Origin: a virus
IMG/VR virus record: IMGVR_UViG_3300044714_000015
Location: 1 to 41,960 of that record
Reading direction: 5' to 3' (one strand)
DNA length: 41,960 bases
The position numbers and the translations under genes are program-made. Below are positions 1-41,960 of this stretch, piece after piece (position 1 is the stretch's first letter; the number at the start of each line of letters is the position of its first letter). The notes beneath the pieces were generated by a model. It saw only the letters and a list, made by a program, of their open reading frames with translations, had not been told where the DNA came from and made no database searches.

Positions 1-127
1 CAAAATGTCAAATGAATCGCGGACCTAAACCCAAGACGGCCAAGAACAAGCCCAGCAAGCCCACAGGGCCATCGCTGGCCGGTCCTCCAGTTCCGACTTG
101 CACCCTGACGCCGATTGCTCAGACGGA
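1..127. repeat. Left copy of 127-bp terminal direct repeat (circular assembly overlap)
   Basis: Bases 1-127 are identical to 41834-41960. A repeat of exactly 127 bp is the usual k-mer overlap left when a circular or circularly permuted molecule is assembled. I read it as an assembly closure overlap rather than a biological terminal repeat. It contains the start of the small terminase gene, so that gene appears twice (complete here, partial at the other end). Confidence 0.93.
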
Positions 128-401
128 ATTTGAGCGGCTCGTGCTGATGCTCGACAATCGCAACACTCTCGAGCGTGTGGACGTCGCGGTGATCACGGAA
201 GCGGCTCGTGTCTTCGCTCGGCTCTGCAAAGCCTATGACGATGATGACACCAAGGTGATCAATCAACTGACCACGCAACGCCGCGGCCTCCTTCGCGAGC
301 TTGGCCTGACCCTCCAGCCTTCCCGCACGCTCGTGAAGACTGTCGCCAAAGATCCCAATGCACCAACCGAAGCGACCAAGCCGTTCATCAAGCTGGCGTG
401 A
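12..401 (+). CDS. terS: Phage terminase small subunit, P27-like
   Basis: 129-aa protein that should bind the packaging site and recruit the large terminase. It has a basic, proline-rich N-terminus, then helical segments with the P27-family layout (an LTP-x-A-x-x-E-F-x-R-L start near residues 32-43, a central ARLCKAY helix, and a C-terminal LLRELGLTLQPSRT stretch at about 92-107 resembling the family's LGLTPxSR end). The large terminase lies 680 bp downstream, and an HNH nuclease lies upstream across the circle junction, which is the usual HNH-TerS-TerL order of HK97-like cos phages. The start ATG at 12 has no clear ribosome-binding site. Family assignment is by pattern; the gene order makes it convincing. 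Confidence 0.75.
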   Translation: MNRGPKPKTAKNKPSKPTGPSLAGPPVPTCTLTPIAQTEFERLVLMLDNRNTLERVDVAVITEAARVFARLCKAYDDDDTKVINQLTTQRRGLLRELGLTLQPSRTLVKTVAKDPNAPTEATKPFIKLA

Positions 402-407
402 GGTAAT

Positions 408-767
408 ATGAGCGCAACAAAAAAGACCGTCGGCTTTATCTACTGCGTCTGGTACACAATCAGCCATTGTTTCAAGCTGGGCTTCGGAGTCTGTCCCGAG
501 AAGCGATTCAAAACGGCTCAGACTTGGGCAACCGAACCAATCATTCTGAAGTTCAAAGTGCCGGCAATGTTTGAGGACGAACAGCGTGTACAGCGGAAAC
601 TGAAGCGCCGCGGTTATCTCAAGCCGCATTGCAAGGGGAAGGAAGTCTATTGGATCTCGGATTCTTGGGTTGTGACAAAAGCGAAACTCGACGAAGTGAT
701 CGGCCTCGCACAGCAAGAGGAAATCTGGGATCAACAGACCTTCGGCTTTGAGCGGGAGGTGGCATAA
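408..767 (+). CDS. GIY-YIG-like (T5orf172/MUG113-type) domain protein
   Basis: 119 aa. A GFIYCVWY strand opens the domain, followed by FKLGFGVCPEKRF at about 22-34, which matches the KIG-x-(S/T)-x-x-P-x-x-R pattern of T5orf172/MUG113 GIY-YIG relatives. An acidic EDEQRVQRKLKRRG helix (about 56-69) and KEVYWIS near residue 80 complete the usual order. The family includes phage-borne and possibly homing nucleases. The gene sits between the small and large terminase genes, a place where extra genes are often inserted. The next gene starts in an ATG overlap with its TAA. Nuclease activity is inferred only. Confidence 0.45.
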   Translation: MSATKKTVGFIYCVWYTISHCFKLGFGVCPEKRFKTAQTWATEPIILKFKVPAMFEDEQRVQRKLKRRGYLKPHCKGKEVYWISDSWVVTKAKLDEVIGLAQQEEIWDQQTFGFEREVA

Positions 768-1084
768 TGAGATATACTGATATAGAAATCAAAAAATTGG
801 AGATACTTCGAGGACGATTAGAGCGGATGATATTCGTCCGGCATGGAATGGGCGATCAAGTCAATATCAGCAAGAAGCAACATTGCATCGTGGAACGCGC
901 TCTAAAGGCATTATATAAATTACGTTTAAAAAAGTCTTTCCATAAGAACTATGTTGAGGATGTTTTCGCCTGCTCTCAAGCTGCTTGGGAACTGGTTCGC
1001 GAATTGGATGCGACTCGTGTTTATGGTGGACGGGACTTTGATCCCACAAGCGACGGCGAAATAAAGCTTTATAGGGCAGCGTGA
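767..1084 (+). CDS. Hypothetical protein, AT-rich insert between terminase genes
   Basis: 105-aa basic, helical protein of unknown function. I recognise no domain. Its base composition is visibly more AT-rich than the flanking terminase genes (runs such as ATATAGAAATCAAAAAATT near the start and TTATATAAATTACG near 910-925), suggesting recent acquisition together with the preceding GIY-YIG-like gene. Its start overlaps the previous stop and its TGA is shared with the GTG start of the large terminase (GTGA at 1081), so it is translationally coupled to both neighbours. Confidence 0.7.
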   Translation: MRYTDIEIKKLEILRGRLERMIFVRHGMGDQVNISKKQHCIVERALKALYKLRLKKSFHKNYVEDVFACSQAAWELVRELDATRVYGGRDFDPTSDGEIKLYRAA

Positions 1085-2781
1085 CAGCACAAGCCACAAC
1101 CCGACGCCCCAAGCTCACTGCCTGGGAGCGAGAGCGCCGCAAGCGTGACAAGTACGATTCCGCGAAGTGGGCGGACGCTCTGCGCAATGCCGGGGACTAC
1201 TCAGGCTACACGTTCTCTCTGGGCCACAACCCCGCCGTCTACTTCATTGATCAGCTCACCCATACCGGCGATTACGCGGCTCAGTCTTTCGAGCTTCAGC
1301 TTTGGCAAGAGGCGATCTTGCGGCTGATGTTCGACCAAGAGGGTCTGAACCGCTATCGTTACGTGTTCATCGGCCTTCCCCGCAAGAATGGCAAGACGGA
1401 GCTTGTCGCGGCCATTGTTCTCTACCTCATGGCCGGCACTGGCATCAGATCGCAAAACATCTACTCCGCCTCGGGGGATGCCGAACAAGCCGCTTTGATC
1501 CATCGCGCGGCGGCGTCGATGGTACACCAGAACGAAAAGCTCAGCGAGGTCTGCAACGTCTACAAGGGTAACGTCAAAAGGATCACACTCGAGCCACTCG
1601 GGTCAGAGTACAAGGCGCTAAGCTCGGATGCAGAGCTTAAGTTTGGTCTACGGCCCTCCGTGAACGTGTTCGACGAAGTACACGTATTCCCCAATCGCGA
1701 CCTACACGCAGCCCTCGAGACAGCTTTCGGAGCAACGAAGCGGCCTTTCACAATCTACATCTCGACGGCCGGCTGGGATCGCACATCACTCTGTTACGAG
1801 CTTTGGGACCGGGCTCGGCATGCAATGCGCGACCCCAAGAGCGATCCTAGGTTCTTGGGCATCCTCTACGAGTTCCATGATGATGAGGACAATTGGCAAG
1901 ACGAGAAGGTTTGGCATCGCATCAATCCCGGCCTCGGGACGTTCTGCAATCTCGACAACTTCCGCCACGACATGGAACACGCGGCGAAGTTTCCCGGCTA
2001 TGAGAATGAATGCAAGCAGTTTTACCTCAATCAGTGGACTGAGCAGCAGGAGCGATGGATCTCTCGGGATGAGTGGCAACAATGCATCGGGCATGTGAAT
2101 CCAGCCGAAATGGTCGGCGAGCCATGTTATGCGGGCTTCGATGGCTCGAAAACCGGGGACATGACGGCGCTTTGGTTGATCTGGCCGACTCCCAAGGGAA
2201 TCAAGTGTGCTGGGCGTTGCTGGGCTCCTCGCGAGGGCAAATGGCGCGACGAGCTTCGCAATAAGGACCGATACGAAAAGTGGAGCAAGCCGGACGCCGA
2301 TGGAGCTGTTTATCTGCACTTAACGAAAGACGACACAGCAGCGACCGGCCTGGATAATGCGATCAACGAAGCGCAGATCGAGCGGGAAATTGTCGAGCTA
2401 AATGAGAAGTTCCCCATGATCTCGCTATTCGCCGATCGGGCCTACTTCCAGCAGATGCTGACCCGGCTCTTCAACGAAGCGGGCATCCCGGTCAAGGCGA
2501 TCCCTCAGACCTGCATGCACCTCAACGAACCGTGCGTGACTCTGGAACGCATGATCTTAGATCGATCCATCGAGCATGGCGGCAATCCGATTCTCGATTG
2601 GAACGTGGCCAATGCGTCCATCGTGCGCAATACGACGGGCCTAATCCATCCCAACAAAACATCAGCAACCGAACGAATCGATGGTCTCGCCGCGCTCTTG
2701 AATGCGCTGGCGGGTTACATCGACGACGAAGCAGATCGTAGTGCGTCCGTTTACGAGCGCCCGGGGATGCTGGCGCTTTAA
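1081..2781 (+). CDS. terL: Phage terminase large subunit (HK97-type, Terminase_1)
   Basis: 566-aa packaging motor that pumps DNA into the prohead by ATP hydrolysis and cuts the concatemer. The Walker A motif is RKNGKT (101-106) and Walker B is VFDEVH with D198-E199, followed by a YISTAG coupling motif near 220. The C-terminal RNase H-like nuclease shows GFDGSKTGD (D354) and FADRAYF (D452) as metal ligands. Length and motif order match Terminase_1. The GTG start at 1081 overlaps the previous TGA. It lies upstream of portal and capsid genes as expected. Confidence 0.95.
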   Translation: MTAQATTRRPKLTAWERERRKRDKYDSAKWADALRNAGDYSGYTFSLGHNPAVYFIDQLTHTGDYAAQSFELQLWQEAILRLMFDQEGLNRYRYVFIGLPRKNGKTELVAAIVLYLMAGTGIRSQNIYSASGDAEQAALIHRAAASMVHQNEKLSEVCNVYKGNVKRITLEPLGSEYKALSSDAELKFGLRPSVNVFDEVHVFPNRDLHAALETAFGATKRPFTIYISTAGWDRTSLCYELWDRARHAMRDPKSDPRFLGILYEFHDDEDNWQDEKVWHRINPGLGTFCNLDNFRHDMEHAAKFPGYENECKQFYLNQWTEQQERWISRDEWQQCIGHVNPAEMVGEPCYAGFDGSKTGDMTALWLIWPTPKGIKCAGRCWAPREGKWRDELRNKDRYEKWSKPDADGAVYLHLTKDDTAATGLDNAINEAQIEREIVELNEKFPMISLFADRAYFQQMLTRLFNEAGIPVKAIPQTCMHLNEPCVTLERMILDRSIEHGGNPILDWNVANASIVRNTTGLIHPNKTSATERIDGLAALLNALAGYIDDEADRSASVYERPGMLAL

Positions 2782-2812
2782 CCTTACTCCTGATTAGGAA
2801 AGGGAGACCAAT

Positions 2813-3475
2813 ATGGCTGCACCACTAGGCGTTGCCGTTACCAATTCGGGCGGCAGTTGCTTCGTTTACAACAACCTTCAGGCTTCGGTCTTTGGCACCG
2901 TGGCGGGCAATACCAACAGCGTCGGACTCCTGCCGCTCGTGCAGGGCATGGAGCCGCAGTCGGCCCAGTTCGTGACGGCGCGGCAACCGGGTGGGTCCGC
3001 TTACCGGCAACCGACCAATGCCAATTTTCCCAACACCACAAACCCGGTTGTGATGCTCGGCGGCGATCTGGGCCTCGCGGCGGCCCGCATGGGATTTACC
3101 AAGGGCGGGGCGTTCTTGGTCGCGAGCAACTCCAACGGCACATCGGCCGTAACGGCGGACCTGACCAATACGCAGGTCAATACGAACGGTTTCTGGGGAG
3201 ACACGACGTTCACGAATGCGAATATCGTGATCTTTCACAACCTTTCCGGCATCGACGGCGTGTCCAACGGAAACGGCTCGTGGTACGTCAACGGCTCGGC
3301 AACGAACGGCGCGGTGCTGAACCTCAACACTAACGGCACGTATGTCGTCAAGCCGAACGGCGGCGTGGCCATGATTTCCGATCCCAATGGCTTCGCGATC
3401 GCCGCGGCGACATGCAAGGTGCTTTGCACTCCGGTCAACGGCGGCGTGCTTGGCGTGGTGGTTTACGGCTCCTAA
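2813..3475 (+). CDS. Putative virion protein, Asn/Gly-rich, unknown
   Basis: 220-aa protein without a recognised family. It is rich in Asn, Gly, Thr and Val with short beta-like segments and few charged residues, a composition shared by several other appendage-like proteins here (for example at 13733 and 15825). That suggests a secreted-like beta-rich structural or decoration protein. It has a good ribosome-binding site (AAAGGGAG) before the ATG at 2813. It sits between large terminase and portal, an unusual place for a fibre-type protein but common for small head or decoration genes. Confidence 0.7.
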   Translation: MAAPLGVAVTNSGGSCFVYNNLQASVFGTVAGNTNSVGLLPLVQGMEPQSAQFVTARQPGGSAYRQPTNANFPNTTNPVVMLGGDLGLAAARMGFTKGGAFLVASNSNGTSAVTADLTNTQVNTNGFWGDTTFTNANIVIFHNLSGIDGVSNGNGSWYVNGSATNGAVLNLNTNGTYVVKPNGGVAMISDPNGFAIAAATCKVLCTPVNGGVLGVVVYGS

Positions 3476-3496
3476 CCCATGAAAGGCAGGTGATCC

Positions 3497-3961
3497 GTGG
3501 AATCTCGTGCAGGACGACCAGCAGGCGGTAGCGGACCTCCACAGCGGCCTCCCAGCGAATGGGAGCGCGGCCCGCTCGAAATGACCCGCGAGCCCGAGCA
3601 GGGCGCCATGGTGACCTCACGGCCAACGTCTCGGAGCCTCAATCCGGCTCCCGAACACATTGGCACGGGCGGCAATTTCACGACCGGCGTGATCGATGCG
3701 CGGCCGGGCGTCATGGCGCAGCGCGCCCTGGCACCGATTCCGGGCGATACGATCACGGTCCTGGAGAACGCGCCGGGCGGCTTCTGCGCTCAGCACTTGG
3801 CCGGGGCCGGCGCGTTCGCTGCGGAGCGCTTCGAGCCTGGCGACGCCAGCGACAACGTCGAAGCTCAAGGACAGGGCGGCAAGGTCGACGCCAAGGGATC
3901 GGCAACGCGGGTGACGGGCAAGCCGATCATGGGCAAGACGGCTGGCAAGGGGACAATCTGA
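3497..3961 (+). CDS. Hypothetical protein upstream of portal
   Basis: 154 aa, GTG start at 3497 preceded by AAAGGCAGGTG. It is Gly/Pro/Ala-rich with a low-complexity N-terminus (GRPAGGSGPPQRPP) and an EGxGGK-like C-terminal tail. No domain recognised. The coding frame is supported because the portal frame, read upstream over the same bases, gives an Arg/Gly-rich shadow. Its TGA (3959-3961) overlaps the apparent CTG start of the portal gene as CTGA, and its last codons contain the AAGGGGA that would serve as the portal ribosome-binding site. Confidence 0.65.
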   Translation: MESRAGRPAGGSGPPQRPPSEWERGPLEMTREPEQGAMVTSRPTSRSLNPAPEHIGTGGNFTTGVIDARPGVMAQRALAPIPGDTITVLENAPGGFCAQHLAGAGAFAAERFEPGDASDNVEAQGQGGKVDAKGSATRVTGKPIMGKTAGKGTI

Positions 3962-5310
3962 AGCGCATCCCATCAATCCTGAAACGCGAACGCCGCTACA
4001 GCTCCGCTGCGGGCCTCTCCGCGCCGGGCTTTACGGCCTCGCTGACCGTGCCGTCAATCGCGGGAGTGCTGGTCACTCCCCAGACGGCACTGACCTTCAT
4101 GGCTTGGTACGCGGCCATCAGGGTCATTACAGAGGATCTTGCGAGCCTGCCGTTCTGCGTCTTCCAGAAATTGCAGGGCGGCGGCTCGAAGATCCAGGAA
4201 GAGCATCCGGTTTCCGAACGCTTCTCGTGGTCTCCCGATGGTGAATGCACCTCGATCCAGTGGCGGGAAGCCTACGACGGGCATGTCTGCGGCTGGGGGA
4301 ATGCTTATGCGGAGATCGAGTGGGATGGCGCAGGCGACCCGGTGCGCCTCCACATGATGCATCCGTCGACCGTTTTACCCAAGCGGGATCGCAACGGGAA
4401 CCTGTTCTATGAAATCCAAGCGCAAGAAAACGCAGGCAGCAGCCCTAACACCCGATACCGCAAGATTGCTCCGTACGACATGCTCCATTTTGCGGGACTT
4501 GGATTTAACGGGCTCGTCGGTTACGCACCTGTCGCACTCGGGCGTGAAGGCATCGGACTTGGTAAGGCTCTTGAGCAGTTTGGGGCCAGTTTCATGGGTC
4601 AAAGTGCCATGCCCTCGGGTGTCCTCGAATACCCGGGCAAATTGACCGATGAAGCCCGCGCCAACCTCAGAAACGAATGGAATCTCGTGCACCAGGGCTC
4701 TGCGGCGGCCAACAAAATCGCGATTTTGCAGCAAGGGATGAAGTTCGTTGAGCAGCAGATCAGCCCTGAACAATCGCAGTTTCTTCAATCCCGGCAGTTC
4801 CAAGTGGTCGAAATTGCTCGAATCTGGCGGCTTCCGCCGCATAAACTCGGTGATTTCTCGACTGCCCACCTCGCAAATCTCGAAGCGGCCAATGATGACT
4901 ACATCATTTCATGTCTACGGCCCTGGTGCGTGCGTTTCGAGGAGTGCATCAACTTCAAACTGATCGGCCGGGACGGCTTGGCGAAGGGCTTCTACACCAA
5001 GCACGACCTTCGACCCCTGCTCCTCAAACTCACCAAGGATCGAGCCGATTACTACCGCAAAATGTGGGAAGTTGGCATCTACACCGTCAATGAGATCCGC
5101 GAACTTGAGGGGTTGAACCCGATCAAAGATGGCGATGGCGGCAACCTGCGATTCAAGCCGGTGAATGTGATGGGGCTCACGGAAAAGCACGCTGATATGG
5201 CTCCCAAGCCCGACAGCGGAGGTGATGGCGAGCCGACAGACGACAAAAACCCACGCGGCCTGCAAGAGATTTTCACGGATCGCTCCGTGCTCAACGGGCG
5301 TGCGGCTTAA
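3958..5310 (+). CDS. Phage portal protein, HK97 family, apparent CTG start
   Basis: 450 aa if translation begins at CTG 3958. The portal forms the dodecameric channel at one capsid vertex through which DNA enters. HK97-type features are the TALTFMAWYAAIRVITEDLASLPF segment split across the N-terminal region, a WGNAYAEIEWD stretch, the FxGxSAMPSGVLEYPGKL region, VVEIARIWRLPPHKLGD, and YTVNEIRELEGLNPI near the C-terminus. No ATG, GTG or TTG occurs in frame near the expected N-terminus. CTG at 3958 lies 4 nt after AAGGGGA and overlaps the upstream stop as CTGA. GTG 4048 is the only downstream alternative; it would remove 30 residues and leave an 86-nt gap. Function is certain; the start is inferred. 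Confidence 0.93.
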   Translation: MKRIPSILKRERRYSSAAGLSAPGFTASLTVPSIAGVLVTPQTALTFMAWYAAIRVITEDLASLPFCVFQKLQGGGSKIQEEHPVSERFSWSPDGECTSIQWREAYDGHVCGWGNAYAEIEWDGAGDPVRLHMMHPSTVLPKRDRNGNLFYEIQAQENAGSSPNTRYRKIAPYDMLHFAGLGFNGLVGYAPVALGREGIGLGKALEQFGASFMGQSAMPSGVLEYPGKLTDEARANLRNEWNLVHQGSAAANKIAILQQGMKFVEQQISPEQSQFLQSRQFQVVEIARIWRLPPHKLGDFSTAHLANLEAANDDYIISCLRPWCVRFEECINFKLIGRDGLAKGFYTKHDLRPLLLKLTKDRADYYRKMWEVGIYTVNEIRELEGLNPIKDGDGGNLRFKPVNVMGLTEKHADMAPKPDSGGDGEPTDDKNPRGLQEIFTDRSVLNGRAA

Positions 5311-5324
5311 CGTCAGAGGGCATC

Positions 5325-5621
5325 ATGGCACTGCAATACGGACTCGCGGATTTCAGAGTCAAGGATCAAAGCGGAAAGCCCGTCGCCGGGGCCGAAATAA
5401 GACTCAAGACGATCGGATTCGACCGCAAAGAATACGAATTAGTCAATCGAACGGATGAAGATGGCCGCATCCTTTTTGCTGTGCCCCAGCAACTCATGCC
5501 ACAGCTCCCGACTGAGGCCGATTATCAAATCGGGACCGCAAAAGGCATCGTCGACCGCGGCAAAGTCCGTTGCGGCGGCAATGAAGAGATCAGAACGCGG
5601 GAAGTGGTGCTTCAATCATGA
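5325..5621 (+). CDS. Small protein with carboxypeptidase-regulatory-like beta domain
   Basis: 98 aa. The sequence opens with FRVKDQSGKPVAGAEIRLKTIGF followed later by DEDGRILFAVP, the pattern of carboxypeptidase regulatory-like Ig folds (V-x-D-x-x-G-x-P-(L/V)-x-G-A, then T-x-x-(D/N)-G). Such domains often decorate phage heads or tails and bind carbohydrate surfaces. It lies between portal and protease genes, so a head decoration or minor capsid role is plausible. Its TGA overlaps the ATG of the next small ORF (ATGA at 5618). Fold call moderate; role is inference. Confidence 0.6.
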   Translation: MALQYGLADFRVKDQSGKPVAGAEIRLKTIGFDRKEYELVNRTDEDGRILFAVPQQLMPQLPTEADYQIGTAKGIVDRGKVRCGGNEEIRTREVVLQS

Positions 5622-5812
5622 TTTTCCCGCAGAAACGGCGACTCGAGGCGGTCAAGTGGCGGCGATGGTGCGAGAGCAGAAAGCAACTCATCGCCGAGAT
5701 CAAAAAACAGCCAATTCTTGGACCATCGCCACTCAGGGCCTTTTATTTCTCGATTCTTGAGCGAGATTCTATCGTTCCGGGCGATCTAGACCGTGTCATC
5801 CATTACTATTGA
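5618..5812 (+). CDS. Small basic hypothetical protein
   Basis: 64 aa, strongly basic and aromatic (KRRLEAVKWRRWCESRK), unknown function. It starts in an ATGA overlap with the preceding gene, the commonest junction type in this operon, which supports it being translated. No recognisable domain. Confidence 0.5.
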   Translation: MIFPQKRRLEAVKWRRWCESRKQLIAEIKKQPILGPSPLRAFYFSILERDSIVPGDLDRVIHYY

Positions 5813-5848
5813 CTCCCGAATCATCCGCAAAGTGGTGCTTCAAAGCGC

Positions 5849-6724
5849 GTGAGTGAAGAGAATCTGAGATCGACTTGCGAGATCATGATCCATAGCGGCG
5901 GTCTCGAACCAATAGTTCACACGTATTGCTCTATTGATGGGCGAATGATCCGCAAAGAAGCGGATGGCTACCACATCTACTCGGAAGACGGATCAAAACA
6001 TCTTGGCGGGCCGTATAAGTCACTCGCCGCAGCTAAAAAGCGGCTTGAGCAGATCGACTATTTCAAGCAAAAGGGGCAAAAATCGATGATTTTCACGCCG
6101 GAACGGCGGTTTTTCCCCTTCGGAGAAGCCGAATTGCGAGTGATCGAGGGCGACAACGGGACCAAGAAAATCATCGGAAAAGCGGCCGTTTTTGGCAAAA
6201 TGAGCCAGAATCTGGGCGGTTTTCAGGAGAAATTGCATCCAAAAGCCTTCGACAAAGTGCTCAAAACGGCTGATGTTCGCGGTCTCCGCAACCACGACCC
6301 GGACAAGCTCCTCGGGCGCACCAAATCGGGCACGATGCGGCTGCATACGGACAAGGATGCGCTCCACTACGAGATCGACGTGCCTCAGACCACCGAAGGC
6401 CGCGATACAGTCGAGATGATCAAGCGTGGCGACCTGGATGGCAGCTCGTTTTCGTTCATGGTCGATGACGACGGCGATGAATGGGACGACGAGAGCGATC
6501 CACCGACGCGGACGGTGCATAGCATCAGGGATCTCTTCGACGTTGGCCCGGTGACCTATCCGGCCTACCTCGACACATCCACGGGAACGCGGGCGCTCGG
6601 CGAATGCCGATCCCTCCAGCGGTTCCTCGAATCACGCGAGTCTGCTCAACGTGAACGGACTCAACTGTTGAAGGCGAAGAGAATCCGAATCCTCCGTCTG
6701 AGGCTCGGGTGTATCACTTCTTGA
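5849..6724 (+). CDS. HK97-type prohead protease with N-terminal extension
   Basis: 291-aa serine protease that cleaves scaffold domains during capsid maturation. The core has NHDPDKLLGR with H149 and GDLDGSSFSF with S199/S200, a His-Ser spacing of about 50 residues as in HK97 gp4, followed by VGPVTYPAYLDT. The first 75 residues carry a YHIYSEDGSKHLGGPYKS...RLEQIDYFK module, which I recall as a frequent N-terminal addition to phage prohead proteases. The GTG at 5849 includes it; an internal ATG at 6087 (AAGGGG upstream) could give a core-only form. It lies directly before the capsid gene. Confidence 0.9.
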   Translation: MSEENLRSTCEIMIHSGGLEPIVHTYCSIDGRMIRKEADGYHIYSEDGSKHLGGPYKSLAAAKKRLEQIDYFKQKGQKSMIFTPERRFFPFGEAELRVIEGDNGTKKIIGKAAVFGKMSQNLGGFQEKLHPKAFDKVLKTADVRGLRNHDPDKLLGRTKSGTMRLHTDKDALHYEIDVPQTTEGRDTVEMIKRGDLDGSSFSFMVDDDGDEWDDESDPPTRTVHSIRDLFDVGPVTYPAYLDTSTGTRALGECRSLQRFLESRESAQRERTQLLKAKRIRILRLRLGCITS

Positions 6725-6736
6725 AAGGGGCAACCA

Positions 6737-8266
6737 ATGCCGGTTTCTGACAAGCCGCAACTAACGCCCCCCGAGCTTCGTCGAAAAAAGGCGGAGATCG
6801 ATGGGCGGCTCAAGGCAAAGGAGCAAGAGTCGAGCACGGTCTTGATGGAATACGCCGCAGAGGGCCGCGTCGTCACCGACGACGAGTGGAAAAAGGCCGA
6901 TGGACTGACGAAGGAGATCCTCGATCTCCGCAAGCTATCGGATGCCTTCCGGGATCAGATCACGGCGGCAGAACGGTGGGAAGTCGCTGATGATCACATC
7001 GCAAACGGCGACGGGGCCAGCGAGGGCGACGGCCGGTTGAACCGCGGCGACCCGATGCTGCCGCACAACGACGGCAAGAATACCCACAACGGCCGTCACG
7101 GGTACTCGATGATCAAGGCTTGGCGCTCTCAGATGGACCCTGGGCGCTTCAAGCTCGACGGTTTGGAGCTCGAAGTTCACCAGGAAATGAGCAAGCAGCG
7201 CAGCGAACTGGGCTGCAAGGCCGCACGTGGCATTATGATCCCGCTCGATCTTCCGGTGGATCGCCGGGCCTCGCAGCGCTGGGCGAGCCGCAGCGGCCTC
7301 AAGACAGCTTTCATGCGCTATGAGGAGCGCATGCGGGCCGATGCCGCTCGTGAGCACCGGGCGTCAGGCACCTTCGACACGACGGCCGGTGGCGGCGCGA
7401 TTCCGACGATCCTCGACACCACGATCATCGAGCTTCTCCGAGCCCGGATGGTCACTTTCAATCTCGGATCGGTCGTGATGACCGACATGCAGGGCTTGTT
7501 CGCTATCCCGCGGCAAGCGAGCGCCTCGACGTTCTACATGGTCGCTCAAGGTGGCTCGGTCACAGCGACAAACCAGACGATCGATCAGGTCCCGTTCAGT
7601 CCTCACACGGGCGGCGTGCAGACGACCTACACACGCCAGCTCTTGGAGCAAATCAACACCGATGCGGAGATGTTTGTCCGTGAAGATCACGCGGCGGTTG
7701 TGGCCCGTGGCGTGGAGACGGCAGCGTTCAATGGCCAAGGGGCCAACGGCTATCCGCTCGGAATCCTGCAGAACATGCAGATCGGCGTTTATGCTCTGGG
7801 AACCAACGGGGCGGCTCCGACCTGGGCGCAGATTGTGTCGATGGAAGCCTACCCCGCGTACTTCAACGCGGACGTGGGCAATCTGGCTTATGTCACGGAC
7901 GCGCTTGTCCGTGGCACGCTCAAGACCACAGCGAAGATCGGCAGCACCTTCCCGATCTACCTTTGGAACACGGAAGCGCCTGACTTCCCGGTCAACGGCT
8001 ATCCGTGCGCGATCACCAATCTCTTGCCTCAGAATCTCGTCAAGGGAACGGGAACAAATCTTCACACGATGATCTTCGGCAACTGGCATGACCTGGTTTA
8101 CGCGCTTTGGTCCGGCATGGATACGATCGTCGATCCCTTCACTCAGGCCGCGAATGGCGGCGTGGTGATCACGACCCTCCAGGATTTCGACGTCAACATC
8201 CGCCACTACCAGAGCTTCGCGAATTGCGTCGATATCGTCAGCGGTATCACCGCGCCGATCATCTAA
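6737..8266 (+). CDS. Major capsid protein, HK97 fold
   Basis: 509 aa. Residues 1 to about 85 are charged and helical (scaffold-like delta domain, probable target of the upstream protease). The HK97-fold body begins near FDTTAGGGAIPT (about 210) and continues with TFNLGSVVMTDMQGLFAIPR, VPFSPHTGGVQTTYTRQLLEQ, an E-loop to spine transition and AAFNGQGANGYPLGILQ, a motif seen in many Phage_capsid (PF05065-type) proteins. The N-terminal domain is longer than the roughly 100 residues of HK97, so about 200 residues may be removed on maturation. Good ribosome-binding site (AAAGGGG) before ATG 6737. Confidence 0.93.
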   Translation: MPVSDKPQLTPPELRRKKAEIDGRLKAKEQESSTVLMEYAAEGRVVTDDEWKKADGLTKEILDLRKLSDAFRDQITAAERWEVADDHIANGDGASEGDGRLNRGDPMLPHNDGKNTHNGRHGYSMIKAWRSQMDPGRFKLDGLELEVHQEMSKQRSELGCKAARGIMIPLDLPVDRRASQRWASRSGLKTAFMRYEERMRADAAREHRASGTFDTTAGGGAIPTILDTTIIELLRARMVTFNLGSVVMTDMQGLFAIPRQASASTFYMVAQGGSVTATNQTIDQVPFSPHTGGVQTTYTRQLLEQINTDAEMFVREDHAAVVARGVETAAFNGQGANGYPLGILQNMQIGVYALGTNGAAPTWAQIVSMEAYPAYFNADVGNLAYVTDALVRGTLKTTAKIGSTFPIYLWNTEAPDFPVNGYPCAITNLLPQNLVKGTGTNLHTMIFGNWHDLVYALWSGMDTIVDPFTQAANGGVVITTLQDFDVNIRHYQSFANCVDIVSGITAPII

Positions 8267-8275
8267 GGAGCCGTC

Positions 8276-8650
8276 ATGGCCGATACAGGCTTTCAGCCGC
8301 GAGCGGGGAACAATTCCCCTCGCGGTCTCAGTTACATCCGAATGATCCGGGCTCGGCTGGTTGTTTCCCGGGTCTGCGAACCGGGGACAATCATCGCGAT
8401 CGAGCCCAATTCCGGCCTGATCGCTCCGCAGATCGACGGCTTGAGCGAGGCGCTCGCCGAAGCTCTCGTGAAACACGGTTGGGCCGTCCATCACCAGCTC
8501 CGATCGGGCGACAAGCCGATCAGCGTGAAGCCTGGAGCGCCCGAGAAGCTCTTATCCGGCAATGAATGGCAGGAGATCGAGTCGGCGGTCTTGAAAACGC
8601 CAGCGGCGGCTGAAAAGTCGCTCTCGCCAAGAGGAAAGGCAGCGGTATGA
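8276..8650 (+). CDS. Hypothetical head-region protein
   Basis: 124 aa, AAGGAG ribosome-binding site 7 nt before the ATG. The middle (YIRMIRARLVVSRVCEPGTIIAIEP...LVKHGWAVHH) is a short beta-rich segment like the small 'edge' or decoration proteins often found after capsid genes, but I cannot assign a family. Its TGA overlaps the next ATG. Probably a minor head or connector-accessory protein by position. Confidence 0.7.
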   Translation: MADTGFQPRAGNNSPRGLSYIRMIRARLVVSRVCEPGTIIAIEPNSGLIAPQIDGLSEALAEALVKHGWAVHHQLRSGDKPISVKPGAPEKLLSGNEWQEIESAVLKTPAAAEKSLSPRGKAAV

Positions 8651-8880
8651 CGATCAACGGTTATCCGGCAGTTGAAGTTAAGGAAAAACCGCCGGGCGAT
8701 CCGATTCAAGGCGTCGAATTCGGATTGCCTGATTACCCAATGTTTGCGGAGTTAACGACCACACAGCTTCGGGACGCGCTTGCGTCCTTTGGCGATACGA
8801 GCAACATGGATCGATCGCAGCTTATCAAGCTGTGGGACGAAGCGGACACTATAGCCAGTGATCCAAGGCTTTCCCTCTGA
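8647..8880 (+). CDS. Small hypothetical head-region protein
   Basis: 77 aa starting in an ATGA overlap at 8647. The C-terminal half (LTTTQLRDALASFGDTSNMDRSQLIKLWDEA) looks like a SAP/HeH-type helix-extension-helix element of the kind frequent in small phage head proteins between capsid and connector. Function unknown. Its 3' end overlaps the GTG start of the connector gene by 23 nt. Confidence 0.65.
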   Translation: MTINGYPAVEVKEKPPGDPIQGVEFGLPDYPMFAELTTTQLRDALASFGDTSNMDRSQLIKLWDEADTIASDPRLSL

Positions 8881-9871
8881 CGCTGATCCTGGCTGGTGGC
8901 GCGTCGTCGATCTCACGCCACCAATTCAGGAGCCGGTCTCGATCGCTGAGGCGATGGCCTTTGCGCGCATCGAGTCAACCGACGACAATGCGATTCTCGC
9001 GGACCTGATCAGTCAGGCGCGTGAGTACGTCGAAACCGCCACAGCTAGAACGATCGCCCCCCGGGTCAGACAGGTCTATTTTCAAGGTTTTCTGACCTCG
9101 GGGGGCTACTTCAACCGCTTTATCCGCTCGATCGGGCCGAATCCCTGGTGGCTTCCCACGGCTCAAGGCATCATGCAGGTGCGGCAGCCACCGCTTCAGG
9201 GCATGATGAATATTCAATATGTTGACCCCAGCTCGGGGAACTTGCTGGAGATTTACTCGAATCAGATCATCGTATCGACCGGCACTCCAGGGCGCGTGAT
9301 GCCTCAGTACGGAGCAGTCTGGCCGATCGCGCGACCACAGATCGATGCGGTGGTCTTTACATTCGTCGCGGGTTATGGACTCACGCCACCTTTGGTTCAG
9401 ACTTATGGAGGGCCGCCATCGACAACGATCATGACTTACGGACAGCCAACCGGTGGGACCTTCTCTCTTACCTTCGGTGGCGCGGCAACCTCTTCGATCG
9501 CATACAACGCGACGGCGGCGACAGTGCAAGCGGCTTTGGTAGCACTTGGGACGATTGGTGCAGGGAACGCGACCTGCGTCGGCGGTCCTCTGCCGACTGT
9601 TCCGATCTTTATCCAATGGGCGTCGAGCCTAGCAACCAATTATTATCAGCCGCCGATCACAATCACTCCCAGTCTGACGGGTGATCCCGCGGCGACCATG
9701 TACCTCAATCAACCTCCAGCCATTCCGCGCTCTCTCCGCACGGCCATCATGCAGATCGTGGCTGATAGCTATGAAAATCGCGAGGCGACGTGCGAGGCAA
9801 CTCCGGGGCTTGTCGTCTCACCAGTTGCGGAACGGTCTCTATGTCCTCAAACCTGGGGCGCATATGTCTGA
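8858..9871 (+). CDS. Head-tail connector (gp6-like) with inserted beta domain
   Basis: 337 aa, GTG start. The N-terminal part (LTPPIQEPVSIAEAMAFARI..DDNAILADLISQAREYVE) is the classic HK97 gp6/adaptor start. The C-terminal part (VVFTFVAGYG, then IPRSLRTAIMQIVADSYENRE) is its normal end. These two halves, usually a few residues apart, are separated by about 110 residues containing GGTFSLTFGGAATSSIAYN followed by ATAATVQAALVALGTIGAGN, a beta domain I associate with repeated modules in large environmental surface proteins. Insertion into a neck component would display this domain outside the connector. Family confident; domain role inferred. Confidence 0.85.
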   Translation: MIQGFPSDADPGWWRVVDLTPPIQEPVSIAEAMAFARIESTDDNAILADLISQAREYVETATARTIAPRVRQVYFQGFLTSGGYFNRFIRSIGPNPWWLPTAQGIMQVRQPPLQGMMNIQYVDPSSGNLLEIYSNQIIVSTGTPGRVMPQYGAVWPIARPQIDAVVFTFVAGYGLTPPLVQTYGGPPSTTIMTYGQPTGGTFSLTFGGAATSSIAYNATAATVQAALVALGTIGAGNATCVGGPLPTVPIFIQWASSLATNYYQPPITITPSLTGDPAATMYLNQPPAIPRSLRTAIMQIVADSYENREATCEATPGLVVSPVAERSLCPQTWGAYV

Positions 9872-11405
9872 GATCATCTCCTCTTTTGAAACGGCTCCCA
9901 AGCAAGCCGAAGGTTTCAGCGCCGTCAACTGGCATACGATGCCGCCGCGCAAGCCTTACCGGATATTCCTCGGTATCCCTAATCGCGGTGATATCTCAAG
10001 CGGCTGTTACAACGCTGCGATCGCGGCGTCGCGGCGGCACACGGTCTTCTCGCTTCCCATGCAATTCGGGGACATCGAGCACAATTTCAACATGCTCTTT
10101 TCGGAGGCGTGGAACAATCGGTTCAACCGCAAGCTGACCCACTGGGGCCTGCTCCATACCGACATCTCGGCTGAGGAGTGGTGGCTGGATGTCGCGATCG
10201 AGGAGATGGACCGTGTGGGCGCAGATGTGATGTCGGTGGTCATGGCGATCAAGGACGAGCGGGGCCTTACGACGACGGGCATCCGCTACCCTGGCGTGTG
10301 GGGCACGCGGCGGTTCTCCATGCGAGAGATCAGCCGACTCCCGGAGACGTTCTCGATCGCCGATACCGATGAGCCTGATGCGGTCTTGGCGATCAACACC
10401 GGCCTCTGGGTCTGCCGTTTCCCACAAGCTGGATGGCCGGACAAGTTCGTCGACGGCGGCGGCTTCATCGCAAAGCATGCGATCAGGATCGAGAACGGCA
10501 ACGCCGTCCCGTGGTTTGACTCGGAGGACTGGTTATTCAGCGACTGGGCCGCGACCAACGGCCTCCGGGTGTTCGCGACCCGTAAGATCAAGGCCGTCCA
10601 TCACGGCGGCTTCCCCTACGGCAATCAGGGCTCGTGGGGCTCGTGGGAATCGGAGCGGCAACGGCCACGACGACCGCTTGCAGCGTCAGTCAAGGCGCGG
10701 CCGGCTCCGCAGATTACAATCGAGACGGAGAAGCCGGTTGCGGTGGACAGCCTCGATCACACCATGCCGTTAGGAGCAATCTGTGATAACTCATTATCCT
10801 ATGCGTTCAACCGAAAATTGTTTGGACTTATCCCAGCTCAACTTTGTCGAGTGCTTGATCTTGGATGTTCAGGTGGCGGATTCGTCAGGTCAATCCTTGA
10901 AGCTGGTGGGTTTGCGATCGGCATCGAAGGATCAGATCTATCTCTCAAAACCCGCCGAGCCGAATGGGCAACCATCCCCGATTACCTCTTCACCGCCGAC
11001 GTGACCGCTCCTTTCACGCTCAAGAATTGCACTCCCGAGCCGGTCAAGTTCAATGTGATCACGGGCTGGGAGTTCTTTGAGCACATCTCGGATGATGACC
11101 CATCAGGCTTTACAGATATCGACGTGGTTATCGATAACATTTTATCGCACGCTACGCCGGACGCGATTCTGATTTGCTCGATCTCGGCAAATGAAGAGCC
11201 CCACCATCGAACGGCAAAGCCGAAAGACTGGTGGGTTGACCGCATCGCCAATCGATCAATGGGAACCTGGGATTTTCATCTTGACCATGCTCCCGATCTC
11301 GAAGACTACTTCGGCGAAGACCTCGTGCGCGGCTCACATGAGCCCGGAGCGATCAGTCAATCGGTGGTGTTCCGGTGCGTCAAGCATGAGGCGGCGACGG
11401 TCTAA
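9864..11405 (+). CDS. Bifunctional glycosyltransferase-methyltransferase fusion
   Basis: 513 aa from ATG 9864, which overlaps the previous stop. Residues 1 to about 285 resemble a GT-A glycosyltransferase (RIFLGIPNRGDISSGCYNA opening, VDGGGFIAKHA, and DSEDWLFSDWAATNG acidic motifs). After a linker, residues about 328-345 give VLDLGCSGGGFVRSILEAGG, the SAM-binding motif I of class I methyltransferases, then GIEGSD and ITGWEFFEHI. A nucleotide-sugar transferase fused to an O-methyltransferase would make and cap a glycan. Placement inside the head-neck operon suggests virion glycosylation, but DNA or host-envelope targets are possible. Confidence 0.8.
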   Translation: MSEIISSFETAPKQAEGFSAVNWHTMPPRKPYRIFLGIPNRGDISSGCYNAAIAASRRHTVFSLPMQFGDIEHNFNMLFSEAWNNRFNRKLTHWGLLHTDISAEEWWLDVAIEEMDRVGADVMSVVMAIKDERGLTTTGIRYPGVWGTRRFSMREISRLPETFSIADTDEPDAVLAINTGLWVCRFPQAGWPDKFVDGGGFIAKHAIRIENGNAVPWFDSEDWLFSDWAATNGLRVFATRKIKAVHHGGFPYGNQGSWGSWESERQRPRRPLAASVKARPAPQITIETEKPVAVDSLDHTMPLGAICDNSLSYAFNRKLFGLIPAQLCRVLDLGCSGGGFVRSILEAGGFAIGIEGSDLSLKTRRAEWATIPDYLFTADVTAPFTLKNCTPEPVKFNVITGWEFFEHISDDDPSGFTDIDVVIDNILSHATPDAILICSISANEEPHHRTAKPKDWWVDRIANRSMGTWDFHLDHAPDLEDYFGEDLVRGSHEPGAISQSVVFRCVKHEAATV

Positions 11406-11830
11406 TGCCTCTGCCGCGCAGCTTGGTACGGCGCCAGCGTGTCGGCGGCCGGCGGCAGCGCTGTCTGCTCTACGACGTCCCCGAAAGCACCACGGACTCA
11501 TGGGGGCAGCCCAGCCAGACGCCAGTCCAGATCGTCAACCCGAACGCGGCCGATGGCGGGTTCTGGTTTTTGGTGCGTTATCTCCAGGGTAATGAACAAC
11601 TCAACGTCCGGCAAATCTGGCCAACGGCAACACGAATGTGTGAATGTGCATGGCTGGGTTCGATCATTCCGACCTCAGCCGATAACCCACAGGGCTTGAT
11701 CGTTCCGAGCATGAAGATTCAGGTTGTCAGCTCTCAGGAATGGCTCAACATCGTCGCCGCCGAGAATCCGGAGCAGCGCAACATCATGTGGTCAATTACG
11801 TGCGAGGAGCACGTCGGAGCAACTAGCTAA
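11405..11830 (+). CDS. Head closure / head-tail joining protein
   Basis: 141 aa. The central and C-terminal pattern (short beta strands, RYLQGNEQLNVRQIWPTATRMCECAWLG, then KIQVVSSQEWLNIVAAENPEQ and WSITCEEH) follows the SPP1 gp16/HK97 gp7-like head-tail joining family, which closes the connector after packaging. It lies between the connector and gp10-like neck genes apart from one unknown gene. Starts in an overlap with the previous stop and ends overlapping the next start. Confidence 0.6.
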   Translation: MPLPRSLVRRQRVGGRRQRCLLYDVPESTTDSWGQPSQTPVQIVNPNAADGGFWFLVRYLQGNEQLNVRQIWPTATRMCECAWLGSIIPTSADNPQGLIVPSMKIQVVSSQEWLNIVAAENPEQRNIMWSITCEEHVGATS

Positions 11831-12231
11831 TGGCCGTTCAATGGACGATGACCTTCGCTCTTTCCGGCAATGGTGTCGCGGGTGGCACGACTGGTTACGA
11901 CAACGAAACTGGTGGCAATACATCACAGTACACTTATTCATCCTTTCCAGCAAATACTAATGCGGCTGTCAATGCGAATGCCGCTCAATTTACATTGAAT
12001 TTCAACGCGGCTACGATCCAAGCTCTTTACATGCTCGCGACCCAGCCCTGCACGATCACGACCAACAACGCCAGTTCGCCGACGAACACGATCACACTCG
12101 TCGCCGGCCAACCGCTCTGGTGGGGTCGGTCACAAGGCTACTTCGCCAACCCCATCAATGCGAATACCAATGCGGGGTTTATCACTTGCGTTGCGTCAAC
12201 GATTCTGACTGTGGGCGTGCTGACGACATGA
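11830..12231 (+). CDS. Hypothetical structural protein
   Basis: 133 aa, Asn/Thr/Ala-rich, beta-type sequence (AQFTLNFNAATIQALYMLATQPCTITTNN). Unknown family. Composition and the regular alternation of hydrophobic residues suggest a virion component. Both ends overlap their neighbours (TAATGG and ATGA), placing it within the neck operon. Minor tail or neck protein by position. Confidence 0.65.
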   Translation: MAVQWTMTFALSGNGVAGGTTGYDNETGGNTSQYTYSSFPANTNAAVNANAAQFTLNFNAATIQALYMLATQPCTITTNNASSPTNTITLVAGQPLWWGRSQGYFANPINANTNAGFITCVASTILTVGVLTT

Positions 12232-12662
12232 AACAAACGGTCGTCATCACCGGAATCCGCGAGATCGATAAGCGGCTCAAGAAGCTACCCGGCGTTGTAG
12301 CAAAGAAAGTCATCCGCCGTTCGATGCGGGACGGGCTCAAGATCGTCACGGCTGAGATCAAGAGTCAGGTGCCGGTGCTCACTGGTCTCACCAAATCGGC
12401 CGTGCAGGTGCGAGCGGTCAAGAGCCGCAAGCGGAATTCGATTAGCCTCGAAACTCGGATCAGCGGCAAGAAGGAGGGCTTGATCGTCCATCCCAAGTCG
12501 GGCAAGCCGGTCTTCTATCCGGCAGTCGTAGAGTACGGTCGCGAAGGGGTGGCGCCAAATCCGTTCATGCGGCGGGCCTACGACAGCAAGGGCGAAGCGG
12601 CCAAGCAGGTGACGATTCTCAGAATCAAGACCGGCGTCGACGAGGAAGTGAGGCGACTATGA
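12228..12662 (+). CDS. HK97 gp10-like neck protein
   Basis: 144 aa from ATG 12228 (ATGA overlap). The pattern ITGIREIDKRLKKLP...RSMRDGLKIVTAEIKSQVPVLTGLTKSAV followed by YPAVVEYG and APNPFMRRAYDS is typical of the HK97 gp10 family, which completes the neck or tail-completion ring. In relatives the next gene is usually the tail terminator; here about 4.7 kb of appendage genes intervene. Confidence 0.85.
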   Translation: MKQTVVITGIREIDKRLKKLPGVVAKKVIRRSMRDGLKIVTAEIKSQVPVLTGLTKSAVQVRAVKSRKRNSISLETRISGKKEGLIVHPKSGKPVFYPAVVEYGREGVAPNPFMRRAYDSKGEAAKQVTILRIKTGVDEEVRRL

Positions 12663-13687
12663 GCGTCAGTCCGCAATACTATGTCAAAGTTCGTGGCGGC
12701 AGCGGCACGATCAATGGAGAGATAAGCCTTACCGATCTTCTCGCCGCATATTTCGGGCAGCCGCAAAGTCAGGCATTGCTTTACAATCAAATCGGAGGGT
12801 GGGCTCCGTTGCCGACGGCCGCTTATATGTTATTTGCAGCTAGCGGCACTTACACGATCCCGTCAACGGCCACATTTGTCCGCGTGGTCGCCATCGGCGA
12901 TGGAGCCGGCGGCGGTGCAGGCAGCCGTCACGCCACGACACCGAGCGGCGGCGGTGGAGGATCAGGCGGGTGCATCATCGACCTCACGATGGCGGCGGCC
13001 GACGTGATTGCGGCCAACGGCGGTACGGCCGTTACGGTCACGGTAGGCACGGGAGGAGCAGGCGGTACAGCGGCGGGAACCGATTCGACCAATGGTACCT
13101 CGGGGGTCAGCGGCACGGGGACTAGCTTCGGCTCGCTCGTGTTTGCCCCAGGTGGTACGGGTGGCTCTCATGCGGTCGGGTTGAGCAATGGCGGCGGCGG
13201 GACGCTTGCCACGAGTGCTTTCGGTTATGGCGGCGCAGGGGCCAATGGCGGCAATGCGGGTGGCGCCGGGCAAGCCACGACGCCGTTCTACAGCTTCGGC
13301 GGTCCTGGCGGGGGCGGAGGCGGGGGAGTGGCGTCAGCCACAGCCTCAGCCGGATCAGCCGGCGGCATTGTTGGCCCGTTCGCCAGTTCGACAGGCATCA
13401 TCGGCGGCGCCGGTGGGATTGCAGGCACGACTGGCCAGAGTGGCGGCGCGGGCGGCAATGGCACGGCCGCAGTGACGGTGCCTAGCTTGATCGTCCCTGG
13501 CTCTGGCGGCGGCGGCGGCGGAGCGACCTCGGACAACACCATGCAACCAGGTTCAGGCGGCAACGGTGGCGGCTATGGCTCTGGCGGCGGCGGCGGATCG
13601 GGCATCCTTAACGGGACGACTTTGAGCGGAAGCAATGGCAATGGTGGCAAAGGGGCACCGGGGGCGCTGCTTGTCATGGCGTGGTAG
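12659..13687 (+). CDS. Glycine-rich tail fibre / adhesin-like protein
   Basis: 342 aa. After a 60-residue N-terminal region, the sequence ASGTYTIPSTATFVRVVAIGDGAGGGAG begins the glycine-rich fibre domain found in many phage tail proteins (beta hairpin entry then polyglycine-II-like sandwich). The remaining 260 residues are Gly runs separated by short Ser/Thr/Ala stretches. Such domains are receptor-binding adhesins in T-even-like phages. Starts in an ATGA overlap with gp10. Very high GC from Gly codons. Confidence 0.75.
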   Translation: MSVSPQYYVKVRGGSGTINGEISLTDLLAAYFGQPQSQALLYNQIGGWAPLPTAAYMLFAASGTYTIPSTATFVRVVAIGDGAGGGAGSRHATTPSGGGGGSGGCIIDLTMAAADVIAANGGTAVTVTVGTGGAGGTAAGTDSTNGTSGVSGTGTSFGSLVFAPGGTGGSHAVGLSNGGGGTLATSAFGYGGAGANGGNAGGAGQATTPFYSFGGPGGGGGGGVASATASAGSAGGIVGPFASSTGIIGGAGGIAGTTGQSGGAGGNGTAAVTVPSLIVPGSGGGGGGATSDNTMQPGSGGNGGGYGSGGGGGSGILNGTTLSGSNGNGGKGAPGALLVMAW

Positions 13688-13732
13688 TCAGATCCCGGTT
13701 AACCCGTAGTCTTTTGTTCAAGGAGCATTTCT

Positions 13733-14206
13733 ATGTCCACAGCATCCCAGGTCATTCTTTCGGGATCACACATCCACGTCATCCCAGACCCAACTGTTCC
13801 AGCCAACATCGCCAGCGTGGCGTACTCGGCTGACAGCAAGAGCGTCATAGCTACGCTCAACGGCGTCGATTTCCCGTTTCCGTCTCTCCAGGTGGCCGGC
13901 GTCAACTATCTCGGCGCCGGCGTGCCAGGGGATCACAGCTTCACGAACAACATCGGGATTTTGTCGACTGCCACCGGTGGCATGGGCAACAACGAGTTCA
14001 CCGCCGGGACCGGGATCGACAACTTTACCGGCGGCGCCGGGCCGAACACCTTTAACGGCGGCGCGGGCCACACGACGATGAACGGCTCCAACGCCGGCTC
14101 GAACGTCTTCAATGAGGGCACGGGCGCAGGGCTCATCGTGAAGTTTAGCGCGGCGACGAACGTAGTGAACGGCAGCAATGCGAACTACAGGGTGTTTTCA
14201 TTGTGA
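13733..14206 (+). CDS. RTX-like glycine/asparagine repeat protein
   Basis: 157 aa. The C-terminal half carries consecutive degenerate nonapeptides (NEFTAGTGIDNF, TGGAGPNTF, NGGAGHTTM, NGSNAGSNVF) resembling calcium-binding RTX beta-roll repeats, but Asp positions of the canonical GGxGxDxLx motif are mostly replaced by Asn or Ser. N-terminal half is beta-type without a clear family. Probably an extracellular virion appendage or stability domain. Good AAGGAG ribosome-binding site before ATG 13733. Confidence 0.6.
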   Translation: MSTASQVILSGSHIHVIPDPTVPANIASVAYSADSKSVIATLNGVDFPFPSLQVAGVNYLGAGVPGDHSFTNNIGILSTATGGMGNNEFTAGTGIDNFTGGAGPNTFNGGAGHTTMNGSNAGSNVFNEGTGAGLIVKFSAATNVVNGSNANYRVFSL

Positions 14207-14221
14207 ACGGGAGGGTAATCG

Positions 14222-14584
14222 ATGGCAATTCCTCAAGTAACGGCAATCTCCGAAGCTCGACAGGTGCAAGCGCTCTGGAATCAACTTCTGCAACTCGTGG
14301 CCCAAGTGGGACCGCTCAACCAGAAGTGTGGATCGGCCATGCAAAACACCTGGAAGGCATTCGCAACCGCGCCTCTCGATACAGACGGCTCACTTGGCGC
14401 GGCGGATGGTTCGCCGAACAATGCCAACCCGATGACGATCGGATCGCTCGGCTTTTCAGCCAACGATTGCATCAACGGCCTGAATGATCTGGTGCTCGTC
14501 ATGAATATGGTTAGCGGCGTGTCTAATCCTGGTTCCGTAGTCGATCACCGCGTCGATGCCTTGACAATGACGACAAACGTCTGA
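14222..14584 (+). CDS. Hypothetical structural protein
   Basis: 120 aa with an N-terminal amphipathic helix (SEARQVQALWNQLLQLVAQVG) and an Asn-rich tail. No family recognised. It is in the middle of the appendage cluster with a GGGAGG-type ribosome-binding site. Likely a small virion or fibre-assembly protein by position. Confidence 0.6.
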   Translation: MAIPQVTAISEARQVQALWNQLLQLVAQVGPLNQKCGSAMQNTWKAFATAPLDTDGSLGAADGSPNNANPMTIGSLGFSANDCINGLNDLVLVMNMVSGVSNPGSVVDHRVDALTMTTNV

Positions 14585-14593
14585 GGTTAACCG

Positions 14594-14980
14594 ATGGCTC
14601 TTGCTACTGACCCAACGACTACTTATTCCTCGCAAGGCAATATCCTTGCGGCCAGCACTTCCATCGGCGCCGGGAACTATAGCAACTCGAACATATGTGA
14701 TTTTTCGACGAATAGCATCGGCGGCTGGATTAGTGTGATTGCGGCTGGCGGGGCGACCGTCAACTCGACGAACGGATGCCAGATCTCAATCTTTCCGGCA
14801 GGCGATGGCACTACGCATTACGACACAATCGCAGCATCCGGCGCAACGCTGGCCATGACAGCCAACACGAATGCCCAGATGTCTTTCGTGATGCCCAACG
14901 GCAAATATTCAGTGCAGTTGAAAAACCTCGACCCAGCCAACGCCATCACGGCGGCCATCACAGCGAGCACGACGGCCTGA
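14594..14980 (+). CDS. Beta-rich appendage protein, paralogue of 23109-23495
   Basis: 128 aa. Unknown family, but its C-terminal half aligns with the 128-aa product at 23109-23495: both share STNGC, a DT(I/V) segment, GKY-(S/L)-V, NLDP-x-N and a terminal ATxS-type tail at the same positions. This is an internal duplication separated by 8 kb. It ends overlapping the next gene as TGATG. Probably a fibre or decoration protein. Confidence 0.65.
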   Translation: MALATDPTTTYSSQGNILAASTSIGAGNYSNSNICDFSTNSIGGWISVIAAGGATVNSTNGCQISIFPAGDGTTHYDTIAASGATLAMTANTNAQMSFVMPNGKYSVQLKNLDPANAITAAITASTTA

Positions 14981-15825
14981 TGCAAACGGGATCGCGATGG
15001 GTTCAGAAGCCGATCCGGGGTACGCCGCTTGATCGGACGCATTCGCTTTGCAGTGGGCTTCAGGGCTTCTACGCGCTCAACGAAAACGGCGGCGGCATCC
15101 TTTGGGATGCGACAGGCAATCTCCGATTATCGTCGAACGGTTACGGCTCCAATTCTCCGTGGTCGTCTGCGGCAATGTCTGGCATCGTGTCAATTGCCAA
15201 CATGGAATGTTTTACCGCCGCGCTGCCAGCTTGGCTCCAGTTTCCGTGGCCGATGTCAATGGCAGTGGGATTTCATAATATAGGCGTAGCAACATACTAT
15301 TCTGCAATGATGTCGATCAGCTACAGCTCAACGATCACAGCCCCATATGACGCGCTGACGCTTGGAAAGGACTCTAACAGCAATTCGGCGCGGATTGCGA
15401 CCAACAACGCTGGGAGCCAATATACTGCCGACGTCGGAACATTTGTAAATGGGAAAGATTATGTATTTAGCACTTCTCAGGGGCCGACGACACAGAATAC
15501 CTACATCAATGGTGTGAGTGTTTTGGCCACAACAAACTCTAACGGCAATCCGACGTTTGGCACGCCTCAGTTAATAATCGGTTCGGCGCTTCCTGTCGGA
15601 ACGAACAATTTTTCCAATACGTTAGTTTACTGGGGCGCCTGGTGGAATCGCGCCCTGTCGGCTGCCGAGCACGCGCTCTTGGGCTCGAACGTGAACGCGA
15701 TCTGGCAGATCTTCCGGCCAATGGTGGGGATTGGCACGCTTGCAGGTGCTCAGGGCAGCGCGCCGCCAAGTACGACCTATCAGCCTTGGATCTATGGTGA
15801 TCAGATACAGGAGCAGTACGGATAA
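14980..15825 (+). CDS. LamG/concanavalin-like tail fibre protein
   Basis: 281 aa from ATG 14980 (TGATG overlap). The sequence follows a laminin-G-like lectin sandwich: GLQGFYALNENGGGILWDATGN at the start, a central beta region with NGKDYVFST and YINGVSV, and the closing YWGAWWNRALSAAEHALL helix typical of LamG_3 domains, then a C-terminal tail. Such domains bind glycans and are common in phage receptor-binding proteins. Together with neighbouring fibre genes it probably forms side fibres or a baseplate adhesin. Confidence 0.75.
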   Translation: MQTGSRWVQKPIRGTPLDRTHSLCSGLQGFYALNENGGGILWDATGNLRLSSNGYGSNSPWSSAAMSGIVSIANMECFTAALPAWLQFPWPMSMAVGFHNIGVATYYSAMMSISYSSTITAPYDALTLGKDSNSNSARIATNNAGSQYTADVGTFVNGKDYVFSTSQGPTTQNTYINGVSVLATTNSNGNPTFGTPQLIIGSALPVGTNNFSNTLVYWGAWWNRALSAAEHALLGSNVNAIWQIFRPMVGIGTLAGAQGSAPPSTTYQPWIYGDQIQEQYG

Positions 15826-17351
15826 TGGCTGACAACGTACAGCTCAACCAAAATAACACCAATGGCGCGATCGTCCGCACGGTCTCCGATTCCAACGGAA
15901 CCGAGTGGCCGGTTGCCGTCCTGACGTGGGCCACGAATGTCACACCGGGCTCGGGCGCGTTTAGCTTCGTCAATTCGTCTCAGGGCCTTCCTGTCGCCCA
16001 GCAAGGTTCATGGAACATCGTCAATACGAACCTCGTGAACAGCGTCACGACGGTTGCCACGCTAACAACCATCACGAATCCGGTGGGTGTCACAGGCACA
16101 TTCTGGCAAGCCACGCAGCCGGTATCCGGGACATTCTGGCAAACGACACAGCCAGTCTCGATCGCCGGCACGATCAACAGCAATACGAATGCCTCGATTG
16201 TCGGCATAGTTCCAGTCAATGCGACCCAGATCACGAGCCCGTGGGTGGTCAGCGGGACGGTGCAGGCCAACGCGGGGACGAACCTCAACACGTCGGCACT
16301 GGCGCTCGATACCAGCATCAACGGCCTTCTGATTGCTCAGGGGCACACAAGCATCGGCCAGTCTGGACCGATGGTCCAGGGCATGGCCACGACGAATGCG
16401 CCGGGTTACACGACGGCTCAGGTTAGTCCGCTCAGCCTTGATACCTCGGGCAATCTCCGCGTGAACGTGATGGCCGGCGGAGGGACTGGCGGCACATCAT
16501 CGAGCTTCAATGGCGCTTGGCCTGCTACGGGGACGGCGATCGGGGCTCTCAGCAGCAACGGCGTGGACATGGTCGGGCTGCACGTCGACAGCTCAGGCAA
16601 TCTCAATGTCAATGTGGCGGCAGGCGGTGGATCGGGTGGGACGTCCTCCAGTTTCAACGGCGCGTGGCCAGGAACCGGAACGGCTATCGGCGCCATCAGC
16701 TCCAATGGCGTCGATATGGTCGGCTTGCACGTTGACGCCAGCGGCAATCTGCTGACCAACGGCGCCGGGGCCACGCAACCGATCTCAGGCACCGTGGCCG
16801 TCAATACGCTCAACGTCGTCAACACGGTGACGACGATCACGAATCCGGTCGCCGTCAACGCGACTCAGATCACATCGCCCTGGGTCATCTCGGGAAATAT
16901 CACCAACGCGAACCTGGTCAACACCGTCACGGCCCTCACGGCGATCACCAATGCGCTTCCAGCGGGGACGAACCTTCTTGGCCAGATCAGTGCAAGCGCC
17001 GAGACGAACACGCTCTACTCGGGCACGACGGCACTTGTGCCGGCATTCGCGGCCTTCACCATCAATGCGAACACGACGCTCACGGTTGTCGCTGGCACGA
17101 CCGGCAAGTACATCCGCGTGCTCCGCTGGAGTGCCTCATTCAATGGCAACTCGAATATCTACTGGCAAAGCAATACGAACACCGTGCAGATCAGCGGCAC
17201 GCACTACGGGACTCAATTCGCGACGGCCGGCGGGGCCTGGTCTCCGGTGGGCATTTTCCAGACGGCGGCGACGGGGGATAGCCTCCAGCTTGTGAGCAGC
17301 GTGAACACCAACGGCATCGTTTCCGGCGAGTTGACCTACGTCAAGCTGTGA
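15825..17351 (+). CDS. Large repetitive tail fibre-like protein
   Basis: 508 aa. Contains short repeats TFWQATQPVSG / TFWQTTQPVS near residue 100, a pattern common in phage fibre or decoration proteins, and two nearly identical units of about 52 residues (GTSSSFNGAWP-(A/G)-TGTAIGA-x-SSNGVDMVGL near 225-255 and 280-310). Many TTITNPV and ITSPW-type repeats add a fibrous beta structure. Asn and Thr are abundant. Starts in a TAATGG overlap, ends in GTGA. A receptor-binding or side fibre is most likely. Confidence 0.7.
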   Translation: MADNVQLNQNNTNGAIVRTVSDSNGTEWPVAVLTWATNVTPGSGAFSFVNSSQGLPVAQQGSWNIVNTNLVNSVTTVATLTTITNPVGVTGTFWQATQPVSGTFWQTTQPVSIAGTINSNTNASIVGIVPVNATQITSPWVVSGTVQANAGTNLNTSALALDTSINGLLIAQGHTSIGQSGPMVQGMATTNAPGYTTAQVSPLSLDTSGNLRVNVMAGGGTGGTSSSFNGAWPATGTAIGALSSNGVDMVGLHVDSSGNLNVNVAAGGGSGGTSSSFNGAWPGTGTAIGAISSNGVDMVGLHVDASGNLLTNGAGATQPISGTVAVNTLNVVNTVTTITNPVAVNATQITSPWVISGNITNANLVNTVTALTAITNALPAGTNLLGQISASAETNTLYSGTTALVPAFAAFTINANTTLTVVAGTTGKYIRVLRWSASFNGNSNIYWQSNTNTVQISGTHYGTQFATAGGAWSPVGIFQTAATGDSLQLVSSVNTNGIVSGELTYVKL

Positions 17352-17863
17352 GCGTTCTTCTCTGGCTTCCGAATCTCAACATGGCGGCAGGGCCGGTCGT
17401 CCCACCGCTCATCGTCCAGTGGTTCGAACAGGCATTGGTCGCGCGGCTTCTCGCGATCCCGGAACTCACGGCCTACATCGGCACGGCGATCTACAAGACC
17501 TTCGTTCCTCAGACGCACGACTACGGGGCCAAAGGGCCGGCGCTCACCTACACGATACCGACCAAGCCACGCGGGCATGTTCTCGGTGGCGGGGACGGGA
17601 CGGCGACGGCCCGCGTGCAGCTTGACGCCTGGGGATACGGCGAGAGTACAACCAAGCTCATCATTCAGGCCATCGGCAACGGCATCGACACTGCCGGATG
17701 GTCGAACGTCTGGGGCAACGGGTCTGTGATCATTATCAGTTGCATCCAGCAGGATGATACCGATCTCGATGAGGAGCCCAAAGCGGGAACGGATCAAGTG
17801 CTCTATCACACAGTCACGGAATTCAGTGTGAAATTCCGAATACCCATTCCGACTCTTTCATAG
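17348..17863 (+). CDS. Tail terminator / DUF3168-like protein
   Basis: 171 aa with GTG 17348 (GTGA overlap), or about 160 aa from ATG 17381. The core FEQALVARLLAIPELTAYIGTAIYKTFVPQ..., a YTIP strand and a QLDAWGYG segment match the DUF3168/tail-terminator pattern (ALxxLLxxxxALxxLVGxRIY...P...). Such proteins cap tail-tube growth and join the tail to the neck. It lies just upstream of the tail tube, as expected. Confidence 0.65.
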   Translation: MSVLLWLPNLNMAAGPVVPPLIVQWFEQALVARLLAIPELTAYIGTAIYKTFVPQTHDYGAKGPALTYTIPTKPRGHVLGGGDGTATARVQLDAWGYGESTTKLIIQAIGNGIDTAGWSNVWGNGSVIIISCIQQDDTDLDEEPKAGTDQVLYHTVTEFSVKFRIPIPTLS

Positions 17864-17872
17864 GAGGATACC

Positions 17873-18073
17873 ATGCCGCAAGTGATCGGAGTGGTCCGAT
17901 TCGGCAAGTTCACCGAGATCATCAACCGACTGCCGGGCCAATCGATCGAGCGCGATCATGACCCGTCCGACACGACGTTTCGCCTCGTGGACATCACACG
18001 GCGGCCGGACATCAAGGTGGGGACTCCGTGGCCTCCGCCGCCAGAACCGAAGCCAACCGAAGGAGGTGACTGA
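17873..18073 (+). CDS. Small hypothetical tail-region protein
   Basis: 66 aa, preceded by a strong AGGAGG ribosome-binding site. Charged N-terminal half and a proline-rich end (PWPPPPEPKPTEGG). No family. Its TGA overlaps the tail tube ATG, and its last codons hold the tube's AAGGAGGTG ribosome-binding site. Confidence 0.7.
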   Translation: MPQVIGVVRFGKFTEIINRLPGQSIERDHDPSDTTFRLVDITRRPDIKVGTPWPPPPEPKPTEGGD

Positions 18074-18525
18074 TGGCGACCACAGTCTGGGGAGCAGCCG
18101 GCACCACGCTTTCGATCGACGAGATCGTGGGCAACAGCAATACGTTCTCACTGATAAACAACTTTACCGACCTCGACGGCCTTTTCGGCGGCACGGTTGC
18201 GGCAGCCAAGACGACGAGCCTGGCAACAGTCAATTCGCATACTTACCGCGGCACGATCCGCGATCCGGATGAGATTAGCGGCAACCTCTGGTATGACCCG
18301 ACTGACGCGGTGCACAAGTTCATCCGCAACTGGAACAACTACCCTGGCAACGGCAATTACACCATGCAGGTGCTATTCAACACCGGCAACACGACATCGT
18401 CGGGAACGGCTCTCGCGGCGGCCTGTACCACGTTCACACCGGGTGCGTCGGATGTCGAAGCGAATCTCGCGGCAGCGGTCACATTCAAGATTTCGGGAGA
18501 TACGACGTGGGTGAACTCGGTCTGA
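18073..18525 (+). CDS. Major tail tube protein (putative)
   Basis: 150 aa. Starts with an alpha/beta region (STLSIDE-type) and ends with AAAVTFKISGDTTW, reminiscent of the C-terminal strand of siphovirus tail tube proteins. It has the strongest ribosome-binding site of the region (AAGGAGGTG), as expected for an abundant product, and sits between the terminator and the frameshifted chaperone gene. Assigned mainly from context. Its 3' end overlaps the chaperone gene. Confidence 0.6.
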   Translation: MATTVWGAAGTTLSIDEIVGNSNTFSLINNFTDLDGLFGGTVAAAKTTSLATVNSHTYRGTIRDPDEISGNLWYDPTDAVHKFIRNWNNYPGNGNYTMQVLFNTGNTTSSGTALAAACTTFTPGASDVEANLAAAVTFKISGDTTWVNSV

Positions 18526-18869
18526 GGGAGCAGTTCAAGGAACGGGCGCTATCGGGGCCGAAGTACGAGGAAGTATGCGTACCTGAGATCGGCACCGTGT
18601 TTGTCAAGAAGCTCACAGCGGGAGAAAAAGACACCTTCGAGGCGGCGAGCCCATCGAACAAGATCGAGCGCGTCCCGGCCTTAATTCACGGCTGCTACGA
18701 TGAACGCGGGGCTCGCATCTTTGCTGATGGCGACAAGGATTTCGTGGCCCAGCTCGATGCGGAGCTGACCGACCCGATCGTGATCGCTTTCATGAAACTC
18801 AATCGCTACACCAAGGAAGGCGCGGAAGACCTCGCAAAAAACTCGAACGGCCAGGCCGTCAATTCCTGA
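18507..18869 (+). CDS. Tail assembly chaperone G (unshifted product)
   Basis: 120 aa from GTG 18507, or 115 aa from CTG 18522, which overlaps the tube-gene TGA as CTGA. Pattern EEVCVPEIGTVFVKKLTAGEKDTFEA...HGCYDERGARIFADGD...MKLNRYTKEGAEDL is the usual small siphovirus chaperone. It coats the tape measure during tail assembly. The longer G-T form arises by -1 frameshift at 18836-18842. Confidence 0.85.
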   Translation: MGELGLREQFKERALSGPKYEEVCVPEIGTVFVKKLTAGEKDTFEAASPSNKIERVPALIHGCYDERGARIFADGDKDFVAQLDAELTDPIVIAFMKLNRYTKEGAEDLAKNSNGQAVNS

Positions 18870-19138
18870 CCGACCTGGCCCGCGAGCTTGGCATGTCGAT
18901 TCACGAGGTCGAGCAATTCGACGGCGATGAGATCGCGGAGTGGCGGGCGCACATCGCACGGCGGCCATTTACCGTCGATCTCCTCGATTACATCGGGGCT
19001 CATATTTGCCAAAGCATCGTCAAGAGTTTCGGTGGCAAGCATATCCCGATCGAGAAGTTTTTGCTTTTGGAACATCTCACCAAAGAGCAGAAGGCTAAGC
19101 GCATGGAAGCGGCTATGAGGAGGGCGTTCGGCGGCTAA
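18507..19138 (+). CDS. Tail assembly chaperone G-T fusion (via -1 frameshift)
   Basis: About 210 aa: 112 residues of G, then 98 residues in the -1 frame from 18842. The extension begins LERPGRQFLTDLARELGMSIHEVEQFDGDEIAEW, matching the LA-x-x-LG-x-(S/T)-x-x-E...F-x-EW consensus of T extensions. The T frame has no need of its own start; ATG 18893 lies inside the conserved part. G-T would recruit the tail tube protein to the tape measure, which starts in an overlap with its stop (TAATGG at 19138). Confidence 0.88.
18836..18842 (+). promoter_or_regulatory. Programmed -1 frameshift slippery site A-AAA-AAC
   Basis: In the chaperone G frame the codons read GCA-AAA-AAC, giving the canonical XXXYYYZ heptamer A-AAA-AAC. 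Slipping back one base after it opens a frame running to 19138. The heptamer lies 24 bases before the G stop, the usual place in lambda-like G/T genes. Confidence 0.9.
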
Positions 19139-20619
19139 TGGCACTCATCGGGCAGATCGCCATAAGCATGACGACCAATTCAGCCGCCTTCGCCAAAGGG
19201 CTGAAGACGGCCGGTGCTGAGCTGAAGGCGTTCGGCCAGCAAGCGCTAAGCGTCGGCAACATCCTCCTCGGGGGCCTGATTGGCGCGGGCGGAATCGCCG
19301 GACTCTACAAAATGGTCGAGATGGCCGGGCACCTCGAACAGCAAATGCATCGGGTCAAGGTGGTCTTCGGCGACTCGTCGGAGGCAGTCGTCAAGAGCGC
19401 CAAGCTTATGTCTGATGCGTTCGGTGTCTCGAATGAGGAATTTTTGAAGAACGCGGCCAGCTCCGGCGCTCTCTTCAAGAACATGGGTTATAGCGAGGAG
19501 CAGGCATCGAAACTCTCGGTCGGTTTCGAGAAGCTCGCCATCGATCAGTCGCGACTCACCGGCATTCCCGTGGCTGACGTGATGGAGAAAATCCAGAAGG
19601 GAGCGGCCGGGAGCGCCAAGGGACTCAAAGATTTAGGCGTTTACATGAATGAAGACGTGGTCAAGGCTGAAGCGCTGAAGCTCGGTTTGACTGGCATGGG
19701 AGGACAGCTCAGCGAAAGCGCGAAGATTCAAGCCAGGCTATCGGTCATATCAAAGCAATTGAGCAGCGCGACCGGAGAAGCCGGTAAGACAGCCGAGACC
19801 GTGATGGGGCGCTGGGAAGCCTTCACGGGGCGACTCCAGAACATCGCTGAGACGATCTCGACAATCCTGCTGCCGCTGATCGGACCGGGAGCGGAGATGC
19901 AGGTCGGATTACTCGGGATACAGGGCTACCTTGACGGCGTTGCTGAATCAATGAAGAGCACGACGGGCGTGATGATTACTGGGGCTCAGACGCAAGTTCA
20001 GGCAAATGGCTGGATTCAAAGATCAATTAGCGTCATCGCCGATACGTGGTGGGACGTCAAGAATGCATTCTTGCTCATGCAACACGATGTCACAGAGGGA
20101 CTCGGTTTTCTTGTCGGTTGGTTCGACAAGCTCTCGCGAGCCATGGGCAATCTCACTCCTGCGCTGAAAATTCTAGAGGCGGGGATCGGCAAGGATTTTT
20201 TCAAGACATGGTCTGAGGATCTAAAAAACCTTGCCGACAAGCAACTTGAGGACGTGAACAAAAAGCTGACCGCGCCTCTCCCCTCCGCCTCGATCGATGC
20301 CTGGTTCCAGAACGCGCGAAACAAGATGGCGGCGCTTCGGGCCGAAGCCCAAAAGAACACGCTTGATCTGAAAGCCATCGGCGCTCCCAAGGAGATGGCC
20401 GGCGCCAAAAGCACGTCCAGTTCAACGGCAATGGTGATGGGCTCCCAGGAATCCACCAACGCCATCCTGAAGAGCAAATATGGCGGTCATAGCGACAAGA
20501 CGAACCAGAAGATCGAGAACAACACGGCGAAGACTGCGGAGTACATGAAAAAGCTCGCCGATGCCTGGGAGCACAAGGGTGATAACGGCATGCAGGTCGT
20601 CTGGCAGGACTTCGGCTGA
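19138..20619 (+). CDS. Tape measure protein
   Basis: 493 aa, directly after the G/G-T gene. Alanine-, lysine- and glycine-rich helical protein with a hydrophobic N-terminal segment (LSVGNILLGGLIGAGGIAGLYKMVEMA, 37-63) and a typical TMP block (VKVVFGDSSEAVVKSAKLMSDAFGVSNEEFLKNAASSGALFKNMGYS...). It sets tail length. By the rule of about 0.15 nm per residue the tail would be roughly 70-75 nm, a short siphovirus tail. No lytic domain seen. Its stop overlaps the next start (TGATG). Confidence 0.88.
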   Translation: MALIGQIAISMTTNSAAFAKGLKTAGAELKAFGQQALSVGNILLGGLIGAGGIAGLYKMVEMAGHLEQQMHRVKVVFGDSSEAVVKSAKLMSDAFGVSNEEFLKNAASSGALFKNMGYSEEQASKLSVGFEKLAIDQSRLTGIPVADVMEKIQKGAAGSAKGLKDLGVYMNEDVVKAEALKLGLTGMGGQLSESAKIQARLSVISKQLSSATGEAGKTAETVMGRWEAFTGRLQNIAETISTILLPLIGPGAEMQVGLLGIQGYLDGVAESMKSTTGVMITGAQTQVQANGWIQRSISVIADTWWDVKNAFLLMQHDVTEGLGFLVGWFDKLSRAMGNLTPALKILEAGIGKDFFKTWSEDLKNLADKQLEDVNKKLTAPLPSASIDAWFQNARNKMAALRAEAQKNTLDLKAIGAPKEMAGAKSTSSSTAMVMGSQESTNAILKSKYGGHSDKTNQKIENNTAKTAEYMKKLADAWEHKGDNGMQVVWQDFG

Positions 20620-21689
20620 TGAGCCTGATTATCATCAATCTACCCAAGGTCGTGGCGTCGGCGGGGACGATCGTATCCTGCGTCAACGCTAAACCTCCGG
20701 GGCCGTCGATGCGATGGTCCTACGAGCAGCAGGGCGGTTGGTGGATTGGAGCACGGCGCTACAAGCTTTGCCTCTTAATCACGACCAGCTCGCCGCTCGT
20801 AGGGCCGATCGCGATTCAGAACTATCTGGCCGGGATCGCAGCGATTCAGGGCAGCACTTACCAGTTTCCATTACCTGAGCTGAACTCTCCGAATCTTCCG
20901 GGGCCGATCACTGAGACGGACACCGGCTCGTTTCTTCAGGACGTGAATATCGACCAAGCGGCCGATGATCAGAGTGGCCGGCTCTGGCTTGTGACGCTGA
21001 ACTATGGCCCGTTCGACATCAACCACGAGCTTGGGACCTCGCAGCAGCAGAACGGCTCAAACAACCCGATTGAGAGCGCGCCTCAGGTCAAGTGGAGCGG
21101 GGCGAAGTACGAGGTTTCCTATCCGCAAGACGTCAATGGCCAGCCGTTCTTGAACACCGTCGGCGACCCTCTGGAGAACCCGCCCAAGCGTGAGGAGTCG
21201 CGGCAGCAGCTTAGCTACATAGCCAATTCGCCTACGTATGACGATAACTGGGCGCAAGCGTACAGGGATGCCGTCAATGGCGATGTGTTCCTCGGGTTCG
21301 CGCCGAATCAGGTAAAGTGCAAGAACATCGAGGGAGACCGGCAGTATACCGCGGATTATGGCTACTACTGGCGGGTGAGCTTCGAATTCGAGTTTCGCGT
21401 GCAGACCTTCACGGACTCAAGCGGGAATCAGACTATTTATGGCTTTGAGGATCTGGTGCTCAATGCCGGTCTGAGGCAGCTCAACACAAACGGCGCGCTG
21501 ACGCAGATCATTGTGAACGGCATCCCGGTCACCAATCCGGTGCCACTGACCAAGGCTGGCTTGCCGCTCAACTTCACGTGGAGCCAGAACAATAACCCGA
21601 ATCCCTATTTTCTGGTGTTTATGCAATACAGGCAGCAAACTTTTGCGAACCTGAACATCAACCAGGCCATCCTGACCCAGAACCAATAA
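20619..21689 (+). CDS. Distal tail / tail tip protein (putative)
   Basis: 356 aa, first gene after the tape measure, where distal tail (Dit-like) or hub proteins are encoded. The N-terminal half is beta-rich with aromatic residues (WWIGARRYKLCLLITTSS), and the C-terminal half contains YYWRVSFEFEFRVQT followed by LNAGLRQL. I do not recognise a named family. Its stop overlaps the next start. Confidence 0.6.
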   Translation: MSLIIINLPKVVASAGTIVSCVNAKPPGPSMRWSYEQQGGWWIGARRYKLCLLITTSSPLVGPIAIQNYLAGIAAIQGSTYQFPLPELNSPNLPGPITETDTGSFLQDVNIDQAADDQSGRLWLVTLNYGPFDINHELGTSQQQNGSNNPIESAPQVKWSGAKYEVSYPQDVNGQPFLNTVGDPLENPPKREESRQQLSYIANSPTYDDNWAQAYRDAVNGDVFLGFAPNQVKCKNIEGDRQYTADYGYYWRVSFEFEFRVQTFTDSSGNQTIYGFEDLVLNAGLRQLNTNGALTQIIVNGIPVTNPVPLTKAGLPLNFTWSQNNNPNPYFLVFMQYRQQTFANLNINQAILTQNQ

Positions 21690-22069
21690 TGGCCGACAAG
21701 AGTATATCTTTTGGCGAGAAGGCCGCGAACCGCATCAAGGAAGCGGTGATCCGCGTTGAGCGCGATCCGTACAACTTCGGCGGCGGAACGCAGCGGGCGA
21801 CGGTTTGGAATCCGGGGACGATCGAGGGGGTGCTTACGAGCAACCTCAATGCATGCAGTGGCAATACCTACGGGCAGGGCACATTTCAGCCCTACATTCC
21901 AACGTACAACGCGAACACAAACAGTTACGCCGGCGCGCCTGATGCCGCATACACCAACGGGGCGGTGATTCTCAATTGGAGCCAGAACAGTAACACCGTC
22001 AACAGCGGGACTCACGTCGGCGCTTCGTGGCGGAACGGCGTGTTTGTCCTCGCATGGCTGGATTGTTAA
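21689..22069 (+). CDS. Hypothetical tail tip protein
   Basis: 126 aa. Asn/Thr-rich, beta-type (AAYTNGAVILNWSQNSNTVNSGT...). The N-terminal KAANRIKEAVIRVERDP segment is helical and the only charged part. Unknown family; position suggests tail tip. TAATGG overlap with the previous gene; the next gene starts with no gap. Confidence 0.6.
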   Translation: MADKSISFGEKAANRIKEAVIRVERDPYNFGGGTQRATVWNPGTIEGVLTSNLNACSGNTYGQGTFQPYIPTYNANTNSYAGAPDAAYTNGAVILNWSQNSNTVNSGTHVGASWRNGVFVLAWLDC

Positions 22070-22504
22070 GTGGGTGTCAAGCTCGGCGGTTTTCACAACG
22101 GCGGTTGCGGCTGCTGTGCTGGCGGCCCTCCGGTGCTCCCTTGCTCTCCCTGCAATATTCCCAAGGAGACTCTGACACTTTCCTACACGAACATTCTCTT
22201 TGGTAATGGCTCGACACCACTTCTTTTTTCGTCACCTACCTGGTTAAGCGCTTGCGTTTTCGGTAATAACTTTCAGCTCTCGTGCACGGGGGGCGCGATA
22301 GAGTTGCGCGGTTATTTCTACATATCCGGGTCATGCCCGACGGGAGTGAGCAATTACTGCTCTAATCTCGGAGCCCCACCGCTCCAATTGACGTTGGCCA
22401 GTCATACATGCTCGCCGTTCAGCCTGACGTTCACGCTGACCTCCGCGAGCTGTCCGGCACTCATCCAAAGCGGGTGGACAAGTTTCACCATCACCTATCC
22501 CTGA
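22070..22504 (+). CDS. Cysteine-rich tail tip protein
   Basis: 144 aa, GTG start immediately after the previous TAA. It has eleven cysteines, including an N-terminal GCGCC and LPCSPCNIP cluster and five more spaced through the beta-rich remainder. This is unusual for a protein assembled in the reducing cytoplasm and suggests metal binding or disulfides formed after release. It ends TAT-CCC-TGA; a +1 slip on CCC would continue into the Cys-rich frame described next. Confidence 0.65.
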   Translation: MGVKLGGFHNGGCGCCAGGPPVLPCSPCNIPKETLTLSYTNILFGNGSTPLLFSSPTWLSACVFGNNFQLSCTGGAIELRGYFYISGSCPTGVSNYCSNLGAPPLQLTLASHTCSPFSLTFTLTSASCPALIQSGWTSFTITYP

Positions 22505-22733
22505 TCGCTGTGCAAAATGCCCCGTCCGCTCGGAGATCCGTTGTCACGGGTTGGATACACCGATCTTCTGCCGCAACCTCGAGCGCGATCCAGCCTGGGC
22601 AACTCCGATCGTGCAGACCTCGGAAGTAATGGCCGGATACGTTCCGCCGCTCACAGCAGAGCAGCTCGCCGCATTGCCGTCATCACGTTCGCGGCCCGGC
22701 TCATGTTGCGGAGGGGGCTATTACGAAGCCTGA
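22503..22733 (+). CDS. Cys-rich C-terminal domain without its own start (possible +1 frameshift product)
   Basis: The frame from 22503 reads DRCAKCPVRSEIRCHG, then an FCRNLERDPAW segment, and ends in GSCCGGGYYEA (76 aa). C-x2-C...C-x-G...C spacing looks like a small zinc-binding domain. No ATG, GTG or TTG occurs in this frame before TTG 22551, which lies inside the domain, and there is no ribosome-binding site. The upstream gene ends CCC-TGA in the -1-relative frame, so a +1 slip would fuse the two into a 220-aa product. An alternative ATG 22517 in another frame gives an Arg/Ser-rich shadow. Confidence 0.45.
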   Translation, partial: DRCAKCPVRSEIRCHGLDTPIFCRNLERDPAWATPIVQTSEVMAGYVPPLTAEQLAALPSSRSRPGSCCGGGYYEA

Positions 22734-23046
22734 AAGCGTTGGAGTAGGGGGCGTTGCCGACTCCGCTGGCGGGAATCCACTCGATCACGTCCCCATGCCC
22801 ATCGATACGGGCGCCGACAGGCACTACGGGGGCGCCAGGGCCTCCGCTGGCGACAAACGGCGGCGCGCTCCCTGGGTGGTACTGATCGCCGCTTGACAGG
22901 ATTGGAGATCCATCAGCGCGATTACTGCCGAATTGCGGCCGGGCATTAAAGCTGGCGCGACCGTTGAGCGGTGGGCTGGAGGTCACGGCCCCGGGGCCAA
23001 AGCACTGGCTACAAAACGAAGCGGCGAGAACAAGTGTGGCCAACAT
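22651..23046 (-). CDS. Small secreted protein, leftward
   Basis: 131 aa. The N-terminus MLATLVLAASFCSQCFG is a short signal-peptide or lipoprotein-like leader, followed by a Gly/Pro/Ser-rich region and VVPVGARIDGHGDVIEWIP. An AGGAG sits 6 nt before the ATG. It is the only leftward gene between two rightward tail genes and its 3' end overlaps the Cys-rich domain by 83 bp. Could be a moron (independent lysogeny- or host-modifying gene). Unknown function. Confidence 0.5.
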   Translation of the reverse strand: MLATLVLAASFCSQCFGPGAVTSSPPLNGRASFNARPQFGSNRADGSPILSSGDQYHPGSAPPFVASGGPGAPVVPVGARIDGHGDVIEWIPASGVGNAPYSNAFRLRNSPLRNMSRAANVMTAMRRAALL

Positions 23047-23108
23047 GCAAGTCTCCTGAGTTAGTGTGTCTCTACTCTCTCAATCAGTTATTCGCTCTGG
23101 ACACCGAA

Positions 23109-23495
23109 ATGCTTCCCAACGCTCCCTCAATTTCCTTCGGCGCTCCCGGCAACCTGATCGCCTTGCAGCCGGTCAAGCCGGGCTCCACGACTCAGGCGGT
23201 GTGCGACGCCAGCCAGAACTGCCTCTCAGTCCGCATCCAGTTTCACGTCTGGGGCCTCGCGGCCGTCAGCTCAACGAACGGATGTCTGATCCAAGCCTAC
23301 CAGGGTGGCGACACCGTGCCGACCTGGGACACGGTTCCGGTGCCGTCGGCGATCCTCACGCTTGCGCCTCCCGCCGACATGCAGGCGGTGATTCAGACGA
23401 TTAATCTGGCCACGGGGAAGTACCTCGTTACGATGCAAAATCTCGACCCGACTAACTCGATTCAGGTGGCGGCGACATCATCACTTCTCGCCTGA
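23109..23495 (+). CDS. Beta-rich appendage protein, paralogue of 14594-14980
   Basis: 128 aa from ATG 23109, the same length as the related product at 14594-14980. Shared landmarks at matching positions are STNGC, DTV, LTL, GKYLV and NLDPTNSI. The ribosome-binding site is weak. Its stop overlaps the apparent CTG start of the sigma-like gene (CTGA at 23492). Likely a virion or decoration protein. Confidence 0.65.
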   Translation: MLPNAPSISFGAPGNLIALQPVKPGSTTQAVCDASQNCLSVRIQFHVWGLAAVSSTNGCLIQAYQGGDTVPTWDTVPVPSAILTLAPPADMQAVIQTINLATGKYLVTMQNLDPTNSIQVAATSSLLA

Positions 23496-23962
23496 CCCCT
23501 GCTAGGAAGCGGCTTGCCGCGGATCACATCGACCTATCCATCCGGCTTGCTCGCCGTTTCCGTTCTCTTGATCCTGATGACGCTCTCTCAGCCGCACAGC
23601 TTGGCCTGGTAGAAGCCGCGCGCGATTGGCCGGGTGTTGGTTCGTTTCGCGGGTTCGCCTCCGGGGCGGTGTTCTGGCGGCTCACGAAGGAGCGGCGGTT
23701 GAAGGCACGTTGGGATGATAGTTGCAGCCCGCGATTCTGGAGAGTCCCAATCGCCGATAAGAGGTTCCTGGATGTCGACCGTCGGGATGAGATCGAAGTC
23801 ATGCTCAGTCGGCTGGACGATCGGGCACGGCTTGTGGTTTCGTATCGGCTGCATGGCTACACGCTTTCCGAGATTCCTGGGATGTCGGCATGGGTGGCCC
23901 GCAAGGTTTATCGCGAGGCGGTGGAGCGGTTGCGGAAGGCGGTTCAGCTTCCAGTTCCTTAA
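23492..23962 (+). CDS. Sigma-70-like transcription factor, apparent CTG start
   Basis: 156 aa if started at CTG 23492. Residues about 12-60 read IRLARRFRSLDPDDALSAAQLGLVEAARDW...GSFRGFASGAVFWRL, the region 2 signature (DD-x-x-S-A-x-x-GL-x-x-A...F-x-x-FA). Residues about 110-150 read LDDRARLVVSYRLHGYTLSEIP...VYREAVERLRKAV, region 4 HTH. No ATG/GTG/TTG precedes region 2 in frame; the first is GTG 23669, inside the protein. CTG overlaps the previous stop as CTGA, as in the portal gene. It probably redirects host RNA polymerase, perhaps for late genes. Its 3' end overlaps the leftward gene 23805-24146. Confidence 0.72.
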   Translation: MTPARKRLAADHIDLSIRLARRFRSLDPDDALSAAQLGLVEAARDWPGVGSFRGFASGAVFWRLTKERRLKARWDDSCSPRFWRVPIADKRFLDVDRRDEIEVMLSRLDDRARLVVSYRLHGYTLSEIPGMSAWVARKVYREAVERLRKAVQLPVP

Positions 23963-24146
23963 TCCGCTCGTCCAGGCCGGCGAGATACCGAGCCAACGAT
24001 TCAGGGTAATCTACACCGGCAACGCGCTCGTAGGCTATCCGGTAGGCTTTCAGCCAGCCGAGTGATCCTTCTGCGTGCCTCGAACGGCGAGCCCACCCGC
24101 TCGCTTCGGCCATCGTCAACATGTCTGGATGGCTTCCCCAGCTCAT
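23805..24146 (-). CDS. Hypothetical early protein, overlaps sigma gene
   Basis: 113 aa from the ATG at 24146 (GGGAGGGAG upstream). The N-terminal half (MSWGSHPDMLTMAEASGWARRSRHAEGSLGWLKAYRIAYERV...ARYLAGLDERIKELEAE) is a plausible helical protein. The C-terminal 45 residues run antisense to the sigma gene and are low complexity. TGATG coupling with the upstream gene. It is the last gene of the leftward operon. Unknown function. Confidence 0.55.
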   Translation of the reverse strand: MSWGSHPDMLTMAEASGWARRSRHAEGSLGWLKAYRIAYERVAGVDYPESLARYLAGLDERIKELEAEPPSATAPPPRDKPCGPPMPTSQESRKACSHAADTKPQAVPDRPAD

Positions 24147-24667
24147 CACATCTCCCTCCCAAGTGCGCGGCAGGCGGCGACGTAAGGGCAGTCTTTCAGG
24201 TGTTTTGGCTTCCATAAGCCACAGACGCACTGGCCTGCCATGTCATATTCCGGCATCGTCAGCACAAGATTTTCAAGCAACTTCCGCCAGTCCGGCTCCA
24301 TCGACGCCGGCTCAAGCGGATGGCTCAGAAACATCCTGATCGCGTCGTCAGAATATCGGTGCGCGCTTGGGTCGACTATCGAGTGCAGCATCTCCTCAGC
24401 GAGAGCCAGTCGGTCTGATATATGGTGATCTTCCGGCATCGACACCGGGCCTTGGCCGATGCTGGCTAAGGCGTGGGCGGCGCGCTCGGGAGTCGAATGA
24501 ACCGTCTGGAAAATCTCGTCATTGTCGATTGTTCCGGCGTTAGGTTTGGCGAACCAAAAGTGCCGATGGTTGCCGACTTCAACCATCACAAACCCTGATT
24601 CGATCCTGCTCCCATCCGCAAACCTGATCACGCCCGATTCGTCAGGCTCAGGCAGTCGCAGTCCCAT
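24146..24667 (-). CDS. Hypothetical early protein
   Basis: 173 aa with an AAGGAGGGGG ribosome-binding site. N-terminal beta segment (SGVIRFADGSRIESGFVMVEVGNHRHFWF) and a C-terminal CVCGLWKPKHLKDCPYVAACRALG with four cysteines that may bind a metal. Function unknown. Gene order within the leftward early operon. Confidence 0.7.
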   Translation of the reverse strand: MGLRLPEPDESGVIRFADGSRIESGFVMVEVGNHRHFWFAKPNAGTIDNDEIFQTVHSTPERAAHALASIGQGPVSMPEDHHISDRLALAEEMLHSIVDPSAHRYSDDAIRMFLSHPLEPASMEPDWRKLLENLVLTMPEYDMAGQCVCGLWKPKHLKDCPYVAACRALGREM

Positions 24668-24766
24668 CTCTCCCCCTCCTTAGAACGGCGGTTGATCGGG
24701 ATCACTCTCGCGGTCGAATAGCGGATGAAACTCGCGTTTCTGTCGGGGTATCGGCGCATGCGGGCG

Positions 24767-24964
24767 TTAGCGGGGCTTCTTTGCGAGCGCACCCGCAACC
24801 ATCACGCTCATAATATCCAGCCACTCCTCCCTAATCCTTCCGCAAACCCACCGCGGGATGTCCTCCAGCGTGCTCACGGGGCCGATCTCGGGGAAGCCAC
24901 GGAGGTAGACCCGGTCGGTGGCGGGGAAATAGAAGATGTGCGCGGTGACGATGAGGCTGGTCAC
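24767..24964 (-). CDS. Small hypothetical early protein
   Basis: 65 aa, GTG start in a GTGA overlap with the upstream membrane-protein gene, AGGAG 8 nt upstream. Short hydrophobic beta start (LIVTAHIFYFPATDRVYLRGF) and a WVCGRIREEWLDI helix. Unknown function. The 99 bases between it and the next gene (24668-24766) hold nothing I can support. Confidence 0.6.
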   Translation of the reverse strand: MTSLIVTAHIFYFPATDRVYLRGFPEIGPVSTLEDIPRWVCGRIREEWLDIMSVMVAGALAKKPR

Positions 24965-25140
24965 GGCTTGTGCTCCTGATAATGCCGCCCCAATTCTTCA
25001 TAGAGATAGGTGATTCTCGAATCGAGAATCGTTAAACGGGCATTGAGTTGCCTGTGGTGCATGAACCCGACAAACCACAACAGTACAGCCCAAAATCCGA
25101 TCACGCAGATGATCGCCGTGGTATCACAAATTCGCTTCAT
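24961..25140 (-). CDS. Small single-pass membrane protein
   Basis: 59 aa from ATG 25140 with AGGAG 8 nt upstream. One transmembrane helix (TTAIICVIGFWAVLLWFVGF) near the N-terminus, then a charged coiled-coil-like tail (RQLNARLTILDSRITYLYEELGRHYQEHK). Early leftward expression suggests a host takeover or superinfection-exclusion role rather than lysis, but this is inference. Coupled at both ends. Confidence 0.65.
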   Translation of the reverse strand: MKRICDTTAIICVIGFWAVLLWFVGFMHHRQLNARLTILDSRITYLYEELGRHYQEHKP

Positions 25141-25472
25141 GGATTGGGCTCCTGATGTGCTGGCCGAATGCGATGGGGGTGAATGGCCCGGTTGATTCGC
25201 TCGCGAAGATTGCGGCAAAAGACCTGGACTTCCGGCTCACACCAGCCTGACGTCTCGACCTCAAAAATCTGGCGCTCGAAGCTTGCAAGCTCATCCCGCA
25301 ATTGCGGGCCGGGCTGCTCGTTGGCCCAGTCCTTGACGACCATCCGGTGGTGCTTGAGTCTGGCGATTTTGGCATCGATAGTCTGCTCGTGGCTTAACAG
25401 CTCCGACGGCGTCGTGTAGGAACGGGGAGGGACAGGTTCACGAGAGGGCGGGTCTCTAAACTGTTCGCTCAT
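25137..25472 (-). CDS. Hypothetical helical early protein
   Basis: 111 aa. Proline-rich N-terminus and a long charged helical region (LLSHEQTIDAKIARLKHHRMVVKDWANEQ...LRDELASFERQIFEVE) suggesting a coiled coil. GGAG precedes the ATG. The 5' end overlaps the methyltransferase 3' end by 17 bases. Unknown function. Confidence 0.65.
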   Translation of the reverse strand: MSEQFRDPPSREPVPPRSYTTPSELLSHEQTIDAKIARLKHHRMVVKDWANEQPGPQLRDELASFERQIFEVETSGWCEPEVQVFCRNLRERINRAIHPHRIRPAHQEPNP

Positions 25473-26214
25473 GTTCGCACTCCATTATCCTTCGTCCGAT
25501 CCATTCGGCGACCTGGGGGACGACGGCGTTGCCACAGGCTCCAATTCGGTCCATCCAATCGGGAAACTCATCAGCCACTCGCATATCCGGGGAGTGAGGA
25601 TGAATCCCATACTTGCTAAGAGCAATTGCAATCTGCCTTTCCCCCGCCCATCGGGTCTTTGTCCGGCCTTGGCCAGGCTGGAAAATTTGAATCTCTGGCC
25701 TTTCATGCCTCCATCTGCTTTTCTTGGGGTAGGCAACAATGAACACCCGCTGTCGTGTATGTGGTGCACCCAAGGCGCACGCTGATAAACTTGTCCATTC
25801 TGCATCCATCCCGAGTGAGGCCAAGTCTGCGAGAACTGTTCCCATTCCCCGTTTAAGCAGCGCTGAGACGTTCTCCACGAGCATAAATCTTGGTTGAATC
25901 TCGCGAATGATTCTTTTGTACTCCGACCATAGACCACTCCGTTGTCCAGTGAGGCCCTCTTTGTTTCCAGCATCGCTGATATCCTGGCAAGGGAAGCCCC
26001 CACAGATGAGATCGACTCCCCAGTCTCCCTCTGCCGGTGGGAAGGTTCGCACGTCGTCCCATCGTCTGACATCGGGCCAGTGCTTGGCCAAAACTCGAGT
26101 TGCATAGGGGTCAATCTCCACCTGCCATTTGCAAGTCATGCCCGCTCTTTCGAGCCCAAGGTCAAAGCCGCCTATCCCCGCGAAGAGAGAGCCGAAAGTG
26201 AATTCCTCACCCAC
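25456..26214 (-). CDS. C5-cytosine DNA methyltransferase
   Basis: 252 aa from GTG 26214 (GAAGG upstream, overlapping the previous stop). Motif I FGSLFAGIGGFDLGLERAG, motif IV GGFPCQDIS with catalytic C76, motif VI ENV (114-116), motif VIII QRVFIVA, motif X GNAVVPQVAEWIG. All catalytic motifs are present; the target-recognition region between VIII and X is short (about 60 residues), so specificity is probably a short site. No partner endonuclease is visible, so this is an orphan phage methyltransferase, most likely protecting phage DNA from restriction. GTG 26274 would add 20 residues. Confidence 0.92.
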   Translation of the reverse strand: MGEEFTFGSLFAGIGGFDLGLERAGMTCKWQVEIDPYATRVLAKHWPDVRRWDDVRTFPPAEGDWGVDLICGGFPCQDISDAGNKEGLTGQRSGLWSEYKRIIREIQPRFMLVENVSALLKRGMGTVLADLASLGMDAEWTSLSACALGAPHTRQRVFIVAYPKKSRWRHERPEIQIFQPGQGRTKTRWAGERQIAIALSKYGIHPHSPDMRVADEFPDWMDRIGACGNAVVPQVAEWIGRRIMECEHERTV

Positions 26215-26419
26215 GGGTGGCCTTCTTTCTTCGCTTAGGGGCCACGAGGGCGCGGAGGCGGTTCCAGGCGGCACAAGAGTCGCACCTGGAATCAGAATCG
26301 CTCCAATAGCCTAGCCTCCCGTGATAATGTGTCGGATCGCCAGTGTCGGCGGCGTACGAATTTAGCACATTCCTCACAGCCCGCTTGAGCGCGGCGTTCT
26401 CGCGTTGCAGGTCAGTCAT
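26207..26419 (-). CDS. Small coiled-coil protein with CxxC
   Basis: 70 aa from ATG 26419, chosen over GTG 26425 because AAGGAG is 8 nt from the ATG but only 2 nt from the GTG. LQRENAALKRAVRNVLNSY is a short leucine-zipper-like helix; RCDSCAAWNRLRALV has a C-x2-C pair. Unknown function, upstream of and overlapping the methyltransferase. Confidence 0.65.
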   Translation of the reverse strand: MTDLQRENAALKRAVRNVLNSYAADTGDPTHYHGRLGYWSDSDSRCDSCAAWNRLRALVAPKRRKKATRG

Positions 26420-26431
26420 GGTCACGGCTCC

Positions 26432-26908
26432 TTAAATCCATGGGACTCTAATCGGCGTGCGACCTATTCCGGTGCGGGTGACTTCTCGGACTTCCCAGCC
26501 ATTGCGGCCGGCTCGAACGACCAACAGAAACCGAAAGCAGGGGAACATCTCGGCGGCAACTTTGATCTTGACCGAGGCGTCATCCTCCATGTGGCCCTTG
26601 GTGTCGACGCAGTTGTAAATCGATTGCGTGGCGCCGGAGATAACGAGGAAGTCTGGCGTGTAGCGGGTATTGCCGGCCAAGCGAAATGTGATCGGCTCGC
26701 GCCAAATGAACGTCGGATTCCTGTCACGCGCTTGCCATTTCACATGCTCAAAGAACGACCTTTCGAGCTTGTTCATCCCGTCCGGGCTCTTGGCTTGCTT
26801 CGGCCGTCCGCCGAATAGCTTCCCCCCGCGCTCGTGATCGGGATGGAGCTTTTCGACCCCGAGTTGCTTGGCTTCCTCGTAGGTCAAACCATCATCCTTC
26901 CGCCGCAT
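26432..26908 (-). CDS. PD-(D/E)XK nuclease, DUF1064-like
   Basis: 158 aa. The pattern NKLERSFFEHVKWQAR..., then FRLAGNTRYTPDFLVI and CVDTKGHMEDDASVKIKVAAEMFP, matches DUF1064-type phage nucleases with the PD...(D/E)-x-K core (PDF and DTKG). Related proteins are thought to act as recombination or junction-resolving endonucleases in phage DNA metabolism. AAAGGA precedes the ATG. Next to the annealing protein and replication genes in the same operon. Confidence 0.72.
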   Translation of the reverse strand: MRRKDDGLTYEEAKQLGVEKLHPDHERGGKLFGGRPKQAKSPDGMNKLERSFFEHVKWQARDRNPTFIWREPITFRLAGNTRYTPDFLVISGATQSIYNCVDTKGHMEDDASVKIKVAAEMFPCFRFLLVVRAGRNGWEVREVTRTGIGRTPIRVPWI

Positions 26909-26911
26909 CGG

Positions 26912-27085
26912 TCAATCCTTTGTCAGCTCGAATGGGTGCTGAAACTTTGGGTTCTTCTGGGTCCGCCCCAGCCGGAATCCTTGGGCCTGGGATGGCCCTA
27001 GCGGTTTCTGATTCCGGATGCGCCGCCAAGCGCGGCGGTAGTCCTCAACGGCTAGCTCGGTGATGAGTTGGCGATTAGCTTCCAC
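26912..27085 (-). CDS. Small basic hypothetical protein
   Basis: 57 aa, GTG start at 27085 with AGGAG 10 nt upstream. Sequence begins with a helix (EANRQLITELAVEDYRRAWRRIR) and has a basic C-terminal half (FRLGRTQKNPKFQHPFEL). It fills the gap between its neighbours with 3 nt to the nuclease start. Unknown function. Confidence 0.6.
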   Translation of the reverse strand: MEANRQLITELAVEDYRRAWRRIRNQKPLGPSQAQGFRLGRTQKNPKFQHPFELTKD

Positions 27086-27125
27086 GTGGAGGTGTCTCCT
27101 GGCCTCAAGGTGAGGCGATTGGCGC

Positions 27126-27407
27126 TTAGTCCGTAGTTACATCGGGTTTTGCCGCCGTGCGTTCCTGGGGCGATCTAGCAACCTTATCGACCGCATCGCG
27201 CAGCCGGCTGAAATAGAATTGCAATCCATCATGCACGGTATGACTCAGTGACCAGAGGGCAGCCTGGAGGAGCAATTCGCGGTCTGATCGAAGACGCTCG
27301 TTCTCCTCGACTGCAGCGAGGGCTTCGCGGAGGATGTTCACATCGATCCGAAAGTCGCCATCATCGCGGCATACGCTTTCGAGCTTTCGTTTATCGGCTG
27401 GGCTCAC
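27126..27407 (-). CDS. Hypothetical early protein
   Basis: 93 aa, GTG start in a GTGA overlap with the previous gene. Acidic and helical (ILREALAAVEENERLRSDRELLLQAALWSL). No domain. Part of a run of three coupled small genes (27915 to 27126). Confidence 0.65.
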   Translation of the reverse strand: MSPADKRKLESVCRDDGDFRIDVNILREALAAVEENERLRSDRELLLQAALWSLSHTVHDGLQFYFSRLRDAVDKVARSPQERTAAKPDVTTD

Positions 27408-27640
27408 TTTCCCCTCGATTCCGCCACGGCGGCTCTGATCACGGCCTGCGCCGCTCTCAGCAGCCGAGCCGAATTGGCCCAGAGGCGGCCGGGCTTGCCA
27501 GGAATCCCCTCGGGCAGACCGGATGTGAGTGACACGCCATCGGCGTTCACGACGTCGCCTGAGTCTTGGCCGGGGCGGTCGTCGAAGGGCTGAAAGCGCC
27601 AGGGCGTCTTGTCGTAGGGCGCGGGATAGTCGGTGCTCAT
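27404..27640 (-). CDS. Hypothetical early protein
   Basis: 78 aa with an ATGA overlap to the upstream gene. N-terminal WRFQPFDDRPGQDSGDVVNADGVSLT and a C-terminal helix (LWANSARLLRAAQAVIRAAVAE) resemble small phage proteins that occur in many early operons without known function. No catalytic motif seen. Confidence 0.65.
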   Translation of the reverse strand: MSTDYPAPYDKTPWRFQPFDDRPGQDSGDVVNADGVSLTSGLPEGIPGKPGRLWANSARLLRAAQAVIRAAVAESRGK

Positions 27641-27915
27641 GTCTTCACCGCCTTTCGCTCGATCGGCGGCGGGTCGAACTCGAAGTCGGGGCCGTTGGAC
27701 ACCGGCTGTGTTTGCGCGACTGGCCTCGGCGCATCAAGTCGATCGCGTGCCCAAAGGGCGATAACGCTGGCCCTCCATTCCTCTAGCGGCTCCTCGGGTG
27801 TATCGCCCTCGGCTTCGGTGCGTGGCCAGAGGGCTAACCCGGTTTTGCGGAATGCCTCCAGAACAGTCGCCCATTCGGTTTCGTCGGTGAAAGTCAGCTT
27901 GATCATGCGGTTCAT
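27637..27915 (-). CDS. Hypothetical early protein
   Basis: 92 aa. Starts MNRMIKLTFTDETEWATVLEAFRKTGLAL, an alpha/beta start, then a proline-rich acidic tail. GAGAG-type ribosome-binding site. Unknown function. Confidence 0.65.
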   Translation of the reverse strand: MNRMIKLTFTDETEWATVLEAFRKTGLALWPRTEAEGDTPEEPLEEWRASVIALWARDRLDAPRPVAQTQPVSNGPDFEFDPPPIERKAVKT

Positions 27916-27947
27916 GGATCGCTCTCCTCAAAACGGCGGGGGTGGGG

Positions 27948-28433
27948 TTAAAACGGTGGTTCTTCGGACTCCTCGATTCGCTTCAAGGTCTCACGCAAAA
28001 CACTCGGATCGGGGCGAGGTTCGTCGCCCTGAACTCGCAAAAACGGCAGCGGTCGCGAGGCGAGCTCTTCTCGGAAGCCGCGCCAGTCGGGAACCTCGGA
28101 ATCGTCCACGTAGGCGGCGGTCGGGTCGTAGAGCACCCAGTTAATCCGGCCCTTGAGGATGTCGTCGATTTTGAGCATGCGCTCGACATCCTCCGGGTTC
28201 ATTCGGCCCCTCATCCATTCGCCCAGTTCGCAGTTGCAATGCACGGCGACCCTCAAGGCGACCTGGCGTGTTCTGGTGCCGTCCTGACTGCGCTGGATGA
28301 TCACGGGCTGGCCGACATACTGCTTGTGCCAGGCGGTCACGAGCCCTTCACCGTGGCATACCAGGCACTTCTTGTTCTCCCGTTCCAGTCTTGTTCGTTC
28401 CGCGGATTCGATCCGCCCTGACTCGTTCGTCAT
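27948..28433 (-). CDS. Zinc-finger protein downstream of replisome organiser
   Basis: 161 aa from ATG 28433 (AAGG 7 nt upstream). N-terminal CLVCHGEGLVTAWHKQYVGQPV with later HCNCELGEWM resembles half of a DnaJ-type or DNA-binding zinc finger (C-x2-C-x-G-x-G...C-x-C). The C-terminal half is acidic with LRETLKRIEESEEPPF. It lies where helicase-loader genes are often found, after the replisome organiser, but has no AAA+ motif. Overlaps the upstream gene by 86 nt. Confidence 0.65.
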   Translation of the reverse strand: MTNESGRIESAERTRLERENKKCLVCHGEGLVTAWHKQYVGQPVIIQRSQDGTRTRQVALRVAVHCNCELGEWMRGRMNPEDVERMLKIDDILKGRINWVLYDPTAAYVDDSEVPDWRGFREELASRPLPFLRVQGDEPRPDPSVLRETLKRIEESEEPPF

Positions 28434-29271
28434 ATTCAGCCTTAATCCTTCGTTGACGTTCCATATTGGCCGCAACGCGCTGGCGGTCGGCTTCGGTCTC
28501 GGGAGGCGGTTGGCCGGTCGTGGACTTCTGGCCGGGCATTCCCTGGGAATAGGTCGAATTGCGACCGTTCTTGCTCGGTCGGGCATCTGTTTGGCTAAGC
28601 GGCCAGACATCGGTATAGCTCCGCCTGATGGCTTGTTCGAGCACGAGCTTCGGGTCGTCGCCAGCGGCCCGGAGCTTCTCCAGCTCCCGGACGACGAGCG
28701 CGAGAGCGTGCGGCGTGTTGATGGCGCGTTTCTTCTTGCGGATCGCAACGAGTTCGTCCCATTCCGTTCTGGGAACCCAATCAGGTGGATCAAAGGGGGG
28801 TTCGGGGGGCTTCGCCACCCGTGTCTTTTTCTTCTCTTTCTCTTTCTCTTCTCTTCTCTTCTCTAACTCTGCAACGTCACTTTTTGTCACATCTTCCGTC
28901 GCTTGTGACGTCACAGTGACGTCACTTATTGTCACATCAGCGTCACGTTTCCGTTCACGCCACGCCCGAGTTCTGTCACGCGATGAATAACCTCGGACTT
29001 GCCACTCTTCCCAATCATGTATACGTAGACCAGACTTAAGGCGATCCAATAACTCGCGTCTGACCAGTTCATCCGTCATCGAAATTGTCACTGATGATTC
29101 GGTACGCAGTTCATAGTCAATATCCTCAAGCGAAGGCAGCATCCCATCGCGGTCATTTTTGGCCGCCAACATCATCAAATTCGCCCAAAACTTGAACAAG
29201 TCGCCTGGCATCGACTGGATCTTGCGTTTGCCAAGCGTGCAGGTCCACATCGGGAACCAATCCATGCTCAT
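28348..29271 (-). CDS. Replisome organiser / DnaD-like replication protein
   Basis: 307 aa from ATG 29271. The N-terminal 90 residues (MDWFPMWTCTLGKRKIQSMPGDLFKFWANLMMLAAKNDRDGMLPSLEDIDYELRT) form the winged-helix pattern of phage replication initiators of the DnaD/DnaT-like group. A lysine/glutamate low-complexity linker (RREEKEKEKKK) follows, then a helical domain with LVVRELEKLRAAGDD and a long polar tail. It should bind the phage origin and recruit host helicase. No phage helicase or polymerase is visible, so replication depends on the host. Confidence 0.65.
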   Translation of the reverse strand: MSMDWFPMWTCTLGKRKIQSMPGDLFKFWANLMMLAAKNDRDGMLPSLEDIDYELRTESSVTISMTDELVRRELLDRLKSGLRIHDWEEWQVRGYSSRDRTRAWRERKRDADVTISDVTVTSQATEDVTKSDVAELEKRREEKEKEKKKTRVAKPPEPPFDPPDWVPRTEWDELVAIRKKKRAINTPHALALVVRELEKLRAAGDDPKLVLEQAIRRSYTDVWPLSQTDARPSKNGRNSTYSQGMPGQKSTTGQPPPETEADRQRVAANMERQRRIKAEYDERVRADRIRGTNKTGTGEQEVPGMPR

Positions 29272-29276
29272 GATGA

Positions 29277-29453
29277 CTACCCCGCGGCGGCGCTGCGATC
29301 GCGATCCGAGAGCAGCCATCGCTCGTATTGCTTCGCTAGGTGATCGTCGACAGCGCGTCGGATGATTTCAGCCGGCTTAACGCCCGATCGCTGAGACTCG
29401 ATCTTGAGCCGCTCGCGGAGTTGCTTCGGGAATCGGACGGTTGTGACTTCCAT
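29277..29453 (-). CDS. Ribbon-helix-helix regulator, probably leaderless
   Basis: 58 aa from ATG 29453. MEVTTVRFPKQLRERLKIESQRSGVKPAEIIRRAVDDHL, read in pieces, is a classic RHH fold: beta strand TTVRFP, helix LRERLKIESQRS, turn, helix PAEIIRRAVDDHL. Dimeric DNA-binding repressor expected. It has no ribosome-binding site, and a near-consensus promoter places the predicted transcription start on the A of the ATG, so it may be made from a leaderless mRNA. It lies at the head of the replication part of the operon and could autoregulate. Confidence 0.78.
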   Translation of the reverse strand: MEVTTVRFPKQLRERLKIESQRSGVKPAEIIRRAVDDHLAKQYERWLLSDRDRSAAAG

Positions 29454-29459
29454 ATTCGT

Positions 29460-29488
29460 AATGTAGTCTCGTCGTATTCTTGTGTCAA
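29460..29488 (-). promoter_or_regulatory. Sigma-70-type promoter TTGACA-17-TACATT
   Basis: On the minus strand, TTGACA (29483-29488) is followed after 17 bases by TACATT (29460-29465), 5/6 match to TATAAT at the consensus spacing. The predicted start is the A of the RHH ATG at 29453. It lies in a 57-bp gap downstream of the HNH gene and would drive the RHH and replication genes separately from the upstream operon. Confidence 0.75.
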
Positions 29489-29510
29489 CGCCCCGCCGCA
29501 AGAAAGCAGG

Positions 29511-30065
29511 TCAAGCCTCCGCGAATTCCAATCCGTCGAAAAGGCTCATTAAATTCCGGTCTTGTTTGTCGTTCTCGATCACGTCGTGGCATCTCCGGCA
29601 GACCACGATCACGTCGGTAAATCTCTCGGAACCTAGTCGAGCATAAGTACGATGATGATGGTCGAGCGGCCTGGATTCGGCGTTGCAAATCGAGCAGCGA
29701 TGCTCCCAAAAGTCTAGCCAGCAATGCTTCGCTTTCGACGCCGCCCATTGGGGAGATTTCAGATAATCCAAATAATGATCAGGCGGTTTCGTGCGTTTCT
29801 GCTTCGACCCGATCGGGCTTCCTTTGCCAGTTCTCTTGTCGCCCCGGAGCCGCTTGCGGATATTGTTAAACCAGTGACGATACAAGTTGATCGAATACGA
29901 GCGATGCTCGACAGGCAACCGCGGGATGATTAGCCTAATATCATCATCCTCCCATGTTTCTGGGTTAAAATTGTTGCCAAACGACTTGGAAAACTCATGG
30001 TAAAGCTCATTCATGAGAACATTCGGGATCGGATTCTTTGGCCGCCTCAAACCATTAGTTCCCAT
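29511..30065 (-). CDS. HNH endonuclease
   Basis: 184 aa. N-terminal 100 residues are unusual, with a WEDDDIRLIIPRLPVEHRSYSINLYRHWFNNIRKRL region; then RCSICNAESRPLDHHHRTYARLGSERFTDVIVVCRRCHD, a standard zinc-stabilised HNH core (C-x2-C, DHHH, C-x2-C). Could be a homing endonuclease or a phage recombination nuclease. It overlaps the Mom-like gene by 19 nt. Confidence 0.8.
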   Translation of the reverse strand: MGTNGLRRPKNPIPNVLMNELYHEFSKSFGNNFNPETWEDDDIRLIIPRLPVEHRSYSINLYRHWFNNIRKRLRGDKRTGKGSPIGSKQKRTKPPDHYLDYLKSPQWAASKAKHCWLDFWEHRCSICNAESRPLDHHHRTYARLGSERFTDVIVVCRRCHDVIENDKQDRNLMSLFDGLEFAEA

Positions 30066-30619
30066 CGCTGTTTCCTTGAAGTTGTTTGCAGGGGTCCGGT
30101 CGACCTCTCGTGTGATCCTGTAAACCGCTGGGGACGAGCCGCGACGATCTCGCCAACAGGTTTCCAGCCGGAAGCCTTGTAGATCGTTCCTTGGTGGACG
30201 TCGACCGCGAGATAACTCACTAGGCGGGTTATCTCAGGCGTCGATCTTTTGATAGCCTTTCGCATCACAGAAAGCATACGTGAAGCCGTGAATCGCGGAG
30301 CCGCACTGCAAATTGCTAGGCGTCGAAGTTCGAGCGTTGAACCATCATCAATCGCTCGGATAATCGGCTGAGACCAGATTGCAACCGCGTACCATTGGCC
30401 ATCGAATCCGGCTGCGAAACAGGCCGTCATGTTGCCACAGAGAATGTTCCCAAGATCTGTTCTGGGAAGCATTGAGTGCCACTGGCGATTAAGCTCGCAA
30501 GCGAGCCGGGCTCCAATCGGCTCGATTAAAAGCTGGAGCGCCGAGGTCGGAATTGCACCGCCCCTGTCCTCTTGGAAAAGAGGGTATGCCGCTACAGCAT
30601 CTTCGGCGCGAGAATCCAT
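30047..30619 (-). CDS. GNAT-fold acyltransferase, Mom-like DNA modification candidate
   Basis: 190 aa. The core AVAIWSQPIIRAI...LELRRLAICSAAPRFTASRMLSVMRKAIKR and LVSYLAVDVHQGTIYKASGWKPVG matches a GNAT-like phage family that I recall being annotated as Mom-type adenine modification proteins (RRLAI-x-x-x-AP-x-x-TASRML...HxGTIYKAxGW). Mom makes phage DNA resistant to many restriction enzymes. Strong GGAGGGGA ribosome-binding site follows a long hairpin (30634-30686) just after the upstream zinc-ribbon gene, an arrangement reminiscent of com-mom of Mu. The enzymatic product is not proven. Confidence 0.68.
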   Translation of the reverse strand: MDSRAEDAVAAYPLFQEDRGGAIPTSALQLLIEPIGARLACELNRQWHSMLPRTDLGNILCGNMTACFAAGFDGQWYAVAIWSQPIIRAIDDGSTLELRRLAICSAAPRFTASRMLSVMRKAIKRSTPEITRLVSYLAVDVHQGTIYKASGWKPVGEIVAARPQRFTGSHERSTGPLQTTSRKQRWELMV

Positions 30620-30633
30620 AATCCCCTCCCATT

Positions 30634-30686
30634 CCCCGCGCCACGCGCTCCCCTCGAAATCCGGCCGGAGGGAGCGGGACGCGGGG
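30634..30686 (-). promoter_or_regulatory. Long GC-rich hairpin upstream of Mom-like gene
   Basis: CCCCGCG (30634-30640) pairs with CGCGGGG (30680-30686) and CGCTCCC (30646-30652) with GGGAGCG (30670-30676), forming a long imperfect stem. In the leftward transcript it ends 15 nt before the ATG, next to the ribosome-binding site, and no U-run follows. Translational control is more likely than termination. Confidence 0.6.
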
Positions 30687-30691
30687 TAGTG

Positions 30692-31027
30692 TCAATCAAA
30701 CCACATATGTCCGCATTCTCCGCATCGATATCGATACTCGACTATGCCGCGAGATGTTCCGACAAACTGTCTCTCGATACCAGCGGCAGTGCAGTGACGG
30801 CAACGCATGGAAAACTTCATGTTTTCCCACTGAGAAGATTCTTCTTCCTCCTCAATCTCGCACTCCAACCGCGCCGCGACCTGCTCGGCGGTTTCGGTTT
30901 CGAGGTAGTGGCCGGCGACTTCATGCTCGCATCGGCCGCAATAATCGGAGTCGAGACTTCGTCCCGGCGGCCTTCCGCACTTTCCACAGATCGGGCCAGC
31001 TTGTTTCGCGAGTTCGGAGCGTGTCAT
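30692..31027 (-). CDS. Zinc-ribbon protein upstream of Mom-like gene
   Basis: 111 aa with two zinc-ribbon pairs: ICGKCGRPPGRSLDSDYCGRCEHEV near residues 13-37, and MRCRHCTAAGIERQF...YRCGECGHMWFD at 74-111. A glutamate run lies between. Such proteins bind nucleic acids or act as transcription or translation factors. ATGA overlap with its upstream gene. Position just before a hairpin and a Mom-like gene recalls Mu Com, a zinc-finger activator of mom translation, though Com is much shorter (about 60 aa). Confidence 0.7.
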   Translation of the reverse strand: MTRSELAKQAGPICGKCGRPPGRSLDSDYCGRCEHEVAGHYLETETAEQVAARLECEIEEEEESSQWENMKFSMRCRHCTAAGIERQFVGTSRGIVEYRYRCGECGHMWFD

Positions 31028-31296
31028 TCTTCCCTCCTTTGCTTAGCGAACCATCTCAAAAAAGCCTCAGCTCCGCCGCTCGTCGCGCTCTGGCCTCCGC
31101 ACTTCATCCACTTCCCGGTGGATGGCCAGAAATCCACGAATGGTTTGCCAGGAATCCGAATCGCGAGACACTGGCGGCTTTCGTCGGTCCAACGGACTTG
31201 CGGCCACGGGGCGAGCTTGCCTTGGAGTATTTCGACATTGCGCTCCCATTGGGTTCCGCGGCGACATTCCCACGGGTCGAGAATCGGCTGGCTCAC
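31024..31296 (-). CDS. Hypothetical early protein
   Basis: 90 aa with ATGA overlaps at both ends. Mixed alpha/beta sequence (CLAIRIPGKPFVDFWPSTGKWMKCG, then AEAFLRWFAKQR). Its presence between the annealing protein and a zinc-ribbon gene suggests a DNA metabolism accessory, but no motif is recognised. Confidence 0.65.
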   Translation of the reverse strand: MSQPILDPWECRRGTQWERNVEILQGKLAPWPQVRWTDESRQCLAIRIPGKPFVDFWPSTGKWMKCGGQSATSGGAEAFLRWFAKQRREE

Positions 31297-32282
31297 GCCT
31301 TGGCCTCCTCGGGGTTAAGCTCGAAGTCGTCATCCGCCACGGCCGGATCGGCTTCGGTTTCGCCGGGGTTGAGCGAGGCGACTTTTTCCTTTTGCAGCAA
31401 CTCTTGGCGGTCGAAGTACTTCGCCATCTCGACCTTGACTGCGTTCTGTGTCTTCTTATCCCGGTGCCAGAGGATGCCGATCAGGCGGCCGATCAAGCGG
31501 TTTCTGATACCACCCTCGGGCACGGACGCTGCGTCAAGGCGGCCGGTCTCGACCGCCCATTTGACGAGATGATTTTCTAGTTGCCATCGGTTGCACAGCT
31601 CCGACACGCCGTTCCAGACTGAGCCATCTGGCAGCGTCATCTTGTCGAGCCACTCCCGGCATCGCTTGGCCAAGTAGGGCTCCGTAGCGGCAAGGTAGGA
31701 TTCCGCTTCTGCCTCCGAGCAATACTGCCCCGTGGCATGCCCCGAGTTGTTCTCCAGCCGCTTTGGCTGGCCCTTGTCGTCGCATTCCCGGATGTCGGAC
31801 AGAGTGTCACGCTCCGATTCGTCCAGGACGTCGCCAAGACCACAGAGCGAGAGGATTGCGCGGCGCTTCGCCTTAGTCACGGCCTTCATGACCGCATTGG
31901 CCATGTCGGGGCCTTTGAGCCCCTGGCACACCACAATGCCGATATCGGTGGTCTTTCGCCCGTCGCGCATCGACGCGAGTACCTCGACTTCGTAGAGACC
32001 GCCTTCGATGTGTCCGCGGTTGACGATCTCGGTTGTGATCCCGTGCATGCCCGCGAGTTGCTCGGAGCACTCCTTGCGGGCGTAGAGCACGAGCTTGCCG
32101 TTGAGCTGCAAGAACTCAAACGGGCGGCCACGGGGGTCAAGGCCGGCGGCCTCACAGCGTGCCCGGTAGAACGCCAGGCGCTGGGCCGCGGTGAGCTTGG
32201 ATAAGTCGCCGCCCACGAGGACTTGCTCGACAGCTTCGGGCAGCAGGTCGGCGGCGGTTCGCGTTGCAATTGCATTCGTCAT
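31293..32282 (-). CDS. Single-strand annealing / recombination protein (RecT/Bet-like)
   Basis: 329 aa. N-terminal half LSKLTAAQRLAFYRARCEAAGLDPRGRPFEFLQLNGKLVLYARKECSEQLAGMHGI and GIVVCQGLKGPDMANAVMKAVTKAKRRAILSLCGLGDVLDESE follow a pattern I know from phage recombination proteins (N-GK-L-x-LYA...ANA-x-MKA-x-TKAKRR). The C-terminal 150 residues are less typical. It would bind single-stranded DNA and promote annealing in phage recombination. Ribosome-binding site GAGGAG 8 nt upstream of ATG 32282. Confidence 0.6.
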   Translation of the reverse strand: MTNAIATRTAADLLPEAVEQVLVGGDLSKLTAAQRLAFYRARCEAAGLDPRGRPFEFLQLNGKLVLYARKECSEQLAGMHGITTEIVNRGHIEGGLYEVEVLASMRDGRKTTDIGIVVCQGLKGPDMANAVMKAVTKAKRRAILSLCGLGDVLDESERDTLSDIRECDDKGQPKRLENNSGHATGQYCSEAEAESYLAATEPYLAKRCREWLDKMTLPDGSVWNGVSELCNRWQLENHLVKWAVETGRLDAASVPEGGIRNRLIGRLIGILWHRDKKTQNAVKVEMAKYFDRQELLQKEKVASLNPGETEADPAVADDDFELNPEEAKA

Positions 32283-32340
32283 TCGATAAACTCCTCAGTT
32301 AGATGCGCTTTCGAGGTCGTTCTCCCGCGGCAGCCCTGGG

Positions 32341-32532
32341 TCACACCGGGGCTGCTGTGTTTTTGGCATCGTCAGCTTTGCGTCGTCTCGCAAGCTCACG
32401 AACGATCTCGGCTCGTTCGTCCCACAGTGAGCGATAGGTCGGCGAGCTAGTCGCTTCGTCTTTCAGTTCGCGGGTCAAGAATGCCCGATCATGCTCAAGA
32501 TCCTCAGTCGTCCACATGGTTAAGTCTCTCAT
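32341..32532 (-). CDS. Small helical early protein
   Basis: 63 aa from ATG 32532 (AAAGGA 8 nt upstream; ATG overlaps the previous TGA). Sequence is helical and charged (LEHDRAFLTRELKDE...LWDERAEIVRELARRRK), a likely coiled coil. An internal ATG at 32517 is a possible start. Unknown function. Confidence 0.6.
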   Translation of the reverse strand: MRDLTMWTTEDLEHDRAFLTRELKDEATSSPTYRSLWDERAEIVRELARRRKADDAKNTAAPV

Positions 32533-32795
32533 CTCCTCATCCTTTCTCGCTGCTGGGCGAGTTGCGATTCCAGGCTATCGACCAATACTCGCACGTCTTG
32601 GATTAATTTGGTTTTGGTCGCCGATTCCAGGCTGATTTGATATCGCTCAGCCCGTGCCCGGTCGACATCTTCCTCCAGCGTCTTGATCCGATCCAATGCC
32701 CACTGGATCGCTTCGCGGTCTTCATCGTTGAGTTGATGCCAACTGCCGTTCTTGTCGAGCATGCATTTGAGGCGAGATTCGCGGATTCCGATCAT
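32529..32795 (-). CDS. Coiled-coil early protein
   Basis: 88 aa from ATG 32795 (AAAGGAG 7 nt upstream). Strong coiled-coil character: WALDRIKTLEEDVDRARAERYQISLESATKTKLIQDVRVLVDSLESQLAQQR, split in reading. No domain. Coupled both sides. Unknown. Confidence 0.65.
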   Translation of the reverse strand: MIGIRESRLKCMLDKNGSWHQLNDEDREAIQWALDRIKTLEEDVDRARAERYQISLESATKTKLIQDVRVLVDSLESQLAQQRERMRR

Positions 32796-32995
32796 GTCGC
32801 CGCTCCTTTCGTCCTCAGCTCGGCCTCGAGCGCGTCGAGCCGGATGCACTCGGGGCAGACATGGTTGGTCCCCCCGTGCTTTGTGTCAGCCGTATGCCCC
32901 CATCCCTCGCGATTGGCGATAAGGCAGACCATTTTCGCGCTGCTCGCGCGGATTTCGGCGTCACAGGTGTCGCACGATAAAACGACGCGGATCAT
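32792..32995 (-). CDS. Small zinc-ribbon protein
   Basis: 67 aa from ATG 32995 (ATGA overlap, GGAG 9 nt upstream). LSCDTCDAEIRA at the start and HVCPECIRLD near the end form one four-cysteine zinc ribbon. Many small phage early operons hold such proteins; function unknown. Confidence 0.65.
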   Translation of the reverse strand: MIRVVLSCDTCDAEIRASSAKMVCLIANREGWGHTADTKHGGTNHVCPECIRLDALEAELRTKGAAT

Positions 32996-33324
32996 TTGGT
33001 TTCGCTCCATTCGTGGTCGCACATCATGCACCGGTAGTAGGTGGTTTCTCTGTAATCCCGGTCCTGGCCGCCGCCGCGACGGTGAACGCTGGCTCCGTTG
33101 CAGTGCGGGCAGCGACGGTCAAAGCCGCAAGGCTCCCACGCTTGAGATTTTTCCTGGTTCATGGCCCCAACGAACTGGACCAAGCTGTGCGCGATCGACT
33201 CCAGATGGTCGTCGATGCGATCAAGCGTGACTTCGATGCGCTCGAGGGACGAGGTACTCCAGTCTTTCACGGCATGCCCCTCGTGACCTGGATCTTCAGG
33301 TGTCGGGGGTTTCGGTCTGGGCAT
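32992..33324 (-). CDS. Coiled-coil plus zinc-ribbon protein
   Basis: 110 aa from ATG 33324 (GGAG upstream; TTG 33336 is an alternative). N-terminal proline-rich region, a central helix (LERIEVTLDRIDDHLESIAHSLVQF), then RRCPHCNGASVHRRG and YRCMMCDHEWSE, a typical zinc ribbon. ATGA overlap with the next gene. Possibly a transcription or replication accessory. Confidence 0.65.
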   Translation of the reverse strand: MPRPKPPTPEDPGHEGHAVKDWSTSSLERIEVTLDRIDDHLESIAHSLVQFVGAMNQEKSQAWEPCGFDRRCPHCNGASVHRRGGGQDRDYRETTYYRCMMCDHEWSETK

Positions 33325-33419
33325 TTCGGTCTCCAAAAAAAGAACCTGATCTAGCGAATAGACTCCCGCGCTCGGCTCCTCTCGGTTGGAATCACATCGC
33401 CTTCAGGGCGGCGAGGGTG

Positions 33420-33623
33420 TCAATTGCCTTGGAAAAACTCATGCGACGCCCGAAGCACCAGTTCGTTGTGAATCTGGACGCGCTCCAGTTCCAATTCTCC
33501 CAAATCATCTTTATTGCCCCACCACCCGCGGCGAATAGCTGCGGTGGCGTCACGGAGCCAGTTCAGACGCTCCCTGAGTTCCTCGTCTGTCTTTCCGACC
33601 AAGCTCGGTTTCGTCGCGTTCAT
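33420..33623 (-). CDS. Small early protein with repeated leader
   Basis: 67 aa from ATG 33623. Helical, tryptophan-containing (ELRERLNWLRDATAAIRRGWWGNKDD). The start is set by the conserved leader AAAGGAGAGTGAG immediately before it. Unknown function. 33325-33419 (95 bases) between it and the next gene holds nothing else I can support. Confidence 0.65.
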   Translation of the reverse strand: MNATKPSLVGKTDEELRERLNWLRDATAAIRRGWWGNKDDLGELELERVQIHNELVLRASHEFFQGN

Positions 33624-33654
33624 CTCACTCTCCTTTGCGTTTGCGTGTCTCTCG
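33621..33654 (-). repeat. Leader repeat copy 1
   Basis: First of four similar elements that end at a start codon. In the leftward transcript it reads GAGAGACACGCAAACGCAAAG followed by a GAG ribosome-binding site. More diverged than the other three (CGCAAACGC instead of CGAAACCCG). Confidence 0.7.
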
Positions 33655-33672
33655 CGGGTGCGGGAAGGGGCA

Positions 33673-34023
33673 TCAATGGGCTTCGAGGTACTTCTGCCAA
33701 GCATCTTGGCGGGTCAAAAAAGTGATCTGGCCGGTCGCCTTGTCCTTTTTCAGGAAGACTTGGCCCGGTTCGTAGGTCAGACCTTTTGTGCGAAGCGGAT
33801 ATAGATTGAGGATCAATCCAAGGGCCGTTTTGGCCCAACCTTCGAATGTCTGCCACCGGACAAGTTCGCTCTCGGCTTCGGCAACTTCGGCTGCCATTGC
33901 CACGTAATGCGGATTCGGGCTTCCGTCGTTTTCCGTCTTGACCGTGATCCGCAACATTGACTGGCGGCCTTCCAGCCAACGGGGATTGATTTTCTTCGGC
34001 ATGGCTGTTGTGGTCGTTCCCAT
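33673..34023 (-). CDS. Early protein with repeated leader
   Basis: 116 aa from ATG 34023 (GGGGAG 6 nt upstream). Beta-rich beginning and a helical middle (EVAEAESELVRWQTFEGWAKTALGLILNLYPL); C-terminal QVFLKKDKATGQITFLTRQDAW. Unknown family. Confidence 0.65.
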   Translation of the reverse strand: MGTTTTAMPKKINPRWLEGRQSMLRITVKTENDGSPNPHYVAMAAEVAEAESELVRWQTFEGWAKTALGLILNLYPLRTKGLTYEPGQVFLKKDKATGQITFLTRQDAWQKYLEAH

Positions 34024-34053
34024 CTCATCTCCCCTCTCGGGTTTCGGTGTCTC
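34021..34053 (-). repeat. Leader repeat copy 2
   Basis: Leftward transcript GAGACACCGAAACCCGAGAG, then GGGAGATGAG and ATG. Same core ACACCGAAACCCGA as copies 3 and 4, immediately upstream of the start codon at 34023. Confidence 0.75.
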
Positions 34054-34137
34054 CCAACGGCACACGAGACCGGCCGCTCGCGGGAGGGGCCGGATTCGGG
34101 GGTCGCTAGACATGTCGGCGCATGGCAGGGCCTCTCC

Positions 34138-34344
34138 TCAGTCAACTTTTACGACAGTCCACCAGTCGCCCATCTGCCGAGCGACAATGTTGGCCTGTCG
34201 CCGCGTATCCCATGACATTGCCTCATCGCTGGCCGGCGTCGTCACGGGAGTCCCATCGTCTCGTAGTCGCTTGATCCAGAGTCGGCTGTTGTCGCGGCTA
34301 ATCACGCTTCCTATGGTCGCACGTCGTTCGGCTATCGCGTACAT
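34138..34344 (-). CDS. Early protein with repeated leader
   Basis: 68 aa from ATG 34344 (GAGGAG upstream). ATIGSVISRDNSRLWIKRL...ANIVARQMGDWWTVVKVD. Small beta-rich protein with a conserved-looking WWTVVKVD end. Unknown. Preceded by leader copy 3. Confidence 0.65.
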   Translation of the reverse strand: MYAIAERRATIGSVISRDNSRLWIKRLRDDGTPVTTPASDEAMSWDTRRQANIVARQMGDWWTVVKVD

Positions 34345-34376
34345 CTCAAGCTCCTCTCGGGTTTCGGTGTGTCTCG
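34342..34376 (-). repeat. Leader repeat copy 3
   Basis: Leftward transcript CGAGACACACCGAAACCCGA, then GAGGAGCTTGAG and ATG. Shares at least 14 contiguous bases with copy 2. Confidence 0.75.
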
Positions 34377-34397
34377 CGACTCGTGGGCGGCTACGTC

Positions 34398-34622
34398 TCA
34401 GCCCTGCCACTCGTAAGCAGTGTCGTCACGGATGATCTCGCCGTTGTGGCGCCCGCGCCTCATGAGGCCGAGGATCTCGGATCTAACATCGGCGGGCACG
34501 CACCCCGAATAGATGTCCGCTGGCGTCACGAGATCAGGATCGTACATCTCGCCTCCGAGCGGACGACGATCGGTTGCTGCGTGCTTCCAGACGATGGCTC
34601 GTGCTCGTGCGAATGTCGTCAT
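34398..34622 (-). CDS. Early protein with repeated leader
   Basis: 74 aa from ATG 34622 (AAAGGAG upstream). MTTFARARAIVWKHAATDRRPL...LGLMRRGRHNGEIIRDDTAYEW. Small, basic. Unknown. It is the most upstream of the four genes carrying the leader element. Confidence 0.65.
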   Translation of the reverse strand: MTTFARARAIVWKHAATDRRPLGGEMYDPDLVTPADIYSGCVPADVRSEILGLMRRGRHNGEIIRDDTAYEWQG

Positions 34623-34653
34623 CTCATTCTCCTTTCGGGTTTCGTGTCTCTCG
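34620..34653 (-). repeat. Leader repeat copy 4
   Basis: Leftward transcript GAGAGACACGAAACCCGAAAG, then GAGAATGAG and ATG. The consensus of all four is GAGAGACAC(C)GAAACCCGA(A/G)AGGAG, 6-7 nt before the start. Confidence 0.75.
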
Positions 34654-34690
34654 TCCCCACAACTCTATCTTCGCACCTCGCGAGTGAATG

Positions 34691-34909
34691 TCAAGAAGAT
34701 TCTTTCGATTTCTTTTTAATTTCGTGTAAGTCCATGTGCTCAACACACATGCCGACAGCCCATCGGAGCACGCTGGATGCACTTTGGCGGACGCCGGTCT
34801 CAGCTTTCCGCCATTCCTTGAGCCTCAGAAAGTCGATCTTCTCGTCAGGGTCAAACTCGGCTCCGTAGGTCGTGAATCCTTCCTTCGATCGTTTCTTGTA
34901 TTTGGTCAT
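34691..34909 (-). CDS. First gene of leftward operon, small regulatory-type protein
   Basis: 72 aa, ATG 34909 with AAGGA 7 nt upstream. The basic N-terminus and helix pair (KIDFLRLKEWRKAETGVRQSASSVLRWAVGMCVEHMDLHEIKKK) suggest a small DNA-binding protein, perhaps RHH-like, but no family is certain. As the first gene after the divergent promoter region it may control the early operon. AT-rich around its end. Confidence 0.6.
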   Translation of the reverse strand: MTKYKKRSKEGFTTYGAEFDPDEKIDFLRLKEWRKAETGVRQSASSVLRWAVGMCVEHMDLHEIKKKSKESS

Positions 34910-34953
34910 GTCTTAGTCCTTATATGACTGATGGCGAAAGAATCTTACGAAAT

Positions 34954-34981
34954 ATTGTAGCAGATTCCCAGCGGACGTCTA
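34954..34981 (-). promoter_or_regulatory. Putative leftward early promoter
   Basis: On the minus strand TAGACG (34976-34981) and TACAAT (34954-34959) are spaced by 16 bases. The -10 matches 5/6. The predicted start near 34947 leaves a leader of about 38 nt to ATG 34909. The -35 is weak, so a regulator or the phage sigma factor may be involved. Confidence 0.5.
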
Positions 34982-35040
34982 TTGCTATTTTTGCCACACG
35001 ATGGCAAGTCTCTTGGAGTATCGTAGCAACGGAGACTCGC

Positions 35041-35484
35041 TTGGACGCGAAGTTGCAGGAGGGTGCGGTATGGCTCTCCCTCAAAACCGATGGATGGACC
35101 GTCCGGCAGATACAGATTCACTGTGCGCCGGATCTCTCGCAACGCACGATCCGGCATCGGATACAGCTTGCGAGGGAATACTTCCGGGTAGGGAAGGATG
35201 GGAAGCCGCAGAAGCTTCCGCGATTTCTCATTCTGACGCCGATCGGCTTGCTATCGCCGACTGCCCCCTGTGCGCATCGTGGACCGATCCCACACGGAGC
35301 CAGGGTCTATTGCGTGAGTTGCCATCAAACGGGATGCGAACATTACAAGGCACTTCAGCTCGATCCGCGGGAGACGCCGAAGCTCGATCCCAAATTGCCG
35401 GAGCCTGCCAAGCCGTCATTGACTCGGAAAGAGAAGCGAGCCGCGGCGAACAAGTTGCGGCGATTGTCGCGATCTTCGTCCTGA
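35041..35484 (+). CDS. HTH and zinc-binding protein (putative regulator)
   Basis: 147 aa from TTG 35041 (GGAG 6 nt upstream). ATG 34924 would add 39 residues but lacks a ribosome-binding site and overlaps the divergent promoter. Residues about 12-45 (LSLKTDGWTVRQIQIHCAPDLSQRTIRHRIQLARE, split in reading) look like a helix-turn-helix. CAHRGPIP...YCVSCHQTGCEHY gives four cysteines and histidines. First rightward gene of region 3, so it may activate late genes. Confidence 0.6.
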   Translation: MDAKLQEGAVWLSLKTDGWTVRQIQIHCAPDLSQRTIRHRIQLAREYFRVGKDGKPQKLPRFLILTPIGLLSPTAPCAHRGPIPHGARVYCVSCHQTGCEHYKALQLDPRETPKLDPKLPEPAKPSLTRKEKRAAANKLRRLSRSSS

Positions 35485-35534
35485 TCTTTGGACTTGCTTG
35501 GATCTTCAATCTGATCTTGGAGCACGCATTTTGA
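35334..35534 (+). CDS. Nested small membrane protein in another frame
   Basis: 66 aa from ATG 35334, reading in a different frame from the regulator gene over 150 nt. The C-terminus is one clear transmembrane helix (VAAIVAIFVLIFGLAWIFNLIL). Support comes from its TGA (35532-35534), which overlaps a TTG start of the next gene in TTGA, the same type of junction as other pairs in this genome. Start uncertain. Could be a lysis or membrane-effector protein. Confidence 0.45.
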   Translation: MRTLQGTSARSAGDAEARSQIAGACQAVIDSEREASRGEQVAAIVAIFVLIFGLAWIFNLILEHAF

Positions 35535-36238
35535 CCCTCCCAGCCGTTTGCGACGTGGTCTACGAAGCGACAACCTCGATACCTGGCTTCTACGGCCTGA
35601 GCGGTCTCCAAGCAATCGTTGAAGCGCTGCAAGAGCAGATCGACCGCGACTTCTATCCGATCTACGGCCATCGGTGGGACCTTTCGATTCAGCCGAAGGT
35701 TCGGGCGGGCAACGCTGGGATGATCTGGCTCGACAACAGCGATCAGGCCGATGCTTTGGCGTATCACGACGTCACAGCCGACGGGCTGCCGATGAGCAAG
35801 ATTTTCGTGCTCACCACGTTGAAGGCCGGCGATGATCCGAGCGTTTCTGCATCGCACGAGAACCTCGAGGCGCTGCTCGACCCGGATATCAGCCAGGTCT
35901 TCACCAACGCGCAGACCAACCAGATCGGCGCGTTCGAGGATTGCGACGCGGTAGAGGACACGGACTATCTGATCGGCCAGGTCAAGGTCAGTAACTTTGT
36001 ACTGCCCGCATGGTTTGGGATCTTGAACCCGCCGGCAATTCCACAGTCCAGGTTTGATTTTATGGGCTTGTGTGGCAAGCCCTATCAGCTCTTGAGTGGC
36101 GGATACATGAGCTACCAGGACAGCGATGGCAACTGGACGCAGGTGTTCGCATCGGTTCGCGGAGCTGGCAAGTTCACCTCAGCTCTGCACCCGCGAGCGC
36201 TGATGCGCGAATCAGGTTTTAAGCGGAGGTCGGGCTAG
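35531..36238 (+). CDS. Putative HExxE zinc metallopeptidase
   Basis: 235 aa from TTG 35531 (TTGA overlap). The sequence VSASHENLEALLDPDI has H109-E110-x-x-E113, followed by EDCDAVEDTDYLIGQVKVSNFVLPAWF and a late LLSGGYMSY. I recall phage and bacterial proteins with a (S/A)SHE-x-LE-x-(L/V)-DP...CDxVE...SxFVxPAWF pattern, a putative peptidase family with no clear name. Metal peptidase activity is inferred. TTG 35498 is an alternative start that would add 11 residues. Located among secreted and membrane proteins, so it may act in lysis or envelope breach. Confidence 0.55.
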   Translation: MTLPAVCDVVYEATTSIPGFYGLSGLQAIVEALQEQIDRDFYPIYGHRWDLSIQPKVRAGNAGMIWLDNSDQADALAYHDVTADGLPMSKIFVLTTLKAGDDPSVSASHENLEALLDPDISQVFTNAQTNQIGAFEDCDAVEDTDYLIGQVKVSNFVLPAWFGILNPPAIPQSRFDFMGLCGKPYQLLSGGYMSYQDSDGNWTQVFASVRGAGKFTSALHPRALMRESGFKRRSG

Positions 36239-36241
36239 GCC

Positions 36242-37468
36242 ATGAACGGACTCCTCCTCGCAACGCTCTTGGTCGGCCAGTGCCCTCCGGGCCAGTCGTG
36301 CCCGGTGCCGCAGGGGTTTTTCTCGCGGATGCTCGCGCCGGCTCCGCAGATTCATTATTCTGACCGCTTCCCCGAACACGTTTACGCCGAGCCCGCAGCT
36401 CTTCGCATGGCCGGATCGACCCTGAAGCCTGGATATCAACGGCAGTGCGTTCAAGTCGCTAACCGCCGCGGCAACTTTACCGACTTCGGATCGGGAACGA
36501 TCGTGGCCAGCGATGGGCGCTCAGCTCTCGTGATCACGAATGCCCATGTATTCGAGGACGGTGTCGGGCGAGTAACAGTCGAACAGCTTAGCGGCTCAAA
36601 GTACGCAGGTCGATTCCTTGGCCGGGCCAGCGATGCAGATCTGGCTGGCGTGGAGATCGCGGCACCGGAGGGAATTGTGACGATCGCTCTTGCAACCCAG
36701 CAACCGCAGCGGGCCTACATGCTAGGCTTCGGTCGCAATCAGACCCTTCACAGTCACGGGGCGAATCTCAGAAGGGGCGGGGGCCAGGATGACGCAGAAT
36801 ATGATGAGCCAATCCATGAGGGTGACAGTGGATCAGGCGTATTCGATCGATATGGCCAATTGGCTGGGGTTGCGTGGGGAACTGGATCAAAGGGAGCTCG
36901 GGTGTGCAGTCTTGTTAGTGTGGCTAAGGTCCGTGACTTTTTCTACTCCCCGACTTGTTTCCGCTGGTTTCGTCGCCCAGGTCCCCAAGGCCCAGTAGGA
37001 CCGCAAGGCCCTCCCGGCCCGCCAGGGCCAGCGGTGATTGCCCCGGTCACTCCAGTCTACGTCGCACCAGTGATCCCTGTCGCGCCAGTGATCACGCCCA
37101 CGCCGGCACCGATCGCGATTCCGGGACCTCCAGGGCCTCCGGGGCAGGATGGCCAGCCAGGCGCGCCAGGACCTCCGGGACCGCCTGGTCAAGCGATGCA
37201 AGGCCCAGCCGGGCCTCCCGGTCCCCCGGGACAGGTCACGACACTTCCCCACGCTCCGCTCGTCGTGCGCGTCAAGAAAAACGGGCAGGTCGTGGCCTCG
37301 AAGATTTACCGGCCCGAGCAGACGTCGTTGACCGATTCGAGTGGGGCCACGATCAACGAGCCGGCTTATGTGATGACTCTTGAACCGGACACGCTTCTCC
37401 ATCCTTCGCCAGCGCAAGCGGCGGCACAGCGGCAAACACCCCCACCACCTCCAATCCCCAGACAGTAG
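36242..37468 (+). CDS. Secreted trypsin-like serine protease with collagen-like repeats
   Basis: 408 aa. N-terminal [14 protein letters not shown] is a short signal-like leader. Catalytic triad pattern: H102 (ITNAHVF), D133 (DADLAGVEI), S196 (EGDSGSGVF), a trypsin/HtrA-like fold. From about 246 to 263 and 294 to 335 there are Gly-x-y collagen-like repeats ([35 protein letters not shown]), separated by a Pro/Val-rich linker, then a C-terminal beta domain. A trimeric collagen stalk carrying a protease is highly unusual in a phage. It may be a virion- or cell-surface enzyme. Confidence 0.8.
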
Positions 37469-37474
37469 GGTTCC

Positions 37475-37900
37475 ATGGAAATTACGGGCGTTACAGGAAC
37501 AATCACGGCCGGCACGATCACGGGAGGCGGTGGCTATCCCGGCTCGTCGGCCGATATGTCGCTCTACCGCCAGTCCGTTGACCGCATGCTCGCGGCTGGC
37601 ACAGCGGCCTCTGAAGCATTTTCTAACCTCAGTAGCCGCGCGAATGCTGATGACAATGCCCACGTGATTCAAGCTCGTCGTGGTTCGGGCTATATCAGCG
37701 AGCTAATCAGCTATGCCGGAGCTCAGGCGATGCTGGGATCGGCGGGCATCGAGTCCCAGCAGATTTTGGCGCAGCGAGCCGTGCAGGCCCAGCCTCAGAC
37801 CACAGGGCAACTCGTGAGTGCGCCGCCGTACCAAGTGACCAACGCGCCGCCCGCCGTCTATTCAGTGAACCCGACGACCGGGGCCATTACGAAAGCCTGA
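37475..37900 (+). CDS. Hypothetical protein after the collagen protease
   Basis: 141 aa. Starts with a Gly/Thr-rich stretch (GVTGTITAGTITGGGGYPG), then a helical middle (YRQSVDRMLAAGTAASEAFSNLSSRANADDNAHVIQARRGSGYISELISYAGAQAM) and a Gln/Pro-rich end. Could be a structural protein. No domain. Confidence 0.6.
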   Translation: MEITGVTGTITAGTITGGGGYPGSSADMSLYRQSVDRMLAAGTAASEAFSNLSSRANADDNAHVIQARRGSGYISELISYAGAQAMLGSAGIESQQILAQRAVQAQPQTTGQLVSAPPYQVTNAPPAVYSVNPTTGAITKA

Positions 37901-37901
37901 C

Positions 37902-38435
37902 GTGTATCCTTCTGTTGATCATATTGTCGAGTGCTTCAGATATGAGGATGGCCGGTTGTTCTGGCTGACTCGGCCTCGATCGCATTTCGCGAACGACCAG
38001 GCATGGAAGTGTTGGAACACAAAGCACGCCGGCAAGGAAGCGGGATACCTGTCTCGCTACGGCCAGCGAACACGATGGGTTATCACGATCAACGGCATTG
38101 AGCTTTACCGTCATCTCGTCGTGTGGGCCTGGCACCAAGGGGAATGGAAGTTCGGCATCGATCACAAGGATCGCGACAAGAGCAACGATCGGATCGAGAA
38201 TCTTCGCACAGCGACCGCAAGTCAGAACAACGCGAATACGACTCGATACGCCAATAACACGTCGGGCATCAAGGGCGTGTCTTGGCACAAGCGCCAACAG
38301 AAATGGATCGCTCGAATCATGGTTAAAGGCAGAGCGATTCAGATCGGCAGTTTCGATGAGGCGACCAACGCTCAGGAAGCCTATATTCAAGCCGCGATAC
38401 AGCACTTCGGCGAGTTTGCTTGCGCCGGCTCCTAA
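37902..38435 (+). CDS. Free-standing HNH homing endonuclease with AP2-like domain
   Basis: 177 aa, GTG start. HNH_3-type core VWAWHQGEWKFGIDHKDRDKSNDRIENLR with TASQNNANT, followed by TSGIKGVSWHKRQQKWIARIMVKGRAIQIGSF and DEATNAQEAY, the AP2/ERF-like DNA-binding module typical of phage homing endonucleases. It is a self-mobile gene inserted between two small genes with no intron evident. One base separates it from the gene before it. Confidence 0.88.
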   Translation: MYPSVDHIVECFRYEDGRLFWLTRPRSHFANDQAWKCWNTKHAGKEAGYLSRYGQRTRWVITINGIELYRHLVVWAWHQGEWKFGIDHKDRDKSNDRIENLRTATASQNNANTTRYANNTSGIKGVSWHKRQQKWIARIMVKGRAIQIGSFDEATNAQEAYIQAAIQHFGEFACAGS

Positions 38436-38454
38436 CTTTGTTCCAGAGGGCGTC

Positions 38455-38709
38455 ATGCAGGTTTTGGTGCAAGCTGGGCAGACGATCAAGGTTGACGGCG
38501 GTGCGGCATGGGTTGGAGTGCCAGAAGGGACGCTGATTATCATTCCAACCGATGGAGCCATTCAAGTTGTTCCGGCCAACGAATTCAATCTCGTGCCCGT
38601 AACGCCATCGACAACCCCTCCTGCGCCGTCTCCGAATCCGGCGCCCGTGGCTACCCAGGTGTCCCCTACCAGTCCGGTGACAGTCGCCGTGATGTCGCCG
38701 GCAAAATGA
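38455..38709 (+). CDS. Small Pro/Val-rich hypothetical protein
   Basis: 84 aa from ATG 38455 (AGAGGG 4 nt upstream). Starts with a small beta domain (LVQAGQTIKVDGGAAWVGVPEGTLIIIPTDGAIQVV) and ends in a Pro/Ser/Thr linker. Its TGA overlaps the next ATG (ATGA). Unknown function; possibly lysis-cassette associated. Confidence 0.6.
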   Translation: MQVLVQAGQTIKVDGGAAWVGVPEGTLIIIPTDGAIQVVPANEFNLVPVTPSTTPPAPSPNPAPVATQVSPTSPVTVAVMSPAK

Positions 38710-39185
38710 AAATTGACGGCACGATCAGAGACGCAGTCGAGTTACCCCTGCTCGATCATTTGCAGGACATGCGACGACTGAGAAAGCGAGTCGACGCGAG
38801 AAATGATCGAGCTTTAGCCAAGGTGGAAGCCGACGTCAAGAACGGTCAAATCGGGAGCGGGGAGGTGGTGCCATCTTTGCCGGAAGCGAGTATCGAGGAC
38901 GATGCGATCTACAATCGCAATGTGATCCACTATCACATCGGGGATACGGCGAAGAAAGAGGACGTTGTCCCGCCGGTAGTCAGCCCTGTGCCTGCACCGG
39001 CGCCTGTTGTGGTGGTGGAACCCCAACCAAAACCCTCTTCCAGCACGCGCTCGCGATGGCTCTGGCTGATCCCGCTCGTGCTGATTCTGTCCTTGCTGCT
39101 TGCCGAGCTAGCGTGGTATCTGATTACGCACCGGTTACCTACAATCCCAACCGAGGCGGCTGACACAACGATCGGATTGTCGTGA
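38706..39185 (+). CDS. C-terminally anchored membrane protein
   Basis: 159 aa from ATG 38706. Charged helical N-terminal half (LLDHLQDMRRLRKRVDARNDRALAKVEADVKNG), a Pro/Val-rich linker, then one transmembrane helix (WLWLIPLVLILSLLLAELAWYLI) near the C-terminus. It could be an antiholin, pinholin or spanin-like factor; nothing decides. GTGA overlap with the next gene. Confidence 0.6.
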   Translation: MKIDGTIRDAVELPLLDHLQDMRRLRKRVDARNDRALAKVEADVKNGQIGSGEVVPSLPEASIEDDAIYNRNVIHYHIGDTAKKEDVVPPVVSPVPAPAPVVVVEPQPKPSSSTRSRWLWLIPLVLILSLLLAELAWYLITHRLPTIPTEAADTTIGLS

Positions 39186-39292
39186 CATTCGAAGCGTTTC
39201 GGGATACCTCAATTCGTTGGATCGCCGTCATCGGATGTGCCTTTATGGTGTGGGCCGTCCGAAATGGCCGCTTACCGAGAAGGATGAGATGA
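39182..39292 (+). CDS. Very small membrane protein
   Basis: 36 aa from GTG 39182 (GTGA overlap) to TGA 39292. TSIRWIAVIGCAFMVWAVRNG is a short hydrophobic helix. Its end contains AAGGATGAG, which is the ribosome-binding site for the next gene, and the junction is ATGA. Too small for routine gene calling but coupled at both ends. A micro-holin or regulator of the neighbouring membrane protein is possible. Confidence 0.5.
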   Translation: MTFEAFRDTSIRWIAVIGCAFMVWAVRNGRLPRRMR

Positions 39293-39600
39293 AACCAAGC
39301 CCGTCAATGAACCTCATGGATCTGATCGAGTATGAAGCCGACAGGGCTTCGCCCGGTGCGGCCGCAATGGGCGGAAGGCCGGGCGCGGGCGCAACGATCG
39401 CCGCGTCGTTCATGGAACTCTGGCCGTTCCTGCTTCAAGCGGCATCGGACATCGCGGCTCTGGGCCATGTTCCGACGCCGTCTGATCTGCTCACGGAAGC
39501 TTGGCGCCTGTACCAGATTTGGAAGGGTGGTGGTGTAACACCTCCAGTCCCAGCGCCCTCGACCGCCGAGCCGCACGGGATCACGCAGAGAGCGACTTGA
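39289..39600 (+). CDS. Hypothetical protein upstream of structured RNA
   Basis: 103 aa from ATG 39289 (AAGGATGAG upstream). Contains a helix (NLMDLIEYEAD), a Gly/Ala-rich segment, SFMELWPFLLQAASDIAALG, and a Pro-rich end. No domain. Its stop codon lies at the left edge of the structured non-coding region. Confidence 0.6.
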   Translation: MKPSPSMNLMDLIEYEADRASPGAAAMGGRPGAGATIAASFMELWPFLLQAASDIAALGHVPTPSDLLTEAWRLYQIWKGGGVTPPVPAPSTAEPHGITQRAT

Positions 39601-39998
39601 ACCAATGGGGCTGAAATAACGCAGAGCGCCCTAAAAAGCAGCGTCTGTCTCTAAGAGTAAGCCCCACCATCCACGCAGCAAGAACGGCGGTGGCCTGACT
39701 GGAGCCTGATAAACACCGCCGGGGCACGCCACCCGCCTCAAGCGAGAAAGGCGCCCGATTGCAGTCGGGTTCGGAAGTGGTGGCAAATAAACCAAGGCGT
39801 GAGACGCCGTAGTCGTGTCCTGCTCATAACAGGCGCGAGCTGATCGGGGAATCCAAGTCGCCCTGATTGGCGCTTTGTACTTGGCGTGGGGCCACCCAAC
39901 GTTACTGGGTGGCAACAACAACGGAACGACGACGACCGCCGCGCTGGGGACACGAGGTCTGCTAGCAACGCCCAGCGCGGCACGGAACCAACGGGGCT
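39599..39998 (+). ncRNA. Putative structured non-coding RNA region, direct-repeat flanked
   Basis: No gene on either strand is convincing here. The 400-nt block is bounded by GAACCAATGGGGCT (39599-39612) and GAACCAACGGGGCT (39985-39998). It holds many short inverted repeats: TGGGGCT/AGCCCCA (39606-39612/39660-39666), GGCGGTG/CACCGCC (39686-39692/39714-39720), CCCGA/TCGGG (39754-39758/39765-39769), GGCGT/ACGCC (39796-39800/39804-39808), CCAAGT and CGCC with GGCG and ACTTGG (39853-39884), CCACCCA/TGGGTGG (39892-39898/39906-39912), and CCGCGCTGGG/CCCAGCGCGG (39939-39948/39971-39980). It lies immediately upstream of a tRNA, as do some large phage-borne structured RNAs. Strand is assumed from neighbours. 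Confidence 0.5.
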
Positions 39999-40013
39999 CA
40001 CGGTCAGTACAAG

Positions 40014-40087
40014 CTCGGGGTGGAGCAGATGGTTAGCTCGCCAGGCTCATAATCTGGAGGTCGCTGGTTCGAATCCAGCCCCCGGGC
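40014..40087 (+). tRNA. tRNA-Met (CAU), initiator-like
   Basis: Acceptor CTCGGGG (40014-40020) with CCCCGGG (40080-40086); D stem GAGC/GCTC; anticodon arm CCAGG-CTCATAA-TCTGG with CAT at 40048-40050; T arm GCTGG-TTCGAAT-CCAGC. U8 is present. The D arm (GTGGAGCAG...GCTCG) and the A11:U24 pair match bacterial initiator tRNA-fMet rather than elongator Met. Departures: pair 1:72 is C-G instead of the C·A mismatch, the anticodon-stem G-C triplet is replaced by A-T, G-C and G-U, the discriminator is C, and CCA is not encoded. Could be an altered initiator tRNA or a decaying copy. Confidence 0.85.
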
Positions 40088-40147
40088 CTCATGAACGACT
40101 GGGACGAATGGCCTCAATTTCAACCTCGTAAAACGGAGACGATAGCA

Positions 40148-40426
40148 GTGGGAATCCTCGTGGACATCCAGGCAATCTCGACCGACTCGGCGCAGCTCGC
40201 CACAGATACGGCGGCGCTTGCGGCCCTGCAAACCTCGATCGATGCCGATACGGCAGCTATTGCAGCCGACACGGCAACGGTGGCCACGGCGAACCAGACG
40301 CTCTCGACTGACCTCCAGACAAGCGGCCCGGTATTCGTCACAAATGCCGACGGCTCGATTAGCGTCTACCAGTTCAGCGCGACCGCGCCGGGCTATACGA
40401 TTACAAAGGCAGTCCCCGCAACGTGA
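40148..40426 (+). CDS. Small coiled-coil protein
   Basis: 92 aa from GTG 40148 (GGAG 9 nt upstream), or 111 aa from ATG 40091, which would begin four bases after the tRNA. A heptad-like, Ala/Thr/Asp-rich region (STDSAQLATDTAALAALQTSIDADTAAIAADTATVATANQTLSTDLQT, in pieces) predicts a long coiled coil, followed by a beta end (GPVFVTNADGSISVYQF). Resembles fibre stalks or tail-tip coiled coils. GTGA overlap with the next gene. Confidence 0.6.
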   Translation: MGILVDIQAISTDSAQLATDTAALAALQTSIDADTAAIAADTATVATANQTLSTDLQTSGPVFVTNADGSISVYQFSATAPGYTITKAVPAT

Positions 40427-40623
40427 CCGACCGCCACGGCAATCGAGTGCAGCCTCCAAAGCGGGACAAAGGCAGCAAGCCTTATTGCCTCCGTTACGGC
40501 GCTCCCCGCGAGTCAGAGCAGATCGAGGAAGCTGACCCGCCAGAGATCCAACGCTGCCAGCGCGGCGTTAGCTTGGGGCACGGGGCGACATGGGTTAATG
40601 GTGGGACAAGGCATCACGACTGA
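40423..40623 (+). CDS. Small basic hypothetical protein
   Basis: 66 aa, GTG start in GTGA overlap. Basic and polar with two cysteines, DRHGNRVQPPKRDKGSKPY near the start. No domain. Overlap with the upstream gene supports translation. Confidence 0.45.
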   Translation: MTDRHGNRVQPPKRDKGSKPYCLRYGAPRESEQIEEADPPEIQRCQRGVSLGHGATWVNGGTRHHD

Positions 40624-40626
40624 CCG

Positions 40627-40905
40627 ATGACTGGCCTACCTCACAACGGCTGGGAGTTCCTGGGGTTCCTGGCTCTGCTTGGGCTCATGGCCTATCAGAC
40701 CTGGATGCAACACCAGCAGGGCCACAAGATGAATTTGCTTGAGCACCACATGAATGCCATGAGAGACGCGCAAGTGAAAGGGGCTTACGCCCAGGGCGGC
40801 ATGGACGAACAGGAACGATCCAGAAGCGACATCAAGTCCCCGCTTGAACATCGCGTTGGGCAAGATCCGATGGAGCGGCTGGAAGAGATCAGGGGGCAGG
40901 AATGA
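40627..40905 (+). CDS. Membrane-anchored helical protein, holin-cassette candidate
   Basis: 92 aa. N-terminal transmembrane helix (WEFLGFLALLGLMAYQTW) followed by a long charged helix (HKMNLLEHHMNAMRDAQV). ATGA overlap with the following two-helix membrane protein. The pair resembles lysis modules with a holin plus a small membrane partner. Confidence 0.6.
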   Translation: MTGLPHNGWEFLGFLALLGLMAYQTWMQHQQGHKMNLLEHHMNAMRDAQVKGAYAQGGMDEQERSRSDIKSPLEHRVGQDPMERLEEIRGQE

Positions 40906-41120
40906 TCAGCATCAGCGGCGCAGTCACGATCATCGTCTACCTGATCATCGGCGGCGTGATCTTCGCGCTCCTGCGCTGGCTGATCAACAGCTCTCCGATC
41001 GACCCGAAGTTCAAAGAGATCGCGAACTGGGTCTTGATTGTCTTGGCGGTGCTGGTGCTGATTGGAGTGCTGCTCAACTTTGCGGGGATTGGCGGCGGGG
41101 GAGCGATATTCAGGCCATGA
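40902..41120 (+). CDS. Two-helix membrane protein, holin candidate
   Basis: 72 aa with two transmembrane helices: TIIVYLIIGGVIFALLRWLI and ANWVLIVLAVLVLIGVLLNF, joined by a short polar loop, N- and C-termini on the same side. This is the layout of small class II holins and of a widespread phage membrane protein family of unknown role. Coupled by ATGA at both ends. Confidence 0.6.
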   Translation: MISISGAVTIIVYLIIGGVIFALLRWLINSSPIDPKFKEIANWVLIVLAVLVLIGVLLNFAGIGGGGAIFRP

Positions 41121-41386
41121 GCTACGACGGCGAGCGCGGGATTTTGACGCGGCGGATTGAGGAGCTTGAGAAAGAGAATCGGGAACTCAAGCAGCAAGGA
41201 ATGACCCGTTCCAAGCCCTACATCAACGCCGATCATCCGCTCTATGAGGAGCCTGAGCCGATCACACTTCATGCTCTGTTAGCGCAGGCTCAATCGCTGG
41301 GGATGAAAATGGAATTGATATTCCGCACTACCAAGGAAGAGGAAGAGGAAGAGGAGCAGGCTGATAAGCCTAAAGGATGCCTGTAA
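41117..41386 (+). CDS. Coiled-coil acidic protein
   Basis: 89 aa from ATG 41117 (ATGA overlap). RRIEELEKENRELKQQG is a short coiled coil; an EEEEEEE run lies near the C-terminus. No domain. Overlaps the HNH start by 10 bases. Confidence 0.55.
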   Translation: MSYDGERGILTRRIEELEKENRELKQQGMTRSKPYINADHPLYEEPEPITLHALLAQAQSLGMKMELIFRTTKEEEEEEEQADKPKGCL

Positions 41387-41703
41387 GCGTACCTACCCAT
41401 CGCCCTGCATGGCTGCCTACCAAGCAACAGAGGGACAAGGCGTACAACAGGCACCAGCGCAATGAGGAGTCGACGCGCTTCTACCATGCTAAGGCATGGT
41501 TGGTCCTTCGTGAGATACAGCTTACCGATGAGCCCTATTGCGAGCGCTGCATAGAGTGGGGCCTGCATACACCGGCCACTATGGTGCACCACAAGATAGA
41601 GATAACAGAGAAGCCTGAGAGCGCGTTGGATCAGGGTAATCTGATGAGTCTATGCAGGGGATGTCATAGTAGGATACATGCATGTAGTTCAATGGGTGCA
41701 TAG
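41377..41703 (+). CDS. HNH endonuclease adjacent to small terminase
   Basis: 108 aa. KAWLVLREIQLTDEPYCERCIEWGLHTPATMVHHKIEITEKPESALDQGNLMSLCRGCHSRIH, read in pieces, is a typical HNH nuclease (C-x2-C, VHH, N, C-x2-C-H). Closing the circle puts it about 140 bp upstream of the small terminase, where HK97-like phages carry an HNH protein that works with the terminase in cos cleavage and packaging. Codon choice looks different from its neighbours (AGG, ATA and GAG-rich), hinting at later acquisition. Confidence 0.88.
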   Translation: MPVSVPTHRPAWLPTKQQRDKAYNRHQRNEESTRFYHAKAWLVLREIQLTDEPYCERCIEWGLHTPATMVHHKIEITEKPESALDQGNLMSLCRGCHSRIHACSSMGA

Positions 41704-41833
41704 TGCATGGGTGCATATAGGTGTACACCTAGTGCAGATGTGCATGCATGCAGGAGGGATGGGGGGTAGGGGTCGATTTGCTGGAAGATTTTTTCGTAGG
41801 ATCGCAGTCGAACAAACGCACTTTTTTTCGAGC
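41704..41833. other. Terminase-proximal non-coding region, cos/pac candidate
   Basis: 130 bp with no gene. It contains repeated GTGCAT units, a 14-bp palindrome TAGGTGTACACCTA (41718-41731), a 12-bp palindrome TGCATGCATGCA (41741-41752), a G-rich tract (41753-41772) and a poly-T tract (41823-41829). Position between HNH and small terminase fits a cos or terminase-binding site; no cohesive-end site can be proven by reading. Confidence 0.5.
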
Positions 41834-41960
41834 CAAAATGTCAAATGAATCGCGGACCTAAACCCAAGACGGCCAAGAACAAGCCCAGCAAGCCCACAGG
41901 GCCATCGCTGGCCGGTCCTCCAGTTCCGACTTGCACCCTGACGCCGATTGCTCAGACGGA
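41834..41960. repeat. Right copy of 127-bp terminal repeat
   Basis: Identical to bases 1-127. It holds a second, incomplete copy of the small terminase start (ATG at 41845). Should be removed when circularising the sequence. Confidence 0.93.

Follow-up and report, generated by a model that had tools for sequence, protein, structure and literature searches.

A collagen-tailed phage protease and the recurring, largely undescribed family to which its sequence assigns it

Results

The protease gene lies near the start of a rightward gene block in a phage genome

The stretch of DNA analysed here, referred to as the window, is the whole 41,960-nucleotide IMG/VR virus record IMGVR_UViG_3300044714_000015. 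An exact direct repeat of 127 nt is present at both of its ends, and it encodes a terminase, a portal, a major head protein and tail-type genes. It is probably a complete phage genome, either terminally redundant or circularly assembled. Its rightward genes begin at about 34.9 kb and continue across the end of the record as far as about 22 kb; genes for replication and DNA modification are found in a leftward block at about 22.6-34.6 kb. The protease gene studied here sits near the start of the rightward block and encodes 408 amino acids (ATG at 36242, stop codon ending at 37468). A Shine-Dalgarno-like GGAGG is found about 12 nt 5′ of the ATG. The gene shares one frame with the gene upstream, from which it is separated by TAG GCC alone, the TAG lying two codons before the ATG. 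The features of the genome that are needed below are:

1..127, + strand: terminal direct repeat, copy 1, identical to 41834-41960
1081..2781, + strand: terminase large subunit (phrog_9, E=1.4e-126), on the strand of the protease and, across the circular junction, about 5.4 kb downstream of it
35498..36238, + strand: upstream neighbour of 246 aa, a conserved bacterial protein with a SHE(N/L)LE.L.DPD motif
36242..37468, + strand: protease gene (leader, chymotrypsin-fold protease, collagen-like runs, small beta C-terminal part)
40627..40905, + strand: small protein of 92 aa with one hydrophobic segment, in the same rightward cassette
40902..41120, + strand: small hydrophobic membrane protein of 72 aa, holin-like by type only, with weak PHROG matches only
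41377..41703, + strand: HNH endonuclease gene, just before the terminase genes
41834..41960, + strand: terminal direct repeat, copy 2

An earlier note, made from the letters of the window alone, had described a protease with collagen-like repeats at this locus. Our analysis confirms it: the coordinates were exact and the Trypsin_2 and Collagen matches both exceed their Pfam cut-offs. The product of the upstream neighbour carries the SHENLEALLDPD motif, is 42% identical to a Caballeronia plasmid-encoded protein and found no match in Pfam or PHROG; calling it a metallohydrolase is only a guess. Its relatives are found on Caballeronia, Streptomyces and Rhizobium plasmids. For the 92-aa protein the PHROG search gave no assignment.

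A search with the capsid protein recovered close relatives of the window, whose contigs end before the right-hand cassette; Trypsin_2 is absent from the records searched for these relatives, as far as they extend. Alignment of the capsid against genome contigs revealed no prophage.

The active site is intact and the fold is that of chymotrypsin-like proteases

The Trypsin_2 profile (PF13365) matches residues 83-210 with 50.7 bits (cut-off 27.6, E=4.2e-13). The features of this part of the protein are:

36446..36976, + strand: Trypsin_2/chymotrypsin-fold domain, about residues 69-245 (PF13365, AlphaFold2 confidence, Foldseek matches to DegP/DegS)
36545..36547, + strand: catalytic His102, codon CAT (TNAH102V), invariant in 12/12
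36638..36640, + strand: catalytic Asp133, codon GAT (SDAD133LA), invariant in 12/12
36827..36829, + strand: catalytic Ser196, codon AGT (GDSGSGVF), invariant in 12/12

The complete His-Asp-Ser triad that had been read from the sequence is thus intact as H102/D133/S196, at positions that suit a chymotrypsin fold, and is invariant in the alignment of 12 family members. The note had named a non-functional active site in homologues as grounds for refutation, and the site is intact across all aligned homologues. Structure prediction, which it had suggested as a check, returned a confident barrel: AlphaFold2, run with the 12-member family alignment, gave a pLDDT of about 92-95 in blocks of residues 71-140; the leader, part of the linker and the C terminus were modelled with low confidence. 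Foldseek matched the model to the protease domains of DegP and DegS (E of about 1e-12 to 1e-11, probability 1.00), and the predicted structure is a double beta-barrel. Among the matches in the viral Foldseek library are trypsin-like peptidases of Caudovirales, numerous proteases of RNA viruses and a Mimivirus LCMiAC02 protein with collagen repeats. The last of these (A0A4D5XEW7 in BFVD) is a strong fold match and possibly an independent combination of protease and collagen. Trypsin-like peptidases of uncultured Caudovirales (for example, A0A6J5NXY4), which were compared by fold alone, have already been annotated, and the enzyme class is therefore not new.

The term 'trypsin-like' holds for the fold of the protein only. 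By motif spacing, Pro190 lies six residues before Ser196, where trypsin has the S1-pocket Asp, so trypsin (Arg/Lys) specificity is not expected and the protein was not classed as a trypsin proper. Nor was it classed as a prohead protease: the window contains a separate Peptidase_S78 match, and capsid maturation hence does not need the collagen-tailed protease.

Collagen-like runs and a candidate trimerisation cap follow the protease domain

The C-terminal part of the protein contains 18 Gly-X-Y triplets in three uninterrupted runs (6, 8 and 4 triplets). These occupy two regions, as in the initial description of two Gly-Pro-Pro blocks, which is corrected here to three runs. The Collagen profile (PF01391) matches residues 295-331 with 30.8 bits against a cut-off of 27.2.

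36980..37033, + strand: collagen-like run 1, six Gly-X-Y triplets, residues 247-264
37124..37195, + strand: collagen-like run 2, eight triplets, residues 295-318 (best PF01391 stretch 295-331)
37202..37237, + strand: collagen-like run 3, four triplets, residues 321-332
37253..37381, + strand: C-terminal beta-strand element, residues 338-380, candidate trimerisation cap (low-confidence model)

The eight-triplet run was never matched in 20,000 shuffles of the C-terminal part. All four synonymous codons are used for Gly and all four for Pro, and no tandem DNA repeat was called in the collagen part. Taken together, these results indicate that the repeat is kept at the protein level and not at the DNA level. 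A second collagen-like stretch, suggested at 22810, faces an ORF on the opposite strand and was discarded.

In the C-terminal part the AlphaFold2 model, which is of the monomer, has strands with low confidence at residues 340-346, 349-364 and 370-379, and the short C termini that follow the collagen in three related proteins (L080, L053 and L096) look similar by eye. The GPP-rich runs and this modelled beta element would probably trimerise the protein into a short protease on a stalk. EHEC prophages encode collagen-like side-tail proteins that form trimers and have a C-terminal trimerisation domain (PMC3368898), and the window protein resembles them in having a Gly-X-Y stalk within a phage protein and a C-terminal element that may trimerise. 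It differs from them in its enzymatic head domain, its leader and its location outside the tail module. By analogy, its stalk may work as theirs does.

The leader of the window protease is weak and those of its relatives are clearer

Leaders and membrane segments were assigned here by hydrophobicity and inspection. In the window protease this yields:

36242..36280, + strand: short hydrophobic N-terminal leader, residues 1-13 (hydropathy)

The short secretion leader noted initially is present, in that the segment is short and moderately hydrophobic; it has no positive charge and is weak taken alone. It is followed by a QC....CP-type motif that also comes after the leaders in L094 and L102, and the leaders of the relatives are clearer by eye. 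Because the window copy's own leader is weak, the case for export leans mostly on those relatives, whose sequences suggest that the window protease is probably exported.

The protease belongs to a recurring family in several phage genomes

No close relatives of the protease were found in single-protein scans of viral and genome contigs. These scans rely on exact 8-residue words and hence overlook distant kin; the family was recovered with looser motif patterns. A degenerate DNA pattern for VITNAHV was found in 52 stretches of IMG/VR, including those of two different trypsin-plus-collagen proteins (L080 and L053, the latter identical to L069 across the ORF). A second pattern, for GVFxxxGxLxGVxWG, was found in 17 stretches and contributed about ten new members. 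The search for homologues in environmental phages that the note had advised thus yielded, from both scans together, about a dozen additional viral contigs that encode a related protease, most of them fragments; the scans sample the family by motif and are not a census. The architectures found are:

Leader, protease, collagen: the window, L080, L096 and L094 (L094 with a later hydrophobic segment)
Metallopeptidase-like domain, protease, collagen: L053/L069
Leader, thioredoxin, protease, hydrophobic anchor: L093, L095, L100 and L101 (viral contigs)
Leader, protease, hydrophobic anchor: L102 and L103
Leader, protease, other tail: L099; L097 is a fragment

The collagen matches of L080 and L053 fall just under the Pfam cut-off, and the metallopeptidase-like domain of L053/L069 matches PF13485 weakly, below its cut-off. 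The fusion of this domain to a protease-collagen protein is distinct from the separate upstream gene of the window. Four motif matches (L002, L098, L105 and L106) were discarded as chance matches, and L035, L044 and L104 as other trypsin-like proteins with very long branches.

In the tree, the thioredoxin-type members form one group with L102 and L103, and the deep branches do not separate. The family is set apart from viral HtrA proteins with moderate support. The nearest relative of the window protease, L099 (40% identity over 163 columns), is without collagen. Since collagen is patchy on the tree and absent from this closest relative, tails appear to have been swapped or lost.

Among reference phages, tblastn of the protease against INPHARED gave no match at 1e-5, and four partial matches with 24-36% identity when E was allowed up to 1; L080 gave no match either. 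With the thioredoxin-type L095, the matches were mainly to separate thioredoxins and HtrA-type proteases, and plasmid matches to the window protease were mostly ordinary HtrA/Do-type or trypsin-like peptidases. Two PHROG families match the protease domain of the window protein and of L080, namely phrog_11383 (unknown function) and phrog_9683 (protease; weakly to the window), and the description of neither includes the protease-collagen architecture. In the open literature, of which our coverage is incomplete, we found neither the fusion nor the family, its swapped tails or its neighbourhood described. By sequence, the collagen-tailed protease is one of a family of phage proteases that recurs and is largely undescribed, and the presence of this family in several phage genomes that are not related to each other is well supported by the comparisons above and below. 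The fusion had been called unusual, and so it is; it is not isolated, as it recurs across a family.

The protease gene lies upstream of the terminase in different phages

In six genomes in which a large terminase was identified (the window, G016, G021, G022, G023 and G024), the terminase gene lies downstream of the protease and on the same strand. The terminases are of different types (phrog_9 in the window, phrog_15 in G016, phrog_38 in G021, G023 and G024, and one similar to the window's in G022), and the protease gene is therefore common to several phage lineages. G022 also encodes a protease-collagen protein, and its terminase, its portal and the gene that precedes its capsid gene resemble those of the window. 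The contig of the nearest relative L099, G026, has the 72-aa membrane protein and the HNH gene in common with the window, in the same order.

A gene for a C92-like protein (permuted papain-like amidase, Peptidase_C92) lies immediately upstream of the protease, or almost so, in G021, G022, G023, G027 and G029, and a few genes away in G030. One of these proteins exceeds the Pfam cut-off and three match weakly; a profile of six members also recovers genes near the protease in G017/L069 and L101. The same profile search did not find the gene in the window, G016, G024 or G026, so the pairing with an amidase characterizes only part of the family. A small membrane-protein gene is found just downstream of the protease in G021, G023, G029, G030 and L101. 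The window itself has a different upstream gene (35498-36238), and small hydrophobic proteins only further downstream of the protease.

The pair of C92-type amidase and protease genes recurs at L112:2193-4928, L124:1481-3671, L123:3088-5291 and L117:2956-5662, and the small membrane protein downstream of the pair is conserved in several phages. G030, the 78,709-base contig of L118, L119, L120 and L121, carries a family member and a terminal repeat of 119 nt; it is probably complete.

Possible roles of the protease

The reading that we tentatively favour, at somewhat less than even confidence, is that of an exported, stalked serine protease that would cleave host envelope or surface proteins late in infection. 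The leader would take the protein through the inner membrane. Trimerised by the GPP-rich runs and the C-terminal beta element, it would form a short stalked protease, which would then cut envelope or surface proteins of the host, acting as an accessory enzyme of lysis and release. We infer the export of the window copy, its trimerisation, timing and substrate, as well as a role in lysis, the last from gene order. A secreted enzyme acting on the host surface had been one of the two options raised at the outset, and it fits the leaders, C-terminal anchors and gene neighbours of the family.

As in phage lysis cassettes (endolysin, holin, spanin), we find a compact group upstream of the terminase, with a hydrolase and small membrane proteins. 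However, serine proteases do not count among the recognised standard components of such cassettes, and the small membrane proteins near the protease are candidate holins by type only. A recognised endolysin was found neither among the 66 window ORFs scanned with Pfam (25 of 30 families listed) nor in the PHROG searches. This suggests, as weak evidence given that an unfamiliar endolysin could be missed, that the protease may take on part of the lysis task.

In a broader version, uncultured phages would widely possess an undescribed lysis or release module. In this module an exported serine protease (collagen-stalked, helix-anchored, or fused to a thioredoxin or a metallopeptidase-like domain), often with a C92-type amidase, would dismantle a protein-rich host envelope; we regard this extension as speculative and rather unlikely. 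A planctomycete or similar host is a guess. Planctomycetes do possess peptidoglycan (PMC4432640), a report which weakens a planctomycete protein wall as the substrate.

A different possibility is that the exported protease changes the infected cell at its surface or in its periplasm, for instance by removing a receptor (superinfection exclusion) or by processing secreted proteins, as a host-surface or lysogeny gene and not in lysis. The C-terminal anchors and thioredoxin fusions of relatives would suit a resident periplasmic enzyme, members appear to swap tails and keep the protease, and it occurs in phages of different terminase types. Yet the position of the gene, near the start of a rightward late-side block and upstream of a same-strand terminase in six genomes, suits late expression, and no integrase is among the Pfam and PHROG families listed for the window, which thus give no sign of lysogeny. 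We consider this explanation unlikely.

The other option raised at the outset, a virion-attached protease, would have the enzyme bound to the tail by its collagen stalk and digesting host surface proteins at adsorption. Collagen-like domains are indeed established in phage side-tail proteins (PMC3368898), and PHROG tail-fibre profiles match the C-terminal half of the protein. However, these matches fall within residues 246-353, the significant ones being confined to the low-complexity Gly-X-Y stretch 246-333, and the gene lies at 36 kb, outside the tail module (tail-type genes at about 12-22 kb); the protein was accordingly not classed as a tail fibre. Virion components do not usually carry an export leader, and in many relatives a C-terminal anchor takes the place of collagen, which is also absent from the nearest relative. 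Gene position, leader and the anchors of relatives make this the weaker of the two original options, and an improbable one.

It is more doubtful still that the protein is a chaperone-protease of the HtrA/DegP type, serving envelope quality control during the production of virions or membrane proteins. The best sequence and structure matches are to proteases of the HtrA family, and other viral contigs in the pattern scan encode HtrA-like proteins. The window family is like the Trypsin_2/S1-fold peptidases (PF13365; HtrA/DegP/DegS) in fold, triad order and motif spacing, and differs from HtrA/DegP/DegS in its signature, G[DQ]SG[SG][GP]VF...GxLxGVxWG, and in its additional leader and collagen, thioredoxin or hydrophobic-anchor modules. 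The window protein has no PDZ domain in Pfam, scores far under every NCBIfam HtrA/Deg cut-off and reads GDSGSG where HtrA has GNSGGP; with the separation in the tree, this led us to reject membership in HtrA/DegP. Finally, a host gene carried by chance or an assembly chimera, the refuting case named in the earlier note, would agree with a metagenomic virus record that lacks a close relative in the collections searched, but is hardly credible given the exact terminal repeat, the tight packing with phage genes on all sides and the related genes at the same relative place in other phage contigs.

Phage lysis has been described almost wholly through holins, peptidoglycan hydrolases and spanins. 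An accessory role in lysis and release would add to these, as recurrent, exported-looking proteases near packaging genes in uncultured phages of unrelated lineages, with swappable stalk, anchor and redox modules, suggest that the breakage of envelope proteins is part of the phage programme for some hosts. The family provides a short list of genes open to expression and testing and a marker for locating hosts; it might also yield new stalked proteases and short GPP-rich collagens.

Other genes of the window

An HNH-AP2 homing-type endonuclease gene (37902-38435) lies near the protease and may help to mobilise neighbouring genes, and a tRNA-Met (CAT) gene (40014-40088) lies between the protease cassette and the terminase genes. 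The window also encodes a Mom-like DNA modification protein (30047-30619) and a C5 cytosine methylase (25456-26274), which suggest that the phage DNA is modified. Inside the structural gene block, a 574-aa ORF (9681-11405) contains a Methyltransf_23 domain. Furthermore, a 147-nt direct repeat with 73% identity (16440-16733) is found within a 508-aa ORF (15825-17351) that has no PHROG match.
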